DNA from: Candidatus Acididesulfobacter guangdongensis
GTDB taxonomy: Bacteria > SZUA-79 > Acidulodesulfobacterales > Acidulodesulfobacteraceae
DNA: 64,000 nucleotides
Reading direction: 5' to 3'
Assembly: GCA_004195045.1 (NCBI GenBank)
Contig: SGBC01000002.1
Location: forward strand, 62,001-126,000
Shown here piece after piece: positions 1 to 64,000 of the stretch. How positions within the stretch are numbered: position 1 is the stretch's first letter; each line of letters starts with the position of its first letter. Position numbers and translations under genes: made by a program. Under the pieces are notes generated by a model. It did no database searches and was not told the origin of the DNA. It worked only from the letters and a program-made list of their open reading frames with translations.

Positions 1-209
1 TTAATACTTTTAACCGTGAATTGAGGCGCAAAAGTTTCATTGCCTGATTTATTTATTTTAATAGCTTTAGCTGTGTGCTCAAACCAGCTCCGATTTTTTA
101 TTATCGCTAAAGAACCTGCAAAAGCAATCAGTACGGCTGCCGAAATTATTATCCATAATTTGTATTTATATTTATTAGAATATTTCAGTTTATTTGGTTT
201 ATTTTTCAT
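1..209 (-). CDS. N-terminal part of a membrane-anchored protein, cut by the window edge
   Basis: The minus strand is open from an ATG at 209 to the window edge (69 codons, no stop). A good ribosome binding site (AGAGGTG) lies about 8 bases before the ATG. The product begins with a Lys/Asn/Tyr-rich cytoplasmic stretch (about residues 1-18), then one hydrophobic segment (about 19-38, starting LWIIISAAV), then a polar stretch, so it looks like a single-pass inner-membrane anchor with a periplasmic domain mostly outside the window. I do not recognise the family. A plus-strand reading frame over the same bases is its shadow. Confidence 0.6.
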   Translation of the reverse strand, partial: MKNKPNKLKYSNKYKYKLWIIISAAVLIAFAGSLAIIKNRSWFEHTAKAIKINKSGNETFAPQFTVKSI

Positions 210-384
210 AACAGATACACCTCTATTATTTAAGCATATTATTAATTGTATAATTTTAATTTTATGCTTCGTTAACTTATCTTAGCATAAAGCAAAATGA
301 TATTAGAAAAAAATTATATAAAATTATATATTTTTACTAACGAAATAGCAGTCTTAAGTTTTAACAGATTTAAATTAAATTAGA

Positions 385-795
385 TTAATTTATGAAAATG
401 GAATGAAGGTAAGAAAATTTTGGAGGATGAACGATAGGAAATATAAATAATGTTTGAAGAAAAATATAGAGCATAGCCGCTAATAGCAAAACTATCCGAA
501 AATATCCGATAATACGAAACAGGGATGCCGGTATATTTTGACATTCCAAACAATTAGCAAATTTGATGCGCTTTAAAGAAAGGTTATGAGAACTTATAAG
601 AATAGAAGGCAATTTTTTAATTGTTAAAATATTGCTAAAATTTTGTACAAATAATGTTTTGCTGTTATATATTTTGCTGCGGTAATTACCGACCGAAGAT
701 ATATTGCAAAGGTAGTTCAAATCATGCATACCTATGGACAATGCAACACTGAGAAAAGAGAGGGAAATAAAAATAACCTGCAGATACTTTTTCAT
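385..795 (-). CDS. Hypothetical membrane or exported protein
   Basis: A 136-codon minus-strand frame. It starts with a signal-like sequence (MKKYLQVIFISLSFLSVA), has a polar middle with two Cys close together (about residues 82 and 85), and a second hydrophobic segment near residues 98-118. I see no Shine-Dalgarno before the ATG, and the protein matches nothing I recognise. It is divergent from bfr. It may be a real small membrane protein or a chance frame in AT-rich DNA; the hydrophobic start after Lys-Lys is the main argument for reality. Confidence 0.38.
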   Translation of the reverse strand: MKKYLQVIFISLSFLSVALSIGMHDLNYLCNISSVGNYRSKIYNSKTLFVQNFSNILTIKKLPSILISSHNLSLKRIKFANCLECQNIPASLFRIIGYFRIVLLLAAMLYIFLQTLFIFPIVHPPKFSYLHSIFIN

Positions 796-849
796 TATTT
801 AAATTTTTGTCATTTATTTAAAATTATAAATATTCATTTAAAATAACAT

Positions 850-888
850 ATTTTACAGGTTTTGTAAAATAAAGTTTTATGCTATAAT
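850..888 (+). promoter_or_regulatory. Candidate promoter and operator of bfr
   Basis: A perfect 8+8 inverted repeat, ATTTTACA (850-857) and TGTAAAAT (863-870) with a 5-base centre, sits just upstream of a TATAAT -10 box (883-888). The right arm covers the place of the -35 element, so a repressor dimer bound here would block the promoter. The motif is not an obvious Fur or PerR box. The regulator is unknown. Confidence 0.45.
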
Positions 889-991
889 ATAAAGATAAAT
901 TTCTGTTAATTTCTGTTAATGAAATTTGCAGAACCGGCTATTTAAAATTATTATAAATTATTATTAAGCAAAATTAAAAAGGAGACGCTAT

Positions 992-1456
992 ATGAAAGGA
1001 AACGACAAAGTTATTGAAAAGCTAAATGCAAGGTTGGCAGATGAATTAACCGCGATCAATCAATACATAGTTCATGCGGAGATGTGCGACAATTGGGGTT
1101 ACGATATACTTCATAAATCTATTGAAAAAAGAGCGATAGACGAAATGAAACATGCAGAAAAACTTATCGGGCGCATTTTGTTTTTAGAAGGCAGACCCGT
1201 TGTTTCTGATTTAAAAAAATTATATATAGGCGCCGATGTAGAATCACAGTTTAAAAATGACCGTATTGCGGAAGAACAGGCAATAAAAGATTATAATGAC
1301 GATATTAAACTTGCAACAGAATTAGGCGACAACGGTACTAAAGAACTGCTTCAGTCTATTTTAGAAGATGAAGAAGACCATATTGATTCAATAGAGATCC
1401 AGCTTGACCAGATTAAACAGATGGGCATTCAGGTATATCTTTCAAAACAGATATAG
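992..1456 (+). CDS. bfr: Bacterioferritin
   Basis: Iron-storage and detoxification protein of 154 residues, the normal length; the family forms a 24-subunit cage that oxidises Fe(II) and stores the mineral. All dinuclear ferroxidase ligands sit at the canonical positions: E18, E51, H54, E94, E127 and H130. M52, the axial heme ligand between subunits, is also present, which separates Bfr from ferritin. The start has a strong AAGGAG site. The gene is preceded by a candidate promoter with an inverted repeat and followed 43 bases later by a PfkB-type kinase, with which it may be co-transcribed. Confidence 0.95.
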   Translation: MKGNDKVIEKLNARLADELTAINQYIVHAEMCDNWGYDILHKSIEKRAIDEMKHAEKLIGRILFLEGRPVVSDLKKLYIGADVESQFKNDRIAEEQAIKDYNDDIKLATELGDNGTKELLQSILEDEEDHIDSIEIQLDQIKQMGIQVYLSKQI

Positions 1457-1499
1457 GACTGATATGATGTTGAGAATATAATATAATCAGAGGAAAATT

Positions 1500-2441
1500 T
1501 TGAGCTTAATCGCAACATTGACATTAAATCCGGCTCTTGACGTATCTTATAAAATTCAGAGAATAGTCAACGACGAAAAGGTTCATTCGTTTGAGACCCG
1601 TTTTGATGCAGGAGGAAACGGTATTAATGTTGCGAGAGCCCTCAAAAAACTAGGATTTAGAGCATCTGCCTGCTGTGTCTTGGCAGGAGAAATAGGCAAA
1701 TTAATTTCTAATACCCTGACCGGCGAATTAGACGACCCGCATTTTATATGGGGAGAAGGCGAAACAAGAATAAATTGCGTCATACATCAGATTGACCCTG
1801 TAACGCAGTATCAAATTGACGGTATCGGTCCAGATATTGATTCTTCGGTAATTGATAGGTTAGAAAAAGACCTCTATGAAAATTCAAAAGACGGATTTGC
1901 GGTTATTACAGGCTCATGTCCGTTAAATATATCTCCGAATATCTACTATATTTTAGCCGCAAGGCTTCAAAAATCAGGCGTAAAATGTCTCATTGACGCT
2001 GACGGCGACCTTTTAAAAAACGCCGTAAAAGCAAAACCTTATATTATCAAACCAAACATTCATGAACTAAAAAGATTAATGAACAGAAATATAAGTTCTG
2101 TTATAGAGGCGGCTTATGCAGCTCAAGAACTGCAAAAATACGGCATAGAATACGTATTTGTCTCTCTTGGACATGAAGGAGCCATACTTGCGTCAAGCGA
2201 GGGCGTATTTCATGCAGAGTCGCCGGAAGTGCCGGTTATTTCGAGTGTAGGCGCAGGAGATTCTATGGTTGCCGGACTATTAAGCGTAATCAGCAGCGAA
2301 GACGGCAATGCCGTAAAAGCATTGAAATTAGGTATTGCATGCGGTTCTGCTACTGTTCAAAAACCCGGCACAGAACTATTTACCATGGATTTGGTTGATA
2401 AATTAGTAGATAAAATTCAAATAGAACAACTAAAGTTATAG
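1500..2441 (+). CDS. pfkB: PfkB-family phosphofructokinase (1-phosphofructokinase/6-phosphofructokinase II type)
   Basis: Ribokinase-fold sugar kinase of 313 residues, the usual size. It shows the N-terminal substrate glycine motif GGNGINVARAL (38-48), KPNIHEL (184-190), the anion-hole region SLGHEGA (222-228) and the C-terminal signature GAGDS (251-255) with catalytic base D254. The start is TTG, chosen because AGAGGA lies 5 bases upstream and the protein begins with the family pattern (IATLTLNPALD). It would phosphorylate fructose-1-phosphate, fructose-6-phosphate or tagatose-6-phosphate; sequence alone does not settle which. It directly follows bfr. Confidence 0.85.
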   Translation: MSLIATLTLNPALDVSYKIQRIVNDEKVHSFETRFDAGGNGINVARALKKLGFRASACCVLAGEIGKLISNTLTGELDDPHFIWGEGETRINCVIHQIDPVTQYQIDGIGPDIDSSVIDRLEKDLYENSKDGFAVITGSCPLNISPNIYYILAARLQKSGVKCLIDADGDLLKNAVKAKPYIIKPNIHELKRLMNRNISSVIEAAYAAQELQKYGIEYVFVSLGHEGAILASSEGVFHAESPEVPVISSVGAGDSMVAGLLSVISSEDGNAVKALKLGIACGSATVQKPGTELFTMDLVDKLVDKIQIEQLKL

Positions 2442-2643
2442 TCTATTTATTATGAAATCTTAGTTTTAAAAAACCGCTTAATAAAACTTAAAAATTTATG
2501 CGAAAAAAATTCAGATAATAATGAATGCCCCCGTTATCGATATACTGGATGAGAATTAATGATTTTCTTCACACTCACATAAAGACTGAATATAAAACTT
2601 ATATGTAAAAATTATTATTTATATATAACAGGCAAAACCTAAC

Positions 2644-2735
2644 TGATGCAAGAAGCCTATATAAATTTTTATATTTAGCAGTTGTTTTATTATAGGCAAT
2701 TTCATTTTATAGGCTTGTTGCATTAATTTTTTTTT
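2644..2735 (+). other. Long stem-loop with U-tract in a 356-bp gap
   Basis: The gap between pfkB and the DsrE-like gene (2442-2797) holds an 18-base imperfect inverted repeat: 2644-2661 pairs with 2708-2725 (one G-T pair, one mismatch), enclosing 46 bases and followed by nine T (2727-2735). This could be an unusually long terminator or the 3' end of a structured RNA. I see no gene elsewhere in the gap. Confidence 0.45.
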
Positions 2736-2797
2736 ATGATAGTATATTATATATAGTTTCTCAACCGCGTAAGAAATTAATTTTATGGGGGTTTTTT

Positions 2798-3127
2798 ATG
2801 AAATATGTTATTCAGGTTACAAACGGCACTATAATGCCTGCTCTTTCATTTAACGTAATTAAAAATTTGTCTGCAATAGAAGATACGGAAGAAATAACCG
2901 TCGTATTTTTCGGACCTTCGGTAGTTTCGCTTCTTCATCACGCTCAGCTCAGAAATCAGCTTAGGGACAGTCTTAATGAAAAAACAAAAATATACGTTTG
3001 CAGAAATGCAATGAATATGTTTGACCTTAAAGACAGCGATGTACCGGATTATGCCACGATAGTGCCTGCCGGCGTTTATGAAATTGCAAAATTGGTTAAA
3101 TCCGGAGCGGTATATATTGCGCTTTGA
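2798..3127 (+). CDS. DsrE/DsrF-like family protein
   Basis: Small cytoplasmic protein of 109 residues with the DsrE/F-like fold pattern: an N-terminal beta strand (MKYVIQVTNG), a strand ending in FFGPSVV, the conserved Cys in YVCRNAMN (C68), and the C-terminal PAGVYEIAKLVKSGAVYI. Family members relay sulfur through a Cys persulfide or act in sulfur oxidation and reduction, so C68 is the likely sulfur carrier. The start has GGGGG 6 bases upstream. It stands alone with no other dsr genes nearby, so the partner is unknown; sulfur-related genes (DoxX, TauE/SafE, an SQR) occur in the same window. Confidence 0.78.
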   Translation: MKYVIQVTNGTIMPALSFNVIKNLSAIEDTEEITVVFFGPSVVSLLHHAQLRNQLRDSLNEKTKIYVCRNAMNMFDLKDSDVPDYATIVPAGVYEIAKLVKSGAVYIAL

Positions 3128-3250
3128 TGCGTAAAGAAACAAAGAAATAAAATTATAGCAAATACTGATTTTCAGGAATTATTTTAGTAAAATTTAATAA
3201 TCATTTATTACTTTTTACCTTTTATTTACAATTAATAATAACTGTAATCA

Positions 3251-3368
3251 TATAATAATATTGTAACGGCATATTGGCATATATAAATCAACCGGCAATT
3301 GCTTATTGCTTGTACATGTGCAGGTCAATATCAATAATACAAGCGCATATTGTTACAATATTATTATA
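3251..3368. repeat. 118-bp element bounded by perfect 17-bp inverted repeats
   Basis: The arms TATAATAATATTGTAAC (3251-3267) and its exact reverse complement (3352-3368) enclose 84 bases that contain further inverted repeats, such as GCTTGTA (3308-3314) with TACAAGC (3338-3344). It lies between the convergent DsrE-like and doxX-type genes. I see no target-site duplication, so it could be a bidirectional terminator, a structured RNA or an old miniature transposon. Confidence 0.55.
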
Positions 3369-3390
3369 TATTTATTATATTGGTTGTTAA

Positions 3391-3804
3391 TTATCTTAGA
3401 ATAAACGGCAAATCTTTTTTTACGATAGAAGTTAAAGTGTAGTCTCCTGGACCCATAATAAAAATTGAAAGAGCTATCGTAAATTCGGTAAGGGCATATT
3501 CATAGCCGTTGTTCATAATGTTAAATCCATGAGGCAAATGCAAGATAAATATCGCGCCAAGCATGACTAGCATGATATTTAAAGCGCCTATTCTTGTAAG
3601 TACTCCTGAAACCATCGCTAAACTCCCCGTAAATTCTGCTATTCCTACTAAAACAGCAATTATAACCGGAAAATTCATATATCCGGCAAAGCCTGCAATG
3701 CCGGGACCGTCAAACCAGTCAAACAAAATACCGCTGCCATGATAAAAAAAACTTAAAAACAATACAAATCTTAAAAAAAATAATGCTGCAGAATTTGCTT
3801 TCAT
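3391..3804 (-). CDS. DoxX-family membrane protein
   Basis: Four-helix inner-membrane protein of 137 residues with the DoxX pattern: a first hydrophobic helix (about 5-20) ending in YHGSGILFDWF, then hydrophobic segments near 45-65, 72-92 and 103-120. Relatives include the small subunit of archaeal thiosulfate:quinone oxidoreductase and proteins of oxidative or sulfur stress, but most bacterial DoxX proteins have no proven reaction. GGAGAAATAAAA before the ATG is a good ribosome binding site. It is transcribed alone, convergent with the DsrE-like gene. The sulfur link here comes from neighbours only. Confidence 0.85.
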   Translation of the reverse strand: MKANSAALFFLRFVLFLSFFYHGSGILFDWFDGPGIAGFAGYMNFPVIIAVLVGIAEFTGSLAMVSGVLTRIGALNIMLVMLGAIFILHLPHGFNIMNNGYEYALTEFTIALSIFIMGPGDYTLTSIVKKDLPFILR

Positions 3805-3916
3805 TTTTATTTCTCCATAAAAAATTATTAAATATAATATATTAGTTAAAAAATAAATTTTATATTTTTAAAATTTATTTTTTTATCAAAAGCAGATTTT
3901 AACAAATTTAGATAAA

Positions 3917-4138
3917 TCATAAGTTTTTATGGCTTCCGTCGCAATATGGAAAGTTTTTTGATTTACCGCATTGGCAAATATAAACTGTCTCGCTTGTCGG
4001 TTCTAAAACAAATGGGGTAATATTTCCTGAAAGCGTTTTATGGCTTCCGTCGCAATAAGGCATATTTTTTGATTTTCCGCATTTGCAAATATAGGTTGTT
4101 TCCTTAATTCCATTTAAAACTAACGGTTCTTTTTTCAT
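3917..4138 (-). CDS. Tandem CDGSH iron-sulfur protein
   Basis: A 73-residue protein made of two CDGSH domains. The first has ligands C18, C20, C29 and H33; the second C55, C57, C66 and H70. Each would bind a redox-active, labile [2Fe-2S] cluster through three Cys and one His. The single-chain pair resembles the CISD3/Miner2 arrangement. Such proteins are soluble in bacteria and are linked to iron-sulfur or redox homeostasis; the partner is unknown. AAAAGGAG lies before the ATG. It is divergent from an HxlR regulator 371 bases away, which may control it. Confidence 0.93.
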   Translation of the reverse strand: MKKEPLVLNGIKETTYICKCGKSKNMPYCDGSHKTLSGNITPFVLEPTSETVYICQCGKSKNFPYCDGSHKNL

Positions 4139-4509
4139 GATTTTTCTCCTTTTAATTAATTAATAATTTATTTTTTGTTAAAACCTGCGTTGATTTTATA
4201 ATACGATTAATATATAATTATGTAAAGTATGCACTTTTTTGTCATATAGATACCAAAAATATACCTATTAATATTAGTACTACTATAATAATCAAATATT
4301 ATTTGTATCAGTATAATTATTACTAAAATATACCTAACATTAATATTTTTATTATAATAATATGACAATAAAATAATTAAGATAATAATAGACTAAACAG
4401 ATTATTATTTTATTGATTATTTAATTAAATAAATTTTTTGTTTTGACTAAATTAAAAAAAATAATATAAAATAATATAATGGATAGAAATTAATTTAAAA
4501 AAAATAAAT
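4139..4509. promoter_or_regulatory. Divergent regulatory gap between the CDGSH gene and the HxlR gene
   Basis: This 371-bp AT-rich gap serves two outward-facing genes. It contains a perfect 12-bp direct repeat, AAAATATACCTA, at 4256-4267 and 4325-4336 (69 bases apart), each followed by a similar TTAATATT-rich stretch. Such spaced repeats could be operators for the adjacent HxlR regulator. No gene-sized frame is visible. In DNA this AT-rich the assignment is tentative. Confidence 0.35.
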
Positions 4510-4818
4510 ATGAAAACAGATAAAATAATATGTCCTGTTGAGAAAACTCTCGAAATTATCGGAGGAAGCTGGAAAGTAAGAATATTAAGCGAACTTTTCA
4601 CAGGCACTAAGCGCTTTAATGAGCTTAAAAAATGTGTAAACGGCATAACTCAGAAAATGCTTACTCAGCAGTTAAGAGATCTTGAAAATCAAGGAATTAT
4701 TAATAGAAAAGTGTATGCCGTTGTTCCGCCTAAAGTAGAATATTCGCTTACAGATTTAGGAATAAGTTTAAAACCAATTTTGGATGCTATTCATGAATGG
4801 GGTAAAAGTCATCTATAA
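4510..4818 (+). CDS. HxlR-family winged-helix transcriptional regulator
   Basis: A 102-residue DNA-binding protein that covers the HxlR domain from end to end: the N-terminal CPVEKTLEIIGGSWKV with C8, the recognition-helix region GITQKMLTQQLRDLE, and the wing and C-terminus YAVVPPKVEYSLT and EWGKSHL. HxlR proteins are dimeric repressors or activators, and several sense electrophiles, disulfide stress or hypochlorite through the N-terminal Cys, which is present here. No Shine-Dalgarno is visible (AT-rich leader). Divergence from the CDGSH gene suggests a redox-responsive pair; this is inference. Confidence 0.9.
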   Translation: MKTDKIICPVEKTLEIIGGSWKVRILSELFTGTKRFNELKKCVNGITQKMLTQQLRDLENQGIINRKVYAVVPPKVEYSLTDLGISLKPILDAIHEWGKSHL

Positions 4819-5102
4819 TTTTTATTATTTAAAATTATAACTTGTTGATATTATTATATTTTATTTTTTTATTGTGCAGTCCCCAAAAAAATTTATATGA
4901 CCTTTAAACATAGCAATATCAAGAGTTTTCTGTTAATAGCGATAAAGTTGGGTTAAGCTTTTTATTTATGGTCATTTAACATAGTTTATATTTTGTTTAT
5001 ATTTTTTAGTTTTTCATTTTTTATATGATTTTATTATGATATCTATATTATTTTGACATAAGAATACTATATATAATATTATAATTAATAAGGAATTATA
5101 AA

Positions 5103-5624
5103 ATGAAAGAAAAAAATAACAAATTACCGTTATTTAATCAAATATTGGATGCTAATAATTTAAACATTGTAAGCAATTATTATATTGATATTGACATAAA
5201 TAAAATAAATAATTTAAATATTGTAAATTCAATAGAAAAGATATATGGTCTTGAGGCATTAAAAGAAGTAATTACATATTATGAAGAAGAGAAAATAAAC
5301 ATAAAGTCTATAACGCGTTATAATATTAACGGAAAACTGCATGGTAAAACTGAAGGTTTCTACAAAAACGGCAAAAAGCATTACGAATTAAATTATCTCA
5401 ACGGAAAATTGCACGGTAGGCAATTTATAAACTGGGTAAATCAAAAAACTTTAATAGAATTTAATTATAATAATGGAAAACCTGAAGGTCTGCAGGCTGA
5501 ATACTCTATATGCGGGACGCTGCAATGGCAATTATACTGCGGCGGGGGCGATTTGGATAATCCTGACGGCAGAAAAAAAATAGCTGCTATAGAAACTGGT
5601 ATAATTAATATGCAGCGCATCTGA
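5103..5624 (+). CDS. MORN-repeat (MORN_2/YwqK-like) protein
   Basis: A 173-residue protein without signal peptide. The first ~75 residues are unique and Asn/Ile-rich. Residues about 76-145 hold three MORN-type repeats of roughly 20 residues, recognisable as NGKLHG, NGKLHGRQ and NGKPEGLQ each followed by an aromatic-rich strand. A Gly-rich QLYCGGGDLDNPDG follows. AAGGA lies about 9 bases before the ATG. YwqK-type MORN proteins are sometimes listed as antitoxin components, but there is no toxin gene beside it, so I infer only a beta-hairpin binding module. Confidence 0.7.
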   Translation: MKEKNNKLPLFNQILDANNLNIVSNYYIDIDINKINNLNIVNSIEKIYGLEALKEVITYYEEEKINIKSITRYNINGKLHGKTEGFYKNGKKHYELNYLNGKLHGRQFINWVNQKTLIEFNYNNGKPEGLQAEYSICGTLQWQLYCGGGDLDNPDGRKKIAAIETGIINMQRI

Positions 5625-5915
5625 AATATACTAAAGCAGGTGAAGTCCGATACAATTTCCAAGAGCGGCAATGACAATAACATAATAATATTGCAATGAT
5701 TTAATGTTTATGCTATTATTTGTCATAATAAATAATATTTAGCATATGCTTAGTTGAGGGTTTATAAATATGCAGTGAGTAATTTATAAAATCAGTCAGT
5801 TAGACTGGATTAAAAAAACAAGTGTTCGGATATCGAGATATATAAATATCAGCAAAAATAATTTCTCAAGTTTTATTAAAGTTTTTCTTGCTTCACTTGA
5901 CAAGCGGGAGGGAAA

Positions 5916-6794
5916 GTGATTTTCTTTTCCCATCTTATCTTTTACTTTATAGCATTTGCGTGGGCTTTGTTTACAGGGCTAATCTTTTCCACAATAGGCG
6001 CAGCCGGCGGAATATTTGCCAGTTTCGGTTTCATTACTATACTGCATGTAAAAGATGCAAATTCCGTTAAGGTCATGAGTCAGATCTTAACAATAGTAAC
6101 CCCGTTAATTGCCGTTCCTTTGTTTATCAGACAAAAAAGAATTTCGTTAATTCTAGGCGCAATAATAGCTTCCGGAGGAATAGTCGGAGCTATTTTAGGT
6201 TCATGGTTTTCAAAACATTATTTATATGAGCTTAAATCGTTTAAATATTTTTTTGGCTATCTCACTCTTTTCATCAGTATTCTGCTTATATATAAAATTA
6301 TTTCAAAAAAAAGAAAACAAAAACTTAATCCTTTATCAGACAAAAATTTAAAATTAGAAGATAATGCTATAAAAACTCTTGAAGTAAATTTCAGAAACGT
6401 AAAAATAAGATATTTTAATAAGGAATATAATTTTAATCCGATTTTTGCATTTATAGCAGGTATGGTTGTTGCTATAATTTCGTCTGTATTTGGAGTAGGA
6501 GGAGGTTTTTTGCTGGTTCCTTTTATGTCTGGGATATTGAATCTTCCGATGATGATAGTTGCGGGAACGAGCGTTTTTTCTATACTTATTTCATCTTTAA
6601 CAAGCGTTACAAATTATCTTTCGATGGGCGTTCATGTTTTGCCTTTTTTATTATTAATTTCAATAGCAGGTATAATTGCGGGTTCTTTTTTAGGCCCTAT
6701 AGTATCAAAATCAAAGTATGTTAAAGAAGAATATCTTAGCTATACGCTGATTGCCGTACTAATATTTATTGGTATTTTTTATATATTTAAATAA
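5916..6794 (+). CDS. TauE/SafE-family membrane exporter
   Basis: A polytopic inner-membrane protein of 292 residues with the two-halved TauE/SafE layout: the first repeat contains IGAAGGIFASFGF (about 26-38), the second GVGGGFLLVPF (about 193-203), with a charged cytoplasmic loop at about 128-172 between them. Members export sulfite, sulfoacetate or related anions. The GTG start is chosen because GGGAGG ends 3-4 bases before it and translation begins at a hydrophobic helix. No co-transcribed partner lies close by, so the substrate is not fixed; sulfite fits the sulfur genes in the window. Confidence 0.85.
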   Translation: MIFFSHLIFYFIAFAWALFTGLIFSTIGAAGGIFASFGFITILHVKDANSVKVMSQILTIVTPLIAVPLFIRQKRISLILGAIIASGGIVGAILGSWFSKHYLYELKSFKYFFGYLTLFISILLIYKIISKKRKQKLNPLSDKNLKLEDNAIKTLEVNFRNVKIRYFNKEYNFNPIFAFIAGMVVAIISSVFGVGGGFLLVPFMSGILNLPMMIVAGTSVFSILISSLTSVTNYLSMGVHVLPFLLLISIAGIIAGSFLGPIVSKSKYVKEEYLSYTLIAVLIFIGIFYIFK

Positions 6795-7130
6795 TGCCGA
6801 TATATTTTTAGATCGTATTTCAACTCAACACATTTCTCCGCCTGTTTTTTGCAATACTTATGTTTTTCTTTTCTATATATACTTCAACCGCTCTTTAATC
6901 GTTAGTCAAGTTTTATAACGGCAATAATTATTCATATCATTTAATAAATGATATTAATAATTATATTGAATATAATAATAAAATATGATATATATATATT
7001 TAAACAGATTAATAATAAAATGGTGTTTTATTTTTATTATTATTTATCTTTTTTTTAATAAGTAAGTAGAGTTTAAAAATTAACTACCGAATTTAAATTA
7101 ACTGCTAAATTAACATTAAGGAGGATTAAA
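6795..7130. promoter_or_regulatory. 336-bp leader of tpx with a candidate operator
   Basis: The gap upstream of tpx holds a perfect palindrome, ATATCATTT (6934-6942) and AAATGATAT (6946-6954) around AAT, about 180 bases before the start codon. It may be an operator or just a hairpin in AT-rich DNA. The rest of the gap is AT-rich with no gene-sized frame and no promoter I would assign firmly. Confidence 0.35.
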
Positions 7131-7631
7131 ATGTCAGAAACAGTTTCTTTAAAAGGCAATGCTACATCGCTGGTGGGACCTGCATTAAATGTTGGAGATA
7201 AAGCTCCTAAAGTTATTGTTGTAGCTAAAGATTTAAAAGAAAAGGAATTGGGCGGCGAAAATGCAAAAGTTCAATTAATAATTACCGTACCTTCGCTTGA
7301 TACTCCCGTATGCGAAATGGAAACAAAGAAATTCAACGAAATGCTGTCTAAGTTTGAAAATATTGATGTAAATATAGTTTCTATGGATTTGCCTTTTGCT
7401 CAAAATAAATTCTGTGAAAGTTTTAGTATAAAAAACATTACCGTAGCTTCTGATTTTAGATATAAAGATATGGAAAAATACGGTGTTATTATAGGTGAAG
7501 GCGCTTTGAAAGGATTAACCGCAAGAGCGGTTTTTATAGTGAATAAGGAAGGCAAAATTATTTATAAACAATTAGTTCCGGAAATAACGCAAGAACCCAA
7601 TTACGAAGATGTACTCAAGGCGTTAAAATGA
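7131..7631 (+). CDS. tpx: Thiol peroxidase (atypical 2-Cys peroxiredoxin)
   Basis: A 166-residue peroxidase, the family length. The peroxidatic Cys is C61 in VPSLDTPVC and the resolving Cys is C95 in QNKFCESF, the same positions as in E. coli Tpx. LTARAVFIV near 130-138 supplies the conserved active-site Arg. It reduces hydrogen peroxide and lipid or alkyl peroxides in the periplasm or cytoplasm using thioredoxin; this copy has no signal peptide. AAGGAGG before the ATG is near-perfect, suggesting high expression. It stands alone between two long non-coding gaps. Confidence 0.95.
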   Translation: MSETVSLKGNATSLVGPALNVGDKAPKVIVVAKDLKEKELGGENAKVQLIITVPSLDTPVCEMETKKFNEMLSKFENIDVNIVSMDLPFAQNKFCESFSIKNITVASDFRYKDMEKYGVIIGEGALKGLTARAVFIVNKEGKIIYKQLVPEITQEPNYEDVLKALK

Positions 7632-7706
7632 TTTTATTAGTATATGTGTATGTATGGATATCTTAATATTTTATTAATATTAAATTTCAACTTATAAACG
7701 CTATAA

Positions 7707-7750
7707 TACCCGTCATACGCAGACCGTAAAGCAGCTGCGCATGACGGGTA
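7707..7750. repeat. GC-rich REP-like palindrome
   Basis: TACCCGTCATACGCAG (7707-7722) pairs with CTGCGCATGACGGGTA (7735-7750), 16-base arms with one G-T pair and a 12-base loop. It is strikingly GC-rich against AT-rich flanks and has no T-run after it, so it is not a standard terminator. The CCCGTCAT...ATGACGGG core resembles the dispersed REP-type palindromes of many bacteria. Confidence 0.5.
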
Positions 7751-7856
7751 GATGATAAAGATAGATGCGTGTTAGATATAAACTGAACGAACTGCTAATT
7801 TCGTTATGTTAATAATGTAAATAAAGAAAAATACCGTTATATATAGGCAGATAGTT

Positions 7857-7889
7857 TTCTGTTTGACAACCATTGCCTGTCAAACAGAA
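7857..7889. other. Perfect 12-bp stem-loop upstream of the M29 peptidase gene
   Basis: TTCTGTTTGACA (7857-7868) and TGTCAAACAGAA (7878-7889) form a perfect stem with a 9-base loop, about 110 bases before the peptidase start. No U-tract follows. It could be an operator or a leader hairpin. The remainder of the 7632-7998 gap shows no gene. Confidence 0.45.
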
Positions 7890-7998
7890 CATTATTGGAT
7901 AAAAGAAAATAAACCAGACTGTGATTTTAGCGAATTAATAAAAATAATAATAAAAATATGAATAAAATAATAGAAAATAATCAAGAATATTGAATTAA

Positions 7999-9102
7999 AT
8001 GGATAAAAAAACAATTATAGAAAATATATTCAAAAAAAATTTTAATATTAAGTCTGGTGAAACTTGCCTTATATATGCCGATAAAATTTTACCGGACGAA
8101 AATTTGACGGAAAACGATAGACAAAGAAGAATTAAGCTTATTGACATAGCGAATGACTTCAAAGAGATAGGAGCCGGTTTTGCTAAGATAAAATATCTGG
8201 AATACGATTCACTTAAAGAACACGGTACCGAGCCGCCTTTTTTAATTTGGGAGACAGCTTTCGGCGACAAAATTACCGATTTTATTGTTGAAAATAAATT
8301 ATGGGATAATATAAGAAATAAAACGCTAAAACAAAATGAGAAAAATTTATTATCCGAATTTATAAAAACCAACAATAATAAATGTGTTAATTGCGTAATA
8401 GCTCTGCCTAATTTTTCAACGAGTCATACTTTATTTAGGGATTTATTGACCAAATACGGCAATGCAAGGTTTGCAAGTTTGCCTTTATTTGAAGATTCAA
8501 TTTTTAAGACTGCTTTAAATATAAACCCTGTTGAATTGGCACGATTTACTTTAGAAGTAAATGAAAAGCTGAAAGATGCCTCAATTGTTAATATAACGTC
8601 AAATAACGGAACAGATGTAATTTTTTATATAAGAGACAATGGATTCATGGCTGACACCGGACTGCTTGACGAACCCGGAGCATTTAGCAATTTACCTGCG
8701 GGGGAGGTTTATACCGCTCCTGTCGAGGGGAAAACCGAAGGCAAATTTGTCATGGAATATTCACCTACTAAAAAACTAGACGAACCGCTTACCATTTTCA
8801 TTGAAAACGGAAAGGTAAAGTACGTTGAAGGTATTGATAAATTTAAAGACCATATTATATCTGCTATAAAAAATAACGAGCTGGTTTCAAATATTGCAGA
8901 ACTTGGTATAGGAACAAATAAATCGGCGAAAAATTTTTTAAACATATTGGAAGCTGAAAAAATATACGGTACTATACATATGGCTTTGGGAGACAATTCG
9001 TCTTTCGGAGGAAATGTAAGGGTTAATTTTCACGAAGATTTTATTCTGTTTAATCCGAATATCACGGTTACAACTAAATCAGGCACTGTATTCAAACTGT
9101 AA
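7999..9102 (+). CDS. M29-family metallo-aminopeptidase (leucyl aminopeptidase/aminopeptidase T type)
   Basis: A cytoplasmic peptidase of 367 residues that removes N-terminal residues from peptides with a two-metal centre. The C-terminal half carries the expected ligand sites: E236 in PAGEV, E301 in ELGIGTN, E320, H327 in GTIHMALGD, and H345/D347 in FHEDF, the usual HxD pair. The N-terminal half is divergent. Length is slightly below the usual ~400. The ATG follows an AT-rich leader with no Shine-Dalgarno. It is followed 110 bases later by pilD but probably not linked in function. Confidence 0.85.
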   Translation: MDKKTIIENIFKKNFNIKSGETCLIYADKILPDENLTENDRQRRIKLIDIANDFKEIGAGFAKIKYLEYDSLKEHGTEPPFLIWETAFGDKITDFIVENKLWDNIRNKTLKQNEKNLLSEFIKTNNNKCVNCVIALPNFSTSHTLFRDLLTKYGNARFASLPLFEDSIFKTALNINPVELARFTLEVNEKLKDASIVNITSNNGTDVIFYIRDNGFMADTGLLDEPGAFSNLPAGEVYTAPVEGKTEGKFVMEYSPTKKLDEPLTIFIENGKVKYVEGIDKFKDHIISAIKNNELVSNIAELGIGTNKSAKNFLNILEAEKIYGTIHMALGDNSSFGGNVRVNFHEDFILFNPNITVTTKSGTVFKL

Positions 9103-9212
9103 ACTACTGTGCGTTGTATAAACATTTTATATAATCATTCATATTATAAAAAAGATTCAGAATTTTTTTCTATATTAATGGTATAAAGAGATTTAAATAA
9201 GTTTATAATTAA

Positions 9213-10313
9213 ATGCTGCTGACGGATAATTTATTTTATTTTGCATCGTTTTTTGTATTTATTTTTGGTCTGATAATCGGGAGCTTCCTTAACGTTGTCA
9301 TATATAGGCTGCCGGAAGGTAAATCTTTGTTATTTCCTGCATCATCGTGTCCTGAATGCGGAACAAAAATAAAATTTTACGACAATATTCCTATTGTCAG
9401 CTATATTATATTAGGAGGAAAATGCCGCGCCTGCGGTAATAGAATACCTGTTATTTATCCCGCTATTGAATTACTGAGCGCTGTTTTATTTTATTTATTA
9501 TTCATAAAATTGTTTTATAACGCTTTTTTTCATTTTAACATAACTTCTTATGACCTGTCGCTTTTTAAAGATTATTTAACAGGCAGGCTTTTGTTGTTTA
9601 TGGCATATGGTTTTTTTATATTTATTTTAATACCTATTTCTTTTATAGATTTTTTTCACCGTATAATTCCGGATTCTTTAAATATGACGTTGATTATAGC
9701 AGGGTTTTTATTTAATATTTTTTTGTTGCATAAAGGATTTCTGTTTCCTTTTGCCGGTTTTATTGCTGGAGGTTTATCTTTTTATCTGATAGCGGTTTTT
9801 TATGAATTGGTCAGAAAAAAAGAGGGGCTGGGCGGCGGCGACATAAAGCTGATAGCCGGAATAGGCGCATTTTTGGGGGTAAAAGGCGTTATTTTTACTA
9901 TATTTGCAGGTTCTGTTTTTGGACTTTTAGGATTTATACTAAGCTTATTATATTTAAATATTCAAGACCGCACAAAAACAACAAGCAGTCGGAGCAATAA
10001 AGGAAATTTAATCCAAAACGACGATAATTATGACAGCGGCAATTACCATAGCGAAACAATCGGTAGCGCAAATTCTTTAGCGCATAATATCAATACCGTA
10101 AGCGCTAATGACAATGCCGCTCACATTGGCAGCAATAATACAAATCCGGAAATACATTTAGAGAAATCTGAATTAAACTTAAATAATAAAGCAGACGATA
10201 ATTTCATATCCTCGAAAATACCATTTGGACCATTTCTTTCAATGGCTGCCGTTCTATATACTTTTTACGGAAGCTATCTTATGAATATTTATATAGATTT
10301 TATAAGAAGATAA
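9213..10313 (+). CDS. pilD: Prepilin peptidase/N-methyltransferase PilD with a low-complexity insertion
   Basis: Inner-membrane aspartyl protease that cleaves and N-methylates type IV prepilins. The N-terminal GSFLNVVIYRLP (23-34) is followed by the zinc tetrad C46, C49, C71 and C74. Catalytic aspartates are D146 in FIDFFHR and D210 in GLGGGD. Between the last two membrane segments, residues about 251-332 are a hydrophilic Asn/Ser/Asp-rich stretch absent from normal PilD, which explains 366 instead of ~260-290 residues. Its likely substrates are the minor pilins encoded near 41-43 kb. It lies just upstream of the rRNA promoter. Confidence 0.93.
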   Translation: MLLTDNLFYFASFFVFIFGLIIGSFLNVVIYRLPEGKSLLFPASSCPECGTKIKFYDNIPIVSYIILGGKCRACGNRIPVIYPAIELLSAVLFYLLFIKLFYNAFFHFNITSYDLSLFKDYLTGRLLLFMAYGFFIFILIPISFIDFFHRIIPDSLNMTLIIAGFLFNIFLLHKGFLFPFAGFIAGGLSFYLIAVFYELVRKKEGLGGGDIKLIAGIGAFLGVKGVIFTIFAGSVFGLLGFILSLLYLNIQDRTKTTSSRSNKGNLIQNDDNYDSGNYHSETIGSANSLAHNINTVSANDNAAHIGSNNTNPEIHLEKSELNLNNKADDNFISSKIPFGPFLSMAAVLYTFYGSYLMNIYIDFIRR

Positions 10314-10351
10314 ATATATTGTAAATTGTTAAAAAAAACTTAAAAAAACCC

Positions 10352-10380
10352 TTGACATAATCTTTTCCTTATACTATACT
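10352..10380 (+). promoter_or_regulatory. rRNA operon promoter
   Basis: A consensus -35 TTGACA (10352-10357), a 17-base spacer and -10 TATACT (10375-10380), some 215 bases before mature 16S. The spacing and match are the best sigma-70-type promoter in the window, as expected for rRNA. Confidence 0.85.
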
Positions 10381-10470
10381 TATAAAACACTTCGAAACAT
10401 GGCAGTTCAAAAAACGGATAAAACCGCAATTGAAAATGATTAAAAAGAACCAAAACAGCCATTCGTAAGA

Positions 10471-10484
10471 TCGGTCTTTGAAAA
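10471..10484 (+). promoter_or_regulatory. boxA antitermination site in the rRNA leader
   Basis: GTCTTTGAAAA in the leader matches bacterial rRNA boxA (TGTTCTTTGAAAA type), where NusB/S10 assemble to prevent premature termination. A second, better copy lies before 23S. Confidence 0.6.
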
Positions 10485-10538
10485 CTAAACAGCATACAAA
10501 AATGCAATAAAATTAAAAAATGTCAAATGTAAGATGCG

Positions 10539-10572
10539 CTTAATGTCTTTGAATAATATTCAAATCATTAAG
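10539..10572 (+). other. Leader hairpin just before 16S
   Basis: CTTAATG (10539-10545) pairs with CATTAAG (10566-10572) and TTTGAATA (10548-10555) with TATTCAAA (10557-10564), giving a nearly continuous stem. Its place 20 bases before mature 16S fits an rRNA processing structure. Confidence 0.5.
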
Positions 10573-10594
10573 TACTCTTGTCAATAAACGTTTT

Positions 10595-12148
<1,554 letters not shown>

Positions 12149-12213
12149 TAAGGGAGTATAAAAAAATCTACGTGTCTGCTGTTTAGTTTTGAAATACTGG
12201 TCGGTAGGCTTAT

Positions 12214-12290
12214 GGGCCTATAGCTCAGGTGGTTAGAGCACACGCCTGATAAGCGTGAGGTCTCTGGTTCGAGTCCAGATAGGCCCACCA
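12214..12290 (+). tRNA. tRNA-Ile (anticodon GAT)
   Basis: A 77-base cloverleaf with acceptor GGGCCTA/TAGGCCC, D-loop AGCTCAGGTGGTTAGAGC, anticodon stem CACGC/GCGTG with GAT at 12248-12250, T-arm with GGTTCGAGTCC, and encoded CCA. It sits in the 16S-23S spacer as usual. Confidence 0.97.
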
Positions 12291-12314
12291 ATAGCTTAAG
12301 GCGTGTAAAGAATC

Positions 12315-12390
12315 GGGGGTGTAGCTCAGATGGCAGAGCGCCTGCTTTGCATGCAGGAAGTCATCGGTTCGATTCCGTTCACCTCCACCA
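12315..12390 (+). tRNA. tRNA-Ala (anticodon TGC)
   Basis: A 76-base cloverleaf with acceptor GGGGGTG/CACCTCC (one G-T pair), anticodon stem CCTGC/GCAGG with TGC at 12348-12350, T-arm GGTTCGATTCC and encoded CCA. Second tRNA of the rRNA spacer. Confidence 0.97.
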
Positions 12391-12405
12391 GTTTAAAAGT
12401 GTTAT

Positions 12406-12418
12406 TGTTCTTTGAAAA
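12406..12418 (+). promoter_or_regulatory. Second boxA, before 23S
   Basis: TGTTCTTTGAAAA matches the bacterial boxA consensus, placed between tRNA-Ala and 23S where a repeat of the antitermination signal is common. Confidence 0.6.
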
Positions 12419-12423
12419 TTGAA

Positions 12424-15546
<3,123 letters not shown>

Positions 15547-15582
15547 TTTAATGGTTAATATTTTACGGAACAATATAAAGTT

Positions 15583-15698
<116 letters not shown>

Positions 15699-15753
15699 TT
15701 TTTTTTTATTATATATTTAATTGATATTTAAATATTAATTTTAAAAAGTTGTT

Positions 15754-15808
15754 AAAGCCTCTTTTAAATGCATGCTGAGTAAATGCATTTAAAAGAGGCT
15801 TTTTTTAT
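15754..15808 (+). terminator. rRNA operon terminator
   Basis: A perfect 20-bp stem (15754-15773 with 15783-15802), loop GCTGAGTAA, and a T-tract from 15800. It is the strongest intrinsic terminator in the window, 56 bases after 5S. Confidence 0.92.
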
Positions 15809-16066
15809 TGGATTATTTGATTGTTAATATTTTGGCCTAATAAATACATTTTATTTATTAATATACGGTATTATAATAGATACTATATATTGAAATGAAA
15901 TTATACTGTATAATAATATACACTCACTATGTAACGAAATGAAGTTATGGTATACTATATATATAGCATATATAGTATGTACTACAGCACTGCAGTGCTA
16001 TGATATATCTTTAGTTTGTTCAACTTGTTATTAATATTAATAAATTAAATCTTTAGGAGATTGTTT
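15809..16066 (+). promoter_or_regulatory. Leader of the OmpA-like gene with two palindromes
   Basis: AT-rich sequence without a gene. It has a perfect 11-bp inverted repeat, ATACTATATAT (15952-15962) with ATATATAGTAT (15968-15978), followed by the 14-bp palindrome AGCACTGCAGTGCT (15986-15999). These could be operators or mRNA-stabilising hairpins of the downstream gene. The ribosome binding site AGGAGA is at 16055-16060. Confidence 0.4.
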
Positions 16067-16702
16067 ATGAAGAAAATTAAAATTAAATTATTTTTTGCAG
16101 TGCTTGCATTTGCAGCTGTATCACTTCTCGGGTCAAAAGTTTATGCTGCGGCTGTCTGGTCTACACCTTGCGGATTCGGTAATTTTAGGGGAGAATCGTA
16201 TTTATCCAGTCCGTGCAGTTCGTCTTACAATTGTTGTTTAGAAGCAGCACCGGTAAAAAAAACTGTAAAGATTAAAAAATTGGCTGCGCCTAAACCTGTA
16301 AGAATTACAAAAGCAGTTAAACCGATGATTGTCGAAAAAAAACACATTTCCTCTTATAACATTAGTGCAAGGATTAACAATATTCATTTTGGTTTTAATA
16401 AATATACTTTTACAAATAGAGATATTGCTATCCTTAAGAAAGATGCATCATTTTTAAAACACAATCCGAATATAGTAGTTCAAATTCAGGGCAATTGCGA
16501 CAGAAGAGGCTCTGAGGGCTATAATTTAGCGTTGGGTTGGAGAAGAGCAAATGCCGCTAAAGTATATTTGGAGAAATTAGGCATAAATCCAAAGAGACTC
16601 AAAACAATAAGCTATGGCAAAGAAAAACCGATATGTACCGCTCACACGAGCAGCTGCTATGCGATAAACAGAAGAGACCATTTTGCCGTTGTTTCCAAAT
16701 AG
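16067..16702 (+). CDS. OmpA/Pal-family peptidoglycan-binding periplasmic protein
   Basis: The ATG at 16067 is preferred over a TTG two codons earlier because AGGAGA ends 6 bases before it. The 211-residue product starts with a signal peptide (MKKIKIKLFFAVLAFAAVS... cleaved near VYA-AAV; no lipobox). A Cys-rich stretch (about 33-58) and a Lys/Pro-rich linker (about 61-92) precede an OmpA C-terminal domain (about 100-211) with the peptidoglycan signature GNCDRRGSEGYNLALGWRRA. It probably ties the envelope to the cell wall like Pal, but without a lipid anchor. Six Cys in the mature protein suggest disulfides. Confidence 0.88.
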   Translation: MKKIKIKLFFAVLAFAAVSLLGSKVYAAAVWSTPCGFGNFRGESYLSSPCSSSYNCCLEAAPVKKTVKIKKLAAPKPVRITKAVKPMIVEKKHISSYNISARINNIHFGFNKYTFTNRDIAILKKDASFLKHNPNIVVQIQGNCDRRGSEGYNLALGWRRANAAKVYLEKLGINPKRLKTISYGKEKPICTAHTSSCYAINRRDHFAVVSK

Positions 16703-17032
16703 TATTGCTGCCGAGGCTGTGAGATGCAGATTGTATTTAACAAATTAAAAAATTAGGTATAAAATATTTATAATTACCGAATGTTGTTTACAGGGTTCCG
16801 TACTTGCTGTATGACGTTAGAAACTGTCATTTAACCGGTGCGGAGCTCTTGTTTTTTTTATTTCTGGAATACTTGTTTATTACTTATTATTTTTATTATT
16901 AATATCATATCGTTTTTAATTTTTTAAAATGCAAAATAAAGCATGAAATTATAATAATATAAACAATATAATAATAAGATAAGAACTGTGAAATATCAGT
17001 TTTATGTTAAATTTTAATTCAAATTCGGCATT
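16703..17032. other. 330-bp gap before copA
   Basis: I see no gene, clear promoter or strong hairpin here. A short T-run after GGTGCGGAGCTCTTG (near 16837-16860) might be a weak terminator for the OmpA-like gene. The copA leader is AT-rich and lacks a Shine-Dalgarno. Confidence 0.3.
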
Positions 17033-20000
17033 ATGAAAACAGAAAAAATTAATGTTTACGGAATGACTTGCGAACATTGTGTCAAAACTGTTGCTAAAGC
17101 CGTATCTTCCGTAAGCGGAGTTGAATCGGCGGATGTAAATTTACAGGGAAATTATGCGGTCATTAAATATGATGAAAATATAGCAAATCTAACCGATATT
17201 AAAAATGCAGTTTCTGAAGCAGGCTATGATACCGAAAACGGCAGCGCTGCCGATACGGGAGACAAGCCTGCCGACAATGATGACGATGGAACTGATGCAG
17301 GATTATCGAAAAATTTAAAACATTACCGGTTTAAAATAAGCGGAATGGACTGCGCGTCGTGCGCCGGAACTATTGTTGATACGGTTAAAAGAATTGACGG
17401 AGTAATTGACGCTAAGTTAAATTTTGTCAACGAAACTCTTTATGTTGATGCATCTATTGACAGACCTGAACCGGATGAAATTATAAAGATGATTAAATTT
17501 GCAGGATTCGGCGCAAAACTTTTAAATAATAGCCAGCCTGTTAATATGCAATTAAAATTAGACAGTAACGACAATATTCCGTCGGACGCTCTTAATATCA
17601 ATGAAAGCTTTGAAAACACCGGCAATAAAGCAAGTATAAATTTCGCTAAACCCGACCGTGACGACCGTAAAGAAATTTTAAAATTTAAAATACAGGGAAT
17701 GCACTGTACTAATTGCGCAGGAACTGTAGAAAAAAGTATAAAGAAGCTTCAAGGCATCGATAAAGTGACGGTTAACTTTGTCGGTGAGAGCGGCTCCGTT
17801 ATTTACGATCCGTCCATAATTTCAAAAGATGATATTTTTAAAGCAGTTAAGAACGGCGGATATAAAGCCATAGATTTGAGCAGCAGCAATAATAGCGGTT
17901 CTGCAAGTTTACAAGACAGCACGGGTAACGTAAATACTGGTGCCGGTGAAAATCAATCAAACGGAATAAAAGCCGCAAATCATGAGTCTATAGCTTTAGG
18001 CGAGCAGCAGGTAGCGCTAACTAATGTTCAGGCGGTGTTAAAAAATTTACACGGCTATAATAAATTAAAATTTATATCCGCTCTGTTATATAGCGCACTA
18101 TTTGGAAACATTCTAGATTGGAAAAAAGATTATTACTGGGTTGTTTTTACGTTTATTTTAGCTGTCCCCACGGTTTTCCTTACTTATATGAAGTTTATTG
18201 ATGTTTTCGATATTTCAAATTTTTATAAGGCGCATACGGTTGCGGTTATTATTATATTATTTTTGATTGCGACGATTGTCCAATTCAGCGCAGGTTTTGC
18301 ATTTTATAAAGGAGCGTACTATTCGCTTAAAAACGGTTCCTCCAATATGGATGTGTTAGTCTCTCTGGGAATTACAGCCGCATATTTCTACTCTGTAGCT
18401 TCTGTTTTTTTGATTAAAGGCTCTCTATATTTTGATACCGCAGTCCTGTTAATTCTTTTTATAAGATTCGGAAAACTTCTTGAAAAAATATCAAAAGAAA
18501 AAGCTGCTTCTTCGCTTAAATCACTTTTTAAACTTCAGGCTAATAAAGCAAATTTAATAGATAATAAGGGAAACATTGAAGAAATAGATACTAAAGATGT
18601 AAAGACAGGCGATACGCTTCTTGTTAAAAAAGGAGAAAAAATACCTGTTGACGGAGAGATTATTGAAGGCGAAACGTTAATTGACGAATCTATGCTTAGC
18701 GGAGAGCCTGTTCCGGTGGAAAAAAAGACTGGGGATAAAGTTACAGGTTCAACAATTAACAGCGGAAACATTATAAAAATTAAAGCGGTGCAGGTTGGCG
18801 CAAATACTGTATTATCTCAAATTGTCAGGCTGGTCGAAGATGCGCAGGCAGATAAAGCTCCGATTCAAAGGATAGCCGATAATGTAACAAATTATTTTGT
18901 CCCGGTCGTAATTATAATATCTCTTATAACTTTTATTTTATGGAAATTTGCTTTTCATGAAAGTCTTTTGTTTGCTATATCCGCCTCAATTGCCGTTCTC
19001 GTGATTGCGTGTCCATGCGCTATGGGTCTTGCAACGCCTATGGCTCTTATGATAGGAAGCGCAGTCGGACTTGAAAAAGGCATATTAATTAAAAAATCTT
19101 CCGCACTTGAAGAATTGGCAAGAATTAACTCTGTAGTATTTGATAAAACAGGAACCGTAACCTATGGCAAGCCTGAAATAACAGACGTAATTCCAATAGT
19201 CTCCGGCAATGTCAATTCTACATCTTCTTCTCCAGATTTTTCGGGCGCAGTGTACTCTGAAGACGAAATTTTGTCTATTGCCGCATTCGGCGAAAAATTT
19301 TCATCTCATCCAATCGCAAAAGCTATAACAGAAAAATGGGAGAAGACTATTAAAAACGGCGGTAAAAATGTTAATGAATTTAATAAATTAAATAAGTTTA
19401 ACCGGCTGAATGATTTGACCGGCGCGTTAATAAATAACGAAGTTCATGCTGACGGCATAAATAATTTTATAAAAAATTATAATTATAAAGAAATAGGCGG
19501 ATACGGTTTAAGTTTTACATATAACGGGAATAATATATTAATCGGCAAAAAAGAACTCTTTGACAATGCGGTTAAATATATAGACGAAAAATATACCGAC
19601 GATAACGGCGGAAATAAAAGCGGAAATAAAAAAGATACTGCGGAAATTGAAATAATAAACAGGGCAGAGTTTGAAACATTAGAAAAAAAATTAAGTTCAG
19701 ACGGAAAAACCGTAATAGGCATCGCCGTTGATTCTAAGATAATCGGTATAATTGCAATGTCGGATAAAATAAAAGAAGATGCTAAAGAAACCGTCGAAAA
19801 ACTGAAAGCGATAGGGATAGATTCATACCTTCTAACTGGAGATAATTTAAAATCTGCTGAATTAACCGCTTCAAAAATTGGAATAAAATTTCAAAATATT
19901 ATCGCAAATGTTTTACCTGAAGATAAATTAAAAGAAATAGAAAAACTTAAAAATAAAAATTTAACAGTCGCAATGATTGGAGACGGTATTAACGATGCTC

Positions 20001-20338
20001 CGGCTCTTGCGGCAGCCAATGTCGGAATAGCTATCGGAAGCGGAACTGATGTGGCGCGCGAAACAGGCGACGTCGTTCTCGTAAAAAGCGATATTAAAGA
20101 CGTATATAAAAGTATATCTTTGGGTAGAAAAACATTAAGCAAAATTAAACAGAATTTATTTTGGGCATTTTTTTTTAATGGATTGGGTATTCCTTTTGCA
20201 GCCGGTCTGTTTTATCATTTTACGGGATGGCTTCTTCCGCCGGCTATTGCCGGAGCCGCAATGGCTGTTTCAAGTATAACCGTATCTCTTAATTCTTTGA
20301 TACTGAAGGGATATGCAAAAAAAATGAATTTATTGTAA
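17033..20338 (+). CDS. copA: Copper-exporting P1B-type ATPase with three metal-binding domains
   Basis: An inner-membrane Cu+ pump of 1101 residues, well above the usual ~750-850. Three heavy-metal-binding domains come first: GMTCEHC (10-16), GMDCASC (104-110) and GMHCTNC (222-228), joined by Asp/Asn/Ser-rich linkers. Then come the membrane helices, actuator motif LSGEPVP (555-561), CPC (660-662), phosphorylated D704 in DKTGT, the HP pair (759-760) and GDGIND (983-988). Copper specificity is supported by M1077 and SS (1080-1081) in the last helix; the usual YN pair in the previous helix is FN (1048-1049). The nucleotide domain carries Asn-rich insertions (about 725-735, 775-815, 853-868). It ends 2 bases from convergent plsY. 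Confidence 0.94.
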   Translation: MKTEKINVYGMTCEHCVKTVAKAVSSVSGVESADVNLQGNYAVIKYDENIANLTDIKNAVSEAGYDTENGSAADTGDKPADNDDDGTDAGLSKNLKHYRFKISGMDCASCAGTIVDTVKRIDGVIDAKLNFVNETLYVDASIDRPEPDEIIKMIKFAGFGAKLLNNSQPVNMQLKLDSNDNIPSDALNINESFENTGNKASINFAKPDRDDRKEILKFKIQGMHCTNCAGTVEKSIKKLQGIDKVTVNFVGESGSVIYDPSIISKDDIFKAVKNGGYKAIDLSSSNNSGSASLQDSTGNVNTGAGENQSNGIKAANHESIALGEQQVALTNVQAVLKNLHGYNKLKFISALLYSALFGNILDWKKDYYWVVFTFILAVPTVFLTYMKFIDVFDISNFYKAHTVAVIIILFLIATIVQFSAGFAFYKGAYYSLKNGSSNMDVLVSLGITAAYFYSVASVFLIKGSLYFDTAVLLILFIRFGKLLEKISKEKAASSLKSLFKLQANKANLIDNKGNIEEIDTKDVKTGDTLLVKKGEKIPVDGEIIEGETLIDESMLSGEPVPVEKKTGDKVTGSTINSGNIIKIKAVQVGANTVLSQIVRLVEDAQADKAPIQRIADNVTNYFVPVVIIISLITFILWKFAFHESLLFAISASIAVLVIACPCAMGLATPMALMIGSAVGLEKGILIKKSSALEELARINSVVFDKTGTVTYGKPEITDVIPIVSGNVNSTSSSPDFSGAVYSEDEILSIAAFGEKFSSHPIAKAITEKWEKTIKNGGKNVNEFNKLNKFNRLNDLTGALINNEVHADGINNFIKNYNYKEIGGYGLSFTYNGNNILIGKKELFDNAVKYIDEKYTDDNGGNKSGNKKDTAEIEIINRAEFETLEKKLSSDGKTVIGIAVDSKIIGIIAMSDKIKEDAKETVEKLKAIGIDSYLLTGDNLKSAELTASKIGIKFQNIIANVLPEDKLKEIEKLKNKNLTVAMIGDGINDAPALAAANVGIAIGSGTDVARETGDVVLVKSDIKDVYKSISLGRKTLSKIKQNLFWAFFFNGLGIPFAAGLFYHFTGWLLPPAIAGAAMAVSSITVSLNSLILKGYAKKMNLL

Positions 20339-20340
20339 TA

Positions 20341-20961
20341 TTATAATTGTTTTTTTTTGCCTATTTTATTTTCTGTGCCGTTTAAAAGTCTTGTAATATT
20401 TGGAACATGTTTAAATATTATCAATAAAGAAATAAAACATGATGCAGTGAAGAAATCGATATTTCTTAAACTGTAAAAAACAAGAAAAGGCATAAAAAAA
20501 GCCGCCGTAATAGACGATAGAGAAACATATCTGCTTAAGAATATCATTACTATAAAAATAGCCAGAGCCATCAATACAGCCTCCGGCGATACTGCGGCAA
20601 AGACGCCTAGAGCTGTTGCGACGCCTTTGCCGCCTTTAAATTTTATATAAATTGAATAACAGTGTCCGATTATAGGCGCAATCATTATAATAGAAAGTAT
20701 AAGAAACGAAAAATGAAAAAATTTATAATATTTAAAGGCGATATAAACGGGTATAAAGCCTTTTAGCGCATCCGCCGCCAAGGTTATTATGCCGTATTTT
20801 TTTCCGATTACTCTTGATACGTTGGTTGCTCCGAGATTTCCGCTGCCGGTTTTAGAAAGGTCCAATCCTCCGACTAATCGAGCTATTATCGCGGAGGTAG
20901 GAAAACTCCCCAGCAGGTAGGTTATTAGAATGTAAATAACGCAAGTAAGTGAATGATTCAT
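20341..20961 (-). CDS. plsY: Glycerol-3-phosphate acyltransferase PlsY
   Basis: Inner-membrane enzyme of 206 residues that transfers an acyl group from acyl-phosphate to glycerol-3-phosphate, the first step of phospholipid synthesis. All three family motifs are present: SGNLGATN (40-47), KGGKGVAT (109-116) and KHVPNITRLLNGTE (184-197), with the N-terminal GSFPTS (18-23). It has the expected five or so hydrophobic segments and a basic tail. The partner PlsX is not in the window. It converges tail to tail with copA, leaving no room for a separate terminator. Confidence 0.96.
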   Translation of the reverse strand: MNHSLTCVIYILITYLLGSFPTSAIIARLVGGLDLSKTGSGNLGATNVSRVIGKKYGIITLAADALKGFIPVYIAFKYYKFFHFSFLILSIIMIAPIIGHCYSIYIKFKGGKGVATALGVFAAVSPEAVLMALAIFIVMIFLSRYVSLSSITAAFFMPFLVFYSLRNIDFFTASCFISLLIIFKHVPNITRLLNGTENKIGKKKQL

Positions 20962-21159
20962 TTTGCCTGATGTTTTTATCTGTAAATGTGATGTTGTTTA
21001 TAGTAAAATATTACCATGAAACGATATTGCCGCACAGAATTAATGAATTAAGCTATTATATAATATTATTTTAAAATTATAAATAAATTATATGAGAATA
21101 AATAAACGGGTATCAAACTGAAAAAAAATAAAAAATAATAAAAAGGAGGCTGCAATACA

Positions 21160-21855
21160 TTGAATATTCTCATAGGAACCGGTAATAAGCATAAATTTCA
21201 AGAAATTTCTTTTATTATGAAAGACTGTTGTAATGTCAGACTTATTTATGCCGACGATTTATTTGGTCAGAAAAATATAGTCGAAGACGGGTTAACATAT
21301 AAAGATAATGCCTTAATTAAGGCGGAAGCATATTATGCTCTGCTAAAAAATAATGACAAAAGTAATAATAATATAGACTATATTGTATCTGAAGATACGG
21401 GATTGGAAGTTAAATGTTTAAATAACGAGCCAGGATTATATACGGCGAGATATTCTGAACTGCATGACGGCGCTGCCACAACAGTTCCGGCAAATGTAAA
21501 CGGCAAAGACAATATTGCGGATATCAGAATTAATAACATTAATAAACTTCTAAATAAGATGAAGGCTAACAAGAAGGAGAAGGACTGTATTAACGGCAGG
21601 GAAGCAAAATTTGTCTGCTGGGCATGTTTATATGGAGTAAAAGATGGGAAGCACAATTTTTTCTATGGCGAATTGAACGGGTCAATTACCGAAAATCTTT
21701 CCGGTACAGCAGGATTTGGATACGACCCCGTATTTTATGTTCCTGAGTTTAATAAAACCCTTGCAGAGCTGAGCGAAGAAATAAAAAATAAAATATCCCA
21801 CAGAGCAAATGCTATTAGCAAAGTAATAGATTTTATCAATATTAATAACAAATAA
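21160..21855 (+). CDS. rdgB: XTP/dITP diphosphatase (RdgB/HAM1)
   Basis: House-cleaning pyrophosphatase that hydrolyses dITP, dXTP and ITP to keep deaminated purines out of DNA and RNA. Motifs: TGNKHKF (7-13), SEDTGLEV (77-84), GFGYDPVF (185-192) and SHRANA (213-218). At 231 residues it exceeds the usual ~200, because of Asn-rich insertions around 64-72 and 104-120. The start is TTG, supported by AGGAGG 10 bases upstream and by the conserved N-terminus ILIGTGNK. Single gene between plsY and a lipoprotein gene. Confidence 0.93.
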   Translation: MNILIGTGNKHKFQEISFIMKDCCNVRLIYADDLFGQKNIVEDGLTYKDNALIKAEAYYALLKNNDKSNNNIDYIVSEDTGLEVKCLNNEPGLYTARYSELHDGAATTVPANVNGKDNIADIRINNINKLLNKMKANKKEKDCINGREAKFVCWACLYGVKDGKHNFFYGELNGSITENLSGTAGFGYDPVFYVPEFNKTLAELSEEIKNKISHRANAISKVIDFININNK

Positions 21856-21958
21856 CGGCTCAGTAACAAATCATAGCAAATTCAACCACCATAACATAAC
21901 GTATTGCTGGCCGCTGTTTATTAAAGAATATTTTTTAGCTAAACAAATGAATAATTAG

Positions 21959-22678
21959 TTAACGGACCTTGTATATCATAGAACTTAAGGCGCTTAATCC
22001 GTTGTTAATTTTTAATGTTGCTTGATATACGTACACGCCGGGTTTAGTAGTAGGCGGTATTTTGACGTTCAGTTCCGTTTTGTACTTTCCTTCCCTGCTT
22101 ATACTTGTTGTAGAAACATGGTTGTAATAAATCTTCCCGTTTATACCCTCAAGCAGTCTGTCTTCGGTAATAGCAGAATTCTGTATGCTTGTTCTGGTTC
22201 CCAGAACATTGTATGACATAATTAATTTTATTGTTTTACCGGGTGTTATTGTTTCGGGATGTATTGCAATTTTTAAGTTAGAAACCAAAACACCTTTTAT
22301 CTGTTTAAAATTAAATTTAAAATTACTTGACGGATCGTATATGGCTTCGTTGCTGGCAAGTTGATAAGGGAGATTAAGCATTGAAAGCCCCCTTATATTT
22401 CCTTCTCTTGTAACTACATATTTTCCGGTTGCATACCCCACGCCGTACCCTATTGACAGTCCGGCTGCAGTACCTATTATTGCGCCTATAGGTCCGCCTG
22501 TCAATGCCCCTATAACGAAGCCCGTTCCCGCTCCGAATATTGCGCCAGTAGTGCCGCTTGCCGCAGTGGCTCTGGAGGTTGCGCATCCGCTAAGGGAAGA
22601 TGACACAATAAAGATAGATAAAATTAAAATTATTATTACAGAAAATTTCTTTTTATAGTTTATGTCTTTAAAATTCAT
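21959..22678 (-). CDS. Lipoprotein with glycine-zipper domain
   Basis: A 239-residue exported lipoprotein. The signal peptide ends in the lipobox LSGC with C32 as the lipidated residue. Residues about 41-88 are a Gly/Ala-rich glycine zipper (TGAIFGAGTGF, GGPIGAIIGTAAG) that probably forms a membrane hairpin. Residues about 115-239 are beta-rich, with strands of an immunoglobulin-like pattern (KTIKLIMSYNVLG; PGVYVYQATLKI). Likely an outer-membrane or envelope protein, similar in type to the Slp/PcP/OmlA zipper lipoproteins; the exact role is unknown. Confidence 0.8.
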   Translation of the reverse strand: MNFKDINYKKKFSVIIILILSIFIVSSSLSGCATSRATAASGTTGAIFGAGTGFVIGALTGGPIGAIIGTAAGLSIGYGVGYATGKYVVTREGNIRGLSMLNLPYQLASNEAIYDPSSNFKFNFKQIKGVLVSNLKIAIHPETITPGKTIKLIMSYNVLGTRTSIQNSAITEDRLLEGINGKIYYNHVSTTSISREGKYKTELNVKIPPTTKPGVYVYQATLKINNGLSALSSMIYKVR

Positions 22679-22831
22679 TTCAGCGCCTCTTGAATATGCT
22701 AAATTTATTAATATTTAATAATTGAATAACTGCTTAATAATAACAAATTATTATTATGATAATGCATAATAGCATAAAATGCAAGAGCTGAATCGTATTT
22801 TTATACTAAATATATTTATATCTTCGTTATT

Positions 22832-22978
22832 TTATTTAGATTTTTTCACTAAGTTTAAGAAGACAAAACCGAGAGATACAGCTCGCTTTATCTGATATAT
22901 AAATGAATTTTGTTTTTTTATATCTTTTTTGGTAAATCTGAACATTGGTTTTATTTTATTTTTATTATTATCTGCCAT
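22832..22978 (-). CDS. Possible 48-residue basic protein
   Basis: A short minus-strand frame from an ATG at 22978 with AAGGCGG 5 bases upstream to TAA at 22832. The product is Lys/Asn-rich (MADNNKNKIKPMFRF...) with a hydrophobic patch (AVSLGFVFLNLV) near the C-terminus. It lies in a 583-bp gap between the lipoprotein gene and SQR, same strand as both. I do not recognise it. The ribosome binding site is the main support. Confidence 0.4.
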   Translation of the reverse strand: MADNNKNKIKPMFRFTKKDIKKQNSFIYQIKRAVSLGFVFLNLVKKSK

Positions 22979-23082
22979 TTTTCCGCCTTTTTAAATTTTG
23001 TCTTTTCTTTTTTTATATATGCATATATGTAGTTATATATACTAGTATATACTATTGGTTATATTACATAGACACAATTAAA

Positions 23083-23162
23083 CTTTAATCCTGCAATAGA
23101 AAGTTATCTTTTGCTTAACCGAGCAAAGAAATGCATAAATATTTTCTATTGCAGGATTAAGG
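23083..23162. mobile_element. MITE-like element, copy A (80 bp), with target duplication
   Basis: The terminal inverted repeats TTAATCCTGCAATAGAAA (23085-23102) and its reverse complement (23143-23160) extend to CTTTAATCC/GGATTAAGG at the ends. The element is flanked by the 5-bp direct repeat TTAAA (23078-23082 and 23163-23167). It has no coding capacity, so it would need a transposase encoded elsewhere. It sits just downstream of SQR. Apart from this element and a possible 48-codon gene, the 22679-23261 gap shows nothing. Confidence 0.8.
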
Positions 23163-23261
23163 TTAAACTGTAAATATAGATAAATATAAACTCAAAATTT
23201 TAACCTGCACTGCCGAAAAATCTTCTGCGGTAAAGAAGCGGGAGATGTAAGACGCTCTGCT

Positions 23262-24842
23262 TTACGGAATTATTTTCCAGCCCGGTTTTGCCTGAAGTTT
23301 ATATAAAAATGAATAATGAAGACCTATTTTATACCAGCCGCCGGCTTTTCCCACTTCTGCCACGGAATAGTCAAGATTTCTTCCGTACTCAGGGTACTCT
23401 TTCCTGTTTCTTGCCACAGGATATACAGCTATCGTGCCGGCAAGTCCATTAAAAAAACCTTCTTTCATTGAAGCGACGCAAAGTCCTGGAGTACTTGCCA
23501 TAGACGCATTATGCGAAGGTTCTCTGCCTTCGACCATGTCAGCTATATTTAAAGCCGCAGCTTTACCTGACAATTCAGCCGTATATCCTGTTCTTGGAGG
23601 CGCAGGGCTTATTATCGTACCGTTAGGACTTTTGTTTGGTTTAGATAAAGGTCCGGGAGGAGCAAAGTTAATTCCTGCCGCAAAAATATTCTTATATAAT
23701 TGGGTCTGGTATGTTTTCGGCCAGTCAGGACCGTCTAATTCTTCGTAAGGTTTTCCGTAGGCAGCGTCTACTTTTATGAATCCTGCAGGATTGCAAATCT
23801 TTTCCTTTATATCTTCTCCGTTTTTTCCTATCCATTTTATAGAATTCCCGGTAAAAGGAGGAAGTAGCATCGCGAAATTGCACTCAAGTTCTTTGAATTC
23901 GCCGTTTATATTTTCAGTATATATCTTTTTATCATCTATTTTATGCACATGACTTCTTATCTGATGTTTAATATCGCAATAGTTAAATACCCCTTCAGCC
24001 ATCATCTCCGAAGTATATATTAACGATTCTTTCCTTACTTCAACGCCGTCCATACCGAAATCGCCAAGTTTGGGCTCGTTTGAAAGCCATGTTATTTCCG
24101 CCATGTCTCTCAGTTTTCTTTCAACAAGGTCATAATGGATATTTGCAATATATTCGAAAGCGGCTCCCTGACATGTGGCAGTTCCGTGTCCGGTCCCGAC
24201 AAAAATTTTAACCTTATCGCCCTTTTTCATTCTTTCAATTAATGCAAGATAGTTTTTTGCTGTATCCATCGCGTGATGCGGAGTACAAATTGAATTATTA
24301 TAACCGAATTCAGGATTTAGATTTTCGGTAGCTTCGAAATTTAATTTAGGACCCGTAGCCATAAGCAAAAAATCATATTCTATTTTATTTTGATTTGCTT
24401 CGTCGATATTTGCAGAATTAATATTATTTAACTTGTTTATATTTGTGTTTCCATTATGAGCTTTACCGTGAGTTGAATCTTGTTTTATATCTGCGTTTTC
24501 AGAGAGCATTTTGCTGCTATGCGTACTATTTAGGCTTTTGACATCGGAATCGATATCTGAATGTTCGATGATGACGAAATTATTGTCTGGATGAACTTCT
24601 TTTACAAACGCATGTTTAAAGTTAATATTTACTTTATCGTATATTTTTTTTAAATTAAATTGAGTTTTCTCTGCTTTCATTTTATTAACCCCTACCCATA
24701 CTAAAGAAGGCAGGTAATTAAATGTGGTGTTGGGCGTGATTACCGTTATTTCATGTGTTCCTTTATTTTTTAAAATATCATTAAGAATTAAAGCACCGTA
24801 ATGTCCGGCAAAGCCGCTTCCGGCTATTAGAATTTTAGCCAT
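23262..24842 (-). CDS. sqr: Sulfide:quinone oxidoreductase-like flavoprotein
   Basis: FAD-dependent disulfide oxidoreductase of 526 residues. The FAD motif is GSGFAG (8-13); the middle holds GTGHGTATCQGAAFEY (216-231) with C224, the family's catalytic Cys region; other Cys are C186, C289, C321, C350 and C455. The C-terminal part (about 410-526) carries a membrane-associating region (KEGFFNGLAGT, PGWKIIP). SQR oxidises sulfide to sulfur or polysulfide and reduces quinone at the inner membrane. Which Cys form the redox trio needs an alignment. Residues about 97-150 are a Ser/Asn/His-rich insertion. The gene is bracketed by two MITE-like copies. It could be a related FCSD-type flavoprotein subunit. 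Confidence 0.8.
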   Translation of the reverse strand: MAKILIAGSGFAGHYGALILNDILKNKGTHEITVITPNTTFNYLPSLVWVGVNKMKAEKTQFNLKKIYDKVNINFKHAFVKEVHPDNNFVIIEHSDIDSDVKSLNSTHSSKMLSENADIKQDSTHGKAHNGNTNINKLNNINSANIDEANQNKIEYDFLLMATGPKLNFEATENLNPEFGYNNSICTPHHAMDTAKNYLALIERMKKGDKVKIFVGTGHGTATCQGAAFEYIANIHYDLVERKLRDMAEITWLSNEPKLGDFGMDGVEVRKESLIYTSEMMAEGVFNYCDIKHQIRSHVHKIDDKKIYTENINGEFKELECNFAMLLPPFTGNSIKWIGKNGEDIKEKICNPAGFIKVDAAYGKPYEELDGPDWPKTYQTQLYKNIFAAGINFAPPGPLSKPNKSPNGTIISPAPPRTGYTAELSGKAAALNIADMVEGREPSHNASMASTPGLCVASMKEGFFNGLAGTIAVYPVARNRKEYPEYGRNLDYSVAEVGKAGGWYKIGLHYSFLYKLQAKPGWKIIP

Positions 24843-24941
24843 TTTTATTATTTCCTCCTAAAAATTTAAATTTACACCTATTTTCATAATTAATCAACAT
24901 TATAATTATACCTTAATCCTGCAATAGAAAGTTATCTACTC

Positions 24942-25032
24942 GGAAAAGGTGTTAGATTAATTTTTTTGCAAATATTTTCTTTGTTAATTGAACTACTCCA
25001 TATGCAAAAAAATAAAATCTGACACCTTTTCC
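24942..25032. repeat. Nested GGTGT/ACACC palindromic element inside copy B
   Basis: GGAAAAGGTGT (24942-24952) at one end and ACACCTTTTCC (25022-25032) at the other are exact inverted repeats, and the similarity continues inward for about 30 bases (TTTTTTTGCA against TGCAAAAAAA). The 91-bp unit is absent from copy A, so it looks like an insertion into the MITE. Confidence 0.65.
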
Positions 25033-25082
25033 TTTAATTGAACTATTCCATATGCAAAAAAATAAGATATGGCACCTTTTCC
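24983..25082. repeat. 50-bp tandem duplication in copy B
   Basis: 24983-25032 is repeated at 25033-25082 with five substitutions, both copies containing AATTGAACTA, CCATATGCAAAAAAATAA and CACCTTTTCC. The duplication covers the right half of the nested element. Confidence 0.75.
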
Positions 25083-25320
25083 TTATGTTTTGTTTAACCG
25101 AGCAAAGAAATGCATAAATATTTTCTATTGCAGGATTAAGATTATAATATACTGTATATTATAACATTTTTATATATAAATATATATATTAAAATATATA
25201 TATTTATATTATTTGTATAATCGGTATGGAAATTATATAAAATTATAATTTTGCCGCTTGGTTTTTTTAATAATTAAACTTATAATAAAGCTATAAAAGC
25301 TAACGAAAATAATAAAGCTA

Positions 25321-26796
25321 ATGAAAAAAGATAATAAAAAAAATGATGCGGCAGCAATACTTGAAATAGTCGGATTGGCATATAACGGCTATGGAGTGGG
25401 CAAATATCAGGATAAATGCAGCGACAAGATAACGTTTGTCGACCATGCCTGCCCGGGCGATATAGCAGAAGTCATTATTTACGAAGAGCATAAACGGTAC
25501 GGTTTCGGAAAGATTAATAAAATGGTTTACCCTTCCTCTTCGCGGGTAGAACCTGTATGCCGCTACTTTACAATATGCGGCGGATGCAATTATCTTAATA
25601 TATCTTATGAAACAGAAGTTTACTGGAAGAAAAAAATATTCGCAGATAATTTTGCGAAGGCTGGATTATATATTAATAATAATAAGCCATATGAAACAAT
25701 AGACGTAATAAAATCTGAAGATGTTTTGCATTACAGACAAAAAATAAGTTTAAAAGTTTATTCGGACGAAGCTGTAGGATTATTCAAAAGGAATTCTCAT
25801 TATGTTGTGGATGTCGATTACTGCTACCTTGCAAGCGGCAGGATAAATACAATGATAGAAACAATAAGGAACTTTTTTCTTAAAAACAATAAAAGTCTGC
25901 TGAAAAAGATTAAATTAATAATTTTAACCGACGTAGAAGCGCAGAGCGCAATATTGCAATTAAAAGACGAATTTTCGGGAAAAGAAAAAAAAATATTATC
26001 AAATCTGGATATAAATAAAATTTATATAGAATTCAACGAAAAAAAAGAAAAGATAGAAAAAAAAAGAAACATACAGGAAATAAGACAAATTAGGGAAATA
26101 AGGGAAGATATTAAAGATTATTTTACGTTGTCCGGTATTAAATTTGCCTATGAATCTTTTTCGTTTATTCAGGTGAATAAAAAACAGAACGAAAATTTAA
26201 TAAATCTTATAATAAATTATTTGGCCGATTATCAAACTAAGCGCTGCGGCATACTAAATAAGGATGATTTTTTATTTGATAAAGCGCTTGACCTGTTTTG
26301 CGGCTATGGAAATTTAACATTCTTTGCCTTGCCGTTTGTTTCGCAAATGACTGGGGTAGAATCTAATATTTATTCGGTAGAGCTTGCAAATAAAAACATA
26401 ATATTAAATAATGATTTGATTGAACGGATTGAACGCTGCATACCCGACAGATATAAAAAGCACAGTTATAAAAAGCAGCCGTTTATCTCATTTATCAACG
26501 AAGATGTTGAAAAATTTCTAATAAATGCGGCGAAGAATAATTCAAGTTATGATTTAATAATGATAGACCCGCCAAGGGCTGGTATCAAAGGTTTAGTGGG
26601 CTATATAGCAGATTTGAGCCCCGAATTAGTTATTTATCTTTCATGCGACCATATGACATTATTACGGGATTTAAAGGAATTTATTCAAGAAGGCTATTTT
26701 ATAGATGACATAAAACTGATAGATATGTTTCCGCGTACTTATCATACTGAATCTCTAGTTTTTTTAAAAAATGAAAAAATAATTAACAGTACTTAA
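25321..26796 (+). CDS. rlmD: 23S rRNA uracil-5-methyltransferase, RlmD/RumA type
   Basis: SAM-dependent RNA m5U methyltransferase of 491 residues. An N-terminal TRAM domain (about 10-70) binds RNA. The [4Fe-4S] cluster ligands are C80, C86, C89 and C168, the RumA pattern. The SAM motif is LDLFCGYGNLTF (about 323-334) and IDPPRAG (about 419-425). The nucleophile is C442 in YLSCDH (usually SCN) and the base E477 in HTES. An Lys/Glu/Ile-rich insertion (about 239-268) and Asn-rich bits raise the length over the usual ~430-450. The target uridine (U1939-like) is inferred from family only. No Shine-Dalgarno. Confidence 0.86.
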   Translation: MKKDNKKNDAAAILEIVGLAYNGYGVGKYQDKCSDKITFVDHACPGDIAEVIIYEEHKRYGFGKINKMVYPSSSRVEPVCRYFTICGGCNYLNISYETEVYWKKKIFADNFAKAGLYINNNKPYETIDVIKSEDVLHYRQKISLKVYSDEAVGLFKRNSHYVVDVDYCYLASGRINTMIETIRNFFLKNNKSLLKKIKLIILTDVEAQSAILQLKDEFSGKEKKILSNLDINKIYIEFNEKKEKIEKKRNIQEIRQIREIREDIKDYFTLSGIKFAYESFSFIQVNKKQNENLINLIINYLADYQTKRCGILNKDDFLFDKALDLFCGYGNLTFFALPFVSQMTGVESNIYSVELANKNIILNNDLIERIERCIPDRYKKHSYKKQPFISFINEDVEKFLINAAKNNSSYDLIMIDPPRAGIKGLVGYIADLSPELVIYLSCDHMTLLRDLKEFIQEGYFIDDIKLIDMFPRTYHTESLVFLKNEKIINST

Positions 26797-26953
26797 TCAA
26801 AAAAAAGTTTGTTTGAGTGGTTTATGTAAAATTAATTAAGATAATAATACAATACAATTAATCTGTTTCATCTAACTGATTTAATCCAATTAATCTAATC
26901 TACTAATTATTCATAATGCTTATGCTATTAAGTATTATGTCGGGAGGGTTTGC

Positions 26954-27877
26954 ATGAAAATATTAATAACGGGCGGGGCAGGGTTTATCGGGAGCAATGT
27001 AGCAGATATGCTTATTGCAAAAAAACATGACGCAGTCATAATAGATAATCTTTCGAGCGGTTTTGAATATAATGTAAATAAAGAAGCTAAATTAATAAAA
27101 GCCGATATTACCGATTTTGATAAAATTGAAAAAATATTCAATGAAGAAAAACCTGAAATAATATATCATTTTGCAGCGCAGATTGACGTCAGAAAATCAG
27201 TTTCCGACCCGATATTTGATGCTAAGACAAATATTATGGCGACGCTTAATTTGATTAAACTTTCTAATGATTTTAAAATCAAAAAATTTATATTTTCTTC
27301 AACCGGCGGTGCTATCTACGGCGATACCGACGACAGACCGACTAAAGAAGAGCATTCTGAATGGCCGCTATCTCCTTACGGTATCGCAAAGCTTGCGACC
27401 GATAAATTTCTAAATTTTTATCATGAAATATTCGGTTTAAAATATGTTTCGCTGCGCTACGGCAATGTGTACGGTCCAAGACAGAATCCTTACGGCGAAG
27501 CCGGTGTTGTAGCCATATTTTTAAATAAGATGCTTAAAAATGAACAGCCGATTATTAACGGCGACGGTAAGCAGACGAGGGATTATACATATATAGACGA
27601 TGTAGCAAAAGCAAATATCCTCGCTCTTGAAAATATTGATAAAATCGGCATATATAACGTAGGTACATCGGTAGAAATCAGCGTTAACGATTTGTTTACC
27701 GAAATTAATAAAAATTTTGGCGGTAAATTTAAAGAAATCCATGGTCCTGCTAAACTCGGAGAACAAAAAACAAGCTGCTTAAATTATGAAAAAATAAAAA
27801 AAGATATGGGTTTTGAGCCTGAAATTAATTTCAGCGAAGGCATAAAAAAAACTTATGAATGGTTTAAAAACTTATAA
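26954..27877 (+). CDS. NAD-dependent sugar epimerase (UDP-glucose 4-epimerase type)
   Basis: Extended short-chain dehydrogenase of 307 residues. The NAD motif is GGAGFIG (7-13), with D31 binding the adenosine ribose; the catalytic residues are S115/S116 and Y142-x3-K146 in SPYGIAK; RYGNVYGP follows in the substrate region. GGGAGG lies before the ATG. The pattern is closest to short GalE-like epimerases, which interconvert UDP-sugars for envelope polysaccharides, but dTDP-sugar enzymes cannot be excluded. No other sugar genes are adjacent. Confidence 0.86.
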   Translation: MKILITGGAGFIGSNVADMLIAKKHDAVIIDNLSSGFEYNVNKEAKLIKADITDFDKIEKIFNEEKPEIIYHFAAQIDVRKSVSDPIFDAKTNIMATLNLIKLSNDFKIKKFIFSSTGGAIYGDTDDRPTKEEHSEWPLSPYGIAKLATDKFLNFYHEIFGLKYVSLRYGNVYGPRQNPYGEAGVVAIFLNKMLKNEQPIINGDGKQTRDYTYIDDVAKANILALENIDKIGIYNVGTSVEISVNDLFTEINKNFGGKFKEIHGPAKLGEQKTSCLNYEKIKKDMGFEPEINFSEGIKKTYEWFKNL

Positions 27878-27934
27878 TTTTATGGCATAAAAAAATAATA
27901 TATATAAAATAATTAATATAAAAAAATATAAATT

Positions 27935-29161
27935 ATGACCAAAAATGAACGCGAAACAACATTTCTTTTAAGTTTATCGCATTTTTTCTGCCATGTCGCA
28001 ATACTGACGTTTCCGGCAATCTTAATTCTTTTGAAAGAGAAATTTCATGTAAATTTTGCAACGCTAGGTATAGTTGCAGGCGTGTATCTGTTCTTGTTCG
28101 GAGCAGGTTCTCTGCCTATCGGCTTTATAGCAGACAGAATGAATAAAAATTTACTGCTCAGGATTTATTTGATTGGTATGTCGTTAAGCGCATTTGCAGC
28201 AGCTTTATCCGGAAATTTTTATATTTTCGCTATTTTTATTATATTAATGGGATTAGTCGGAAGTATTTACCATCCTGTCGGATTAAGCATTATGTCTTTT
28301 GTAAAAACGGATAAACTGAGAGGTTTTGCCATTCACGGGATAGCGGGAACTTTAGGCGTGGCTTTAAGCGCAGCATTTGCGGGATTTTTAGGCTACTATT
28401 TTGGATACAATGCGCCTTATTTAATATTAGGTTTGATTTTTTTATTTATTTTTGTTTATTCTTTTTTTGTAAAAATTGAAAATATCAAAATAGACAATAC
28501 AAAAGACAATACAAAAATAGATAATACAAAAACAAATAAGATAAAAACTAAAAACATTAAATCTTTTTTTAATGACTTTTTTCACAGAAATATAGCATTT
28601 ATTTTTGTGGTTGAATTTTTAAACGGTTTCGTTTTTCAGGGAGTATTTTCTTTTCTGCCTGCTTATACGGGGATGAAACTGAAAAATTTTTTATTTTTTC
28701 ATAATCAGACCGTTGCGGCAGGCGGTTTTTATGTGACTGTAGCGCTGTTAGTCGGAGTTTTATTTCAATATTCAAGCACCTATATTACAAAAAGATATAA
28801 ACCGAACAGTGTATTTTCAGTTCTAATTTTAATATCCGGTTTGTTTATTTTAATATCCGGTTTTTCAGCGGGGTTCATTTTATTTTTTTCTATACTGCTG
28901 TATTCCGCATTCAGTTTTTCAATGAATCCTATATCAAATCTTTTAATCAGCAGGAATGCAAAAGAATATTACAGGTCGGCGGCTTACGGGATATTCTTTT
29001 TTGCCGGATTCGGCATAGGTTCGATTGCGGCTCCGATAGGGGGTTTTATAGCCAGCAGTTATAAATTAAACGATACGTTTGTATTTTATGGAATCATAGC
29101 GCTGATTTCATTTGTTATATCTATAGCTATTACTGATTATAACGTTGATGATGCGGAATAA
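27935..29161 (+). CDS. MFS transporter (fosmidomycin-resistance-like)
   Basis: A 12-helix inner-membrane secondary transporter of 408 residues. The N-half has the MFS loop signature as GFIADRMNKN (about 63-72) and LVGSIYHPVGLSIM (about 106-119), reminiscent of the Fsr/fosmidomycin-resistance group. The central cytoplasmic loop (about 185-215) contains an Asp-Asn-Thr-Lys tandem repeat encoded by GACAATACAAAA units (28493-28531). It is followed 6 bases later by the Na+/H+ antiporter gene, so the two are probably one operon. The substrate is unknown. Confidence 0.85.
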   Translation: MTKNERETTFLLSLSHFFCHVAILTFPAILILLKEKFHVNFATLGIVAGVYLFLFGAGSLPIGFIADRMNKNLLLRIYLIGMSLSAFAAALSGNFYIFAIFIILMGLVGSIYHPVGLSIMSFVKTDKLRGFAIHGIAGTLGVALSAAFAGFLGYYFGYNAPYLILGLIFLFIFVYSFFVKIENIKIDNTKDNTKIDNTKTNKIKTKNIKSFFNDFFHRNIAFIFVVEFLNGFVFQGVFSFLPAYTGMKLKNFLFFHNQTVAAGGFYVTVALLVGVLFQYSSTYITKRYKPNSVFSVLILISGLFILISGFSAGFILFFSILLYSAFSFSMNPISNLLISRNAKEYYRSAAYGIFFFAGFGIGSIAAPIGGFIASSYKLNDTFVFYGIIALISFVISIAITDYNVDDAE

Positions 29162-29167
29162 AACATT

Positions 29168-30481
29168 ATGCATGGAAGCCATTATATAGTTATTACGGCG
29201 ATTGTTCTGCTTTCTATCGCCTCGGTAGGAGGAATTTTAACCAATTACTTTAAAATTCCGTACACCTCTATGCTTGTTATTATAGGTCTTATTGTAGGCA
29301 TTTTTCATATTTTTCCCAATTTAAAAATAACCCCGACCTTGATTTATTACGTGTTTCTTCCAATTATTATTTTTGAAGGGGCGGTTAATATAAAGATTGC
29401 TCCATTAATGTCAAACGCTATTCCTATAGGCATATTGTCTATTTTCGGCACTATTATTTCAGCAGTTTTTATAGGTATAGTTTTTCATTTCATTCTGGAT
29501 TTTCCTTTAAAACAGGCTTTGATATTCGGAGCTATAATTACCCCTACCGACCCTATCTCAATACTTGCATTATTAAAAAATAACGCAAAAAAAAATTCTA
29601 TCGACGACAATTATAGCGGCGATAACAACGACGGCATTAAGACAGTGCTTGAAGGAGAAAGTCTTTTTAACGACGGAATAAGCCTTGTGCTGTTTGAAGT
29701 TTTTTTAGGTTTAAATTTTCACAATGCGGGATTGATTTTTTTAAAAGGCGATATTTTAAATATATTTAAATATGTTTTCGGAATAATCGGCATATCCGCG
29801 CTTAAGTTTTTATATGAATCTATCGGAGGTTCAATACTTGGTATTATACTTGGCTATGCCGTGTCTTTTCTAATGTCTCTTACGATAGATTATTTAACGG
29901 AAATAATGATATCGCTTCTGCTTGCTTATGTATCTTTGATATTTGCATACTATTTGCATGTTTCTTTCATAATGGCTATAATATTTAGCGGCATAGTCTT
30001 GGCAAACTTCGGATTTAAGAAAAAAGTATCAAGTAAGGCGGTGGAGGTATTTCCTGTTATTATTGAATATTTAGCTTTTATTATTAATTCCGTCCTCTTC
30101 CTTATTATAGGAATAGAGATTAATTTGTTTAAAATTTTAAACTTATGGATTATTTCAATTTTCTTAATATTTCTCGTTATACTGTCAAGGTTTATAGCAG
30201 TGTATCTGTTTTCTCCGATTAGTGATAAAATTGTTAATAAGCTTAGATATAAAATTAAGACATTTTCACAGAGTATAAATTTAAATAAGCGGTATAAAAG
30301 ATTTCTTGTATTTGGAGGACTGAGGGGTGCATTGCCAATTGCTATGGCATTGTCGCTGCCTTTAGATTTACATATGAGGTCTAAAATAATAACATATGTT
30401 TTTATTTCAGTTCTCTTTTCATTAACCGTGCAGGCAATAATTTTCGATATTTTTTCGAAAAAAAAATTAAAAAAAGATTAA
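29168..30481 (+). CDS. Na+(K+)/H+ antiporter, CPA1/NhaP type
   Basis: A 437-residue polytopic antiporter. Signature ion-binding motifs are TPTDPIS (125-131) in the unwound helix and EGESLFNDG (162-170), where N168-D169 is the ND pair of electroneutral CPA1 exchangers; GGLRGALPIAMALSLP follows near the C-terminal core. There is no long C-terminal regulatory domain. It would exchange cytoplasmic Na+ (or K+) for protons to hold pH. A short Asp/Asn-rich insertion (about 143-156) interrupts the loop between the two motifs. It lies 6 bases after the MFS gene. Confidence 0.9.
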   Translation: MHGSHYIVITAIVLLSIASVGGILTNYFKIPYTSMLVIIGLIVGIFHIFPNLKITPTLIYYVFLPIIIFEGAVNIKIAPLMSNAIPIGILSIFGTIISAVFIGIVFHFILDFPLKQALIFGAIITPTDPISILALLKNNAKKNSIDDNYSGDNNDGIKTVLEGESLFNDGISLVLFEVFLGLNFHNAGLIFLKGDILNIFKYVFGIIGISALKFLYESIGGSILGIILGYAVSFLMSLTIDYLTEIMISLLLAYVSLIFAYYLHVSFIMAIIFSGIVLANFGFKKKVSSKAVEVFPVIIEYLAFIINSVLFLIIGIEINLFKILNLWIISIFLIFLVILSRFIAVYLFSPISDKIVNKLRYKIKTFSQSINLNKRYKRFLVFGGLRGALPIAMALSLPLDLHMRSKIITYVFISVLFSLTVQAIIFDIFSKKKLKKD

Positions 30482-30536
30482 AGTGCAGCTGACCAGATTA
30501 CAGGCTGAATTACACAATTACAGGAATTAAATTTAA

Positions 30537-32528
30537 ATGGAAAAAATAAAAAAATATAAAACGGCAGGTCTCCTTTTAGATAGGCTGCATATGGTACAAA
30601 ATGCGCACGGCTTTATAGACGAACAATCCATAGAGTTTATTGCAGACGAATTAAATATGTCAAAAGCGGAAATTTACGGCGCAGCAACATATTACAAAGA
30701 TTTTATTGTACAGCGTAACGGCATCAAAAATAACAATATAAATAACAATATTAAAAACAATGTTGATTTATCAGAAAATAACCATAAAGCGAGCGATAAT
30801 AAACTTAGTGTTGCAAACGAAGATGTTTTTTCTAAAACAAAATTTGTTTTCAAGAGGGTAGGAAAAGTAAATCCGCTCTCATTAGACGATTATAAAAATC
30901 AGCATGGATTTAAAGGGCTTGAAAATGCGTTATCTTTATTAATTAATCCAATCATATTTTCCGGCGGCAAGTTCTCCGTCGGCCCGGCTGTGAATACGGG
31001 AAGCGATAAAAATACGAAAATTATCATCGATATTTTAAAAAAATCAGGCTTAAAAGGTAGGGGCGGTGCAGGTTTTCCAGTGGGCATAAAATGGGAAACC
31101 GTTCTTAATGCAAATATAGGTAGAATGAAAGAAGCAGAGTATAATATAAAATGTAATATAAATCTTAACAATATAGATAAAATAGATAATAAAGTAAATA
31201 ATAATAGAAAAGTTCATAATGATATAAATTACAACAGTGTAAATATTAACGATAATCTCTTAAATGAAAAAGAAAAACAAGAGATGAGGAACAGAGAAGC
31301 GGAATATAGCGAAAAATATATAGTGTGCAACGGAGACGAGGGCGACAAAGGTGCGTTTGCCGACAGATTAATTCTTGAGTATGACCCGTTCATGCTTATA
31401 GAAGGTATGCTTATAGCTGCGGTCACAATTTGCGCAGAATACGGTTTTATTTACATTAGGTCAGATTATAAAAACGGTATTGAAAAATTGCAGAATGCTA
31501 TAGATTTATGCTATAAGTCAAATTATCTCGGCAAGAATATTTTAAATACCGGACGCAGTTTTGATTTAAAAATAATAGCAGGAGGCGGAAATTATGTATG
31601 CGGCGAAGAGACGGCGCTTTTGGAAAGCATTGAAAATAGAAGGGGTGCGGTAAGAGTCCGCCCTCCTGTTCCAGCTGTTTCAGGTCTTTACGGTAAACCT
31701 ACTATTTTAAATAATGTAACGACTTTTGCGTCGGTTGCGTATATTTTCGGCGAGCTTAATATTAATCTCGATTTAAGCGGAGATTTAATTTGTATCGAAG
31801 ATGGAGAAGATGAAGATGAAGATGAAAATAAATATAAAGACAAAGATAAAGATGATAAAGACATAAAGTTTAATGGTAAGCCGGATTTAATCGAAGATAA
31901 AGATAAATATATAAAATTTTATGATAAGCCGGATCTAAAATATTTGGATAAATTAAATGTTCCGAAAATACCTTTTCCGTTTCAGCTGTCGGGAGACGTA
32001 AAATTTCCCGGTCTTTACGAATTAGACAACGATATATCTTTGGAAGAATTGTTATATGACTTCGGCGGAGGGCCTCTGCAGGATAATATGCAATTTAAAG
32101 CAGTGCAGATAGGCGGACCGCTTGGCGCCTTTTTCCCGTTGTATGGCGGTTATACCGGCGAATTTTTAAATATTAAACTTACATATGAAGATGTAGCGAG
32201 AAAGGCAGGAATGCTTGGGCATGGCGGCGTAGCAGTCTATGCGGAAGATGCGGACATAAAAGATATTTTAAATAAGACGTTAGATTTTTGCATTGAGGAA
32301 TCGTGCGGAAAATGTGCGCCGTGCAGAATAGGTTCTGTTAGATTAAAAGAATTGTTTGAAAGAATCTTCAAGTCGAATCGGGATGATAATTTTAAGAACG
32401 ATAATCTCAATGTAATTTATGAAATCCTTGAAACTATGAAATATTTATCTCTATGCGGATTAGGAAGTGGAATAACTTTGCCGATAGAAAGTCTTTTGAA
32501 ATATTTCGGTGATGAAATATTTATTTAA
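30537..32528 (+). CDS. fdsB: NAD-dependent formate dehydrogenase beta subunit (NuoF-like, FdsB type)
   Basis: Diaphorase subunit of 663 residues that passes electrons from the formate-oxidising subunit to NAD+. Residues 1-60 match the N-terminal helical part of NuoE (HGFIDEQSIEFIADELN), but the NuoE thioredoxin-like [2Fe-2S] domain is missing and replaced by an Asn-rich linker (61-95). Then follows the NuoF core: FMN site GRGGAGFP (174-181), NGDEGDKGAFADR (265-277), CGEETALLESIE (355-366), and [4Fe-4S] ligands C590, C593, C596 and C640. Two more low-complexity insertions lie at about 196-257 and 420-475. Pairing with the next gene, fdsA, gives the assignment. Confidence 0.85.
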   Translation: MEKIKKYKTAGLLLDRLHMVQNAHGFIDEQSIEFIADELNMSKAEIYGAATYYKDFIVQRNGIKNNNINNNIKNNVDLSENNHKASDNKLSVANEDVFSKTKFVFKRVGKVNPLSLDDYKNQHGFKGLENALSLLINPIIFSGGKFSVGPAVNTGSDKNTKIIIDILKKSGLKGRGGAGFPVGIKWETVLNANIGRMKEAEYNIKCNINLNNIDKIDNKVNNNRKVHNDINYNSVNINDNLLNEKEKQEMRNREAEYSEKYIVCNGDEGDKGAFADRLILEYDPFMLIEGMLIAAVTICAEYGFIYIRSDYKNGIEKLQNAIDLCYKSNYLGKNILNTGRSFDLKIIAGGGNYVCGEETALLESIENRRGAVRVRPPVPAVSGLYGKPTILNNVTTFASVAYIFGELNINLDLSGDLICIEDGEDEDEDENKYKDKDKDDKDIKFNGKPDLIEDKDKYIKFYDKPDLKYLDKLNVPKIPFPFQLSGDVKFPGLYELDNDISLEELLYDFGGGPLQDNMQFKAVQIGGPLGAFFPLYGGYTGEFLNIKLTYEDVARKAGMLGHGGVAVYAEDADIKDILNKTLDFCIEESCGKCAPCRIGSVRLKELFERIFKSNRDDNFKNDNLNVIYEILETMKYLSLCGLGSGITLPIESLLKYFGDEIFI

Positions 32529-32667
32529 GTTATTTATCTATTAAATAAAAATTTGTAAATATTTTTAAATATTTGGCACGGTTGTGCATGTTTTATTTTA
32601 TTTAACGGATTTAATTTTATTTCTTCTTAATTCAGGAAGTATATAAATTGAACAATATAGGCATGAT

Positions 32668-35600
32668 ATGATAACTATAGAAATAGACGGCAATAAAATT
32701 GATGTGGAAGAAGGCGTAATTCTTCTTGACGCTGCAAATAAAGCGGGCATTGCAATACCGTCTCTGTGCGCCTCAAAAAATCTTTTACCTTACGGGGCAT
32801 GCAGAATGTGCGCCGTTGAAGCGGAAGGTAAAAAAGGTTACATATACGCATGCTCAACGCGTATTGTCGAAGGTATGAAAATAAAGACTTATTCGGAAAA
32901 ACTTTTTTCTTTAAAACGCACATTAATTGAGCTTTATCTTTCCGACCATCCTAATGACTGCCTTACGTGTCCCCAAAATTTAGATTGCGAGTTACAGAAA
33001 TGGGCTGCTTATTTTGGGATTAGAAAAATAAGATATAGGGGCAAAAGTCATTTGCTGAGCGAGATTGACGAATCAAATCCTTATTTCAGATTTGACCCTT
33101 CAAGATGTATTGTCTGCGCAAGGTGTGTAAGGGCTTGCAGCGAAATTCAGGGCAATTTTGCATTGACTATTGCAGGAAGAGGGTTCGATTCTATTATAAA
33201 ATCTGTTAAAAGGAGTCCAAATAATCTAAATTTATCGGTAATTAATAAAATCAACAAAGGTTTTGTTGTTAGCAATAATAAAAATAATAAAATAAACAGT
33301 GCGATAAAAAGCAATGTTGATGTAAATTTCGGCGGCGATAATGAGAATTCAGATGAAGCAGATAATTTTATAAATTCCGAGTGTGTTTCTTGCGGAGCTT
33401 GCGTAAAAGAATGTCCCACAGCGGCATTGACGGAAAACAATTTATTTAAATCAGGAAAAGCTTTTTCAAAAATAAAGACAACCTGCGCATATTGCGGAGT
33501 GGGATGTTCGTTTGAGGTTCAATATAAAGGTGATAATATAATAAGGATGATTCCCGTTGACGATAGTCTGTCAAATTACGGTCATTCCTGTGTCAAGGGG
33601 CGTTTTGCATGGAGTTATGTTAAAAGCAAAGATAGACTGACGAAGCCGCTTTTGAGAAATAATTTAAATGAAGAATTTAGAGAAGTTTCATGGGAAGAAG
33701 CTTATAGCCATATTGCCGAAAAATTTATAGAACTGCAGTATAAATATGGCATTAAATCAATTGGAGCTATAAGTTCTTCAAGATGCACAAACGAAGAAAA
33801 TTATTTAATGCAAAGAATGGTCAGAACTATTTTTAAAAATAATAATATCGATACTTGCGCGAGGGTCTGCCATCAGCCTACCGGATACGCGCTTGGCGTC
33901 GCTTTCGGCGCAGGCGCCGGGACTCAGGATTTAAGTTCTATGCTTAGTTCAGATTTGATTATAATAATAGGAGCAAACCCCACGGAAGCTCATCCTGTAG
34001 TTGGCGCATTTATAAGAAAAATGGCGAGAAAAGGAGCCGATTTAATTGTTATAGACCCGCGCATAACGGAAGTTGCCAGGTCTGCGAATGTGCAGGCAAA
34101 ATTTCATTTAAGACCGAAACCGGGAACAAATGTAGCTCTTTTAAATGCCTTTGCTTACACGATAATTAAAGAAGGACTTTTAAAACATGATTTTATTAAA
34201 GATAGATGTAATATTGAAAGTTTTAATTTATGGGAGAAATTTATTTTAAATGATGATAATTCTCCTGAAGCGGCGGAAGTTATAACGGGAGTTCCCGCTA
34301 ATGAAATTAAAGAGGCGGCAATGCTGTACGCAAGAGCTAAAAATGCCTCAATATTTTACGGACTCGGCATAACGGAACATTTGCAGGGTTCAAGCGGCGT
34401 ACTTGCGATAGCCAATCTTGCAATGCTGACGGGCAATATCGGCAGAAAGGGCGTAGGAGTTAGTCCTTTAAGAGGGCAGAATAATGTACAGGGAGCTGCC
34501 GATATGGGAGCCGAACCGGCTACCCTGCCAGGATATCGTCATATATCAGATGACAGAGCCAGAGAGCTATTTGAAAAAGAATGGAAAGTAAAATTGGATA
34601 GCGAACCAGGCATGAGGCTTCCCGATATGCTCAGGAATGCTCTATCAGGGAGATTTAAGGGGCTTTATATCTTTGGCGAAGATATTGTTCAGACCGACCC
34701 TGATTCTAATCGTATAATAGAATCTTTAAAGTCTATGGATTTAGTTGTAGTGCACGATTTATTTAAGACCGTCACTTCCGAATATGCTCATGTGATACTT
34801 CCCGGTTCATCATTTCTTGAAAAAGACGGAACGTTCACAAATTGGGAAAGAAGAATCCAGAGGGTTAGAAAGGTGCTTGAACCGGTTGCAGGAAAACAGG
34901 ACTGGCAGATTATTGAAGATTTAAGCCGGTATTTAACTGAGTATGGCGGCAAATATGAATCTGATAATTTAGCAGCTGCTTTTACAAAATCTACTACAAA
35001 ATATGCTAATGCTGCGGCAGAAGAAGATAATAGGCAGACGCCGCCGCCTGCAGCTAACAATAATAGCTTTGGTAATCATAATGATCATAATGCAGATTTA
35101 AATTATGCGCATCCTTCTGAAGTTATGGATGAAATAGCAAGACTTACGCCGTCTTTTGCATTGGTAAGTTATGAAAAATTAGATAATAAGCCTTATTCTA
35201 TTCAATGGCCTTGCAATAAAAATACCCCGAACGGAACCGATATTTTACATAAAGACGCTTTTATCGGAGGAAAAGGAAGATTTGTCATTACATCTTTTGC
35301 GGGGTCTAAAGACCGCACCGACAGGGAGTACCCTTTTATTCTTACAACAGTCAGAAATCTGTTTCAGTATAATTCTGCAAACAATACGAGGCGTACAGAA
35401 AACAGTTTATGGTATTGCGAAGATTATTTAGAGGTAAGCAAAGAAGATGCGGAAACATTAAATATAAAAAACGGCGAAACTGTTTTAATTGAAAGCAGAA
35501 AAGGAAAAATTAATTTGACGGCAATAATAAGCAGCAGGGTTATGAAAGGCGTTGTTGCAACGACATTTCATTTTCCTGAATTTAAGACAAATATTTTAAC

Positions 35601-35895
35601 CAGCGATTACTCGGACTGGTCAACCGAAACTCCTGAATATAAAGTAACGGCAGTTAATATTAAAAAAATTGAAATCGCCAAAAGTACTAAAAAAGAATCA
35701 AGTGTATCCGCAGACGCAGATTATAGGCAAACTGAAACATATGATGAAGAAGCTGCAAGAATGTTTAAGGATCTAAGCAAAAATTTTGAAGCTTACGACC
35801 GTGAAACGGCGGATAGAGAAATAGCTGCACACATAAAAAAATACTGGGAAAAAGAGCTAATAGAAAGACTTATTAAATTAAAATTATTAAATTAA
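32668..35895 (+). CDS. fdsA: NAD-dependent formate dehydrogenase alpha subunit (FdsA type, molybdopterin)
   Basis: Catalytic subunit of 1075 residues, cytoplasmic (no Tat signal). The N-terminal [2Fe-2S] domain has C34, C45, C48 and C62; the His-Cys cluster H94, C98, C101 and C107; two ferredoxin-type clusters C147/C150/C153/C157 and C239/C242/C245/C249; then C273/C276/C280/C308 at the start of the molybdopterin domain. The Mo/W ligand is C401 followed by H402 in ARVCHQPTG, the form seen in Cys-type FdsA (not selenocysteine). An Asn-rich insertion lies at about 184-232 and another near 766-790. It would oxidise formate to CO2, or the reverse, with FdsB. FdsG and FdsC/D are not adjacent. Confidence 0.9.
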   Translation: MITIEIDGNKIDVEEGVILLDAANKAGIAIPSLCASKNLLPYGACRMCAVEAEGKKGYIYACSTRIVEGMKIKTYSEKLFSLKRTLIELYLSDHPNDCLTCPQNLDCELQKWAAYFGIRKIRYRGKSHLLSEIDESNPYFRFDPSRCIVCARCVRACSEIQGNFALTIAGRGFDSIIKSVKRSPNNLNLSVINKINKGFVVSNNKNNKINSAIKSNVDVNFGGDNENSDEADNFINSECVSCGACVKECPTAALTENNLFKSGKAFSKIKTTCAYCGVGCSFEVQYKGDNIIRMIPVDDSLSNYGHSCVKGRFAWSYVKSKDRLTKPLLRNNLNEEFREVSWEEAYSHIAEKFIELQYKYGIKSIGAISSSRCTNEENYLMQRMVRTIFKNNNIDTCARVCHQPTGYALGVAFGAGAGTQDLSSMLSSDLIIIIGANPTEAHPVVGAFIRKMARKGADLIVIDPRITEVARSANVQAKFHLRPKPGTNVALLNAFAYTIIKEGLLKHDFIKDRCNIESFNLWEKFILNDDNSPEAAEVITGVPANEIKEAAMLYARAKNASIFYGLGITEHLQGSSGVLAIANLAMLTGNIGRKGVGVSPLRGQNNVQGAADMGAEPATLPGYRHISDDRARELFEKEWKVKLDSEPGMRLPDMLRNALSGRFKGLYIFGEDIVQTDPDSNRIIESLKSMDLVVVHDLFKTVTSEYAHVILPGSSFLEKDGTFTNWERRIQRVRKVLEPVAGKQDWQIIEDLSRYLTEYGGKYESDNLAAAFTKSTTKYANAAAEEDNRQTPPPAANNNSFGNHNDHNADLNYAHPSEVMDEIARLTPSFALVSYEKLDNKPYSIQWPCNKNTPNGTDILHKDAFIGGKGRFVITSFAGSKDRTDREYPFILTTVRNLFQYNSANNTRRTENSLWYCEDYLEVSKEDAETLNIKNGETVLIESRKGKINLTAIISSRVMKGVVATTFHFPEFKTNILTSDYSDWSTETPEYKVTAVNIKKIEIAKSTKKESSVSADADYRQTETYDEEAARMFKDLSKNFEAYDRETADREIAAHIKKYWEKELIERLIKLKLLN

Positions 35896-35963
35896 AAATA
35901 ATTTAAATAATTTTTTTATACTATAAATTAGCGCCAGTCTCTAATTTCTACCTAATTTCTAAT

Positions 35964-36452
35964 TTAGTAAAATACAGGCTTAATCGTTTTCGCAATTAAT
36001 TTGCCTGCTGTATTTTTAGATGCCGTTATGTTTACGGTCTGACCTTTTTTGTAATCGGAACAGGAGGCTGTCTTTAAATTAACTCCGCCGCCGCCATAGC
36101 ATACCGTTGAACTGTTTATCTCAAAAAGCAGAGGTGTTGTTCTGCCTGATAATTTTAATGCCGTATTATTGAGCGCAATGATTGTTCCGGTATAATAAAG
36201 AGTATTTTTATGGAATAATGAAAGCGGACCGCCTGTATGAGGCGCAGCGGCTTCAGATTTAGACAAAAACCACGATGACACCGCAGCAAAAAGAAATAGC
36301 AGAAAGAACAAAAAGACGGATGCAGATTTAATTTTATTTAATATAAAACATTTAATGCCGGATATATTATTATCAAAATTTTTTGTGTTTCCCATATTAT
36401 TACATCTGTCATTTTTATTGTTTTGAATATTTTTTATTTTTATTATACGCAT
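35964..36452 (-). CDS. Unknown exported protein at the end of the pilY1 operon
   Basis: A 162-residue protein with an Asn-rich leader, a hydrophobic signal or anchor (about 44-62, ending near SEAAAP) and a ~90-residue beta-rich domain. The pattern TGTIIALNNTALKLSG ... KGQTVNITA ... GKLIAKTIKP resembles the small OB-like DUF5666 domain; two Cys (about 117 and 130) could pair. The true start may be the internal ATG at codon 20. It follows pilY1 by 147 bases on the same strand, so a surface or pilus-linked role is possible but only by position. Confidence 0.55.
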   Translation of the reverse strand: MRIIKIKNIQNNKNDRCNNMGNTKNFDNNISGIKCFILNKIKSASVFLFFLLFLFAAVSSWFLSKSEAAAPHTGGPLSLFHKNTLYYTGTIIALNNTALKLSGRTTPLLFEINSSTVCYGGGGVNLKTASCSDYKKGQTVNITASKNTAGKLIAKTIKPVFY

Positions 36453-36599
36453 TGAAACCTCTCATTCTTATTTAATTTAACAATAAATTAATAATATGTA
36501 TTTATTGTAGTCATATTTATATTATAAAATGATTCGCTTTAATTGAACATATATAATTTTGCATAACTTTATATAATTTATATATAAGTCATATAATTC

Positions 36600-39500
36600 T
36601 TAAGGTTCTTCAAACCATGAAGTAGGAGTCACCTTAGACGGCAGCGCCGGTATTTTTTGTCTGAAAACTTTGCCGGTCGAAGTAGTTACGCCAATATAAT
36701 TATTAGCTATGGTAGGCGCAGACGCAACGCCTGAACCAACAGCTATTGATTGCTTAGCTCCGCTGGATGCGGTTGCATTATTTATTATCGAAATAGTTCC
36801 GGAAGTCGAAACCAATATCGTGCCGCCGCCGTTAAGATAGCTCAAGGCGTACAGCCTTGAGGTTCCGTAACCGCAGGCGTCCTGAACGGATGATGGAGTA
36901 AATGTCGTGAAATAAACTATGCCGTCGTAAACCGACGGCGCCGATGTCACTTTTTCTCCCTGAGATAACGTTATATACCATCCGTCCGCCGATTGAACAT
37001 TTGATAAATTTGTAGTAGAACCGCTCACGCCGGTCTGATTGACTAAATCAGATTCATTAATCGGACCGCTTGAGGGGCATGTTAGCGGACCGCCGAGCTG
37101 CGTGGAGTTGATTGCTATAAATTCATTATTTCTTGATGTGTTTACTTCATTTAAATCTTCCCTATTGCCAGTACCGAAAAAAATCCAGAAGTTGCCTAAC
37201 GTATCCGTTGCTGTTGCCGGCGAAAAGAAAATATTCAACGGGTCTGCGGTTGAAGCGTCAGAATCAAAAACTCTGCAGGCGTCCCAGTTCGAAGTTCCGT
37301 TTACGGCATAAGGAGCAGAGCCGTCAGGAATATTGACAGACCAGAGCTGTCCGCCCAAATCTCCTGCGTAAAAACCTTCGGTTCTGAAGTTCTGGCTTAA
37401 AACGGGTGTGATTGAAGAAGGGATAGCATATTTCATGTTTGAATCATTAGAGGAATTAAATTCCCATAAAATCTGTTCGTCAACATAGTCAGGATTGGCA
37501 GACGTTCCGGTATTTACGGGATTCGGTTCTGTATATAGCGCATAAAGAGCGTTTCCGGCGCTGTTGTTTGACGAATATCCTCCGCCTATAAAAGCAGCGT
37601 AAGTTTTTATATATTGCGGCGGTAATAACGGACTTGCCGGGTCTGGATTATTTCCGCAAACCCCTGCCTCTCCGTTTGTTTTTGAATAATCCGGATTTGG
37701 CAGACATACATAAGATATGTATGGCTTAGACCATGTATTGCCCATTGAGCCGTCGGTAATATTCCATAGCGGGTCTGGATAAGAAGAACCTGAAGGGTCG
37801 GTAACGCCTAGCGCATAATAATATGTCCCGCCGTTTCTTTCGCCGCCTATTAAAACAGAGTGCCAGCTGTTCTGCAGGCTGTTTTGATTTATAGAGTATT
37901 CTGAGTTGTCAACCGGATTAGTTTCTGGAGATTCAACGGTTTCTGCCCCTCCGCTTACATAATCTGGAAATATGTTGTTAAAGAAAACGTCCGACGCGTC
38001 CGGAGTAGAATCGACAAATTCAGGAAAATTAAGTGTTGTTCCTACCCCTATAGAACTATCGTACCATGATGTTATTTTTGGAAGCAGATTAGGCGGAATA
38101 TAGCCGAAAATCTCAGCTCCTGTTCCGTATGTGTAAGAATCCGTTGAACTATCCCAGCTTCCGGCATTAAAAGCATGAAGCATGCCGTCGTTTGCGCCGA
38201 CATAAAGCACCTCATTCCTCGGATTTGTGACGGAATATTCCTGTTTAAACGCCTGGTAAGAATTGCTGGAATAGGGAAATGGAGGCGGACCGACAAGAAC
38301 CGGGTTTGAATGAAATATTGCCCCGAGCTTCCAATTATCCGTCGAAGAATCAGGGTCTAACACAAAATTTAAAATATCGGATGCGCATGCCGATACGGAA
38401 GATGAACCTGGACAGACTTTTCCATAGTAATCAGGGCTTGTACTGTCGGAGTTTATATTAAGCATACCGTCTAAATTACTGTTGCCGCTGCTTGCGCTTA
38501 CAGGATTTACGGCGACAGTCTGCTGAGTACCGGTTTGTGAATTTAAATAAGACGTTAATACATCTCTTGAAGAAGCAGGCTCTGACTGAAGAAGCCCTCC
38601 CGCTCCGTTTCCGTTATCCCAGTAAGAGTCGCTGGTAATTATCTGCCCGTTTGCTCCTACCGCCGGACCGTAAGGACCTACAAGCTGGTCTTGAGAATTT
38701 AAACCGAAAAGATAAATATTTCCTTCGCCCCAGAGCGGCTGATTTAACGATTTGAAATTTGTATAATACACATATTGCTGATTGGATGTTTCATTTACGA
38801 CAGGCGACGTAAATGAAGCCGTCTGTTTTTCTATCTGATTAAATATTGTAGTCAAAGAAGACTGCAGCTCGTTTAAGTTGTATGCAAGGTAAACGGTGCC
38901 CGATAAAGTAAGAGGATTTGACGGAGAAGCAAGAGAATTTGACAGAAGAATCTCGTTAGAATCAGGATAAACGGCTGTAATCGTTGCGCACTGAAATCCG
39001 TCTGTATAAGATCCGCTGTCGTTATTGTTTGTTTCGCAGTCTGAAGACTGCCATCCGTTATCGGAAATAGTATCTCCTATCTGTACTCCATTGGTTGTTC
39101 CAAACAGCGAGGGCGGAATCTGGAGCAGCGTTCCGGCAGTATTTTCTGTCGTAGCGGAAATATTAGGTATCCCGTTAAGATATACCGGATTGTTGATTGT
39201 ACCCGGATTAATTCCGACGCCGGCGTTTGCGACCTCCTGGATATATGTTCCGCTGCCAACGTTGTTTGCATAACCGAATCCGATAATGAAAAGTTCTATA
39301 GGATACGAAGGGTCTAAATTATATAAGTCGTAAACCTCTTGCGGGGTTTCCGACGAAGGTATGCCGTTTTGGGCGTTACCGCCGTACTGGCATAAATTTC
39401 CGTCCTGATTATCGGTGATAATATTCAGCGGTGAAGACGGAACGTCGAGCGGTGACCACTGACAGCCGCTGTTGGCTTCGCCATCCGTTATAATTATAGA

Positions 39501-40679
39501 AAAATTTCTTCTGCATGCTTTTGCGGAATCCGCCTGAAGCGAATTTTGAAAATATCCGTACATATCTGCGACGGAATCTGCCGTAGGCGTTCCGCCGCCT
39601 GCTTTTAAACCGGAAATAATATTGCCGTCGGGGTCAAGAGCGTTGCTGCCGTAAATAGGGGCTTTCCATAAAAGCCAGTTTATTGCATTGGATGCAATTT
39701 TTGACGGTTCAAAATAAGGGTCTGAACTGTTTGTCGTGTTTGCTCCAGCCGGAACCGCATCGGTATTATTTAAAGCATTTAAAGTGCCGTCAACGCTTAA
39801 AGGCACGTAAACCACCCAGGGACTTGCCCATGTAATATAAGGCTCTCCTTCCGGCGCCTCGCCGCTGTAATCGTAGGAAATAAAATAATATGTTGTGCCG
39901 TTGTCGTTAATTGTATTCGGACATCCCGAAAAACCGTTTATCGATACTTGCTGCCATCCGTTATAATTATAATTTAAATAATTATTTAAAGTTAGTATAT
40001 AATTATCGTGGAGACCTCCATAGTAAAAAAGTGCAAAAGGATAATTGAGGTTGTCAAAAGCCTCCAATCTGCCGGTTTCATCCGGAGTACCGTCAGCCGT
40101 AGTGCCGGACACGGCGTAATAAAGAGCGTTTGGAGTATTCTGAAACGACTCATCATCAGAATAAACGCACATATTTTCCCGACCGCTCCCTCCGTCATTG
40201 CCATAATTAACATAAGTCTGCTGAAACGAAGCAAAAGCAAAATTTAAATTTGAAAATTCAGGGCTGTTCACAATGTTGCTTATAGCCAATTTTGCGTTAT
40301 AAATTTTTGAAAACATAGAATTAGAACCTGGCGCCCATACAAAAGAACCAACTCTATGCGTAGGTTGTCCATTACCGCTAACCCATGTTCTTGCCCAGCT
40401 TTCCGGTTTGTCGTATCCGCTTGATGATGAATTTTTCCAATAAACGTCTTTATTCCACATCATTGAACCGGATGTATCTAAGAATATCATTACATTCGGG
40501 TTATTAACATTTGTAAGGAACGACGTATCGGATGCGTGAGCCGGACTTAAGCCGTATATCCCTGTAATAGCAGCGCCTATATTTAGGGTAATTATAAAAA
40601 GAAAAAATATTAAAACGTTTTTTACAATAAGCATGAACTGCATAAACGTTTTAATGTTGTTTTTTGTTTTCGGTCTCAT
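36600..40679 (-). CDS. pilY1: Type IV pilus tip-associated protein PilY1
   Basis: A large exported protein of 1359 residues. A signal peptide (about 1-50, ending AHA-S) leads into a von Willebrand A domain with the metal site DTSGS (68-72) and a second metal-ligand region GGGTPTADSV. The C-terminal half is the PilY1/PilC beta-propeller: ...EVLYVGANDGMLHAFNAG..., EIFGYIPPNLLP and repeated strands to the end. PilY1 sits at the pilus tip and governs adhesion, pilus extension and surface sensing. I did not see the canonical Asp-rich Ca2+ loop. AAGGTG precedes the ATG. It follows pilX in the minor-pilin operon. Confidence 0.92.
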   Translation of the reverse strand: MRPKTKNNIKTFMQFMLIVKNVLIFFLFIITLNIGAAITGIYGLSPAHASDTSFLTNVNNPNVMIFLDTSGSMMWNKDVYWKNSSSSGYDKPESWARTWVSGNGQPTHRVGSFVWAPGSNSMFSKIYNAKLAISNIVNSPEFSNLNFAFASFQQTYVNYGNDGGSGRENMCVYSDDESFQNTPNALYYAVSGTTADGTPDETGRLEAFDNLNYPFALFYYGGLHDNYILTLNNYLNYNYNGWQQVSINGFSGCPNTINDNGTTYYFISYDYSGEAPEGEPYITWASPWVVYVPLSVDGTLNALNNTDAVPAGANTTNSSDPYFEPSKIASNAINWLLWKAPIYGSNALDPDGNIISGLKAGGGTPTADSVADMYGYFQNSLQADSAKACRRNFSIIITDGEANSGCQWSPLDVPSSPLNIITDNQDGNLCQYGGNAQNGIPSSETPQEVYDLYNLDPSYPIELFIIGFGYANNVGSGTYIQEVANAGVGINPGTINNPVYLNGIPNISATTENTAGTLLQIPPSLFGTTNGVQIGDTISDNGWQSSDCETNNNDSGSYTDGFQCATITAVYPDSNEILLSNSLASPSNPLTLSGTVYLAYNLNELQSSLTTIFNQIEKQTASFTSPVVNETSNQQYVYYTNFKSLNQPLWGEGNIYLFGLNSQDQLVGPYGPAVGANGQIITSDSYWDNGNGAGGLLQSEPASSRDVLTSYLNSQTGTQQTVAVNPVSASSGNSNLDGMLNINSDSTSPDYYGKVCPGSSSVSACASDILNFVLDPDSSTDNWKLGAIFHSNPVLVGPPPFPYSSNSYQAFKQEYSVTNPRNEVLYVGANDGMLHAFNAGSWDSSTDSYTYGTGAEIFGYIPPNLLPKITSWYDSSIGVGTTLNFPEFVDSTPDASDVFFNNIFPDYVSGGAETVESPETNPVDNSEYSINQNSLQNSWHSVLIGGERNGGTYYYALGVTDPSGSSYPDPLWNITDGSMGNTWSKPYISYVCLPNPDYSKTNGEAGVCGNNPDPASPLLPPQYIKTYAAFIGGGYSSNNSAGNALYALYTEPNPVNTGTSANPDYVDEQILWEFNSSNDSNMKYAIPSSITPVLSQNFRTEGFYAGDLGGQLWSVNIPDGSAPYAVNGTSNWDACRVFDSDASTADPLNIFFSPATATDTLGNFWIFFGTGNREDLNEVNTSRNNEFIAINSTQLGGPLTCPSSGPINESDLVNQTGVSGSTTNLSNVQSADGWYITLSQGEKVTSAPSVYDGIVYFTTFTPSSVQDACGYGTSRLYALSYLNGGGTILVSTSGTISIINNATASSGAKQSIAVGSGVASAPTIANNYIGVTTSTGKVFRQKIPALPSKVTPTSWFEEP

Positions 40680-40788
40680 AATTACGCACCTTTTTTAATA
40701 TTAATTTATATTTATCTTACTTAATTTATTGATATTTATATTTTTTAACACTTTATTTTGTTTTTGAATCAAAAATTAAGATATATTA

Positions 40789-41394
40789 TCACTGATAACC
40801 CATTTTTAGAGGTCCGTATTCAAAGTTCATACCTGTAGTTATCGTTTTTATGGAATTAATATTTTTATTTGCGATAGAATATACGATTCCTTTATAAAAC
40901 ATATAAGCTGAACTGTAACCGGGGACATTGCCGTATTGACCGGTATATTCAAAACCTGCATTTCCTTCGTTATTTTGAAATCCTAAATTTTGAGAAGCTG
41001 CAGTGCTGATATTTGCTGCAGTTAACTGTTGAAATGAGCCTGACGTACAGATATATGGTCCCGGTGAACATCCTGCCGGCGGATTTGCCGATGTATAATA
41101 ATAGATATTGCTTGTAGGAGCACCTATGCCGGCATCTGTTCCGATATTAGTCGCAATTTCGCTTATTACCAAGTTCATCATTGCATTTGACGTATTTAAA
41201 ACGTAGACTGATTTATAATTTTGTCCCGCGTTAATCATATCCGTTCCGGTAGTTTCTATGGCAACGGCGGCTAATAGACTTAAAATCAGCGTAATAAGCA
41301 GAACTGTAATGAGAGCAACGCCGTTTTCATCTGCCGTGATTTTTCTTTTTATGTTTAATGCATTGTTTTTAAATGCGGTAGAAAAATTTTTCAT
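40789..41394 (-). CDS. pilX: Minor pilin assembly protein PilX-like
   Basis: A 201-residue prepilin-like protein. The leader of 25 residues ends ADENG and the mature part begins VALITVLLITLILSLLAAVA, a hydrophobic helix with no Glu at position 5, as in PilX and the GspK-like pseudopilins. The start is taken at the ATG at 41394 (10 bases after pilW ends); an ATG 10 codons earlier (41424) overlaps pilW and has no better ribosome site. The rest is a Cys-containing beta-rich head. PilX with PilV and PilW primes pilus assembly and carries PilY1. Confidence 0.8.
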   Translation of the reverse strand: MKNFSTAFKNNALNIKRKITADENGVALITVLLITLILSLLAAVAIETTGTDMINAGQNYKSVYVLNTSNAMMNLVISEIATNIGTDAGIGAPTSNIYYYTSANPPAGCSPGPYICTSGSFQQLTAANISTAASQNLGFQNNEGNAGFEYTGQYGNVPGYSSAYMFYKGIVYSIANKNINSIKTITTGMNFEYGPLKMGYQ

Positions 41395-41404
41395 GATTAT
41401 TTTT

Positions 41405-42535
41405 TTAGCTCCCGTAATAAGCATTTCTTAAAAAAACATTAGAATTAAGAGTTTCGTCTATGTTATACCCGCGAGAGCTGTTTGAGTTTGGATTATATTT
41501 TGAATCCACGCTGTAATTCGGCGAATTATTTGAAATTACGGTATTTGTTTCTCCCTGAAGCAGTATATTGTACAGCCACGGATTAGCAGTAGGGATAGCG
41601 GAAAAATTTGTAATGTAATTATCAAGTCTAATGGCAGTCCCTTGATAACAGGAGGGTAATGCCGCTAAAACAGGCGGCTGCGCCGGAAGATCCACCGGAG
41701 GCATAATCTGACATTCATAAAGTCCGCCCGGTTCGTTAAAAGGAGCATTAAAATTATACGAAGTATTGCCCCAGTAAAACATAGTCTGTGTCAGAATGGA
41801 AACATTGCCTCTGGCTATTCCGTCCGGCGGTATGGGATTTGGATTATTTGGGCATACACCGCCGCCGTTTCCCGGTCTTAGCTGGATTGTATCAGATACA
41901 CCAGGCTGAACATTTGTTATACAGAATATCATATTGCCGGATGGAAGCGATTTTCCCGGCACCGGAGTAGGATTTTGAAAACTTAAAAGCTGACCGGCTT
42001 GAAAATTAGATATATTGCAGTTTGGACCAAGGATAAACTCTGCGCTTGTTGCAGTTGCATTTGTGTTTGACTGCTCTGTCAGAATACACGGAGCGGCATT
42101 ATTGACGACAGAAAAATTTGTAGTAAGCACTGCAAAAGGATATGCCGGATAATTCGCAGGCACTATCTGTACCGGAGGAATTGCGCCGGACACCGGCTGC
42201 CCCTGAGATGCATAAAAAAAGTTGGAGCCGTAGTCAAAACCGGCAAGCCTGAAAGAATATTTCAGTTTGTTATATGCGACGTTAAGATTCTGCTGTTCAG
42301 CCGATATTGAATTCTGAGACCTGAATACCCCAGATTGTGACAGGAGTATAAATGACGCCGCAGCAAGAACCAGAAGAGAAATTACAACCGAAATTATCAG
42401 TTCTATGAGGGTCACGCCATTGGTATTATTGAGCTTATTAAACGGTTTCAATTTATTAAGCGGCTTAAATTGAAATGGTATGCCGTCCATTTTAATTTTA
42501 TAAGTTTTCTTATTGATTTTTGATATGTTTTTCAT
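41405..42535 (-). CDS. pilW: Minor pilin PilW-like
   Basis: A 376-residue prepilin with a long basic leader (40 residues, ending NNTNG) and a classical class III cleavage and methylation site followed by VTLIELIISVVISLLVLAAA; the Glu at mature position 5 is present. The C-terminal domain is Pro/Asn-rich with four or more Cys, as in PilW. An internal ATG at codon 16 would give a 25-residue leader. It belongs to the pilV-pilW-pilX-pilY1 operon and would be processed by PilD encoded at 9.2-10.3 kb. Confidence 0.85.
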   Translation of the reverse strand: MKNISKINKKTYKIKMDGIPFQFKPLNKLKPFNKLNNTNGVTLIELIISVVISLLVLAAASFILLSQSGVFRSQNSISAEQQNLNVAYNKLKYSFRLAGFDYGSNFFYASQGQPVSGAIPPVQIVPANYPAYPFAVLTTNFSVVNNAAPCILTEQSNTNATATSAEFILGPNCNISNFQAGQLLSFQNPTPVPGKSLPSGNMIFCITNVQPGVSDTIQLRPGNGGGVCPNNPNPIPPDGIARGNVSILTQTMFYWGNTSYNFNAPFNEPGGLYECQIMPPVDLPAQPPVLAALPSCYQGTAIRLDNYITNFSAIPTANPWLYNILLQGETNTVISNNSPNYSVDSKYNPNSNSSRGYNIDETLNSNVFLRNAYYGS

Positions 42536-42665
42536 AATATAGTTTTTATATTTATTTATATTTAATAATTAAAACAATAATGATTTAAATTTTAATTATG
42601 CAGCAATAAAACAATATGCTAAAGATAAAACCGTCCTTCATTCTAATGTCTATAGTCGTGCCCGC

Positions 42666-43136
42666 CTATACTATAATAGAATTTAATAATATTACATTTG
42701 CATTTTTATTCCATGACACTTCAATTTTAGCATTAATAACGGTATTCATATTCTGATTTGGATAAAGATATATATTTACCGTATAGTCGTCGTTTATTCC
42801 GTTTATCGACGAAGGCATTGCGCAATTCGCAAAATCTGTATTAAATACATTTCCGTTTTGTGTCTGGCTGACTGCATACGTTATCGGAGTACCGTTAGTA
42901 ATATTAGCCTGATAATCAGCTATTAGATTCTGTGCGTCTATACATTGCAGCTGAGACGCCTGCATCTGAGCAATATTAGTTGCCTGATTTGTTCTTGATG
43001 CCATAGCATTTCCGTTTATAAAACTTAAAGACAGCGCCATGATACCCATAAAGACAAACGTTAATATTATCATCGAAATAAGAACCTCTATCAGAGAAGC
43101 TCCGTTGCTGTCGGTTGTAAGATTAAATCCGTTCAT
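42666..43136 (-). CDS. pilV: Minor pilin PilV-like
   Basis: A 156-residue prepilin. I chose the ATG at 43136 because it yields a 12-residue leader MNGFNLTTDSNG directly before ASLIEVLISMIILTFVFM, the expected leader length with Glu at mature position 5; a TTG 32 codons earlier (43232) is less likely. The head domain has Cys near mature positions 54 and 89. First gene of the minor-pilin operon. No Shine-Dalgarno is seen. Promoter probably in the 263-bp divergent gap to the lipoprotein gene. Confidence 0.85.
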   Translation of the reverse strand: MNGFNLTTDSNGASLIEVLISMIILTFVFMGIMALSLSFINGNAMASRTNQATNIAQMQASQLQCIDAQNLIADYQANITNGTPITYAVSQTQNGNVFNTDFANCAMPSSINGINDDYTVNIYLYPNQNMNTVINAKIEVSWNKNANVILLNSIIV

Positions 43137-43495
43137 TTTATTTTTTATTATTTTAATAAAATTATTTTTTCTTAAAAACCTTAAAGATTTATATCTATAC
43201 CTAATATTAAGTATAATATTATTATATACCAAAAAAATAAATAAATGGCAACAAATTTTATCGAGTTATCCGATTTATTTTAATTAGAAAAGTTTTTACG
43301 CAAAAGATATATGGTTCGCTTCAAATTGTCATGTAATTTATCGAAGTATTTTGATTATAAATTTCCGGTTGCATTTTATGTATATATCTTATATTATAAA
43401 TTAACGAGGATCGGAATTTACTGAAAATAGAAATAAACTCTCCGGTTGTTTTGTATTTTAAATTTAGATATGTTTAATTTAATTAATAAGAAAAA

Positions 43496-43804
43496 ATGAA
43501 TATAAAAAATATTTGCGGCAAATTGTATAAGACCAATAAATTTAACAAATTAGCCCTTTTTGCGTTTGTATGCGGCGGGATGCTTCTGCTTTCAGGCTGC
43601 GCCGGAACAAACAGACAGTTAGAGAAAGAGCATATAATGAACAACGGCTGCTTTATAACGTGCAGAAACAATATTAAAATAGAACATAAACATAGGACAT
43701 CGTATATAGCGTCTTTTACGCGCAATAAAATTACGGCGACCAAAAAAATAAACTTATATTCAAATCCTGCAAATTATGCAAATCATGATAGATTATACGG
43801 TTAA
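43496..43804 (+). CDS. Small lipoprotein of unknown function
   Basis: A 102-residue exported protein. A basic start and hydrophobic segment (about 19-32) end in the lipobox LSGC with C35 lipidated. The mature ~68 residues are basic and hydrophilic with two further Cys (C52, C56), giving CFITC. I recognise no domain. No Shine-Dalgarno is visible. It is divergent from pilV and followed by tRNA-Glu. Confidence 0.65.
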   Translation: MNIKNICGKLYKTNKFNKLALFAFVCGGMLLLSGCAGTNRQLEKEHIMNNGCFITCRNNIKIEHKHRTSYIASFTRNKITATKKINLYSNPANYANHDRLYG

Positions 43805-43928
43805 AAACCTGATGTGATATCGTTGCGATATCGTTTGGAACCGATTTATTATCGCATTTTATTATAATTACATATTTTTTATTGGTATTAAAATATAATA
43901 AATAAAAAAAATAATTAAATAAATAAAA

Positions 43929-44003
43929 GGCCCCATAGTCTAGCGGTCAGGACGTTGCCCTCTCAAGGCAGTAACACGGGTTCAAATCCCGTTGGGGCTA
44001 CCA
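43929..44003 (+). tRNA. tRNA-Glu (anticodon CTC)
   Basis: A 75-base cloverleaf: acceptor GGCCCCA/TGGGGCT with G-T at the first pair, D-arm TAGTCTAGCGGTCAGGAC, anticodon stem TTGCC/GGCAG with CTC at 43962-43964, T-arm CGGGTTCAAATCCCG and encoded CCA. It reads GAG only, so a TTC-bearing tRNA-Glu should exist elsewhere. It ends 10 bases before the K+ channel start. Confidence 0.95.
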
Positions 44004-44013
44004 ATTTTGCCAT

Positions 44014-45003
44014 ATGTTCACCGTATTATTCAACTTATACCGCAAGTTTAATATTATTACGCTGAAGCACCGCTCCGAACTTCTGAGAATATTAATTATT
44101 TTACTGGCAATACTTCTTCTTTTTGCATTTCTGTTCAGCCACTATGAAAAAATTTCATATTTTAAAGCTTTTTACTGGGCGGTAACCACTGCATCCACCG
44201 TCGGCTACGGCGATGTAGTTCCGACTAATAATATCGGAAGGGTTATAGCAATGGGTTTGATGCTGATAGGCATCGGTATGCTGGGTGTTTTTTTAGCAAC
44301 CCTTTCTTCAATTATGTTTGAGTTTAGACTCGGGAGGATTTTTGGAACTATGGAAAGCCATTTTGTAGAAAAGCATGTTGTTATACTTGGATACAGCAAT
44401 TTAATAAGGCAGTCTTTAGAAGATATATTAGACGAAAAAGACAATATAACTTTAGTTGCCGATATTGAAAAGTCTCCGTCAAATGCACTTAATTTTGTTT
44501 TTATCAAAGGAGATATAACAGAAGGCAAAAATATCGAAAAAGCTAAAATAGATAAAGCTAAACTCTGTATAATTTCTGACGACGACGATTCCAAGACTTT
44601 AATATCCGCAATAACGGTAAGAACAAAATATAAAGACATTTATATTATTGCTCTCGTCGTTAAGAAAGAAACGGCGAAAGCCCTGAAAGAAATAGGGGTT
44701 AACGAGGTATTTGCAACAGGTTCTTTTTCAAGCAGATTGCTTGTTAAATCCGTAAAAATAAGGGGAGCGTCAAATTTTTTCAGCCAGCTGATGAACGAAG
44801 ATTTTGAAGAAGGTCTAATCGAAAAAAATATTCCATCCGGCATAATCGGCAAGTCGTTTCATGATGCGCTGCTTTTTGTAAAAGAAACGACGGACGAACT
44901 TTTCGTAGGAGTTAAAAGAGACGGTAAAATGATAGTAAATCCGGACGGGAAAACTTTTATTCTTGATAAAAACGATAAGATGCTTCTTATAGGAAAAAAA
45001 TAG
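44014..45003 (+). CDS. Potassium channel with RCK (TrkA-N/TrkA-C) domains
   Basis: A two-helix K+ channel of 329 residues. The first membrane segment (about 24-41), pore helix and selectivity filter TVGYGD (62-67), and second segment (about 76-98) are followed by an RCK_N domain starting HVVILGYSNL (about 120-129) and an RCK_C domain (about 240-329). The nucleotide loop reads GYSNL instead of the full GxGxxG, so ligand binding may differ from NAD-type RCKs. It resembles MthK/Kch-type gated channels. Co-oriented with the NHL and ClC genes, so an ion-handling group is possible. Confidence 0.92.
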   Translation: MFTVLFNLYRKFNIITLKHRSELLRILIILLAILLLFAFLFSHYEKISYFKAFYWAVTTASTVGYGDVVPTNNIGRVIAMGLMLIGIGMLGVFLATLSSIMFEFRLGRIFGTMESHFVEKHVVILGYSNLIRQSLEDILDEKDNITLVADIEKSPSNALNFVFIKGDITEGKNIEKAKIDKAKLCIISDDDDSKTLISAITVRTKYKDIYIIALVVKKETAKALKEIGVNEVFATGSFSSRLLVKSVKIRGASNFFSQLMNEDFEEGLIEKNIPSGIIGKSFHDALLFVKETTDELFVGVKRDGKMIVNPDGKTFILDKNDKMLLIGKK

Positions 45004-45117
45004 CCGGCGGCAATTATTGATGCGCAGCCATGATTTTATACTTTTTTTTTAGGTACTGAAATGCTAATATAAATAACATAAAAACTTCATGACTTTATGA
45101 CAAGGGACGGTATAGGT

Positions 45118-46269
45118 ATGAGATTTAAATTAATTTCGACAATCTTTTTAATATTATTTATATTAATCCTGAATTTTTTTTATTTAAGTTTAAATATCAG
45201 CAATTCTTTTGCTTCAGCCGCCGATTATAAAATCTCTGCCGTCCCAAACGCCTCGACGTATTCTAATCTTCCGGTTCGTTCAAGTATCCGTATTCTTCCG
45301 CATGCAAAAAGTAAAAAAGGATATGTGAAAATTTTTAAAGGCGTTAGCAGTCCTATGGCAATAGCCGTCGGCGGAAACGGTGATATTTTTATTGCAGGCG
45401 ATAAAGGCAGAGGCGAAATAGCCGAATTTGATCCCGAAGGAAACAGGATAAAAACCTTCCGCAGAGGAATTTATAAACCATGGGATATTGCAATAGATAA
45501 AGCCGGAAATATTTTGATAGCAAACGACGGAATTTATAAAAACAAAAATGGGATAAAATCAAAAGGCTTTATTACCGAACTGAATCCTTTCGGAAAAATT
45601 ATCTTTAAAACATCCGCCGGCGTTAATTATCCGTATGCCGTCGCAATAAGCAAAAACGGTAAAATTGCGGTTGCAAATTACGGGAACGGTTTTGACGGGT
45701 ACATAAGCATTTATTCCGGCAAAGGAAGACTGCTGCATAAATTCGGGCATGGAATACAGAATCCTTACTCCATTGTTTTTTCAAAATCCGGTTTAATCTA
45801 CGCTGCTAACTTTAACGAAGGCAGCATAGTATGTCTGTCGTCTTCAGGTAAAGTCCTGTGGTCTGCGCAGAAAAAAGTAAGCTATCCGTATGCTATCGCT
45901 TTAGGAGTTAAGGGCAATTTGTGGATATTAAACGACGGAAACGGCGGCAGTCTTTCCAAATATTCGCCCGAAGGGAAACTGCTTAAGCATATTAACGGTC
46001 CTGTCAGCTATCCGTACGGAGAAGCTATTGACGAAAAAGGGAATATTTTTATCGCAAATTTTAACAGCAACAGCGTTTCTGAATTTTCTTCTCGTGGTAA
46101 ATTTTTAGGGTATGCCTCAAAAATAAACAGACCGATAGGCATAATTATAGGTAAAAAAGGCAATATATGGGCAGCGGACGGAAACGGCAATCTGACCAAA
46201 ATTGAAAACGTAGCTGCAGGCGGAGAATATTTTCAATTCGATAAAAAAGGATTCCCGTATGGCAGATAA
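45118..46269 (+). CDS. Exported NHL-repeat beta-propeller protein
   Basis: I use the ATG at 45118, preceded by AAGGGA 10 bases upstream; an ATG seven codons earlier lacks a ribosome site. The 383-residue product has a signal peptide (MRFKLISTIFLILF..., to about residue 35, ASA) and then about six NHL/SMP-30-like repeats of ~40 residues with recurring PYAIAL, GNIFIAN and Y-S-x-x-G-K patterns. It resembles Vgb/NHL propellers that bind ligands or proteins in the periplasm; no lyase active site is evident. Its last 11 bases overlap the ClC gene, implying translational coupling. Confidence 0.82.
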   Translation: MRFKLISTIFLILFILILNFFYLSLNISNSFASAADYKISAVPNASTYSNLPVRSSIRILPHAKSKKGYVKIFKGVSSPMAIAVGGNGDIFIAGDKGRGEIAEFDPEGNRIKTFRRGIYKPWDIAIDKAGNILIANDGIYKNKNGIKSKGFITELNPFGKIIFKTSAGVNYPYAVAISKNGKIAVANYGNGFDGYISIYSGKGRLLHKFGHGIQNPYSIVFSKSGLIYAANFNEGSIVCLSSSGKVLWSAQKKVSYPYAIALGVKGNLWILNDGNGGSLSKYSPEGKLLKHINGPVSYPYGEAIDEKGNIFIANFNSNSVSEFSSRGKFLGYASKINRPIGIIIGKKGNIWAADGNGNLTKIENVAAGGEYFQFDKKGFPYGR

Positions 46270-48106
46270 AAAGAGAAAGGGTGCTACAGGCATCCTGAGA
46301 AGACCGCTGCTTAATATTAAGAGATACATGATAAAGTTTCAGGACAACAGGTTCATGTATTTTTCCCGCTGGCTTTTTTTCGGACTGATGATCGGTATTG
46401 TTGCCGGCGTCGGAGCAATTATTTTCAACGCTCTCATAAGATTGTTCAGATTTATATTTCAAAATACTCTCGAGGGATATTACTCTCCCCGTCCGGAGTT
46501 AATGGGGCATACTGGAGCGCCACCCCATGTTGTTCTGGTTCACTGGCTGTTTCTGATAATTCCTGCGGTAGGCGGGCTTTTTTCAGGTCTTTTAGTTTAT
46601 ACTTTTGCTCCTGAAGCCGAGGGTCACGGCACAGACGCCGCTATTGACGCGTTTCATAATAAAGAAGGCTTTATAAGAGGCAGGGTGCCTATAATTAAAA
46701 CCTTAGCTTCGTCAATCACCTTAGGTTCCGGAGGTTCTGGAGGCAGAGAAGGACCGGTAGCGCAGATAGGCGCCGGATTTGGTTCTGTCCTTGCAACATT
46801 TCTGGGTCTTCCTGTTCCTGAAAGAAGAAAAATGCTTGTTGCCGGCATAGGAGCGGGCATAGGAGCAATCTTTAAATCTCCGCTTGCAGGAGCTATGTTC
46901 GGCGTCGAAGTTCTGTATTCCGACATGGACTTTGAAAGCGGCTCGCTTATGCTTGCTATAGTTTCTTCAATAATTGCCTACTCTATTTATGCGTACTTTT
47001 ATGCTGGTTTTAAACCGATTGTACTTGTTCCGATGTTCACATATACGCGGCCGGTGACGCTGTTTTTTTACGCTATTATGGGTTTTGCTCTTGCATTCAT
47101 AGGTCAGTTTTATGTCAGATTTTTTTACGGCGTACATAGTTTTTTTGAAAAAATAAAAATCAAACCGCATTTTAAACCTATGATAGGCGGTCTGCTTGTC
47201 GGTATAATAGCTTATTTTCTTCCTGAAATTATGGGTGTCGGTTACGGATGGCTTCAGCTTGCCGTTTTAGGAAAAATAAGCCTTGTAATGCTTATTATGA
47301 TAGGTTTGTTTAAAATTATAGCAACGTCTTTTACTATCAGTTCAGGAGGTTCAGCCGGTGTTTACGCCCCTTCTCTTATAATAGGAGGAATGTTCGGCGG
47401 AGCATTCGGAATCATATTTCATATGCTTTTACCTCATGTTATTCTGCAGTCGGATATTGCGCCGTTTGTTCTTATAGGGATGGGAGGTTTTTTTGCCGGC
47501 GTTGCCAAAACGCCTATTTCTTCCCTTCTAATGGTATCTGAAATGACCGGAAGCTATGGTCTTTTACCTCCGCTGATGCTTGTTAATGCCATTACTTTCA
47601 TTGTTAGCGGAAAGAGGAGTATATATTCTAAACAGAAAAAAAATAGAATGGATTCGCCTGCGCATTCAAAGGATTATCTCATCGAACCGCTTAAAAAATA
47701 TTCCGTAAAAGATATAATGAAGGATGAGAATTTTGCCAAGCCTATAAAACCTGAAGCCACTCTGTATGAGATGATTACAGTTTTTTTTAATTCTAATTTT
47801 ACAATACATCCGGTCGTTGATGCGGACGGAAGAATTATAGGATTTATAAAATATGCTACAATAAAAAACATGATGATGAATACGCCTGATGATGAAAGGG
47901 TTGCTAAAGATATAATGGAAACGAAAAAAATTCCTAAAATAAAAATAACCGAAACCCTTGATATTGTCGTGCATAATTTTTTTAGAAAAAAGACCGATGA
48001 ACTTTTTGTAGTAGAAGGAAAAACCGAGAAATACAGGGCTATAATCAGAAAAAGGGATGTTCTTGTAGTAATTAATAATGCTGAAAATATTTTTAAGAAC
48101 AGCTAA
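46259..48106 (+). CDS. ClC-family chloride channel or H+/Cl- antiporter with CBS domains
   Basis: A 615-residue membrane protein. The anion-pathway motifs are GSGGSGGREGP (156-166) with the gating Glu E164, KSPLAGAMFGVEVLY (about 208-222), and the later GGSAGVYAPSLIIG loop. A C-terminal cytoplasmic pair of CBS domains (about 483-545 and 550-605) follows, beginning VKDIM and VAKDIM. Presence of E164 is compatible with channel or exchanger function. The start overlaps the NHL gene by 11 bases. Together with the K+ channel just upstream it may serve osmotic or pH balance. Confidence 0.93.
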   Translation: MADKKRKGATGILRRPLLNIKRYMIKFQDNRFMYFSRWLFFGLMIGIVAGVGAIIFNALIRLFRFIFQNTLEGYYSPRPELMGHTGAPPHVVLVHWLFLIIPAVGGLFSGLLVYTFAPEAEGHGTDAAIDAFHNKEGFIRGRVPIIKTLASSITLGSGGSGGREGPVAQIGAGFGSVLATFLGLPVPERRKMLVAGIGAGIGAIFKSPLAGAMFGVEVLYSDMDFESGSLMLAIVSSIIAYSIYAYFYAGFKPIVLVPMFTYTRPVTLFFYAIMGFALAFIGQFYVRFFYGVHSFFEKIKIKPHFKPMIGGLLVGIIAYFLPEIMGVGYGWLQLAVLGKISLVMLIMIGLFKIIATSFTISSGGSAGVYAPSLIIGGMFGGAFGIIFHMLLPHVILQSDIAPFVLIGMGGFFAGVAKTPISSLLMVSEMTGSYGLLPPLMLVNAITFIVSGKRSIYSKQKKNRMDSPAHSKDYLIEPLKKYSVKDIMKDENFAKPIKPEATLYEMITVFFNSNFTIHPVVDADGRIIGFIKYATIKNMMMNTPDDERVAKDIMETKKIPKIKITETLDIVVHNFFRKKTDELFVVEGKTEKYRAIIRKRDVLVVINNAENIFKNS

Positions 48107-48144
48107 AATTATGATTGCAAAAAATATTAATCAGACGACGACTT

Positions 48145-48189
48145 TTAACCGCCTGCGGATAAATCCGCAGGCTTGTAAAAGGCGGTTAA
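48145..48189 (+). promoter_or_regulatory. Competing hairpins in the leader of the alcohol dehydrogenase gene
   Basis: A perfect 10-bp stem, GCCTGCGGAT (48151-48160) with ATCCGCAGGC (48163-48172), shares its GCCT with an outer 10-bp stem TTAACCGCCT (48145-48154) with AGGCGGTTAA (48180-48189). The two cannot both form fully, and the ribosome site AAGGGGGAG follows directly. It could be a terminator, an attenuator or a translation switch; no T-run is present. Confidence 0.5.
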
Positions 48190-48207
48190 TAAGGGGGAGC
48201 ATTAATT

Positions 48208-49254
48208 ATGGCGGCGACTATGAAAGAAGCGCTTTACTATAGCAATAACGATATAAGAATTATTGAAAAACCGGTACCTGAAATAAATGACGATGAAATA
48301 TTGCTAAAGGTTGAAGCTGCCGGCATTTGCGGAAGCGATGTTATAGAATGGTACAGACGCGACAAAGTTCCGCTGGTTCTCGGTCACGAGGTTTCAGGCA
48401 CTATTGCGGAAGCAGGCGCTAATGTGAAGAAATTTAGAATAGGCGACAGGGTCGTCGCGGCGCATCATGTTCCGTGTAATACCTGTAAGTATTGTTTAAG
48501 CGGACATCAAACCGTCTGCGATACGCTTAGAAGCACAAATTTTTATCCGGGCGGATTTGCCCAATATTTAAGGCTGCCCGAAATTAACGTTAAAAATGGA
48601 CTTTATTTATTGCCTGATTCAGTCAGTTTCGAGGAAGGAACTTTCGTCGAACCTTTGGCATGCTGTGTCAGAGCACAGAGGCTGGCAGGCGTCAAACCCG
48701 CTCAGACGGTTGCTGTTATAGGAAGCGGATTGGCAGGGCTTCTGCATATAAATCTTTTGAAGGCATCAGGAGCGACGACTATTATAGCAACGGATATTAA
48801 CGATTTCAGGCTTTCTGCGGCAAAGAAATTCGGCGCCGACTACACTTTAAACGCAAAAGAAAACATTCCTGAAGCAATTAAAGACATAAACGGCGGATTT
48901 CTTGCAGACACGGTAATCATTTCGGCAGGAGCAAACAGCGCAATAGAACAGGGGCTTAAATCCGTTAGAAGAGGCGGTACGGTGCTATTTTTTTCTGCCG
49001 CCGAAGACGGCGCAAAACTTCCTCTGTCAATAAATGAAATATTCTGGAGAACGGAAGTAAGTTTGATAGGCTCTTATGCAGGTTCTATTGCCGACCATAT
49101 TAATGCTCTTGAACTTATAAGAACAAAAAGGGTAAATATAAAAGATATGATTACGGAAATACTGCCCCTTGCACAAATATTACAGGGGTTCAAACTTACC
49201 GCAGAAGCCGGAAGCTCTCTTAAAATTATTATAAAACCGAATACGGCTTTATAA
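48208..49254 (+). CDS. Zinc-dependent medium-chain alcohol/polyol dehydrogenase
   Basis: A 348-residue NAD(P)-dependent oxidoreductase. Catalytic zinc ligands are C41 (GICGSD), H60 and E61 (GHE); the structural zinc loop is C90, C93, C96 and C104. The Rossmann motif is VIGSGLAG (about 169-176), with an acidic residue after the next strand (ATDIND) favouring NAD+. The family includes sorbitol, threonine and alcohol dehydrogenases; the substrate cannot be read from the sequence. AGGGGGAG precedes the ATG. The last helical part is typical. Transcribed alone, with a hairpin leader. Confidence 0.88.
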   Translation: MAATMKEALYYSNNDIRIIEKPVPEINDDEILLKVEAAGICGSDVIEWYRRDKVPLVLGHEVSGTIAEAGANVKKFRIGDRVVAAHHVPCNTCKYCLSGHQTVCDTLRSTNFYPGGFAQYLRLPEINVKNGLYLLPDSVSFEEGTFVEPLACCVRAQRLAGVKPAQTVAVIGSGLAGLLHINLLKASGATTIIATDINDFRLSAAKKFGADYTLNAKENIPEAIKDINGGFLADTVIISAGANSAIEQGLKSVRRGGTVLFFSAAEDGAKLPLSINEIFWRTEVSLIGSYAGSIADHINALELIRTKRVNIKDMITEILPLAQILQGFKLTAEAGSSLKIIIKPNTAL

Positions 49255-49295
49255 AATATTTATTATGGCATTTTAATTAAGTTATATTATAAAGA

Positions 49296-49315
49296 CTCCG
49301 TCCGTGAGGACGGAG
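49296..49315. terminator. Hairpin between convergent genes
   Basis: CTCCGTCC (49296-49303), loop GTGA, GGACGGAG (49308-49315): a stable 8-bp GC-rich stem between the convergent dehydrogenase and uspA-type genes. It lacks a strong T-run on either side, so termination is likely but not certain. Confidence 0.5.
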
Positions 49316-49346
49316 ATGGATTGTTAGTTATTAATTAGAAATTGGC

Positions 49347-49781
49347 TTACTGTTTTCTAAATAAAAGCACAGGCAATGAGGAATGTCTCACTAAAGATTC
49401 TGCTACCGAGCCTAAAAGGACTCTGGAAAGACCTGTTCTGCCGTGGGTTCCCATTACTATTAATTCGTAGTTTTCATTTTTTGCTTTTTCAAGCACAACG
49501 TCCTGAGGCACGCCGTGAGTCAAAACGGTATTGACTACAACGCCTTTAGATACGGCGATTTCATCTAATTTCTTTAATAGCCCCTTTTCTTCTTCTGCTA
49601 ATGTTTCGTAAATATCAACCGAACCGAAAGATAAATCCCCTGCATTTTGCATAAGATTTACATCTAAAACATGAATAAAAGTAATTGTGGATTTCAACTG
49701 CTCTGCAAGTTCAATTGCGTTGTTAGATGCATTAAGCGAGGTTTCGCTAAAATCAACCGGGCATAAAATTTTTTTAAACAT
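49347..49781 (-). CDS. Universal stress protein (UspA family)
   Basis: A 144-residue single-domain cytoplasmic protein. It begins KILCPVDFSETS and ends with the ATP-binding signature GTHGRTGLSRVLLGSVAESL (about 112-131), i.e. G-2x-G-9x-G-S, so it should bind ATP. Such proteins form dimers and respond to energy or oxidative stress; no specific partner is shown. TGGAGGG before the ATG is a good ribosome site. It is divergent from uppP across a 363-bp gap. Confidence 0.93.
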   Translation of the reverse strand: MFKKILCPVDFSETSLNASNNAIELAEQLKSTITFIHVLDVNLMQNAGDLSFGSVDIYETLAEEEKGLLKKLDEIAVSKGVVVNTVLTHGVPQDVVLEKAKNENYELIVMGTHGRTGLSRVLLGSVAESLVRHSSLPVLLFRKQ

Positions 49782-50144
49782 TTTCCCTCCAGATTAATTA
49801 ATAAATTTTATAAAGAAATAAATTTTGATACTGCTATGCGGTTTTATTTTTTAAATAATTATTATGGTATATGTATTTAGTTTGTTTTGCTTAGTTTAAA
49901 TTTTTGAATCTTAGCTTAAATTCAGATTGCAATTTTTTTTTATATATTTTTATATATTATATATCATATTATTATAATAAATTGTATATTTTTATTTTTT
50001 TTATTATAATTGTTACTTTATTATTTCAACCGGTATAAATTTTAAAATATAAGCAAAATATAAGCAAGATATAAAATTTAATTTTAATTATGGAGGCGTT
50101 TCAGTTTAAGCCGGTATGTTTAAACGGACGGATGCGAATTATAT
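49782..50144. promoter_or_regulatory. Divergent gap between uspA-type gene and uppP
   Basis: Very AT-rich, no gene. A plausible plus-strand promoter is TTGTTA (50010-50015), 18 bases, TATAAA (50034-50039). Just before uppP there is a possible 10-codon leader frame (ATG at 50116) whose TGA overlaps the uppP ATG (ATGA), which could couple translation. Both are tentative. Confidence 0.35.
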
Positions 50145-50993
50145 ATGATTAGTCTTTCTATCTTTCAGGGTGTTATTCTTGCCGTAATTCAAGGCATCAG
50201 CGAACTTTTTCCTATTTCAAGTCTAGCTCAGGGGGTAATAATACCCACGCTGTTTGGATGGCATATAAATAGGCAGGCTGAAGGCTTTTTGCCTTTTTTA
50301 GTTGTTCTGCATCTCGGCACAGCGCTGGCTCTTATAGTATATTTTTACAAAGATTGGATTAGTTTGTTTAAGGGTTTTTTTAAAGGTGTGGCTGAAAGAA
50401 ATATTAACATAAATGAAGATTCCAAGACCTTGTATTTATTAGCATTAGCCACAATTCCGGCAGGTATTTTAGGTTTAATTTTTGTCCATAAACTTAAGAA
50501 ATTATTCGGTTTTACGGATATAGCAGCTTTTTTTCTAATAATAAACGGTATTATTTTGTACCTCGGCGAAAAAAGAAGAAGAAAACAGGGTATAGCGAAA
50601 ATAGCCGATATGACGGTATATATGGCGCTTATAATAGGTTTTTTTCAATCCTTCGCCCTGATTCCCGGAATATCCCGTTCTGCTATAACTATGGTGGCTG
50701 CTTTATATCTGGGTTTTAAACATGAATCTGCCGCAAAGTTCTCGTTCCTTCTGGCTACGCCTATTATATTTGCCGCAGGACTTTTAGAAGTTCCAAAAAT
50801 GCTGAAACTTCATCTTGCCAATTTTGATATAATAGCTGTTATAAGCGGTATTGTTGCAGGCGTTGTAGCGTATTTTAGCATATGGTTTTTAATGAAATAT
50901 TTTCACAAATATGAGGTTAATGCGCTTTATCCGTTTGCATTTTACTGCATTTTATTCGGCTCTTTTGTTTTGGCGTATAGGATTATTTTTTAG
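50145..50993 (+). CDS. uppP: Undecaprenyl-diphosphatase-like membrane protein (UppP/BacA family)
   Basis: A 282-residue polytopic protein that in this family dephosphorylates undecaprenyl-pyrophosphate to recycle the cell-wall lipid carrier. The first active-site loop reads QGISELFPISSLAQ (16-29): E20 and SS (25-26) fit, but the usual His is Q29. The second reads PGISRSAIT (about 174-182): the Arg is kept, but the usual Gly of SRSG is Ala. The ELFPISSL form resembles the second UppP subfamily. The two substitutions raise doubt about activity; it could be a divergent phosphatase or a lipid flippase-like relative. Confidence 0.82.
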   Translation: MISLSIFQGVILAVIQGISELFPISSLAQGVIIPTLFGWHINRQAEGFLPFLVVLHLGTALALIVYFYKDWISLFKGFFKGVAERNININEDSKTLYLLALATIPAGILGLIFVHKLKKLFGFTDIAAFFLIINGIILYLGEKRRRKQGIAKIADMTVYMALIIGFFQSFALIPGISRSAITMVAALYLGFKHESAAKFSFLLATPIIFAAGLLEVPKMLKLHLANFDIIAVISGIVAGVVAYFSIWFLMKYFHKYEVNALYPFAFYCILFGSFVLAYRIIF

Positions 50994-51202
50994 AAAATTA
51001 TTGAAAATTTTTGAATTTAAACCTGTTTTTTAAATCTGGTTTTATAATAAATATTTATAAAATTGCAGATATTTAATTATTATTTGTGATATAATTTTAG
51101 TTTAAGTTTTTTAACAGCCATGTTTGTTGTTATGTTTGTTTAATTATTTTATTTATTCTAAGAATTCCCTTATTCGCTTTTTATTTGATAATTTCTTTAA
51201 TT

Positions 51203-52243
51203 ATGGAAAAGCAACAGGATTACATAGCAGAGTTTGAAAATTATTTGCGGCTTGATAAAAATTATTCCATAAATACGGTAACGGCATATTCTTCAGATAT
51301 GAAGGAATTATTTATGTATTTGAAAAACGTTTCCGAAAGCCGGAAGAAAGACTGCCGGCACAATAACGGCTATTGCGACGATAATAATAAAAATACGAAT
51401 AATGCAACGGAAAATGATAATAATGATAATAATAATGGCAATGATGACATAGACGTTAAAGAAATTGCAGAGATAGACATAAGAGGATATTTGAGCAAAG
51501 AATACGATAAGGTTAAAAAAGTAAGCCTTGCCAGAAAAATAGAATCTATAAAGGCTTTTTTTAATTTTCTTGAAAAAAGACATGTTATAGATAAAAATCC
51601 GGTTTTTTTGTTAGAGCTTCCGAAAATAGAAAAAAAATTACCCTTTTTTTTAACTGTAAATGAAGCAAAATTTCTGCTAGACAATTACAGGTCTTTATCT
51701 TTCGAAAAAAAAGGCGTAAAATATGAGTTTGAAATCTTGAGAAACGATTTAATATTAGAATTTCTTTACGGGAGCGGTTTAAGAGTCAGTGAAATAATTT
51801 TTGTAAAGTATAAAGATTTAGAGCTCGACGAAGGCTACGTCAAAGTTTTAGGAAAAGGTTCAAAAGAGAGAATAATACCTTTAACCATTCAAACCGTTAA
51901 TAAAATTCAAAAATGGAAAAACTATATAGGCGCTCATATCGCGAATTTAAATTTTAAAAGCGAATTTTTGATTATTAATAAAAAAGGAAATCATCTGACA
52001 CGCAGAACTGTTCATAGAATAGTTCGTGAATCTATGCTTATAACAGGTCAATTCAAAAATATATCGCCGCACAGTTTAAGGCATTCTTTTGCTACACATC
52101 TGCTCGATAACGGTGCAGATTTGCGTTCTATTCAGGATATGCTCGGACATTCTAATCTTTCTACGACTGAAAAATATACTCATTTGAGTTTGAAGAAATT
52201 ATTAGATGTCTACAAGCAATCCCATCCGCATGCGGTTAAATAG
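51203..52243 (+). CDS. xerC: Tyrosine recombinase XerC/XerD-like
   Basis: A 346-residue site-specific recombinase using the ATG at 51203 (a TTG six codons earlier gives only a hydrophobic extension). All catalytic residues are present: R194 in GLRVSE, K218, H290 and R293 in HSLRH, H316 in LGHSN and nucleophile Y325 in EKYTHL. The N-terminal SAM-like domain is interrupted by an Asn/Asp-rich insertion (about 46-84), unusual for XerC (~300 residues). Its position before hslV-hslU matches the xerC/codV-hslVU order in many bacteria, so a role in chromosome dimer resolution is likely rather than a mobile integrase. Confidence 0.9.
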   Translation: MEKQQDYIAEFENYLRLDKNYSINTVTAYSSDMKELFMYLKNVSESRKKDCRHNNGYCDDNNKNTNNATENDNNDNNNGNDDIDVKEIAEIDIRGYLSKEYDKVKKVSLARKIESIKAFFNFLEKRHVIDKNPVFLLELPKIEKKLPFFLTVNEAKFLLDNYRSLSFEKKGVKYEFEILRNDLILEFLYGSGLRVSEIIFVKYKDLELDEGYVKVLGKGSKERIIPLTIQTVNKIQKWKNYIGAHIANLNFKSEFLIINKKGNHLTRRTVHRIVRESMLITGQFKNISPHSLRHSFATHLLDNGADLRSIQDMLGHSNLSTTEKYTHLSLKKLLDVYKQSHPHAVK

Positions 52244-52461
52244 TTTATTGTCTATTGTCTTACTTAATGATCGATTAGCATATAAGATTAATTAATCATC
52301 GCATTAATTTTATTCATTTATTGTCTGATTTAATGACGGTTTAGCCGGTTATTTTATTAACTTATTTAATTTATTAACTTATTTATTATTATTTAGCTAA
52401 TAATAATAAAAACACATAGCTAACAATGAAAATTATTTACGAGAAGGAGAATTGATATACA

Positions 52462-53022
52462 ATGGCAAATAATAACAATGAAAGCGCAAAACTTTTAGGT
52501 ACAACTATAATAGGCGTTAGAAGAAACGGTCATATAGCCGTCGCTGGAGACGGGCAGGTTACATTAGGCAATACCGTTATGAAAAATACTGCAAAAAAGG
52601 TCAGAAGGCTTTATGATGACAAAGTAGTAACAGGTTTTGCCGGTGCGACGGCAGATGCCTTTACTCTTTTTGAAAAGATGGAAGAAAAACTTGCAAAATT
52701 TAACGGTAATGTAAGAAGAGCAAGTGTTGAACTCGCTAAGGACTGGAGAACCGATAAGATTTTACGCAGGCTTGAAGCTATGCTTATCATTGCCGATGCC
52801 AAGGATTTATTTATAATCTCCGGAGCGGGTGATGTTATAGAACCTGATGAAAACGAAAATGTTCTTTCTATCGGTTCGGGCGGACCTTACGCTATGGCGT
52901 GCGCCCTTGCTTTAATGGAAAATACGGAAATGGAGGCAAAAGAAATAGCGGAATATTCAATAAAAATAGCTTCAAGGATATGTATCTATACCAACAATAA
53001 TATTATAGTGGAAGCAATATAA
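52462..53022 (+). CDS. hslV: ATP-dependent protease peptidase subunit HslV
   Basis: Threonine protease of 186 residues that forms a double hexamer inside the HslUV protease. The catalytic N-terminal Thr of the mature enzyme is T14 or T15 in [10 protein letters not shown], so a 13-residue propeptide must be removed. Other motifs: AGDGQVT (28-34), GFAGATADA, and [14 protein letters not shown] lies about 12 bases before the ATG. hslU follows after 60 bases. Confidence 0.96.
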
Positions 53023-53082
53023 ACGCAAATCAAACAATATTATTACAATTTAAAACTTAAAGGCGAGGGAAAATAATCTAAT

Positions 53083-54450
53083 ATGGCTGGGAAAATAGAT
53101 TTTTTAACACCTAAAGAAATAGTGAAAGAACTGAATAAATACGTTATAGGTCAGGATAAAGCCAAAAGGGCTGTTGCTATAGCCCTGAGGACTCGTTTTA
53201 GAAGAAACACCGTGCCGGCAGATATAATGGATGATATAGTGCCTAAAAATATTTTATTAATCGGACCGACCGGGGTAGGCAAAACTGAAATAGCGCGAAG
53301 AATAGCTAAACTTTCGGACTCTCCTTTCATTAAAGTGGAAGCCTCTAAATTTACTGAAGTAGGGTATATGGGCAGAGATGTAGAAGCTATGATAAGAGAT
53401 TTGACGGAAATTTCTATTATGAGCGAAAAAACAAAAGAAATGGACAATGTTATTGAAAAAGCTCAGGAAAACGCCGAGGAGATGCTGCTGGATTTATTAG
53501 TTCCTGCGCCGCCTAAGGTGTCCAAAAAAAATGCGGCTGAAATTCCTGCCGACACGCATGCGCATACAAGAGAAAAATTCAGAAAAATGTTTAGAGAAGG
53601 GAAACTTGACGACAGAACTGTCGAAATGGAAGTTAAATCATCTAACAGGCAATCATTTCCGGTTATAGAGGTTTTTTCGGGTCAGGCAGGTTTTGACGAT
53701 ATAGGGCAGGATTTAAAAGAAATGTTTTCGGGCATGTTTCCTAAGCAAAAAAAACTTGAAAAAGTCAGGGTTTCCGAAGCGTATGAAATACTGATACGTG
53801 AAGAAAGCGAAAGGCTTGTAGATATAGACAAAGTAATTAAAAATGCAATAGAAAAGTTAGAAAATTCAGGATTGGTTTTTATAGATGAAATTGATAAAAT
53901 TGCTTCGCGTGAAAAATCATATGGACCTGACATTTCGAGAGAAGGAGTCCAAAGGGATTTACTCCCTATCATAGAAGGTTCAAATGTAATGACCAAATAC
54001 GGAGTCGTCAAAACAGACCATATATTATTCATAGCGGCGGGGGCTTTTCATGTGTCTAAACCGTCTGACCTTATACCTGAATTGCAGGGCAGATTTCCTA
54101 TACGCGTTGAAATGGAATCATTGAGCAAAAATGACTTTGTACGAATCTTGAAAGAGCCTAAAAATGCATTAATAAAACAATACCATGAGCTTTTAAAAAC
54201 CGAAAAGGTAAATTTAGATTTTACGGAAGACGGCATAGAACGTATTGCAGAGATAGCCGAAGAAGTCAATCTTAAAACTGAAAATATCGGCGCAAGGAGG
54301 CTTCAGACGATATTAGAAAAAGCGATGGAAGATATATCATTCGACGCGCCGTATAAAACTGCCAAAAAATTTATTATTGACGCAAAATATATCGATTCCA
54401 AATTAAAAGATATAGTCAAAGACGAAGATCTTGCAAGATATATTTTATAA
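53083..54450 (+). CDS. hslU: ATP-dependent protease ATPase subunit HslU
   Basis: AAA+ unfoldase of 455 residues that feeds substrates to HslV. Walker A is GPTGVGKT (61-68), the pore loop GYMG (94-97), the I-domain about 110-230, Walker B FIDEID (266-271), and the C-terminus DLARYIL, the activating tail that inserts between HslV subunits. The length matches the family. GAGGG precedes the ATG. The stop codon directly precedes the argB leader, so hslVU and argBDFGH may be co-transcribed. Confidence 0.97.
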
Positions 54451-54477
54451 TTGTTTGTCGCAAATATAAAAAAAATT

Positions 54478-55326
54478 ATGGAAGAATATATAAAAAAAGC
54501 AAAAACACTTCTTGAGGCATTGCCGTATATTCAGGAATTTTATTCAAAAACATTTGTAATAAAATTCGGCGGTTCTATCGCTGCTTCCAATGAGCTCAAA
54601 GAAAATTTCGTAATGGATATAATATTGCTGAAATTAATAGGAATTAATATTGTTGTGGTGCATGGCGGGGGCAAAGATATTGACAATCTTTTAACCCGTC
54701 TCGGCATAAAGAGCAATTATCACAACGGGTTTCGTTTAACGGATGCCGGAACTATGGAAGTCGTAGAAATGGTTTTATCGGGCAAAATTAATAAAGACCT
54801 TGTTGCCCTAATAGGCAAATTTGGCGGAAAAGCCTGTGGAATATCAGGAAAAGACGGAAATTTGATTATTGCAGAAAGAATTAAAAATGAATATGTAGAT
54901 TTAGGAAGCGTAGGTATCGTAAAAAAAATCAACAAAGAAATATTAGAAACATTGGATAAATCATTTATTCCGGTCATAGCTCCCGTCAGTATGGATGAAT
55001 CCGGTATTACGTTAAATATTAATGCCGATGTAGCGGCTTCCGCCATTGCTTCCGAACTGAAAGCGGAAAAACTCATCATGCTTTCCGACCAGGACGGGCT
55101 TTTAAACGGCGAAGGAAAACTTATAGAATCCGCAAAAGAAAAAGATATTGAAAAAATGCTAAAAAATGGGATAATATACGGAGGCATGATACCTAAGGTA
55201 AATTCATGCATAAACGCCGTAAAAAACGGAGTTAAAAAAGTTCATATAATTAACGGTTCTGTTCCTCATGCCGTTTTATTGGAGATATTTACCAAAAAAG
55301 GCATAGGCACGCAGATAACGCTTTAA
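54478..55326 (+). CDS. argB: Acetylglutamate kinase
   Basis: Second enzyme of arginine synthesis; phosphorylates N-acetylglutamate. I chose the ATG at 54478, 27 bases after hslU, since it gives the family N-terminus (EALPYIQEFYSKTFVIKFGGS) and 282 residues; a TTG at 54451 is an unlikely start. Motifs: KFGGS, VVHGGGKDI, TDAGTMEVVEMVLSGKINKDLV, LSDQDGLL and GGMIPKV. The N-terminal helix before FVIKFGG is the type found in hexameric, arginine-inhibited enzymes, so feedback control is likely. Confidence 0.95.
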   Translation: MEEYIKKAKTLLEALPYIQEFYSKTFVIKFGGSIAASNELKENFVMDIILLKLIGINIVVVHGGGKDIDNLLTRLGIKSNYHNGFRLTDAGTMEVVEMVLSGKINKDLVALIGKFGGKACGISGKDGNLIIAERIKNEYVDLGSVGIVKKINKEILETLDKSFIPVIAPVSMDESGITLNINADVAASAIASELKAEKLIMLSDQDGLLNGEGKLIESAKEKDIEKMLKNGIIYGGMIPKVNSCINAVKNGVKKVHIINGSVPHAVLLEIFTKKGIGTQITL

Positions 55327-55437
55327 AATGTGAGAAAGATAGAAAAATAGAGTTGTGTTTGTTTATCTGATTTATTATATTTAAAGAAAATGGCGTACGT
55401 CCTAATTAAAAATTAATTTAAGGAGCTGTAAAATAAG

Positions 55438-56625
55438 ATGAATACAAAAGAACTTACTGCTAAATATATAATGAATACTTATTCAAGATTTGACCTTGAA
55501 TTGACGAAAGGCAGCGGGACGGAACTTTTTGACGAAAAAGGAAAAAGATATATTGATTTTGCAGCCGGTATTGCCGTAAATAACCTCGGGTATAATAATG
55601 AAGCGATTAATAATGCCGTTATAGACCAGTTAAAAAAATTAATTCATGTCTCAAATTATTTTTATACCGAGCCGCAAGCTTTATTGGCGCAAAAATTAGT
55701 AGAAAATTCGTTTGCGTCTAAAGTATTTTTTTGCAATAGCGGAGCCGAAAGTATTGAAGGCGCTATTAAACTGGCAAGAAGCTACTCCAGTAAAATTTCA
55801 AAAAGAGGTTATAAAATAATCAGCATGAATAATTCTTTTCACGGCAGAACTTTCGGAGCGCTTGCGGCAACAGGACAGGAAAAATACCGCAAAGGTTTTG
55901 AACCGCTTTTGCCAGGCTTTGATTACGTTGATTATAATGATATAAAACAGATAGAAAATCTTATAGACGGCAATGACGATTACTGCGCAATATTGATTGA
56001 ACCGGTGCAGGGAGAAGGCGGAGTAAATATAGCATCGCGCGATTACATTAAAAAAATCAGAGAAATTACCGAAAAAAATAATATGCTGCTGATATTTGAC
56101 GAAGTGCAGGCGGGACTCGGAAGAACCGGAAAGCTTTTTGCATACATGAATTTTGATGTAGAACCGGATATTATGACATTGGCAAAGCCGCTTGCTGGAG
56201 GCTTGCCTATCGGTGCGGTGCTTGCCACGCAGAAAGCGGCTGACGCATTTGAACCCGGAAACCATGCTTCTACTTTTGGCGGAGGACCGTTAGTCTGTTC
56301 TGCGGCTAATGCTTTTATGGATGAAATTTTAGAAAAAGATTTTCTTAAAAATGTTACGGAAAAAGGTTTATATTTGAAGGAAAAGCTGATTAAACTGAAA
56401 GAAAAATTTTCAGGCAAAATTAAAGAGATACGTTCAATAGGTCTTATAAGTGCAATCGAGTTTTATGACTTAAAATCAAAGGATGTAGCCATAAAATTGA
56501 TAAATATGGGATTCCTTACGACCACCGTGCAGGAAAAAGCTATCAGATTAACGCCTCCTTTAATTATAGGCGTAAAAGAAATTGATTTAATCTGCAGCGC
56601 AATGGATGAAATTTTGAGTTCTTAA
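55438..56625 (+). CDS. argD: Acetylornithine aminotransferase
   Basis: PLP enzyme of 395 residues that makes N-acetylornithine (and may serve lysine synthesis). Motifs: FCNSGAESIEGAIKLAR (98-114), FHGRTFGALAATG (134-146), DEVQAGLGRTG (221-231) with D221 contacting the PLP ring nitrogen, and Schiff-base K250 in TLAKPLAGG. AAGGAG lies about 12 bases before the ATG. It follows argB by 111 bases in the arg cluster. Confidence 0.95.
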   Translation: MNTKELTAKYIMNTYSRFDLELTKGSGTELFDEKGKRYIDFAAGIAVNNLGYNNEAINNAVIDQLKKLIHVSNYFYTEPQALLAQKLVENSFASKVFFCNSGAESIEGAIKLARSYSSKISKRGYKIISMNNSFHGRTFGALAATGQEKYRKGFEPLLPGFDYVDYNDIKQIENLIDGNDDYCAILIEPVQGEGGVNIASRDYIKKIREITEKNNMLLIFDEVQAGLGRTGKLFAYMNFDVEPDIMTLAKPLAGGLPIGAVLATQKAADAFEPGNHASTFGGGPLVCSAANAFMDEILEKDFLKNVTEKGLYLKEKLIKLKEKFSGKIKEIRSIGLISAIEFYDLKSKDVAIKLINMGFLTTTVQEKAIRLTPPLIIGVKEIDLICSAMDEILSS

Positions 56626-56690
56626 ATATTTAATTAATATAATAAGCAAACAGAATAAAGCTAATAAATTGAACAGGAATATAAAATAAA

Positions 56691-57599
56691 ATGAATAAAA
56701 TAAAAAATTTTCTTTCCGTATTAGATTTAACCGAAGAAGAAATTTATTCTATTTTTGAACGAGCGTCATATTTTAAAAAAAATAGACTTAATAATAGTAA
56801 TAAACCGCTCGCGGATAAAAAAATAGGTATGATATTCGAAAAATCTTCTACGAGAACCAGAGTGTCTTTTGAGGTAGGCATTATAGAACTGGGCGGTTCG
56901 CCGCTGTTTATGTCTTCCAGAGATATGCAGCTCGGAAGAGGGGAACCGGTAAAAGATACAGCAAGGGTGCTTGCCAAATATTTAGACGGGGTTATCATCA
57001 GAACTTTTGGACAGGATAGAATAGAAGAATTCGCCGATTTTTTTGAAAAACCGGTAATAAACGGTTTGACGGATATGTATCATCCTGCACAAATTTTAGC
57101 GGATTTATTTACGGTTTACGAGATTAAAAATGATATAAAAAAAATTAAAGTAGTTTATTTAGGCGATCCGAATAATATGTCTAATTCATGGATTAATCTT
57201 CAGGCGATTATGGGTTTTAAGCTTGTTCTCGCTATTCCTGAGGGTTTCAAAGTTAATAAGAAAGTTGCCGATAATTCTAAAAAATACGGCGGTTCTTTTG
57301 AAATAATCCACAACAAATTAATAGCTTCAGAAGATGCAGATGTTGTCACTACCGATGTTTTTATAAGTATGGGACAGGATAACGACGATATAAAAATACA
57401 GAAACTCAAGCCTTATATTATCGATAAATCGGTTATAGACAGCGCAAAGAACGACGTTATTCTCCTTCATTGTCTGCCTGCTCACAGAGGCGAGGAGATA
57501 TCGGAAGAAGTATTTGAAAATTTTTCAAAAAATATTTTTGACGAGGCTGAAAACAGGCTGCATGTTCAAAAAGCTATAATGGAAAAAATATTTATATAA
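56691..57599 (+). CDS. argF: Ornithine carbamoyltransferase
   Basis: Cytoplasmic enzyme of 302 residues joining ornithine and carbamoyl phosphate to citrulline. Carbamoyl-phosphate site STRTR (53-57), HPAQILADLFT near 126-136, the ornithine region SMGQ, and HCLPAHRGEE near 261-270 are all intact. It follows argD by 65 bases. The argB-D-F-G-H order is common in deltaproteobacteria and relatives. No Shine-Dalgarno is evident, as for several genes here. Confidence 0.96.
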   Translation: MNKIKNFLSVLDLTEEEIYSIFERASYFKKNRLNNSNKPLADKKIGMIFEKSSTRTRVSFEVGIIELGGSPLFMSSRDMQLGRGEPVKDTARVLAKYLDGVIIRTFGQDRIEEFADFFEKPVINGLTDMYHPAQILADLFTVYEIKNDIKKIKVVYLGDPNNMSNSWINLQAIMGFKLVLAIPEGFKVNKKVADNSKKYGGSFEIIHNKLIASEDADVVTTDVFISMGQDNDDIKIQKLKPYIIDKSVIDSAKNDVILLHCLPAHRGEEISEEVFENFSKNIFDEAENRLHVQKAIMEKIFI

Positions 57600-57797
57600 T
57601 TTTTTTAATATAACTTTAAACAGTTATTTATTTATTTATATTTATTTTTTTATTTATTTTCTAAGCTTAAATCTTAACGCTTTTAAATTAATAAATTTAG
57701 TTAATTTTATTAATTAATCAACAATCAACGTTTAAATAATAATTTATTTATTTATTTGACAAGTTATAACTTTAATTAATTAATTAGGGAATAAAAA

Positions 57798-58997
57798 ATG
57801 GCGGAAAACACCGGAAAAACAAAGATTGTTCTTGCGTATTCAGGCGGTCTGGATACTTCGGTTATATTAAAATGGCTCATTAATACTTATAATGCCGATG
57901 TGATAGCCTACTGTTCCGATGTAGGACAGAAGGAAGATTTAAATGCCGTTAGAGAAAAAGCATTTAAGACAGGCGCGGCAGAAGTAGTCATAGAAGACTT
58001 AAGGGAAGAATTTGCTTTAAATTATATTTTTCCGGCTTTAAGAGGCAATGCTTTATATGAAGGCATATATCTGCTCGGTACGTCAATTGCAAGACCTTTA
58101 ATCGCAAAAAGACAGATTGAATTGGCTGCTCAAACCGGAGCCGAATACGTTGCCCACGGGGCTACCGGCAAAGGCAACGATCAGGTACGTTTCGAACTTG
58201 CCTATGCCGCAGTCAATTCTAAAATTAAAGTTATCGCTCCATGGAGAATATGGGATATAGCGTCAAGAACGGAACTTATAGACTATGCCTCTAAAAACGG
58301 TATTGCCGTTCCGGTTACAAAAGAGAAACCTTACTCAAGCGACAGAAATCTTTTTCATATAAGCTATGAGGGCGGCATATTAGAGAATTTAAATAATGCG
58401 CCGGATGAAAGCATGTTTGAAATTACAGTTTCGCCGGCAAATGCTCCGGACAAATCCGAAAAAGTTGAAATTTCTTATGAAAACGGAAACCCTGTATATT
58501 TAAACGGCAATAAAGAGACTCCGTTCAATATAATAGAAAAACTGAATATAATTGCGGGAAGAAACGGCATAGGAAGGGCGGATGTTGTAGAAACAAGGAT
58601 TACAGGAATGAAATCAAGAGGAATATACGAAACCCCTGCCGGAACCCTGCTGCAATTTACCCATAGAGCGCTTGAGGCTATAACGTTAACAGGGGAGGAA
58701 ATAGAATTAAAAGACAGTCTTCTTCCAAAATATTCAAAATTAATTTATGAAGGCAGCTGGTTCAGTCCTGAGTTTAGCGCATTGCAGAGTATGATTGATT
58801 CAACGCAGAAAAATGTCAGCGGCAGCATCGGCGTAGAATTATACAAAGGCAATATAAAAATATTATACAGAAAGTCTGATAAAACTCTATATTCGGAGTC
58901 TATTGTTACGTTTGAAGACGACAAGGGTTCTTATTCTCAAAAAGACGCAACGGGTTTTATTAATTTAAAAGCGTTAAGATTTAAGTTGAGAAAATAA
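57798..58997 (+). CDS. argG: Argininosuccinate synthase
   Basis: ATP-dependent ligase of 399 residues joining citrulline and aspartate. The PP-loop AYSGGLDTS (13-21) binds ATP; GATGKGNDQVRFE (about 118-130) and AGRNGIGRADVVETR belong to the substrate-binding core. Length equals the family norm and there are no insertions. AGGGAATAAAAA precedes the ATG. The 198-bp gap upstream is AT-rich with no clear ARG box or terminator. Confidence 0.97.
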   Translation: MAENTGKTKIVLAYSGGLDTSVILKWLINTYNADVIAYCSDVGQKEDLNAVREKAFKTGAAEVVIEDLREEFALNYIFPALRGNALYEGIYLLGTSIARPLIAKRQIELAAQTGAEYVAHGATGKGNDQVRFELAYAAVNSKIKVIAPWRIWDIASRTELIDYASKNGIAVPVTKEKPYSSDRNLFHISYEGGILENLNNAPDESMFEITVSPANAPDKSEKVEISYENGNPVYLNGNKETPFNIIEKLNIIAGRNGIGRADVVETRITGMKSRGIYETPAGTLLQFTHRALEAITLTGEEIELKDSLLPKYSKLIYEGSWFSPEFSALQSMIDSTQKNVSGSIGVELYKGNIKILYRKSDKTLYSESIVTFEDDKGSYSQKDATGFINLKALRFKLRK

Positions 58998-59067
58998 ATA
59001 AATATTAATTATTTTTAATTGTTTAATTAAACTAAAATACAATATTACGGTATAAAAATTATATAAA

Positions 59068-60507
59068 ATGTCGGCAAAAAGAGCAAATAAAGCAAACGAA
59101 GAGAGCAATGATAATTTTGTCCGCGGAAGATTTAAAGAAGATATTTCCGACTTAACTGCCGATTTTACCGCTTCTTTAGACATAGATAAAAAATTTGCGG
59201 AATTTGACATCGAAGGCAGTTTTGCTCATCTTGAAGCGCTGTTTAAGGCGGGGCTTGTTACGGAAGATGAAAAAAATAAAATTAAAGATGGACTTTCCGT
59301 TATAAGCGAAGAACTGAAATTAAATAAATTTAAATTTGACAAAAGATATGAAGATATTCATATTAATATTGAAAAAAGACTCATTGAACTTACAGGCGGC
59401 GCAGGCGAAAAATTACATACCGGCAGGTCCAGAAACGACCAGGTTTCATTAGATTTCAGACTCTATATTAAAAATGAAATAAAAAAGACAGCAGATGCGC
59501 TAATCGGTTTAAGAAGCGAACTTATAAAAAAAGCAAAAGATAACATTGAAACTTTTTTGCCGGGTTATACGCATATGCAGCATGCCCAGCCTGTTTCATT
59601 AGCCCATCACCTGCTGGCTTATTATGAAATGTTTACCAGAGATTTTATTAAACTAAAAAATGCATATATTTCGGCAGACTCTATGACTCTCGGCAGCGGA
59701 GCTCTTGCAGGCGCTGATTTCAATATAGATAGAGAATTAGAAGCAAAAATACTCGGTTTTAAAAAAGTATCCAGAAACAGCATAGATTCGGTTTCAGATA
59801 GAGATTTTGCCATTGAATTTAATTTTGTTTTATCAATGATATCGCTGCATCTTTCAAGATTTTGCGAAGAGTTGATATTATGGAATTCTCAGGAATTTAA
59901 TTTTGTAGATATTAAAGATGAATTTACGACAGGTTCAAGCATTATGCCGCAAAAGAAAAATCCCGATGTTTTAGAACTTATAAGGGGAAAAACAGGTTCC
60001 GTAATATCAGGGTTAGTCTCTCTTTTTATAATGATGAAATCTTTGCCTCTTGCTTACAATAGAGACATGCAGGAGGATAAAAAGCCTGTCATGGAAAGTT
60101 CTGAAACTATTTATAAATCTCTGAAAATATTTAAGGAAATCATTGGAACGCTTGAATTTAAAAAAAGCAATATGCGGCAGCAGCTTAACGATGATGAAAT
60201 ATATGCGACCGATATGGCCAGCTATCTTGTCAATAAAGGTCTGCCTTTTAGAAAATCTCATGAAATAATAGGCAATGCCGTGAGTTATTCTAAAGATAAA
60301 AATGTAAAATTATCGGAAATTACGATTAATGATTACAAAAGATTTTCAGAACTTTTCGAAAATGATATTTACGTTTTATTTGATGCCGGACATTCGGTAA
60401 ACAGTAAAAAAACTTACGGCAGCACGTCATTAGATCGAATAATAAAGATGATACCTGATTACGACGATGAAATTGAAAGAGATAAAGATGATGAAATGTT
60501 TTTATAA
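59068..60507 (+). CDS. argH: Argininosuccinate lyase
   Basis: Fumarase-superfamily lyase of 479 residues that releases arginine and fumarate. Motifs: HTGRSRNDQV (117-126), THMQHAQP (168-175) with the catalytic base region, and the mobile serine loop GSSIMPQKKNPD (289-300). A ~15-residue Asn/Lys-rich N-terminal extension and a ~15-residue acidic C-terminal tail are extra to the core. Last enzyme of the arg cluster. A lipoprotein gene follows, as in some deltaproteobacteria. Confidence 0.96.
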   Translation: MSAKRANKANEESNDNFVRGRFKEDISDLTADFTASLDIDKKFAEFDIEGSFAHLEALFKAGLVTEDEKNKIKDGLSVISEELKLNKFKFDKRYEDIHINIEKRLIELTGGAGEKLHTGRSRNDQVSLDFRLYIKNEIKKTADALIGLRSELIKKAKDNIETFLPGYTHMQHAQPVSLAHHLLAYYEMFTRDFIKLKNAYISADSMTLGSGALAGADFNIDRELEAKILGFKKVSRNSIDSVSDRDFAIEFNFVLSMISLHLSRFCEELILWNSQEFNFVDIKDEFTTGSSIMPQKKNPDVLELIRGKTGSVISGLVSLFIMMKSLPLAYNRDMQEDKKPVMESSETIYKSLKIFKEIIGTLEFKKSNMRQQLNDDEIYATDMASYLVNKGLPFRKSHEIIGNAVSYSKDKNVKLSEITINDYKRFSELFENDIYVLFDAGHSVNSKKTYGSTSLDRIIKMIPDYDDEIERDKDDEMFL

Positions 60508-60590
60508 AGTTATAAAGCAGTCTAAAACAATTTAATAATTCACTAATAATTTTATATAATTAATACTAACTTTATGGCTTATTCAATAAT

Positions 60591-60620
60591 TTCTGCCAAC
60601 TTCTGCCAACTTCTGCAAAT
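60591..60620. repeat. Three tandem 10-bp repeats
   Basis: TTCTGCCAAC at 60591-60600 and 60601-60610, then TTCTGCAAAT at 60611-60620, in the leader of the lipoprotein gene. It may be a slippage product; the 10-bp (one helical turn) period would also suit a protein-binding array. Confidence 0.6.
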
Positions 60621-60657
60621 AGGTTAAATAAGTTATGTTATATATGTTATATTGCGT

Positions 60658-61152
60658 ATGCTATTAATTAATCTTCCTAAAAAAAATCATTTTATTCTGT
60701 CCGGTTTATTAATTATATTTATCATTTTGTTTGTTTTGATTTTATCCGGATGCGCAAAGACTGGGTATCCGCAGGCGCCTACCGTTCAGCCCCCTTATGC
60801 TCCGCATATAATTTCAATCAAAAAAAAAGCAGATAGCCTTACCGTTATTTATAAATATAAATTTAATACCGGAAACATCAAAGAATTTTTAATATATGAA
60901 AAAAGTTTTAAAAAGAAAACAAAAAAAAATTTATCATGTTCTCAGGTAAAACTTGCCGCAATACAAAATTTAAAGTTTGCCAAAAAATTTAAATTAAATG
61001 AAACAGGGAACCGCAGCATGAATATATTTTTTTATAAAATAAATAAATCTGCGCTAAAAAGAGGCTATTATTATATCTTTTGCGTAAAAAGCAAAAATTA
61101 TTTTGACATTAGTTCTTCCTTTTCAAATTTTCTTGCTTTACATATTAATTGA
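60658..61152 (+). CDS. Lipoprotein following argH
   Basis: A 164-residue exported lipoprotein, taking the ATG at 60658 (a TTG two codons earlier is possible). The signal ends in the lipobox LSGC with C32 lipidated, followed by AKTGYPQAPTVQPP, which resembles the start of the small LptM/YifL-type lipoproteins found near argH-lysA in proteobacteria. The rest (about 45-164) is a basic, beta-rich domain resembling a fibronectin-III fold in spacing (ISIKKKADSLTVIYKYK; YYIFCVKSKNYF). The function is unknown; an envelope role is inferred. Confidence 0.75.
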   Translation: MLLINLPKKNHFILSGLLIIFIILFVLILSGCAKTGYPQAPTVQPPYAPHIISIKKKADSLTVIYKYKFNTGNIKEFLIYEKSFKKKTKKNLSCSQVKLAAIQNLKFAKKFKLNETGNRSMNIFFYKINKSALKRGYYYIFCVKSKNYFDISSSFSNFLALHIN

Positions 61153-61240
61153 TTAATGATAAGAATATAAATTAAATATTTATCTTATATATTGCAATAT
61201 ATCTTATAATCAGAATGTAATTTAATGCGGAGGCAAGTTT

Positions 61241-62233
61241 ATGGCCTTTAAAGAGAAAATAAGCAAAATAGTTTTTATTTTAAGTCTGGCGGTAATTATT
61301 ATTCTATCAGTTCTTGTTTTTCAAAAGAAATTTATAAAAAACTTTCAAAAAGCGCCGTTTTCAATAAAATTAGTTAGAATAATCGGAAATAAATACGGTT
61401 TAAAAGGTCCTGCCGATGTATTTTTTCAGGGCAGCAGGATTATTTATATTGTAGATTCCGGCAATTCCAGAATTTTGAAGTTCAATATTCAGGGAAAATA
61501 TATAAGGCAATGGGGGCTGCAGGGAGGCGCAACCGGCGAATTTATGGTGCCTCTTTACGGCACGGTTTATTCATCTGCTAATGGGAAACCCGATATTTAT
61601 GTTGTAGATTCCGGCAATTCCAGAATTCAGGTTTTTACGCCGGAAGGAAACTTCATAAAAGAATTCGGCAAGTCTAAAAACGCTAAAAAGAGGCTTGTTG
61701 AACCTACATACGCCGGTTTTGCCAACGGCAAAATTTATGTTGCAAATTCCGGCGGAAACGATATTTTAATTTATTTTAAAGATGGTCAGTTTTACGAAAA
61801 GAAAGACCCGAAAAATAAAGCTAAGCATAATATTTTAAAAAAACCGGTCAGCATGGCATTTTCTAAACAATATATATATATATCGGATTATAAACTTTCA
61901 AAGATATTAGTTTTTGATAAAGAATTTAATTTACTTGGCACTATCGGAACAAAAGGCGAAAACGGGCATAAACTTTTTCATCCGGTCGGCATAGTTTATA
62001 AAAACGGCTATTTATTCGTCGCAAATTACGGAAGAAGCATAATAACCGTTTTTAAACTTTCTAAAGGATTTAATGTTATCAAATCATATAATTTTGGAAC
62101 ACCGGGGATAGGCGGCAGAAATTTTAATCATGAGTCGAATATTTCAATATCTAAAAACGGAAAATATCTTGCTGTAGCAGATACTAACAATAATAGAATC
62201 ATTTTGTATAGAATTTTTGGACTAAATAGCTAA
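61241..62233 (+). CDS. Membrane-anchored NHL-repeat propeller protein
   Basis: A 330-residue protein with an uncleaved or signal-like hydrophobic start (about 10-28, IVFILSLAVIIILSVLVF) and a periplasmic six-bladed NHL propeller. The blades show YIVDSGNSRILKFN (about 70-83), YVVDSGNSRIQVFTPEGNF, YVANSGGNDILIY, LFVANYGRSIITVF and the final LAVADTNNNRIILYRIF. It may bind cell-envelope ligands or other proteins. GGAGG lies upstream of the ATG. It resembles the other propeller at 45-46 kb in architecture, not closely in sequence. Confidence 0.82.
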   Translation: MAFKEKISKIVFILSLAVIIILSVLVFQKKFIKNFQKAPFSIKLVRIIGNKYGLKGPADVFFQGSRIIYIVDSGNSRILKFNIQGKYIRQWGLQGGATGEFMVPLYGTVYSSANGKPDIYVVDSGNSRIQVFTPEGNFIKEFGKSKNAKKRLVEPTYAGFANGKIYVANSGGNDILIYFKDGQFYEKKDPKNKAKHNILKKPVSMAFSKQYIYISDYKLSKILVFDKEFNLLGTIGTKGENGHKLFHPVGIVYKNGYLFVANYGRSIITVFKLSKGFNVIKSYNFGTPGIGGRNFNHESNISISKNGKYLAVADTNNNRIILYRIFGLNS

Positions 62234-62268
62234 CTAAGTTTAAATAATTTAATAAAAATATTTTAAAT

Positions 62269-62369
62269 AAAATAATTAATAGAATAATTAAGGTAACTAA
62301 AGATACATTTTCATTTAAATGTATAACATGGTGGAATTAAATAAAAATAATTAATAGAATAATTAAGGT
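62269..62369. repeat. Perfect 26-bp direct repeat pair
   Basis: 62269-62294 and 62344-62369 are identical over 26 bases (core AATTAATAGAATAATTAAGG), with a 49-base spacer containing CATTTAAATG-like dyad symmetry. It lies before the flavoprotein gene. Either a recent short duplication or a pair of regulator sites. Confidence 0.6.
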
Positions 62370-62419
62370 TAAATAATTAAGTTAAGCAGATTAATTAAAA
62401 AGCGGCAAAAATAAACTTT

Positions 62420-63517
62420 ATGAAAACAGATGTACTGATTGTAGGGGCAGGACCCGCCGGAAGTGCTTGCGCCTATGAATTATCTAAGTGCGGCGTCGGC
62501 AATATACTTATAGAGAGAAAGGCAAAACCCGGAACGCCGGTTCAATGCGCCGAGTTTATTCCTATTAATATAAATCAATATATAGATTTAACGGATAAGC
62601 CGGAAGCAGTCTGCCAAAATGTCGAATATATGGAAGTAGATACTGAAAAAGAGAATTATAAATTTGACGGCAGGGGCTATATATTAAATAGAGAAATTTT
62701 TGATTATTACATCGCTATGCTTGCGGCTGAAAAAGGAACGGAATTAATAACCAATACTTTTGCGCAGACGGTGATAGAAAATGAAAATAAATTAATTGCA
62801 AGGGATAAAATAAGCAATAATATAATAGAAATAAATTATAAATATCTCGTAATCGCAGCCGGAGCAAAAAATTTCATAGATTTTAGCGGCCAGCAGCGCA
62901 ATGCTCAATATATTCGCAATGAAGTTTATATACACGGTATTCAGATTAAAACCAAACTCTTGAAGCGTTTAAATTCCGCTATGATTTATTTCAGGAATTA
63001 CATTCCTTATGGTTACGGATGGGTTTTCCCCAAACTTGATTTTGCAAATGTCGGAATAGGCATAGAGCAAAATGGTCATAATGATATTAATTTAAGGCAA
63101 TCCTTTGCTCTTTTTTTAAGTGAAATGAAGCAGAAAGGTATTATAAGCGGTGAAGCAATATCAAAAACTTCCGGATTAATACCAATTTCAGCCCTCAATG
63201 AAACGATATGCGGAAATATTGCATATTGCGGGGATGCCGCAGGACTTACACATCCTATAACCGGCGCGGGTAATTTAAGCGCCGTTATTTCAGGAACATT
63301 GACCGGAGAATTTATCTATGAAAGTTTGAAAACAGGGAGTAATCTGCTTGCAGATTATAAAGAAGAACTTTTTTCTATTTTTTATAAACCATTGTTAAAA
63401 GCCAAAACAAAAAGGAATAATTTTTATATAAAAAAATATGAACAATTAAGTCCTGAAGAACTTGACAGCATAGTAAGACAATCGTGGCCGTCCTTTGCAG
63501 ATTATCATTCGATATAA
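62420..63517 (+). CDS. Geranylgeranyl reductase-family FAD oxidoreductase
   Basis: A 365-residue flavoprotein. The N-terminal FAD motif is GAGPAGSACA (9-18) followed by IERK (about 31-34); the substrate/FAD region includes YGYGWVFPK (about 197-205) and the second FAD motif GDAAGLTHPITGAGN (about 273-287). These match the geranylgeranyl reductase/GGR group, which saturates isoprenoid chains, including those of quinones or lipids. The substrate cannot be told; a polyprenyl lipid or quinone side chain is the best guess. Last complete gene before the window end. Confidence 0.88.
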   Translation: MKTDVLIVGAGPAGSACAYELSKCGVGNILIERKAKPGTPVQCAEFIPININQYIDLTDKPEAVCQNVEYMEVDTEKENYKFDGRGYILNREIFDYYIAMLAAEKGTELITNTFAQTVIENENKLIARDKISNNIIEINYKYLVIAAGAKNFIDFSGQQRNAQYIRNEVYIHGIQIKTKLLKRLNSAMIYFRNYIPYGYGWVFPKLDFANVGIGIEQNGHNDINLRQSFALFLSEMKQKGIISGEAISKTSGLIPISALNETICGNIAYCGDAAGLTHPITGAGNLSAVISGTLTGEFIYESLKTGSNLLADYKEELFSIFYKPLLKAKTKRNNFYIKKYEQLSPEELDSIVRQSWPSFADYHSI

Positions 63518-63601
63518 AATGCTTCGATGCAGTTTAGTGCAGAGATTTACATACCTCCTTTGCTGAAACAAGGGTTTTACGGCAATTTTCGGTAACTGAC
63601 A

Positions 63602-63632
63602 ATAATATAATAATGTAAGATTATTATATTAT
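63602..63632. other. 13-bp AT-only stem-loop after the flavoprotein gene
   Basis: 63602-63614 and 63620-63632 are perfectly complementary around GTAAG. The stem is entirely A/T. It may act as a weak terminator or mark the edge of the repeat that follows; the 63518-64000 gap has no gene. Confidence 0.4.
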
Positions 63633-63657
63633 AATATGCCGTTTCTATTATTTTTTT

Positions 63658-63831
63658 GGAGTAGATAACTTTCTTGCAGAAGAAAAAGGTGTTACTCGGA
63701 AAAGGTGTCAGACACCTTTTGCCTTAAACAAAGAAAATATTTGCAAAAAAAATCAATCCGACACCTTTTTCGAAAAAATTACTGCAAAGAGTCAGAATTG
63801 GAGATTAATTTTTTCTAATGCAGGATCAAAG
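63658..63831. mobile_element. Rearranged, degenerate third copy of the MITE-like family
   Basis: The left part GAGTAGATAACTTTCT (from 63659) is the reverse complement of the left inner end of copy B. The middle ACTCGGAAAAGGTGT and AAAGAAAATATTTGCAAAAA match the nested element in both orientations. The right part TTTTCTAATGCAGGATCAAAG (63811-63831) resembles the right terminal repeat. It also holds a perfect palindrome, AAAAGGTGTC (63700-63709), A, GACACCTTTT (63711-63720). No target duplication is clear. Confidence 0.65.
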
Positions 63832-64000
63832 TGATATTATAATATATCTTTAGCATCTTTTTTGAGATATAATAATAGTGTAAGGTCAAGTAGTAATAAA
63901 TCAATATGTTTTTATTGTTAATAAATTTCAAGATGGGCAAAGCGATAGCAACCAATATATGTGCGATATATAAGGTGCAAGGCACATAAGATAAGTTAAG
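63832..64000. other. Window end without a recognisable gene
   Basis: The last 169 bases are AT-rich with no frame, tRNA or hairpin I can support on either strand. A gene could begin just outside the window. Confidence 0.3.

Follow-up and report, generated by a model that had tools for sequence, protein, structure and literature searches.

MITEs with IS1380-type ends flank a sulfide:quinone reductase gene in the acid-mine-drainage bacterium Candidatus Acididesulfobacter AP2

Two short repeats stand on either side of a sulfide:quinone reductase gene in the acid-mine-drainage bacterium AP2 (Candidatus Acididesulfobacter), and by every feature tested they belong to a MITE family with IS1380-type ends. 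Judged from sequence, they are very probably non-autonomous IS1380-type MITEs moved by an IS1380-family transposase acting in trans.

Two insertions beside a host gene

Both copies lie within the window, here meaning the whole 64,000-nucleotide stretch of DNA that was analysed, and the first-pass annotation of 23083-23162 and 24911-25141 as copies with 18-bp perfect inverted repeats and common inner borders proved exact, base for base. Copy 1 (23083..23162, forward strand; assigned from sequence, family consensus and folding) is a short (78/80-bp) MITE, here 80 bp with C...G borders and a single hairpin fold, placed between left and right target duplications TTAAA at 23078..23082 and 23163..23167. 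Copy 2 (24911..25141, forward strand; assigned from sequence and end pairing) is a composite MITE of 231 bp with C...A borders, its final base being A where G is usual; it combines the same ends as copy 1 with an inner palindromic module, and its target duplications TTATA occupy 24906..24910 and 25142..25146. That each copy has its own 5-bp direct repeat, TTAAA or TTATA, as previously noted, follows from the sequence itself. The two copies have in common an 18-bp inverted repeat without mismatches, TTAATCCTGCAATAGAAA, together with the inner borders GTTATCT and AACCGAGCAAAGAAATGCATAAATA. The 16-base end, searched across the window at 0-1 mismatch, matched only their four ends (at up to 3 mismatches, six matches against 0.89 expected).

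The gene between the copies, on the reverse strand at 23262..24842, is a host gene outside the elements, assigned by sequence to sulfide:quinone reductase from its open reading frame and structure-database matches (PDB 3sz0 and others, E 4e-33). No open reading frame of at least 60 aa was found within copy 1 or copy 2, in agreement with the earlier description of both as non-coding. Copy 1 forms a strong hairpin when folded (z -8.6); its Rfam match to mir-4679, which lies far under the gathering score and occurs on either strand, was rejected as a hairpin coincidence.

A high-copy intergenic family

Many further copies had been predicted for the genome, and 130 ends in 2.2 Mb are what was found: across the 2,217,123 bp of AP2 (5 contigs), the 16-base end CTTAATCCTGCAATAG has 130 matches at no more than 2 mismatches, against 1 for a reversed-pattern control. 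The 80-bp copy used as a query recovered about a dozen near-full-length sites at 95-100% identity. Pairing of inward-facing ends in 60 stretches (450 kb) around listed ends, a sample covering part of the 130, gave 43 paired elements of 77-230 bp, most commonly 78 or 179 bp, with two of the pairings sharing an end. Copy 1 is the consensus of the 78-bp form, from which the 78-bp copies diverge by 3.7% on average. Overlap with open reading frames of at least 100 aa was seen for 0 of the 43 elements, as against 77% of random positions in the same stretches; high copy number, short length and terminal inverted repeats are the properties of MITEs. One copy (L081:2669-2898) carries an inner inverted-repeat insert, CCCAACTTCACCAC...GTGAAGTTGGG, bordered by TTAA repeats; this insert may represent a further MITE family lodged within the present one.

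Among relatives, the end (a 17-mer, at most 1 mismatch) is present in 26 of the 30 genomes of the bacterial family, with 115 matches in AP2, 38 in G002, which is the congener Ca. Acididesulfobacter diazotrophicus (AP1 in PMC6776010), 28 in G006, 41 in G023 and 20 in G009, and with only 0-5 in G001, G003, G004 and G005; of 31 genomes outside the bacterial family, 2 contain it, once each. Such patchy abundance is as expected for bursts. A few copies seem older, because a MITE-like end at L073:2766 has similar flanks in G001 and G003 (L064, L066), and an end of this type apparently predates the divergence of these species.

Target duplications and empty sites

With each element taken as C+end...end+G and the 5 outer bases compared, the 5-bp duplication is perfect in 26 of the 43 pairs and agrees at no fewer than four of five bases in 33. 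When these AT-rich flanks were re-paired at random, the means were 1.9 perfect duplications and 6.5 at the looser threshold, with a maximum of 9 perfect in 2000 trials, and shifting the offset by 1 to 4 bases left only 0-2 perfect duplications. The 5-bp duplications foreseen at other sites are therefore present in the family, and at the predicted offset only.

The sulfide:quinone reductase gene has orthologues, 94-96% identical, in three sister species (G001, G003 and G005), and copy 2 is absent at the orthologous site in all of them. The empty junction bears a single ATTATA target in G001 and G003, so that TTATA occurs there once, as had been proposed for homologues of the empty site; in G003 the sequence past the target continues as it does past the second TTATA of the window, and in G005 the target is slightly diverged. 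For copy 1 the comparison is uninformative, since the same three relatives are without the whole stretch of ~200 bp downstream of the gene (22980-23260), copy-1 site included. Elsewhere in the genome, a 179-bp copy (L085:1778) and a 115-bp copy (L085:7003) are missing from all three species and, by match coordinates, the pair at L072:16200 is absent from G001 and G003. Taken together, duplications and empty sites demonstrate that a transposase inserted these elements.

Composite and half elements

Composite copies and truncated elements had not been anticipated in the first-pass annotation. Longer MITE copies carry a module, here termed B (GGAAAAGGTGTCAGATTTTATTTTTTTGCATATGG...AATCTGACACCTTTTCC), which in copy 2 extends over 24941..25083 on the forward strand as GGAAAAGGTGTTAGATTA...TCTGACACCTTTTCC with a second half that is repeated in part. 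Intergenic and some 90 bp in length, B consists of two copies of a ~15-bp motif in inverted orientation; its ends (GGAAAAGGTGTCAGA...TCTGACACCTTTTCC) have 160 matches in AP2, within MITEs, next to a lone MITE arm or free-standing. Because it also stands alone, B represents a separate repeat of REPIN-like build. In G002 and G009 the MITE ends surround another palindromic doublet, TGGATTCCCGC...GCGGGAATCCA (L062:1499-1661 and L068:1499-1662). A search for a RAYT gene linked to B gave no consistent neighbourhood, B lying near 2 of the 26 Y1 transposase loci in the bacterial family; AP2 itself has an IS605-type TnpA/TnpB pair (L146, G000:C3:159668) and a Y1 fragment, and neither B nor MITE ends were found near that pair.

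More than half of the good unpaired ends (29 of 46) are half elements consisting of one MITE arm and B (L082, L085, L092, L114 and others); their outer MITE end is exact, and on the other side they stop at the edge of B or a few bases from it. Those half-element sites for which a comparison was possible are vacant in relatives, most right junctions being blurred by fast-evolving AT-rich DNA, and no target duplication above chance was found at offsets 0-12; the cleanest example (L085:11269) has the exact outer MITE border and about 5 bp of target gone on the B side. An origin by loss of one arm at the B hairpin, rather than by insertion as halves, is favoured. A further proposal, which we regard as speculative and rather doubtful, is that two unrelated non-autonomous systems have merged, namely MITEs with IS1380 ends and a REPIN-like core doublet (another doublet in sister species), and that an enzyme acting on the doublet would trim one MITE arm at its edge, leaving half elements without a duplication.

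Direct transposition has also been considered, with the edge of B serving the IS1380 transposase in place of its usual right end, in the manner of ISEcp1, which employs alternative right ends (PMC2887853). This reading would account for 29 half elements with an exact outer end that stop at or near B, and for the several half-element sites unoccupied in relatives, but it appears unlikely given the lack of duplications above chance over the same offsets and the loss, instead, of target sequence at L085:11269, while the loss of one arm subsequent to insertion accounts for the halves at least equally well.

Likely source of the transposase

No IS1380 transposase was detected in AP2, either by the PF13701 model or by searching with the protein of a sister genome (G002); PF13701 searches of relatives recovered several IS1380 transposases in sister genomes. 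Within the bacterial family to which AP2 belongs, complete elements of IS1380 type carry CTTTAATCCTTCCATAGA or CTTTAATCTTGCAATAGAA at their ends and are flanked by 5-bp duplications. The idea that a full-length element with the same ends would enclose a transposase gene thus holds for sister genomes, where the element is of the IS1380 family, and not for AP2; candidates within AP2 (C4:94013/97744 and others, their ends separated by 3.7 kb) resolved into separate half and short elements.

The G002 element (contig C21), 1.6 kb long with ends CTTTAATCCTTCCATAGA and duplication TTTTA, has an intact 420-aa transposase assigned to IS1380 by NF033539 (203.5 bits against a cut-off of 180) and recognised also by PF13701, and plasmid relatives of the sister-genome IS1380-type transposase are annotated as IS1380 family. 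With the G002 protein as query, a second element was located in G022 (C19), with ends CTTTAATTTTGCAATAGAA and CTTTAATCTTGCAATAGAA (end pattern CTTTAAT[T/C]TTGCAATAGAA), duplication GTTAA and a frame-shifted transposase gene. In a third genome, G016, CCTTAATCCTGCAATAGAAA is found 118 bp upstream of the start of a transposase (C60) that is 65% identical to that of G002 over the part present. In another G016 copy (C87) the interior is the same but the sequence beyond the end is unrelated, which identifies CCTTAATCCTGCAATAGAAA as the border of this insertion sequence. This border is identical to the MITE end at 20 of 20 bases; both copies are apparently cut by contig ends, the other end and their own duplication being out of view. 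The ends of the G002 and G022 elements differ from the MITE end by 2-4 mismatches in 17, and both elements have 5-bp duplications and the same extra C/G border as the MITEs, with the sequence common to MITE and insertion sequence confined to the terminal ~20 bp.

Given the matching ends and duplications, action of an IS1380 transposase in trans on the AP2 copies is the most likely explanation of their movement, with IS1380 transposons of sister species as the likely source of the enzyme. By the ends of these sister elements, the transposase that the earlier annotation had placed elsewhere would most likely be an IS1380-family enzyme. Such a DDE transposase would recognise the ~20-bp end, move the short elements and make 5-bp staggered cuts in AT-rich intergenic DNA, from which the 5-bp duplications would result. 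It may now have been lost from AP2, may have come only transiently, or may lie in the unassembled remainder; as none is detectable there, the AP2 copies look stranded and the family is probably immobile in this genome at present.

The missing enzyme could alternatively belong to another family that makes 5-bp duplications (e.g. Tn3-type or IS4-type), in which case the resemblance to IS1380 ends would be due to coincidence or convergence; this view draws on the link to IS1380 being through the ends only, with no IS1380 transposase in AP2, and on a less than exhaustive search for other transposase families. We consider this very unlikely, since ends of this type occur in three independent IS1380 elements from this bacterial family, one of them identical over 20 bases, and two share the duplication length and the extra border bases. 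Host-selected dispersed palindromes, either regulatory or structural (REP/ERIC-like hairpins or terminators), could explain strictly intergenic placement, the strong hairpin of copy 1 (z -8.6) and the palindromic, partly REPIN-like B without transposons, but are hardly credible in the face of duplications and empty sites that mark transposase insertion and of a copy number that varies among congeners from 0-5 to 115. Copies inserted as IS1380-type MITEs may have a later host role.

Relation to known systems

The analysis links an abundant repeat, from an uncultured lineage of acid mine drainage, to a transposon family that already has a name, and describes a clear MITE burst whose transposase is no longer detectable in AP2; because one persists in sister species, cross-mobilisation is directly testable. 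The composite of MITE and B is the most interesting part, as REP-like doublets nested in MITEs and differing by species raise the question of how two kinds of repeat interact. A keyword search, with incomplete coverage, of papers naming both IS1380 and MITE returned no IS1380-derived MITE, which is weak evidence of novelty, and transposons, insertion sequences and repeats are absent from the main text of the AP2 genome paper (PMC6776010).

ISEcp1, a member of the IS1380 family, makes 5-bp duplications at AT-rich sites and can use alternative right ends resembling its own (PMC2887853). The AP2 MITEs likewise duplicate 5 bp of AT-rich targets, and their ends are of the type seen in IS1380 elements from within their bacterial family; unlike those elements they have no transposase gene, measure 78-231 bp as against about 1.6 kb, and have only the terminal ~20 bp in common with them. 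Bacterial MITEs are described as non-coding, intergenic elements of 70-300 bp with 15-30-bp inverted repeats, moved by insertion sequences with similar ends (PMC3733652), and the AP2 family resembles RUP, NEMIS/Correia, Nezha and MITEPye1 in size, inverted repeats, lack of coding capacity and intergenic placement. It differs from MITEPye1, which is tied to IS1182, in having ends tied to IS1380, and from bacterial MITEs in general in that the core of many copies is formed by an unrelated palindromic doublet. That doublet, B, resembles REP doublets and REPINs (cf. PMC3116915) in pairing a short palindromic motif with its inverted copy and in being intergenic and also free-standing; it departs from REPINs with their RAYT in that the search tied no RAYT gene to it and in that it lies mostly within or beside a MITE arm.
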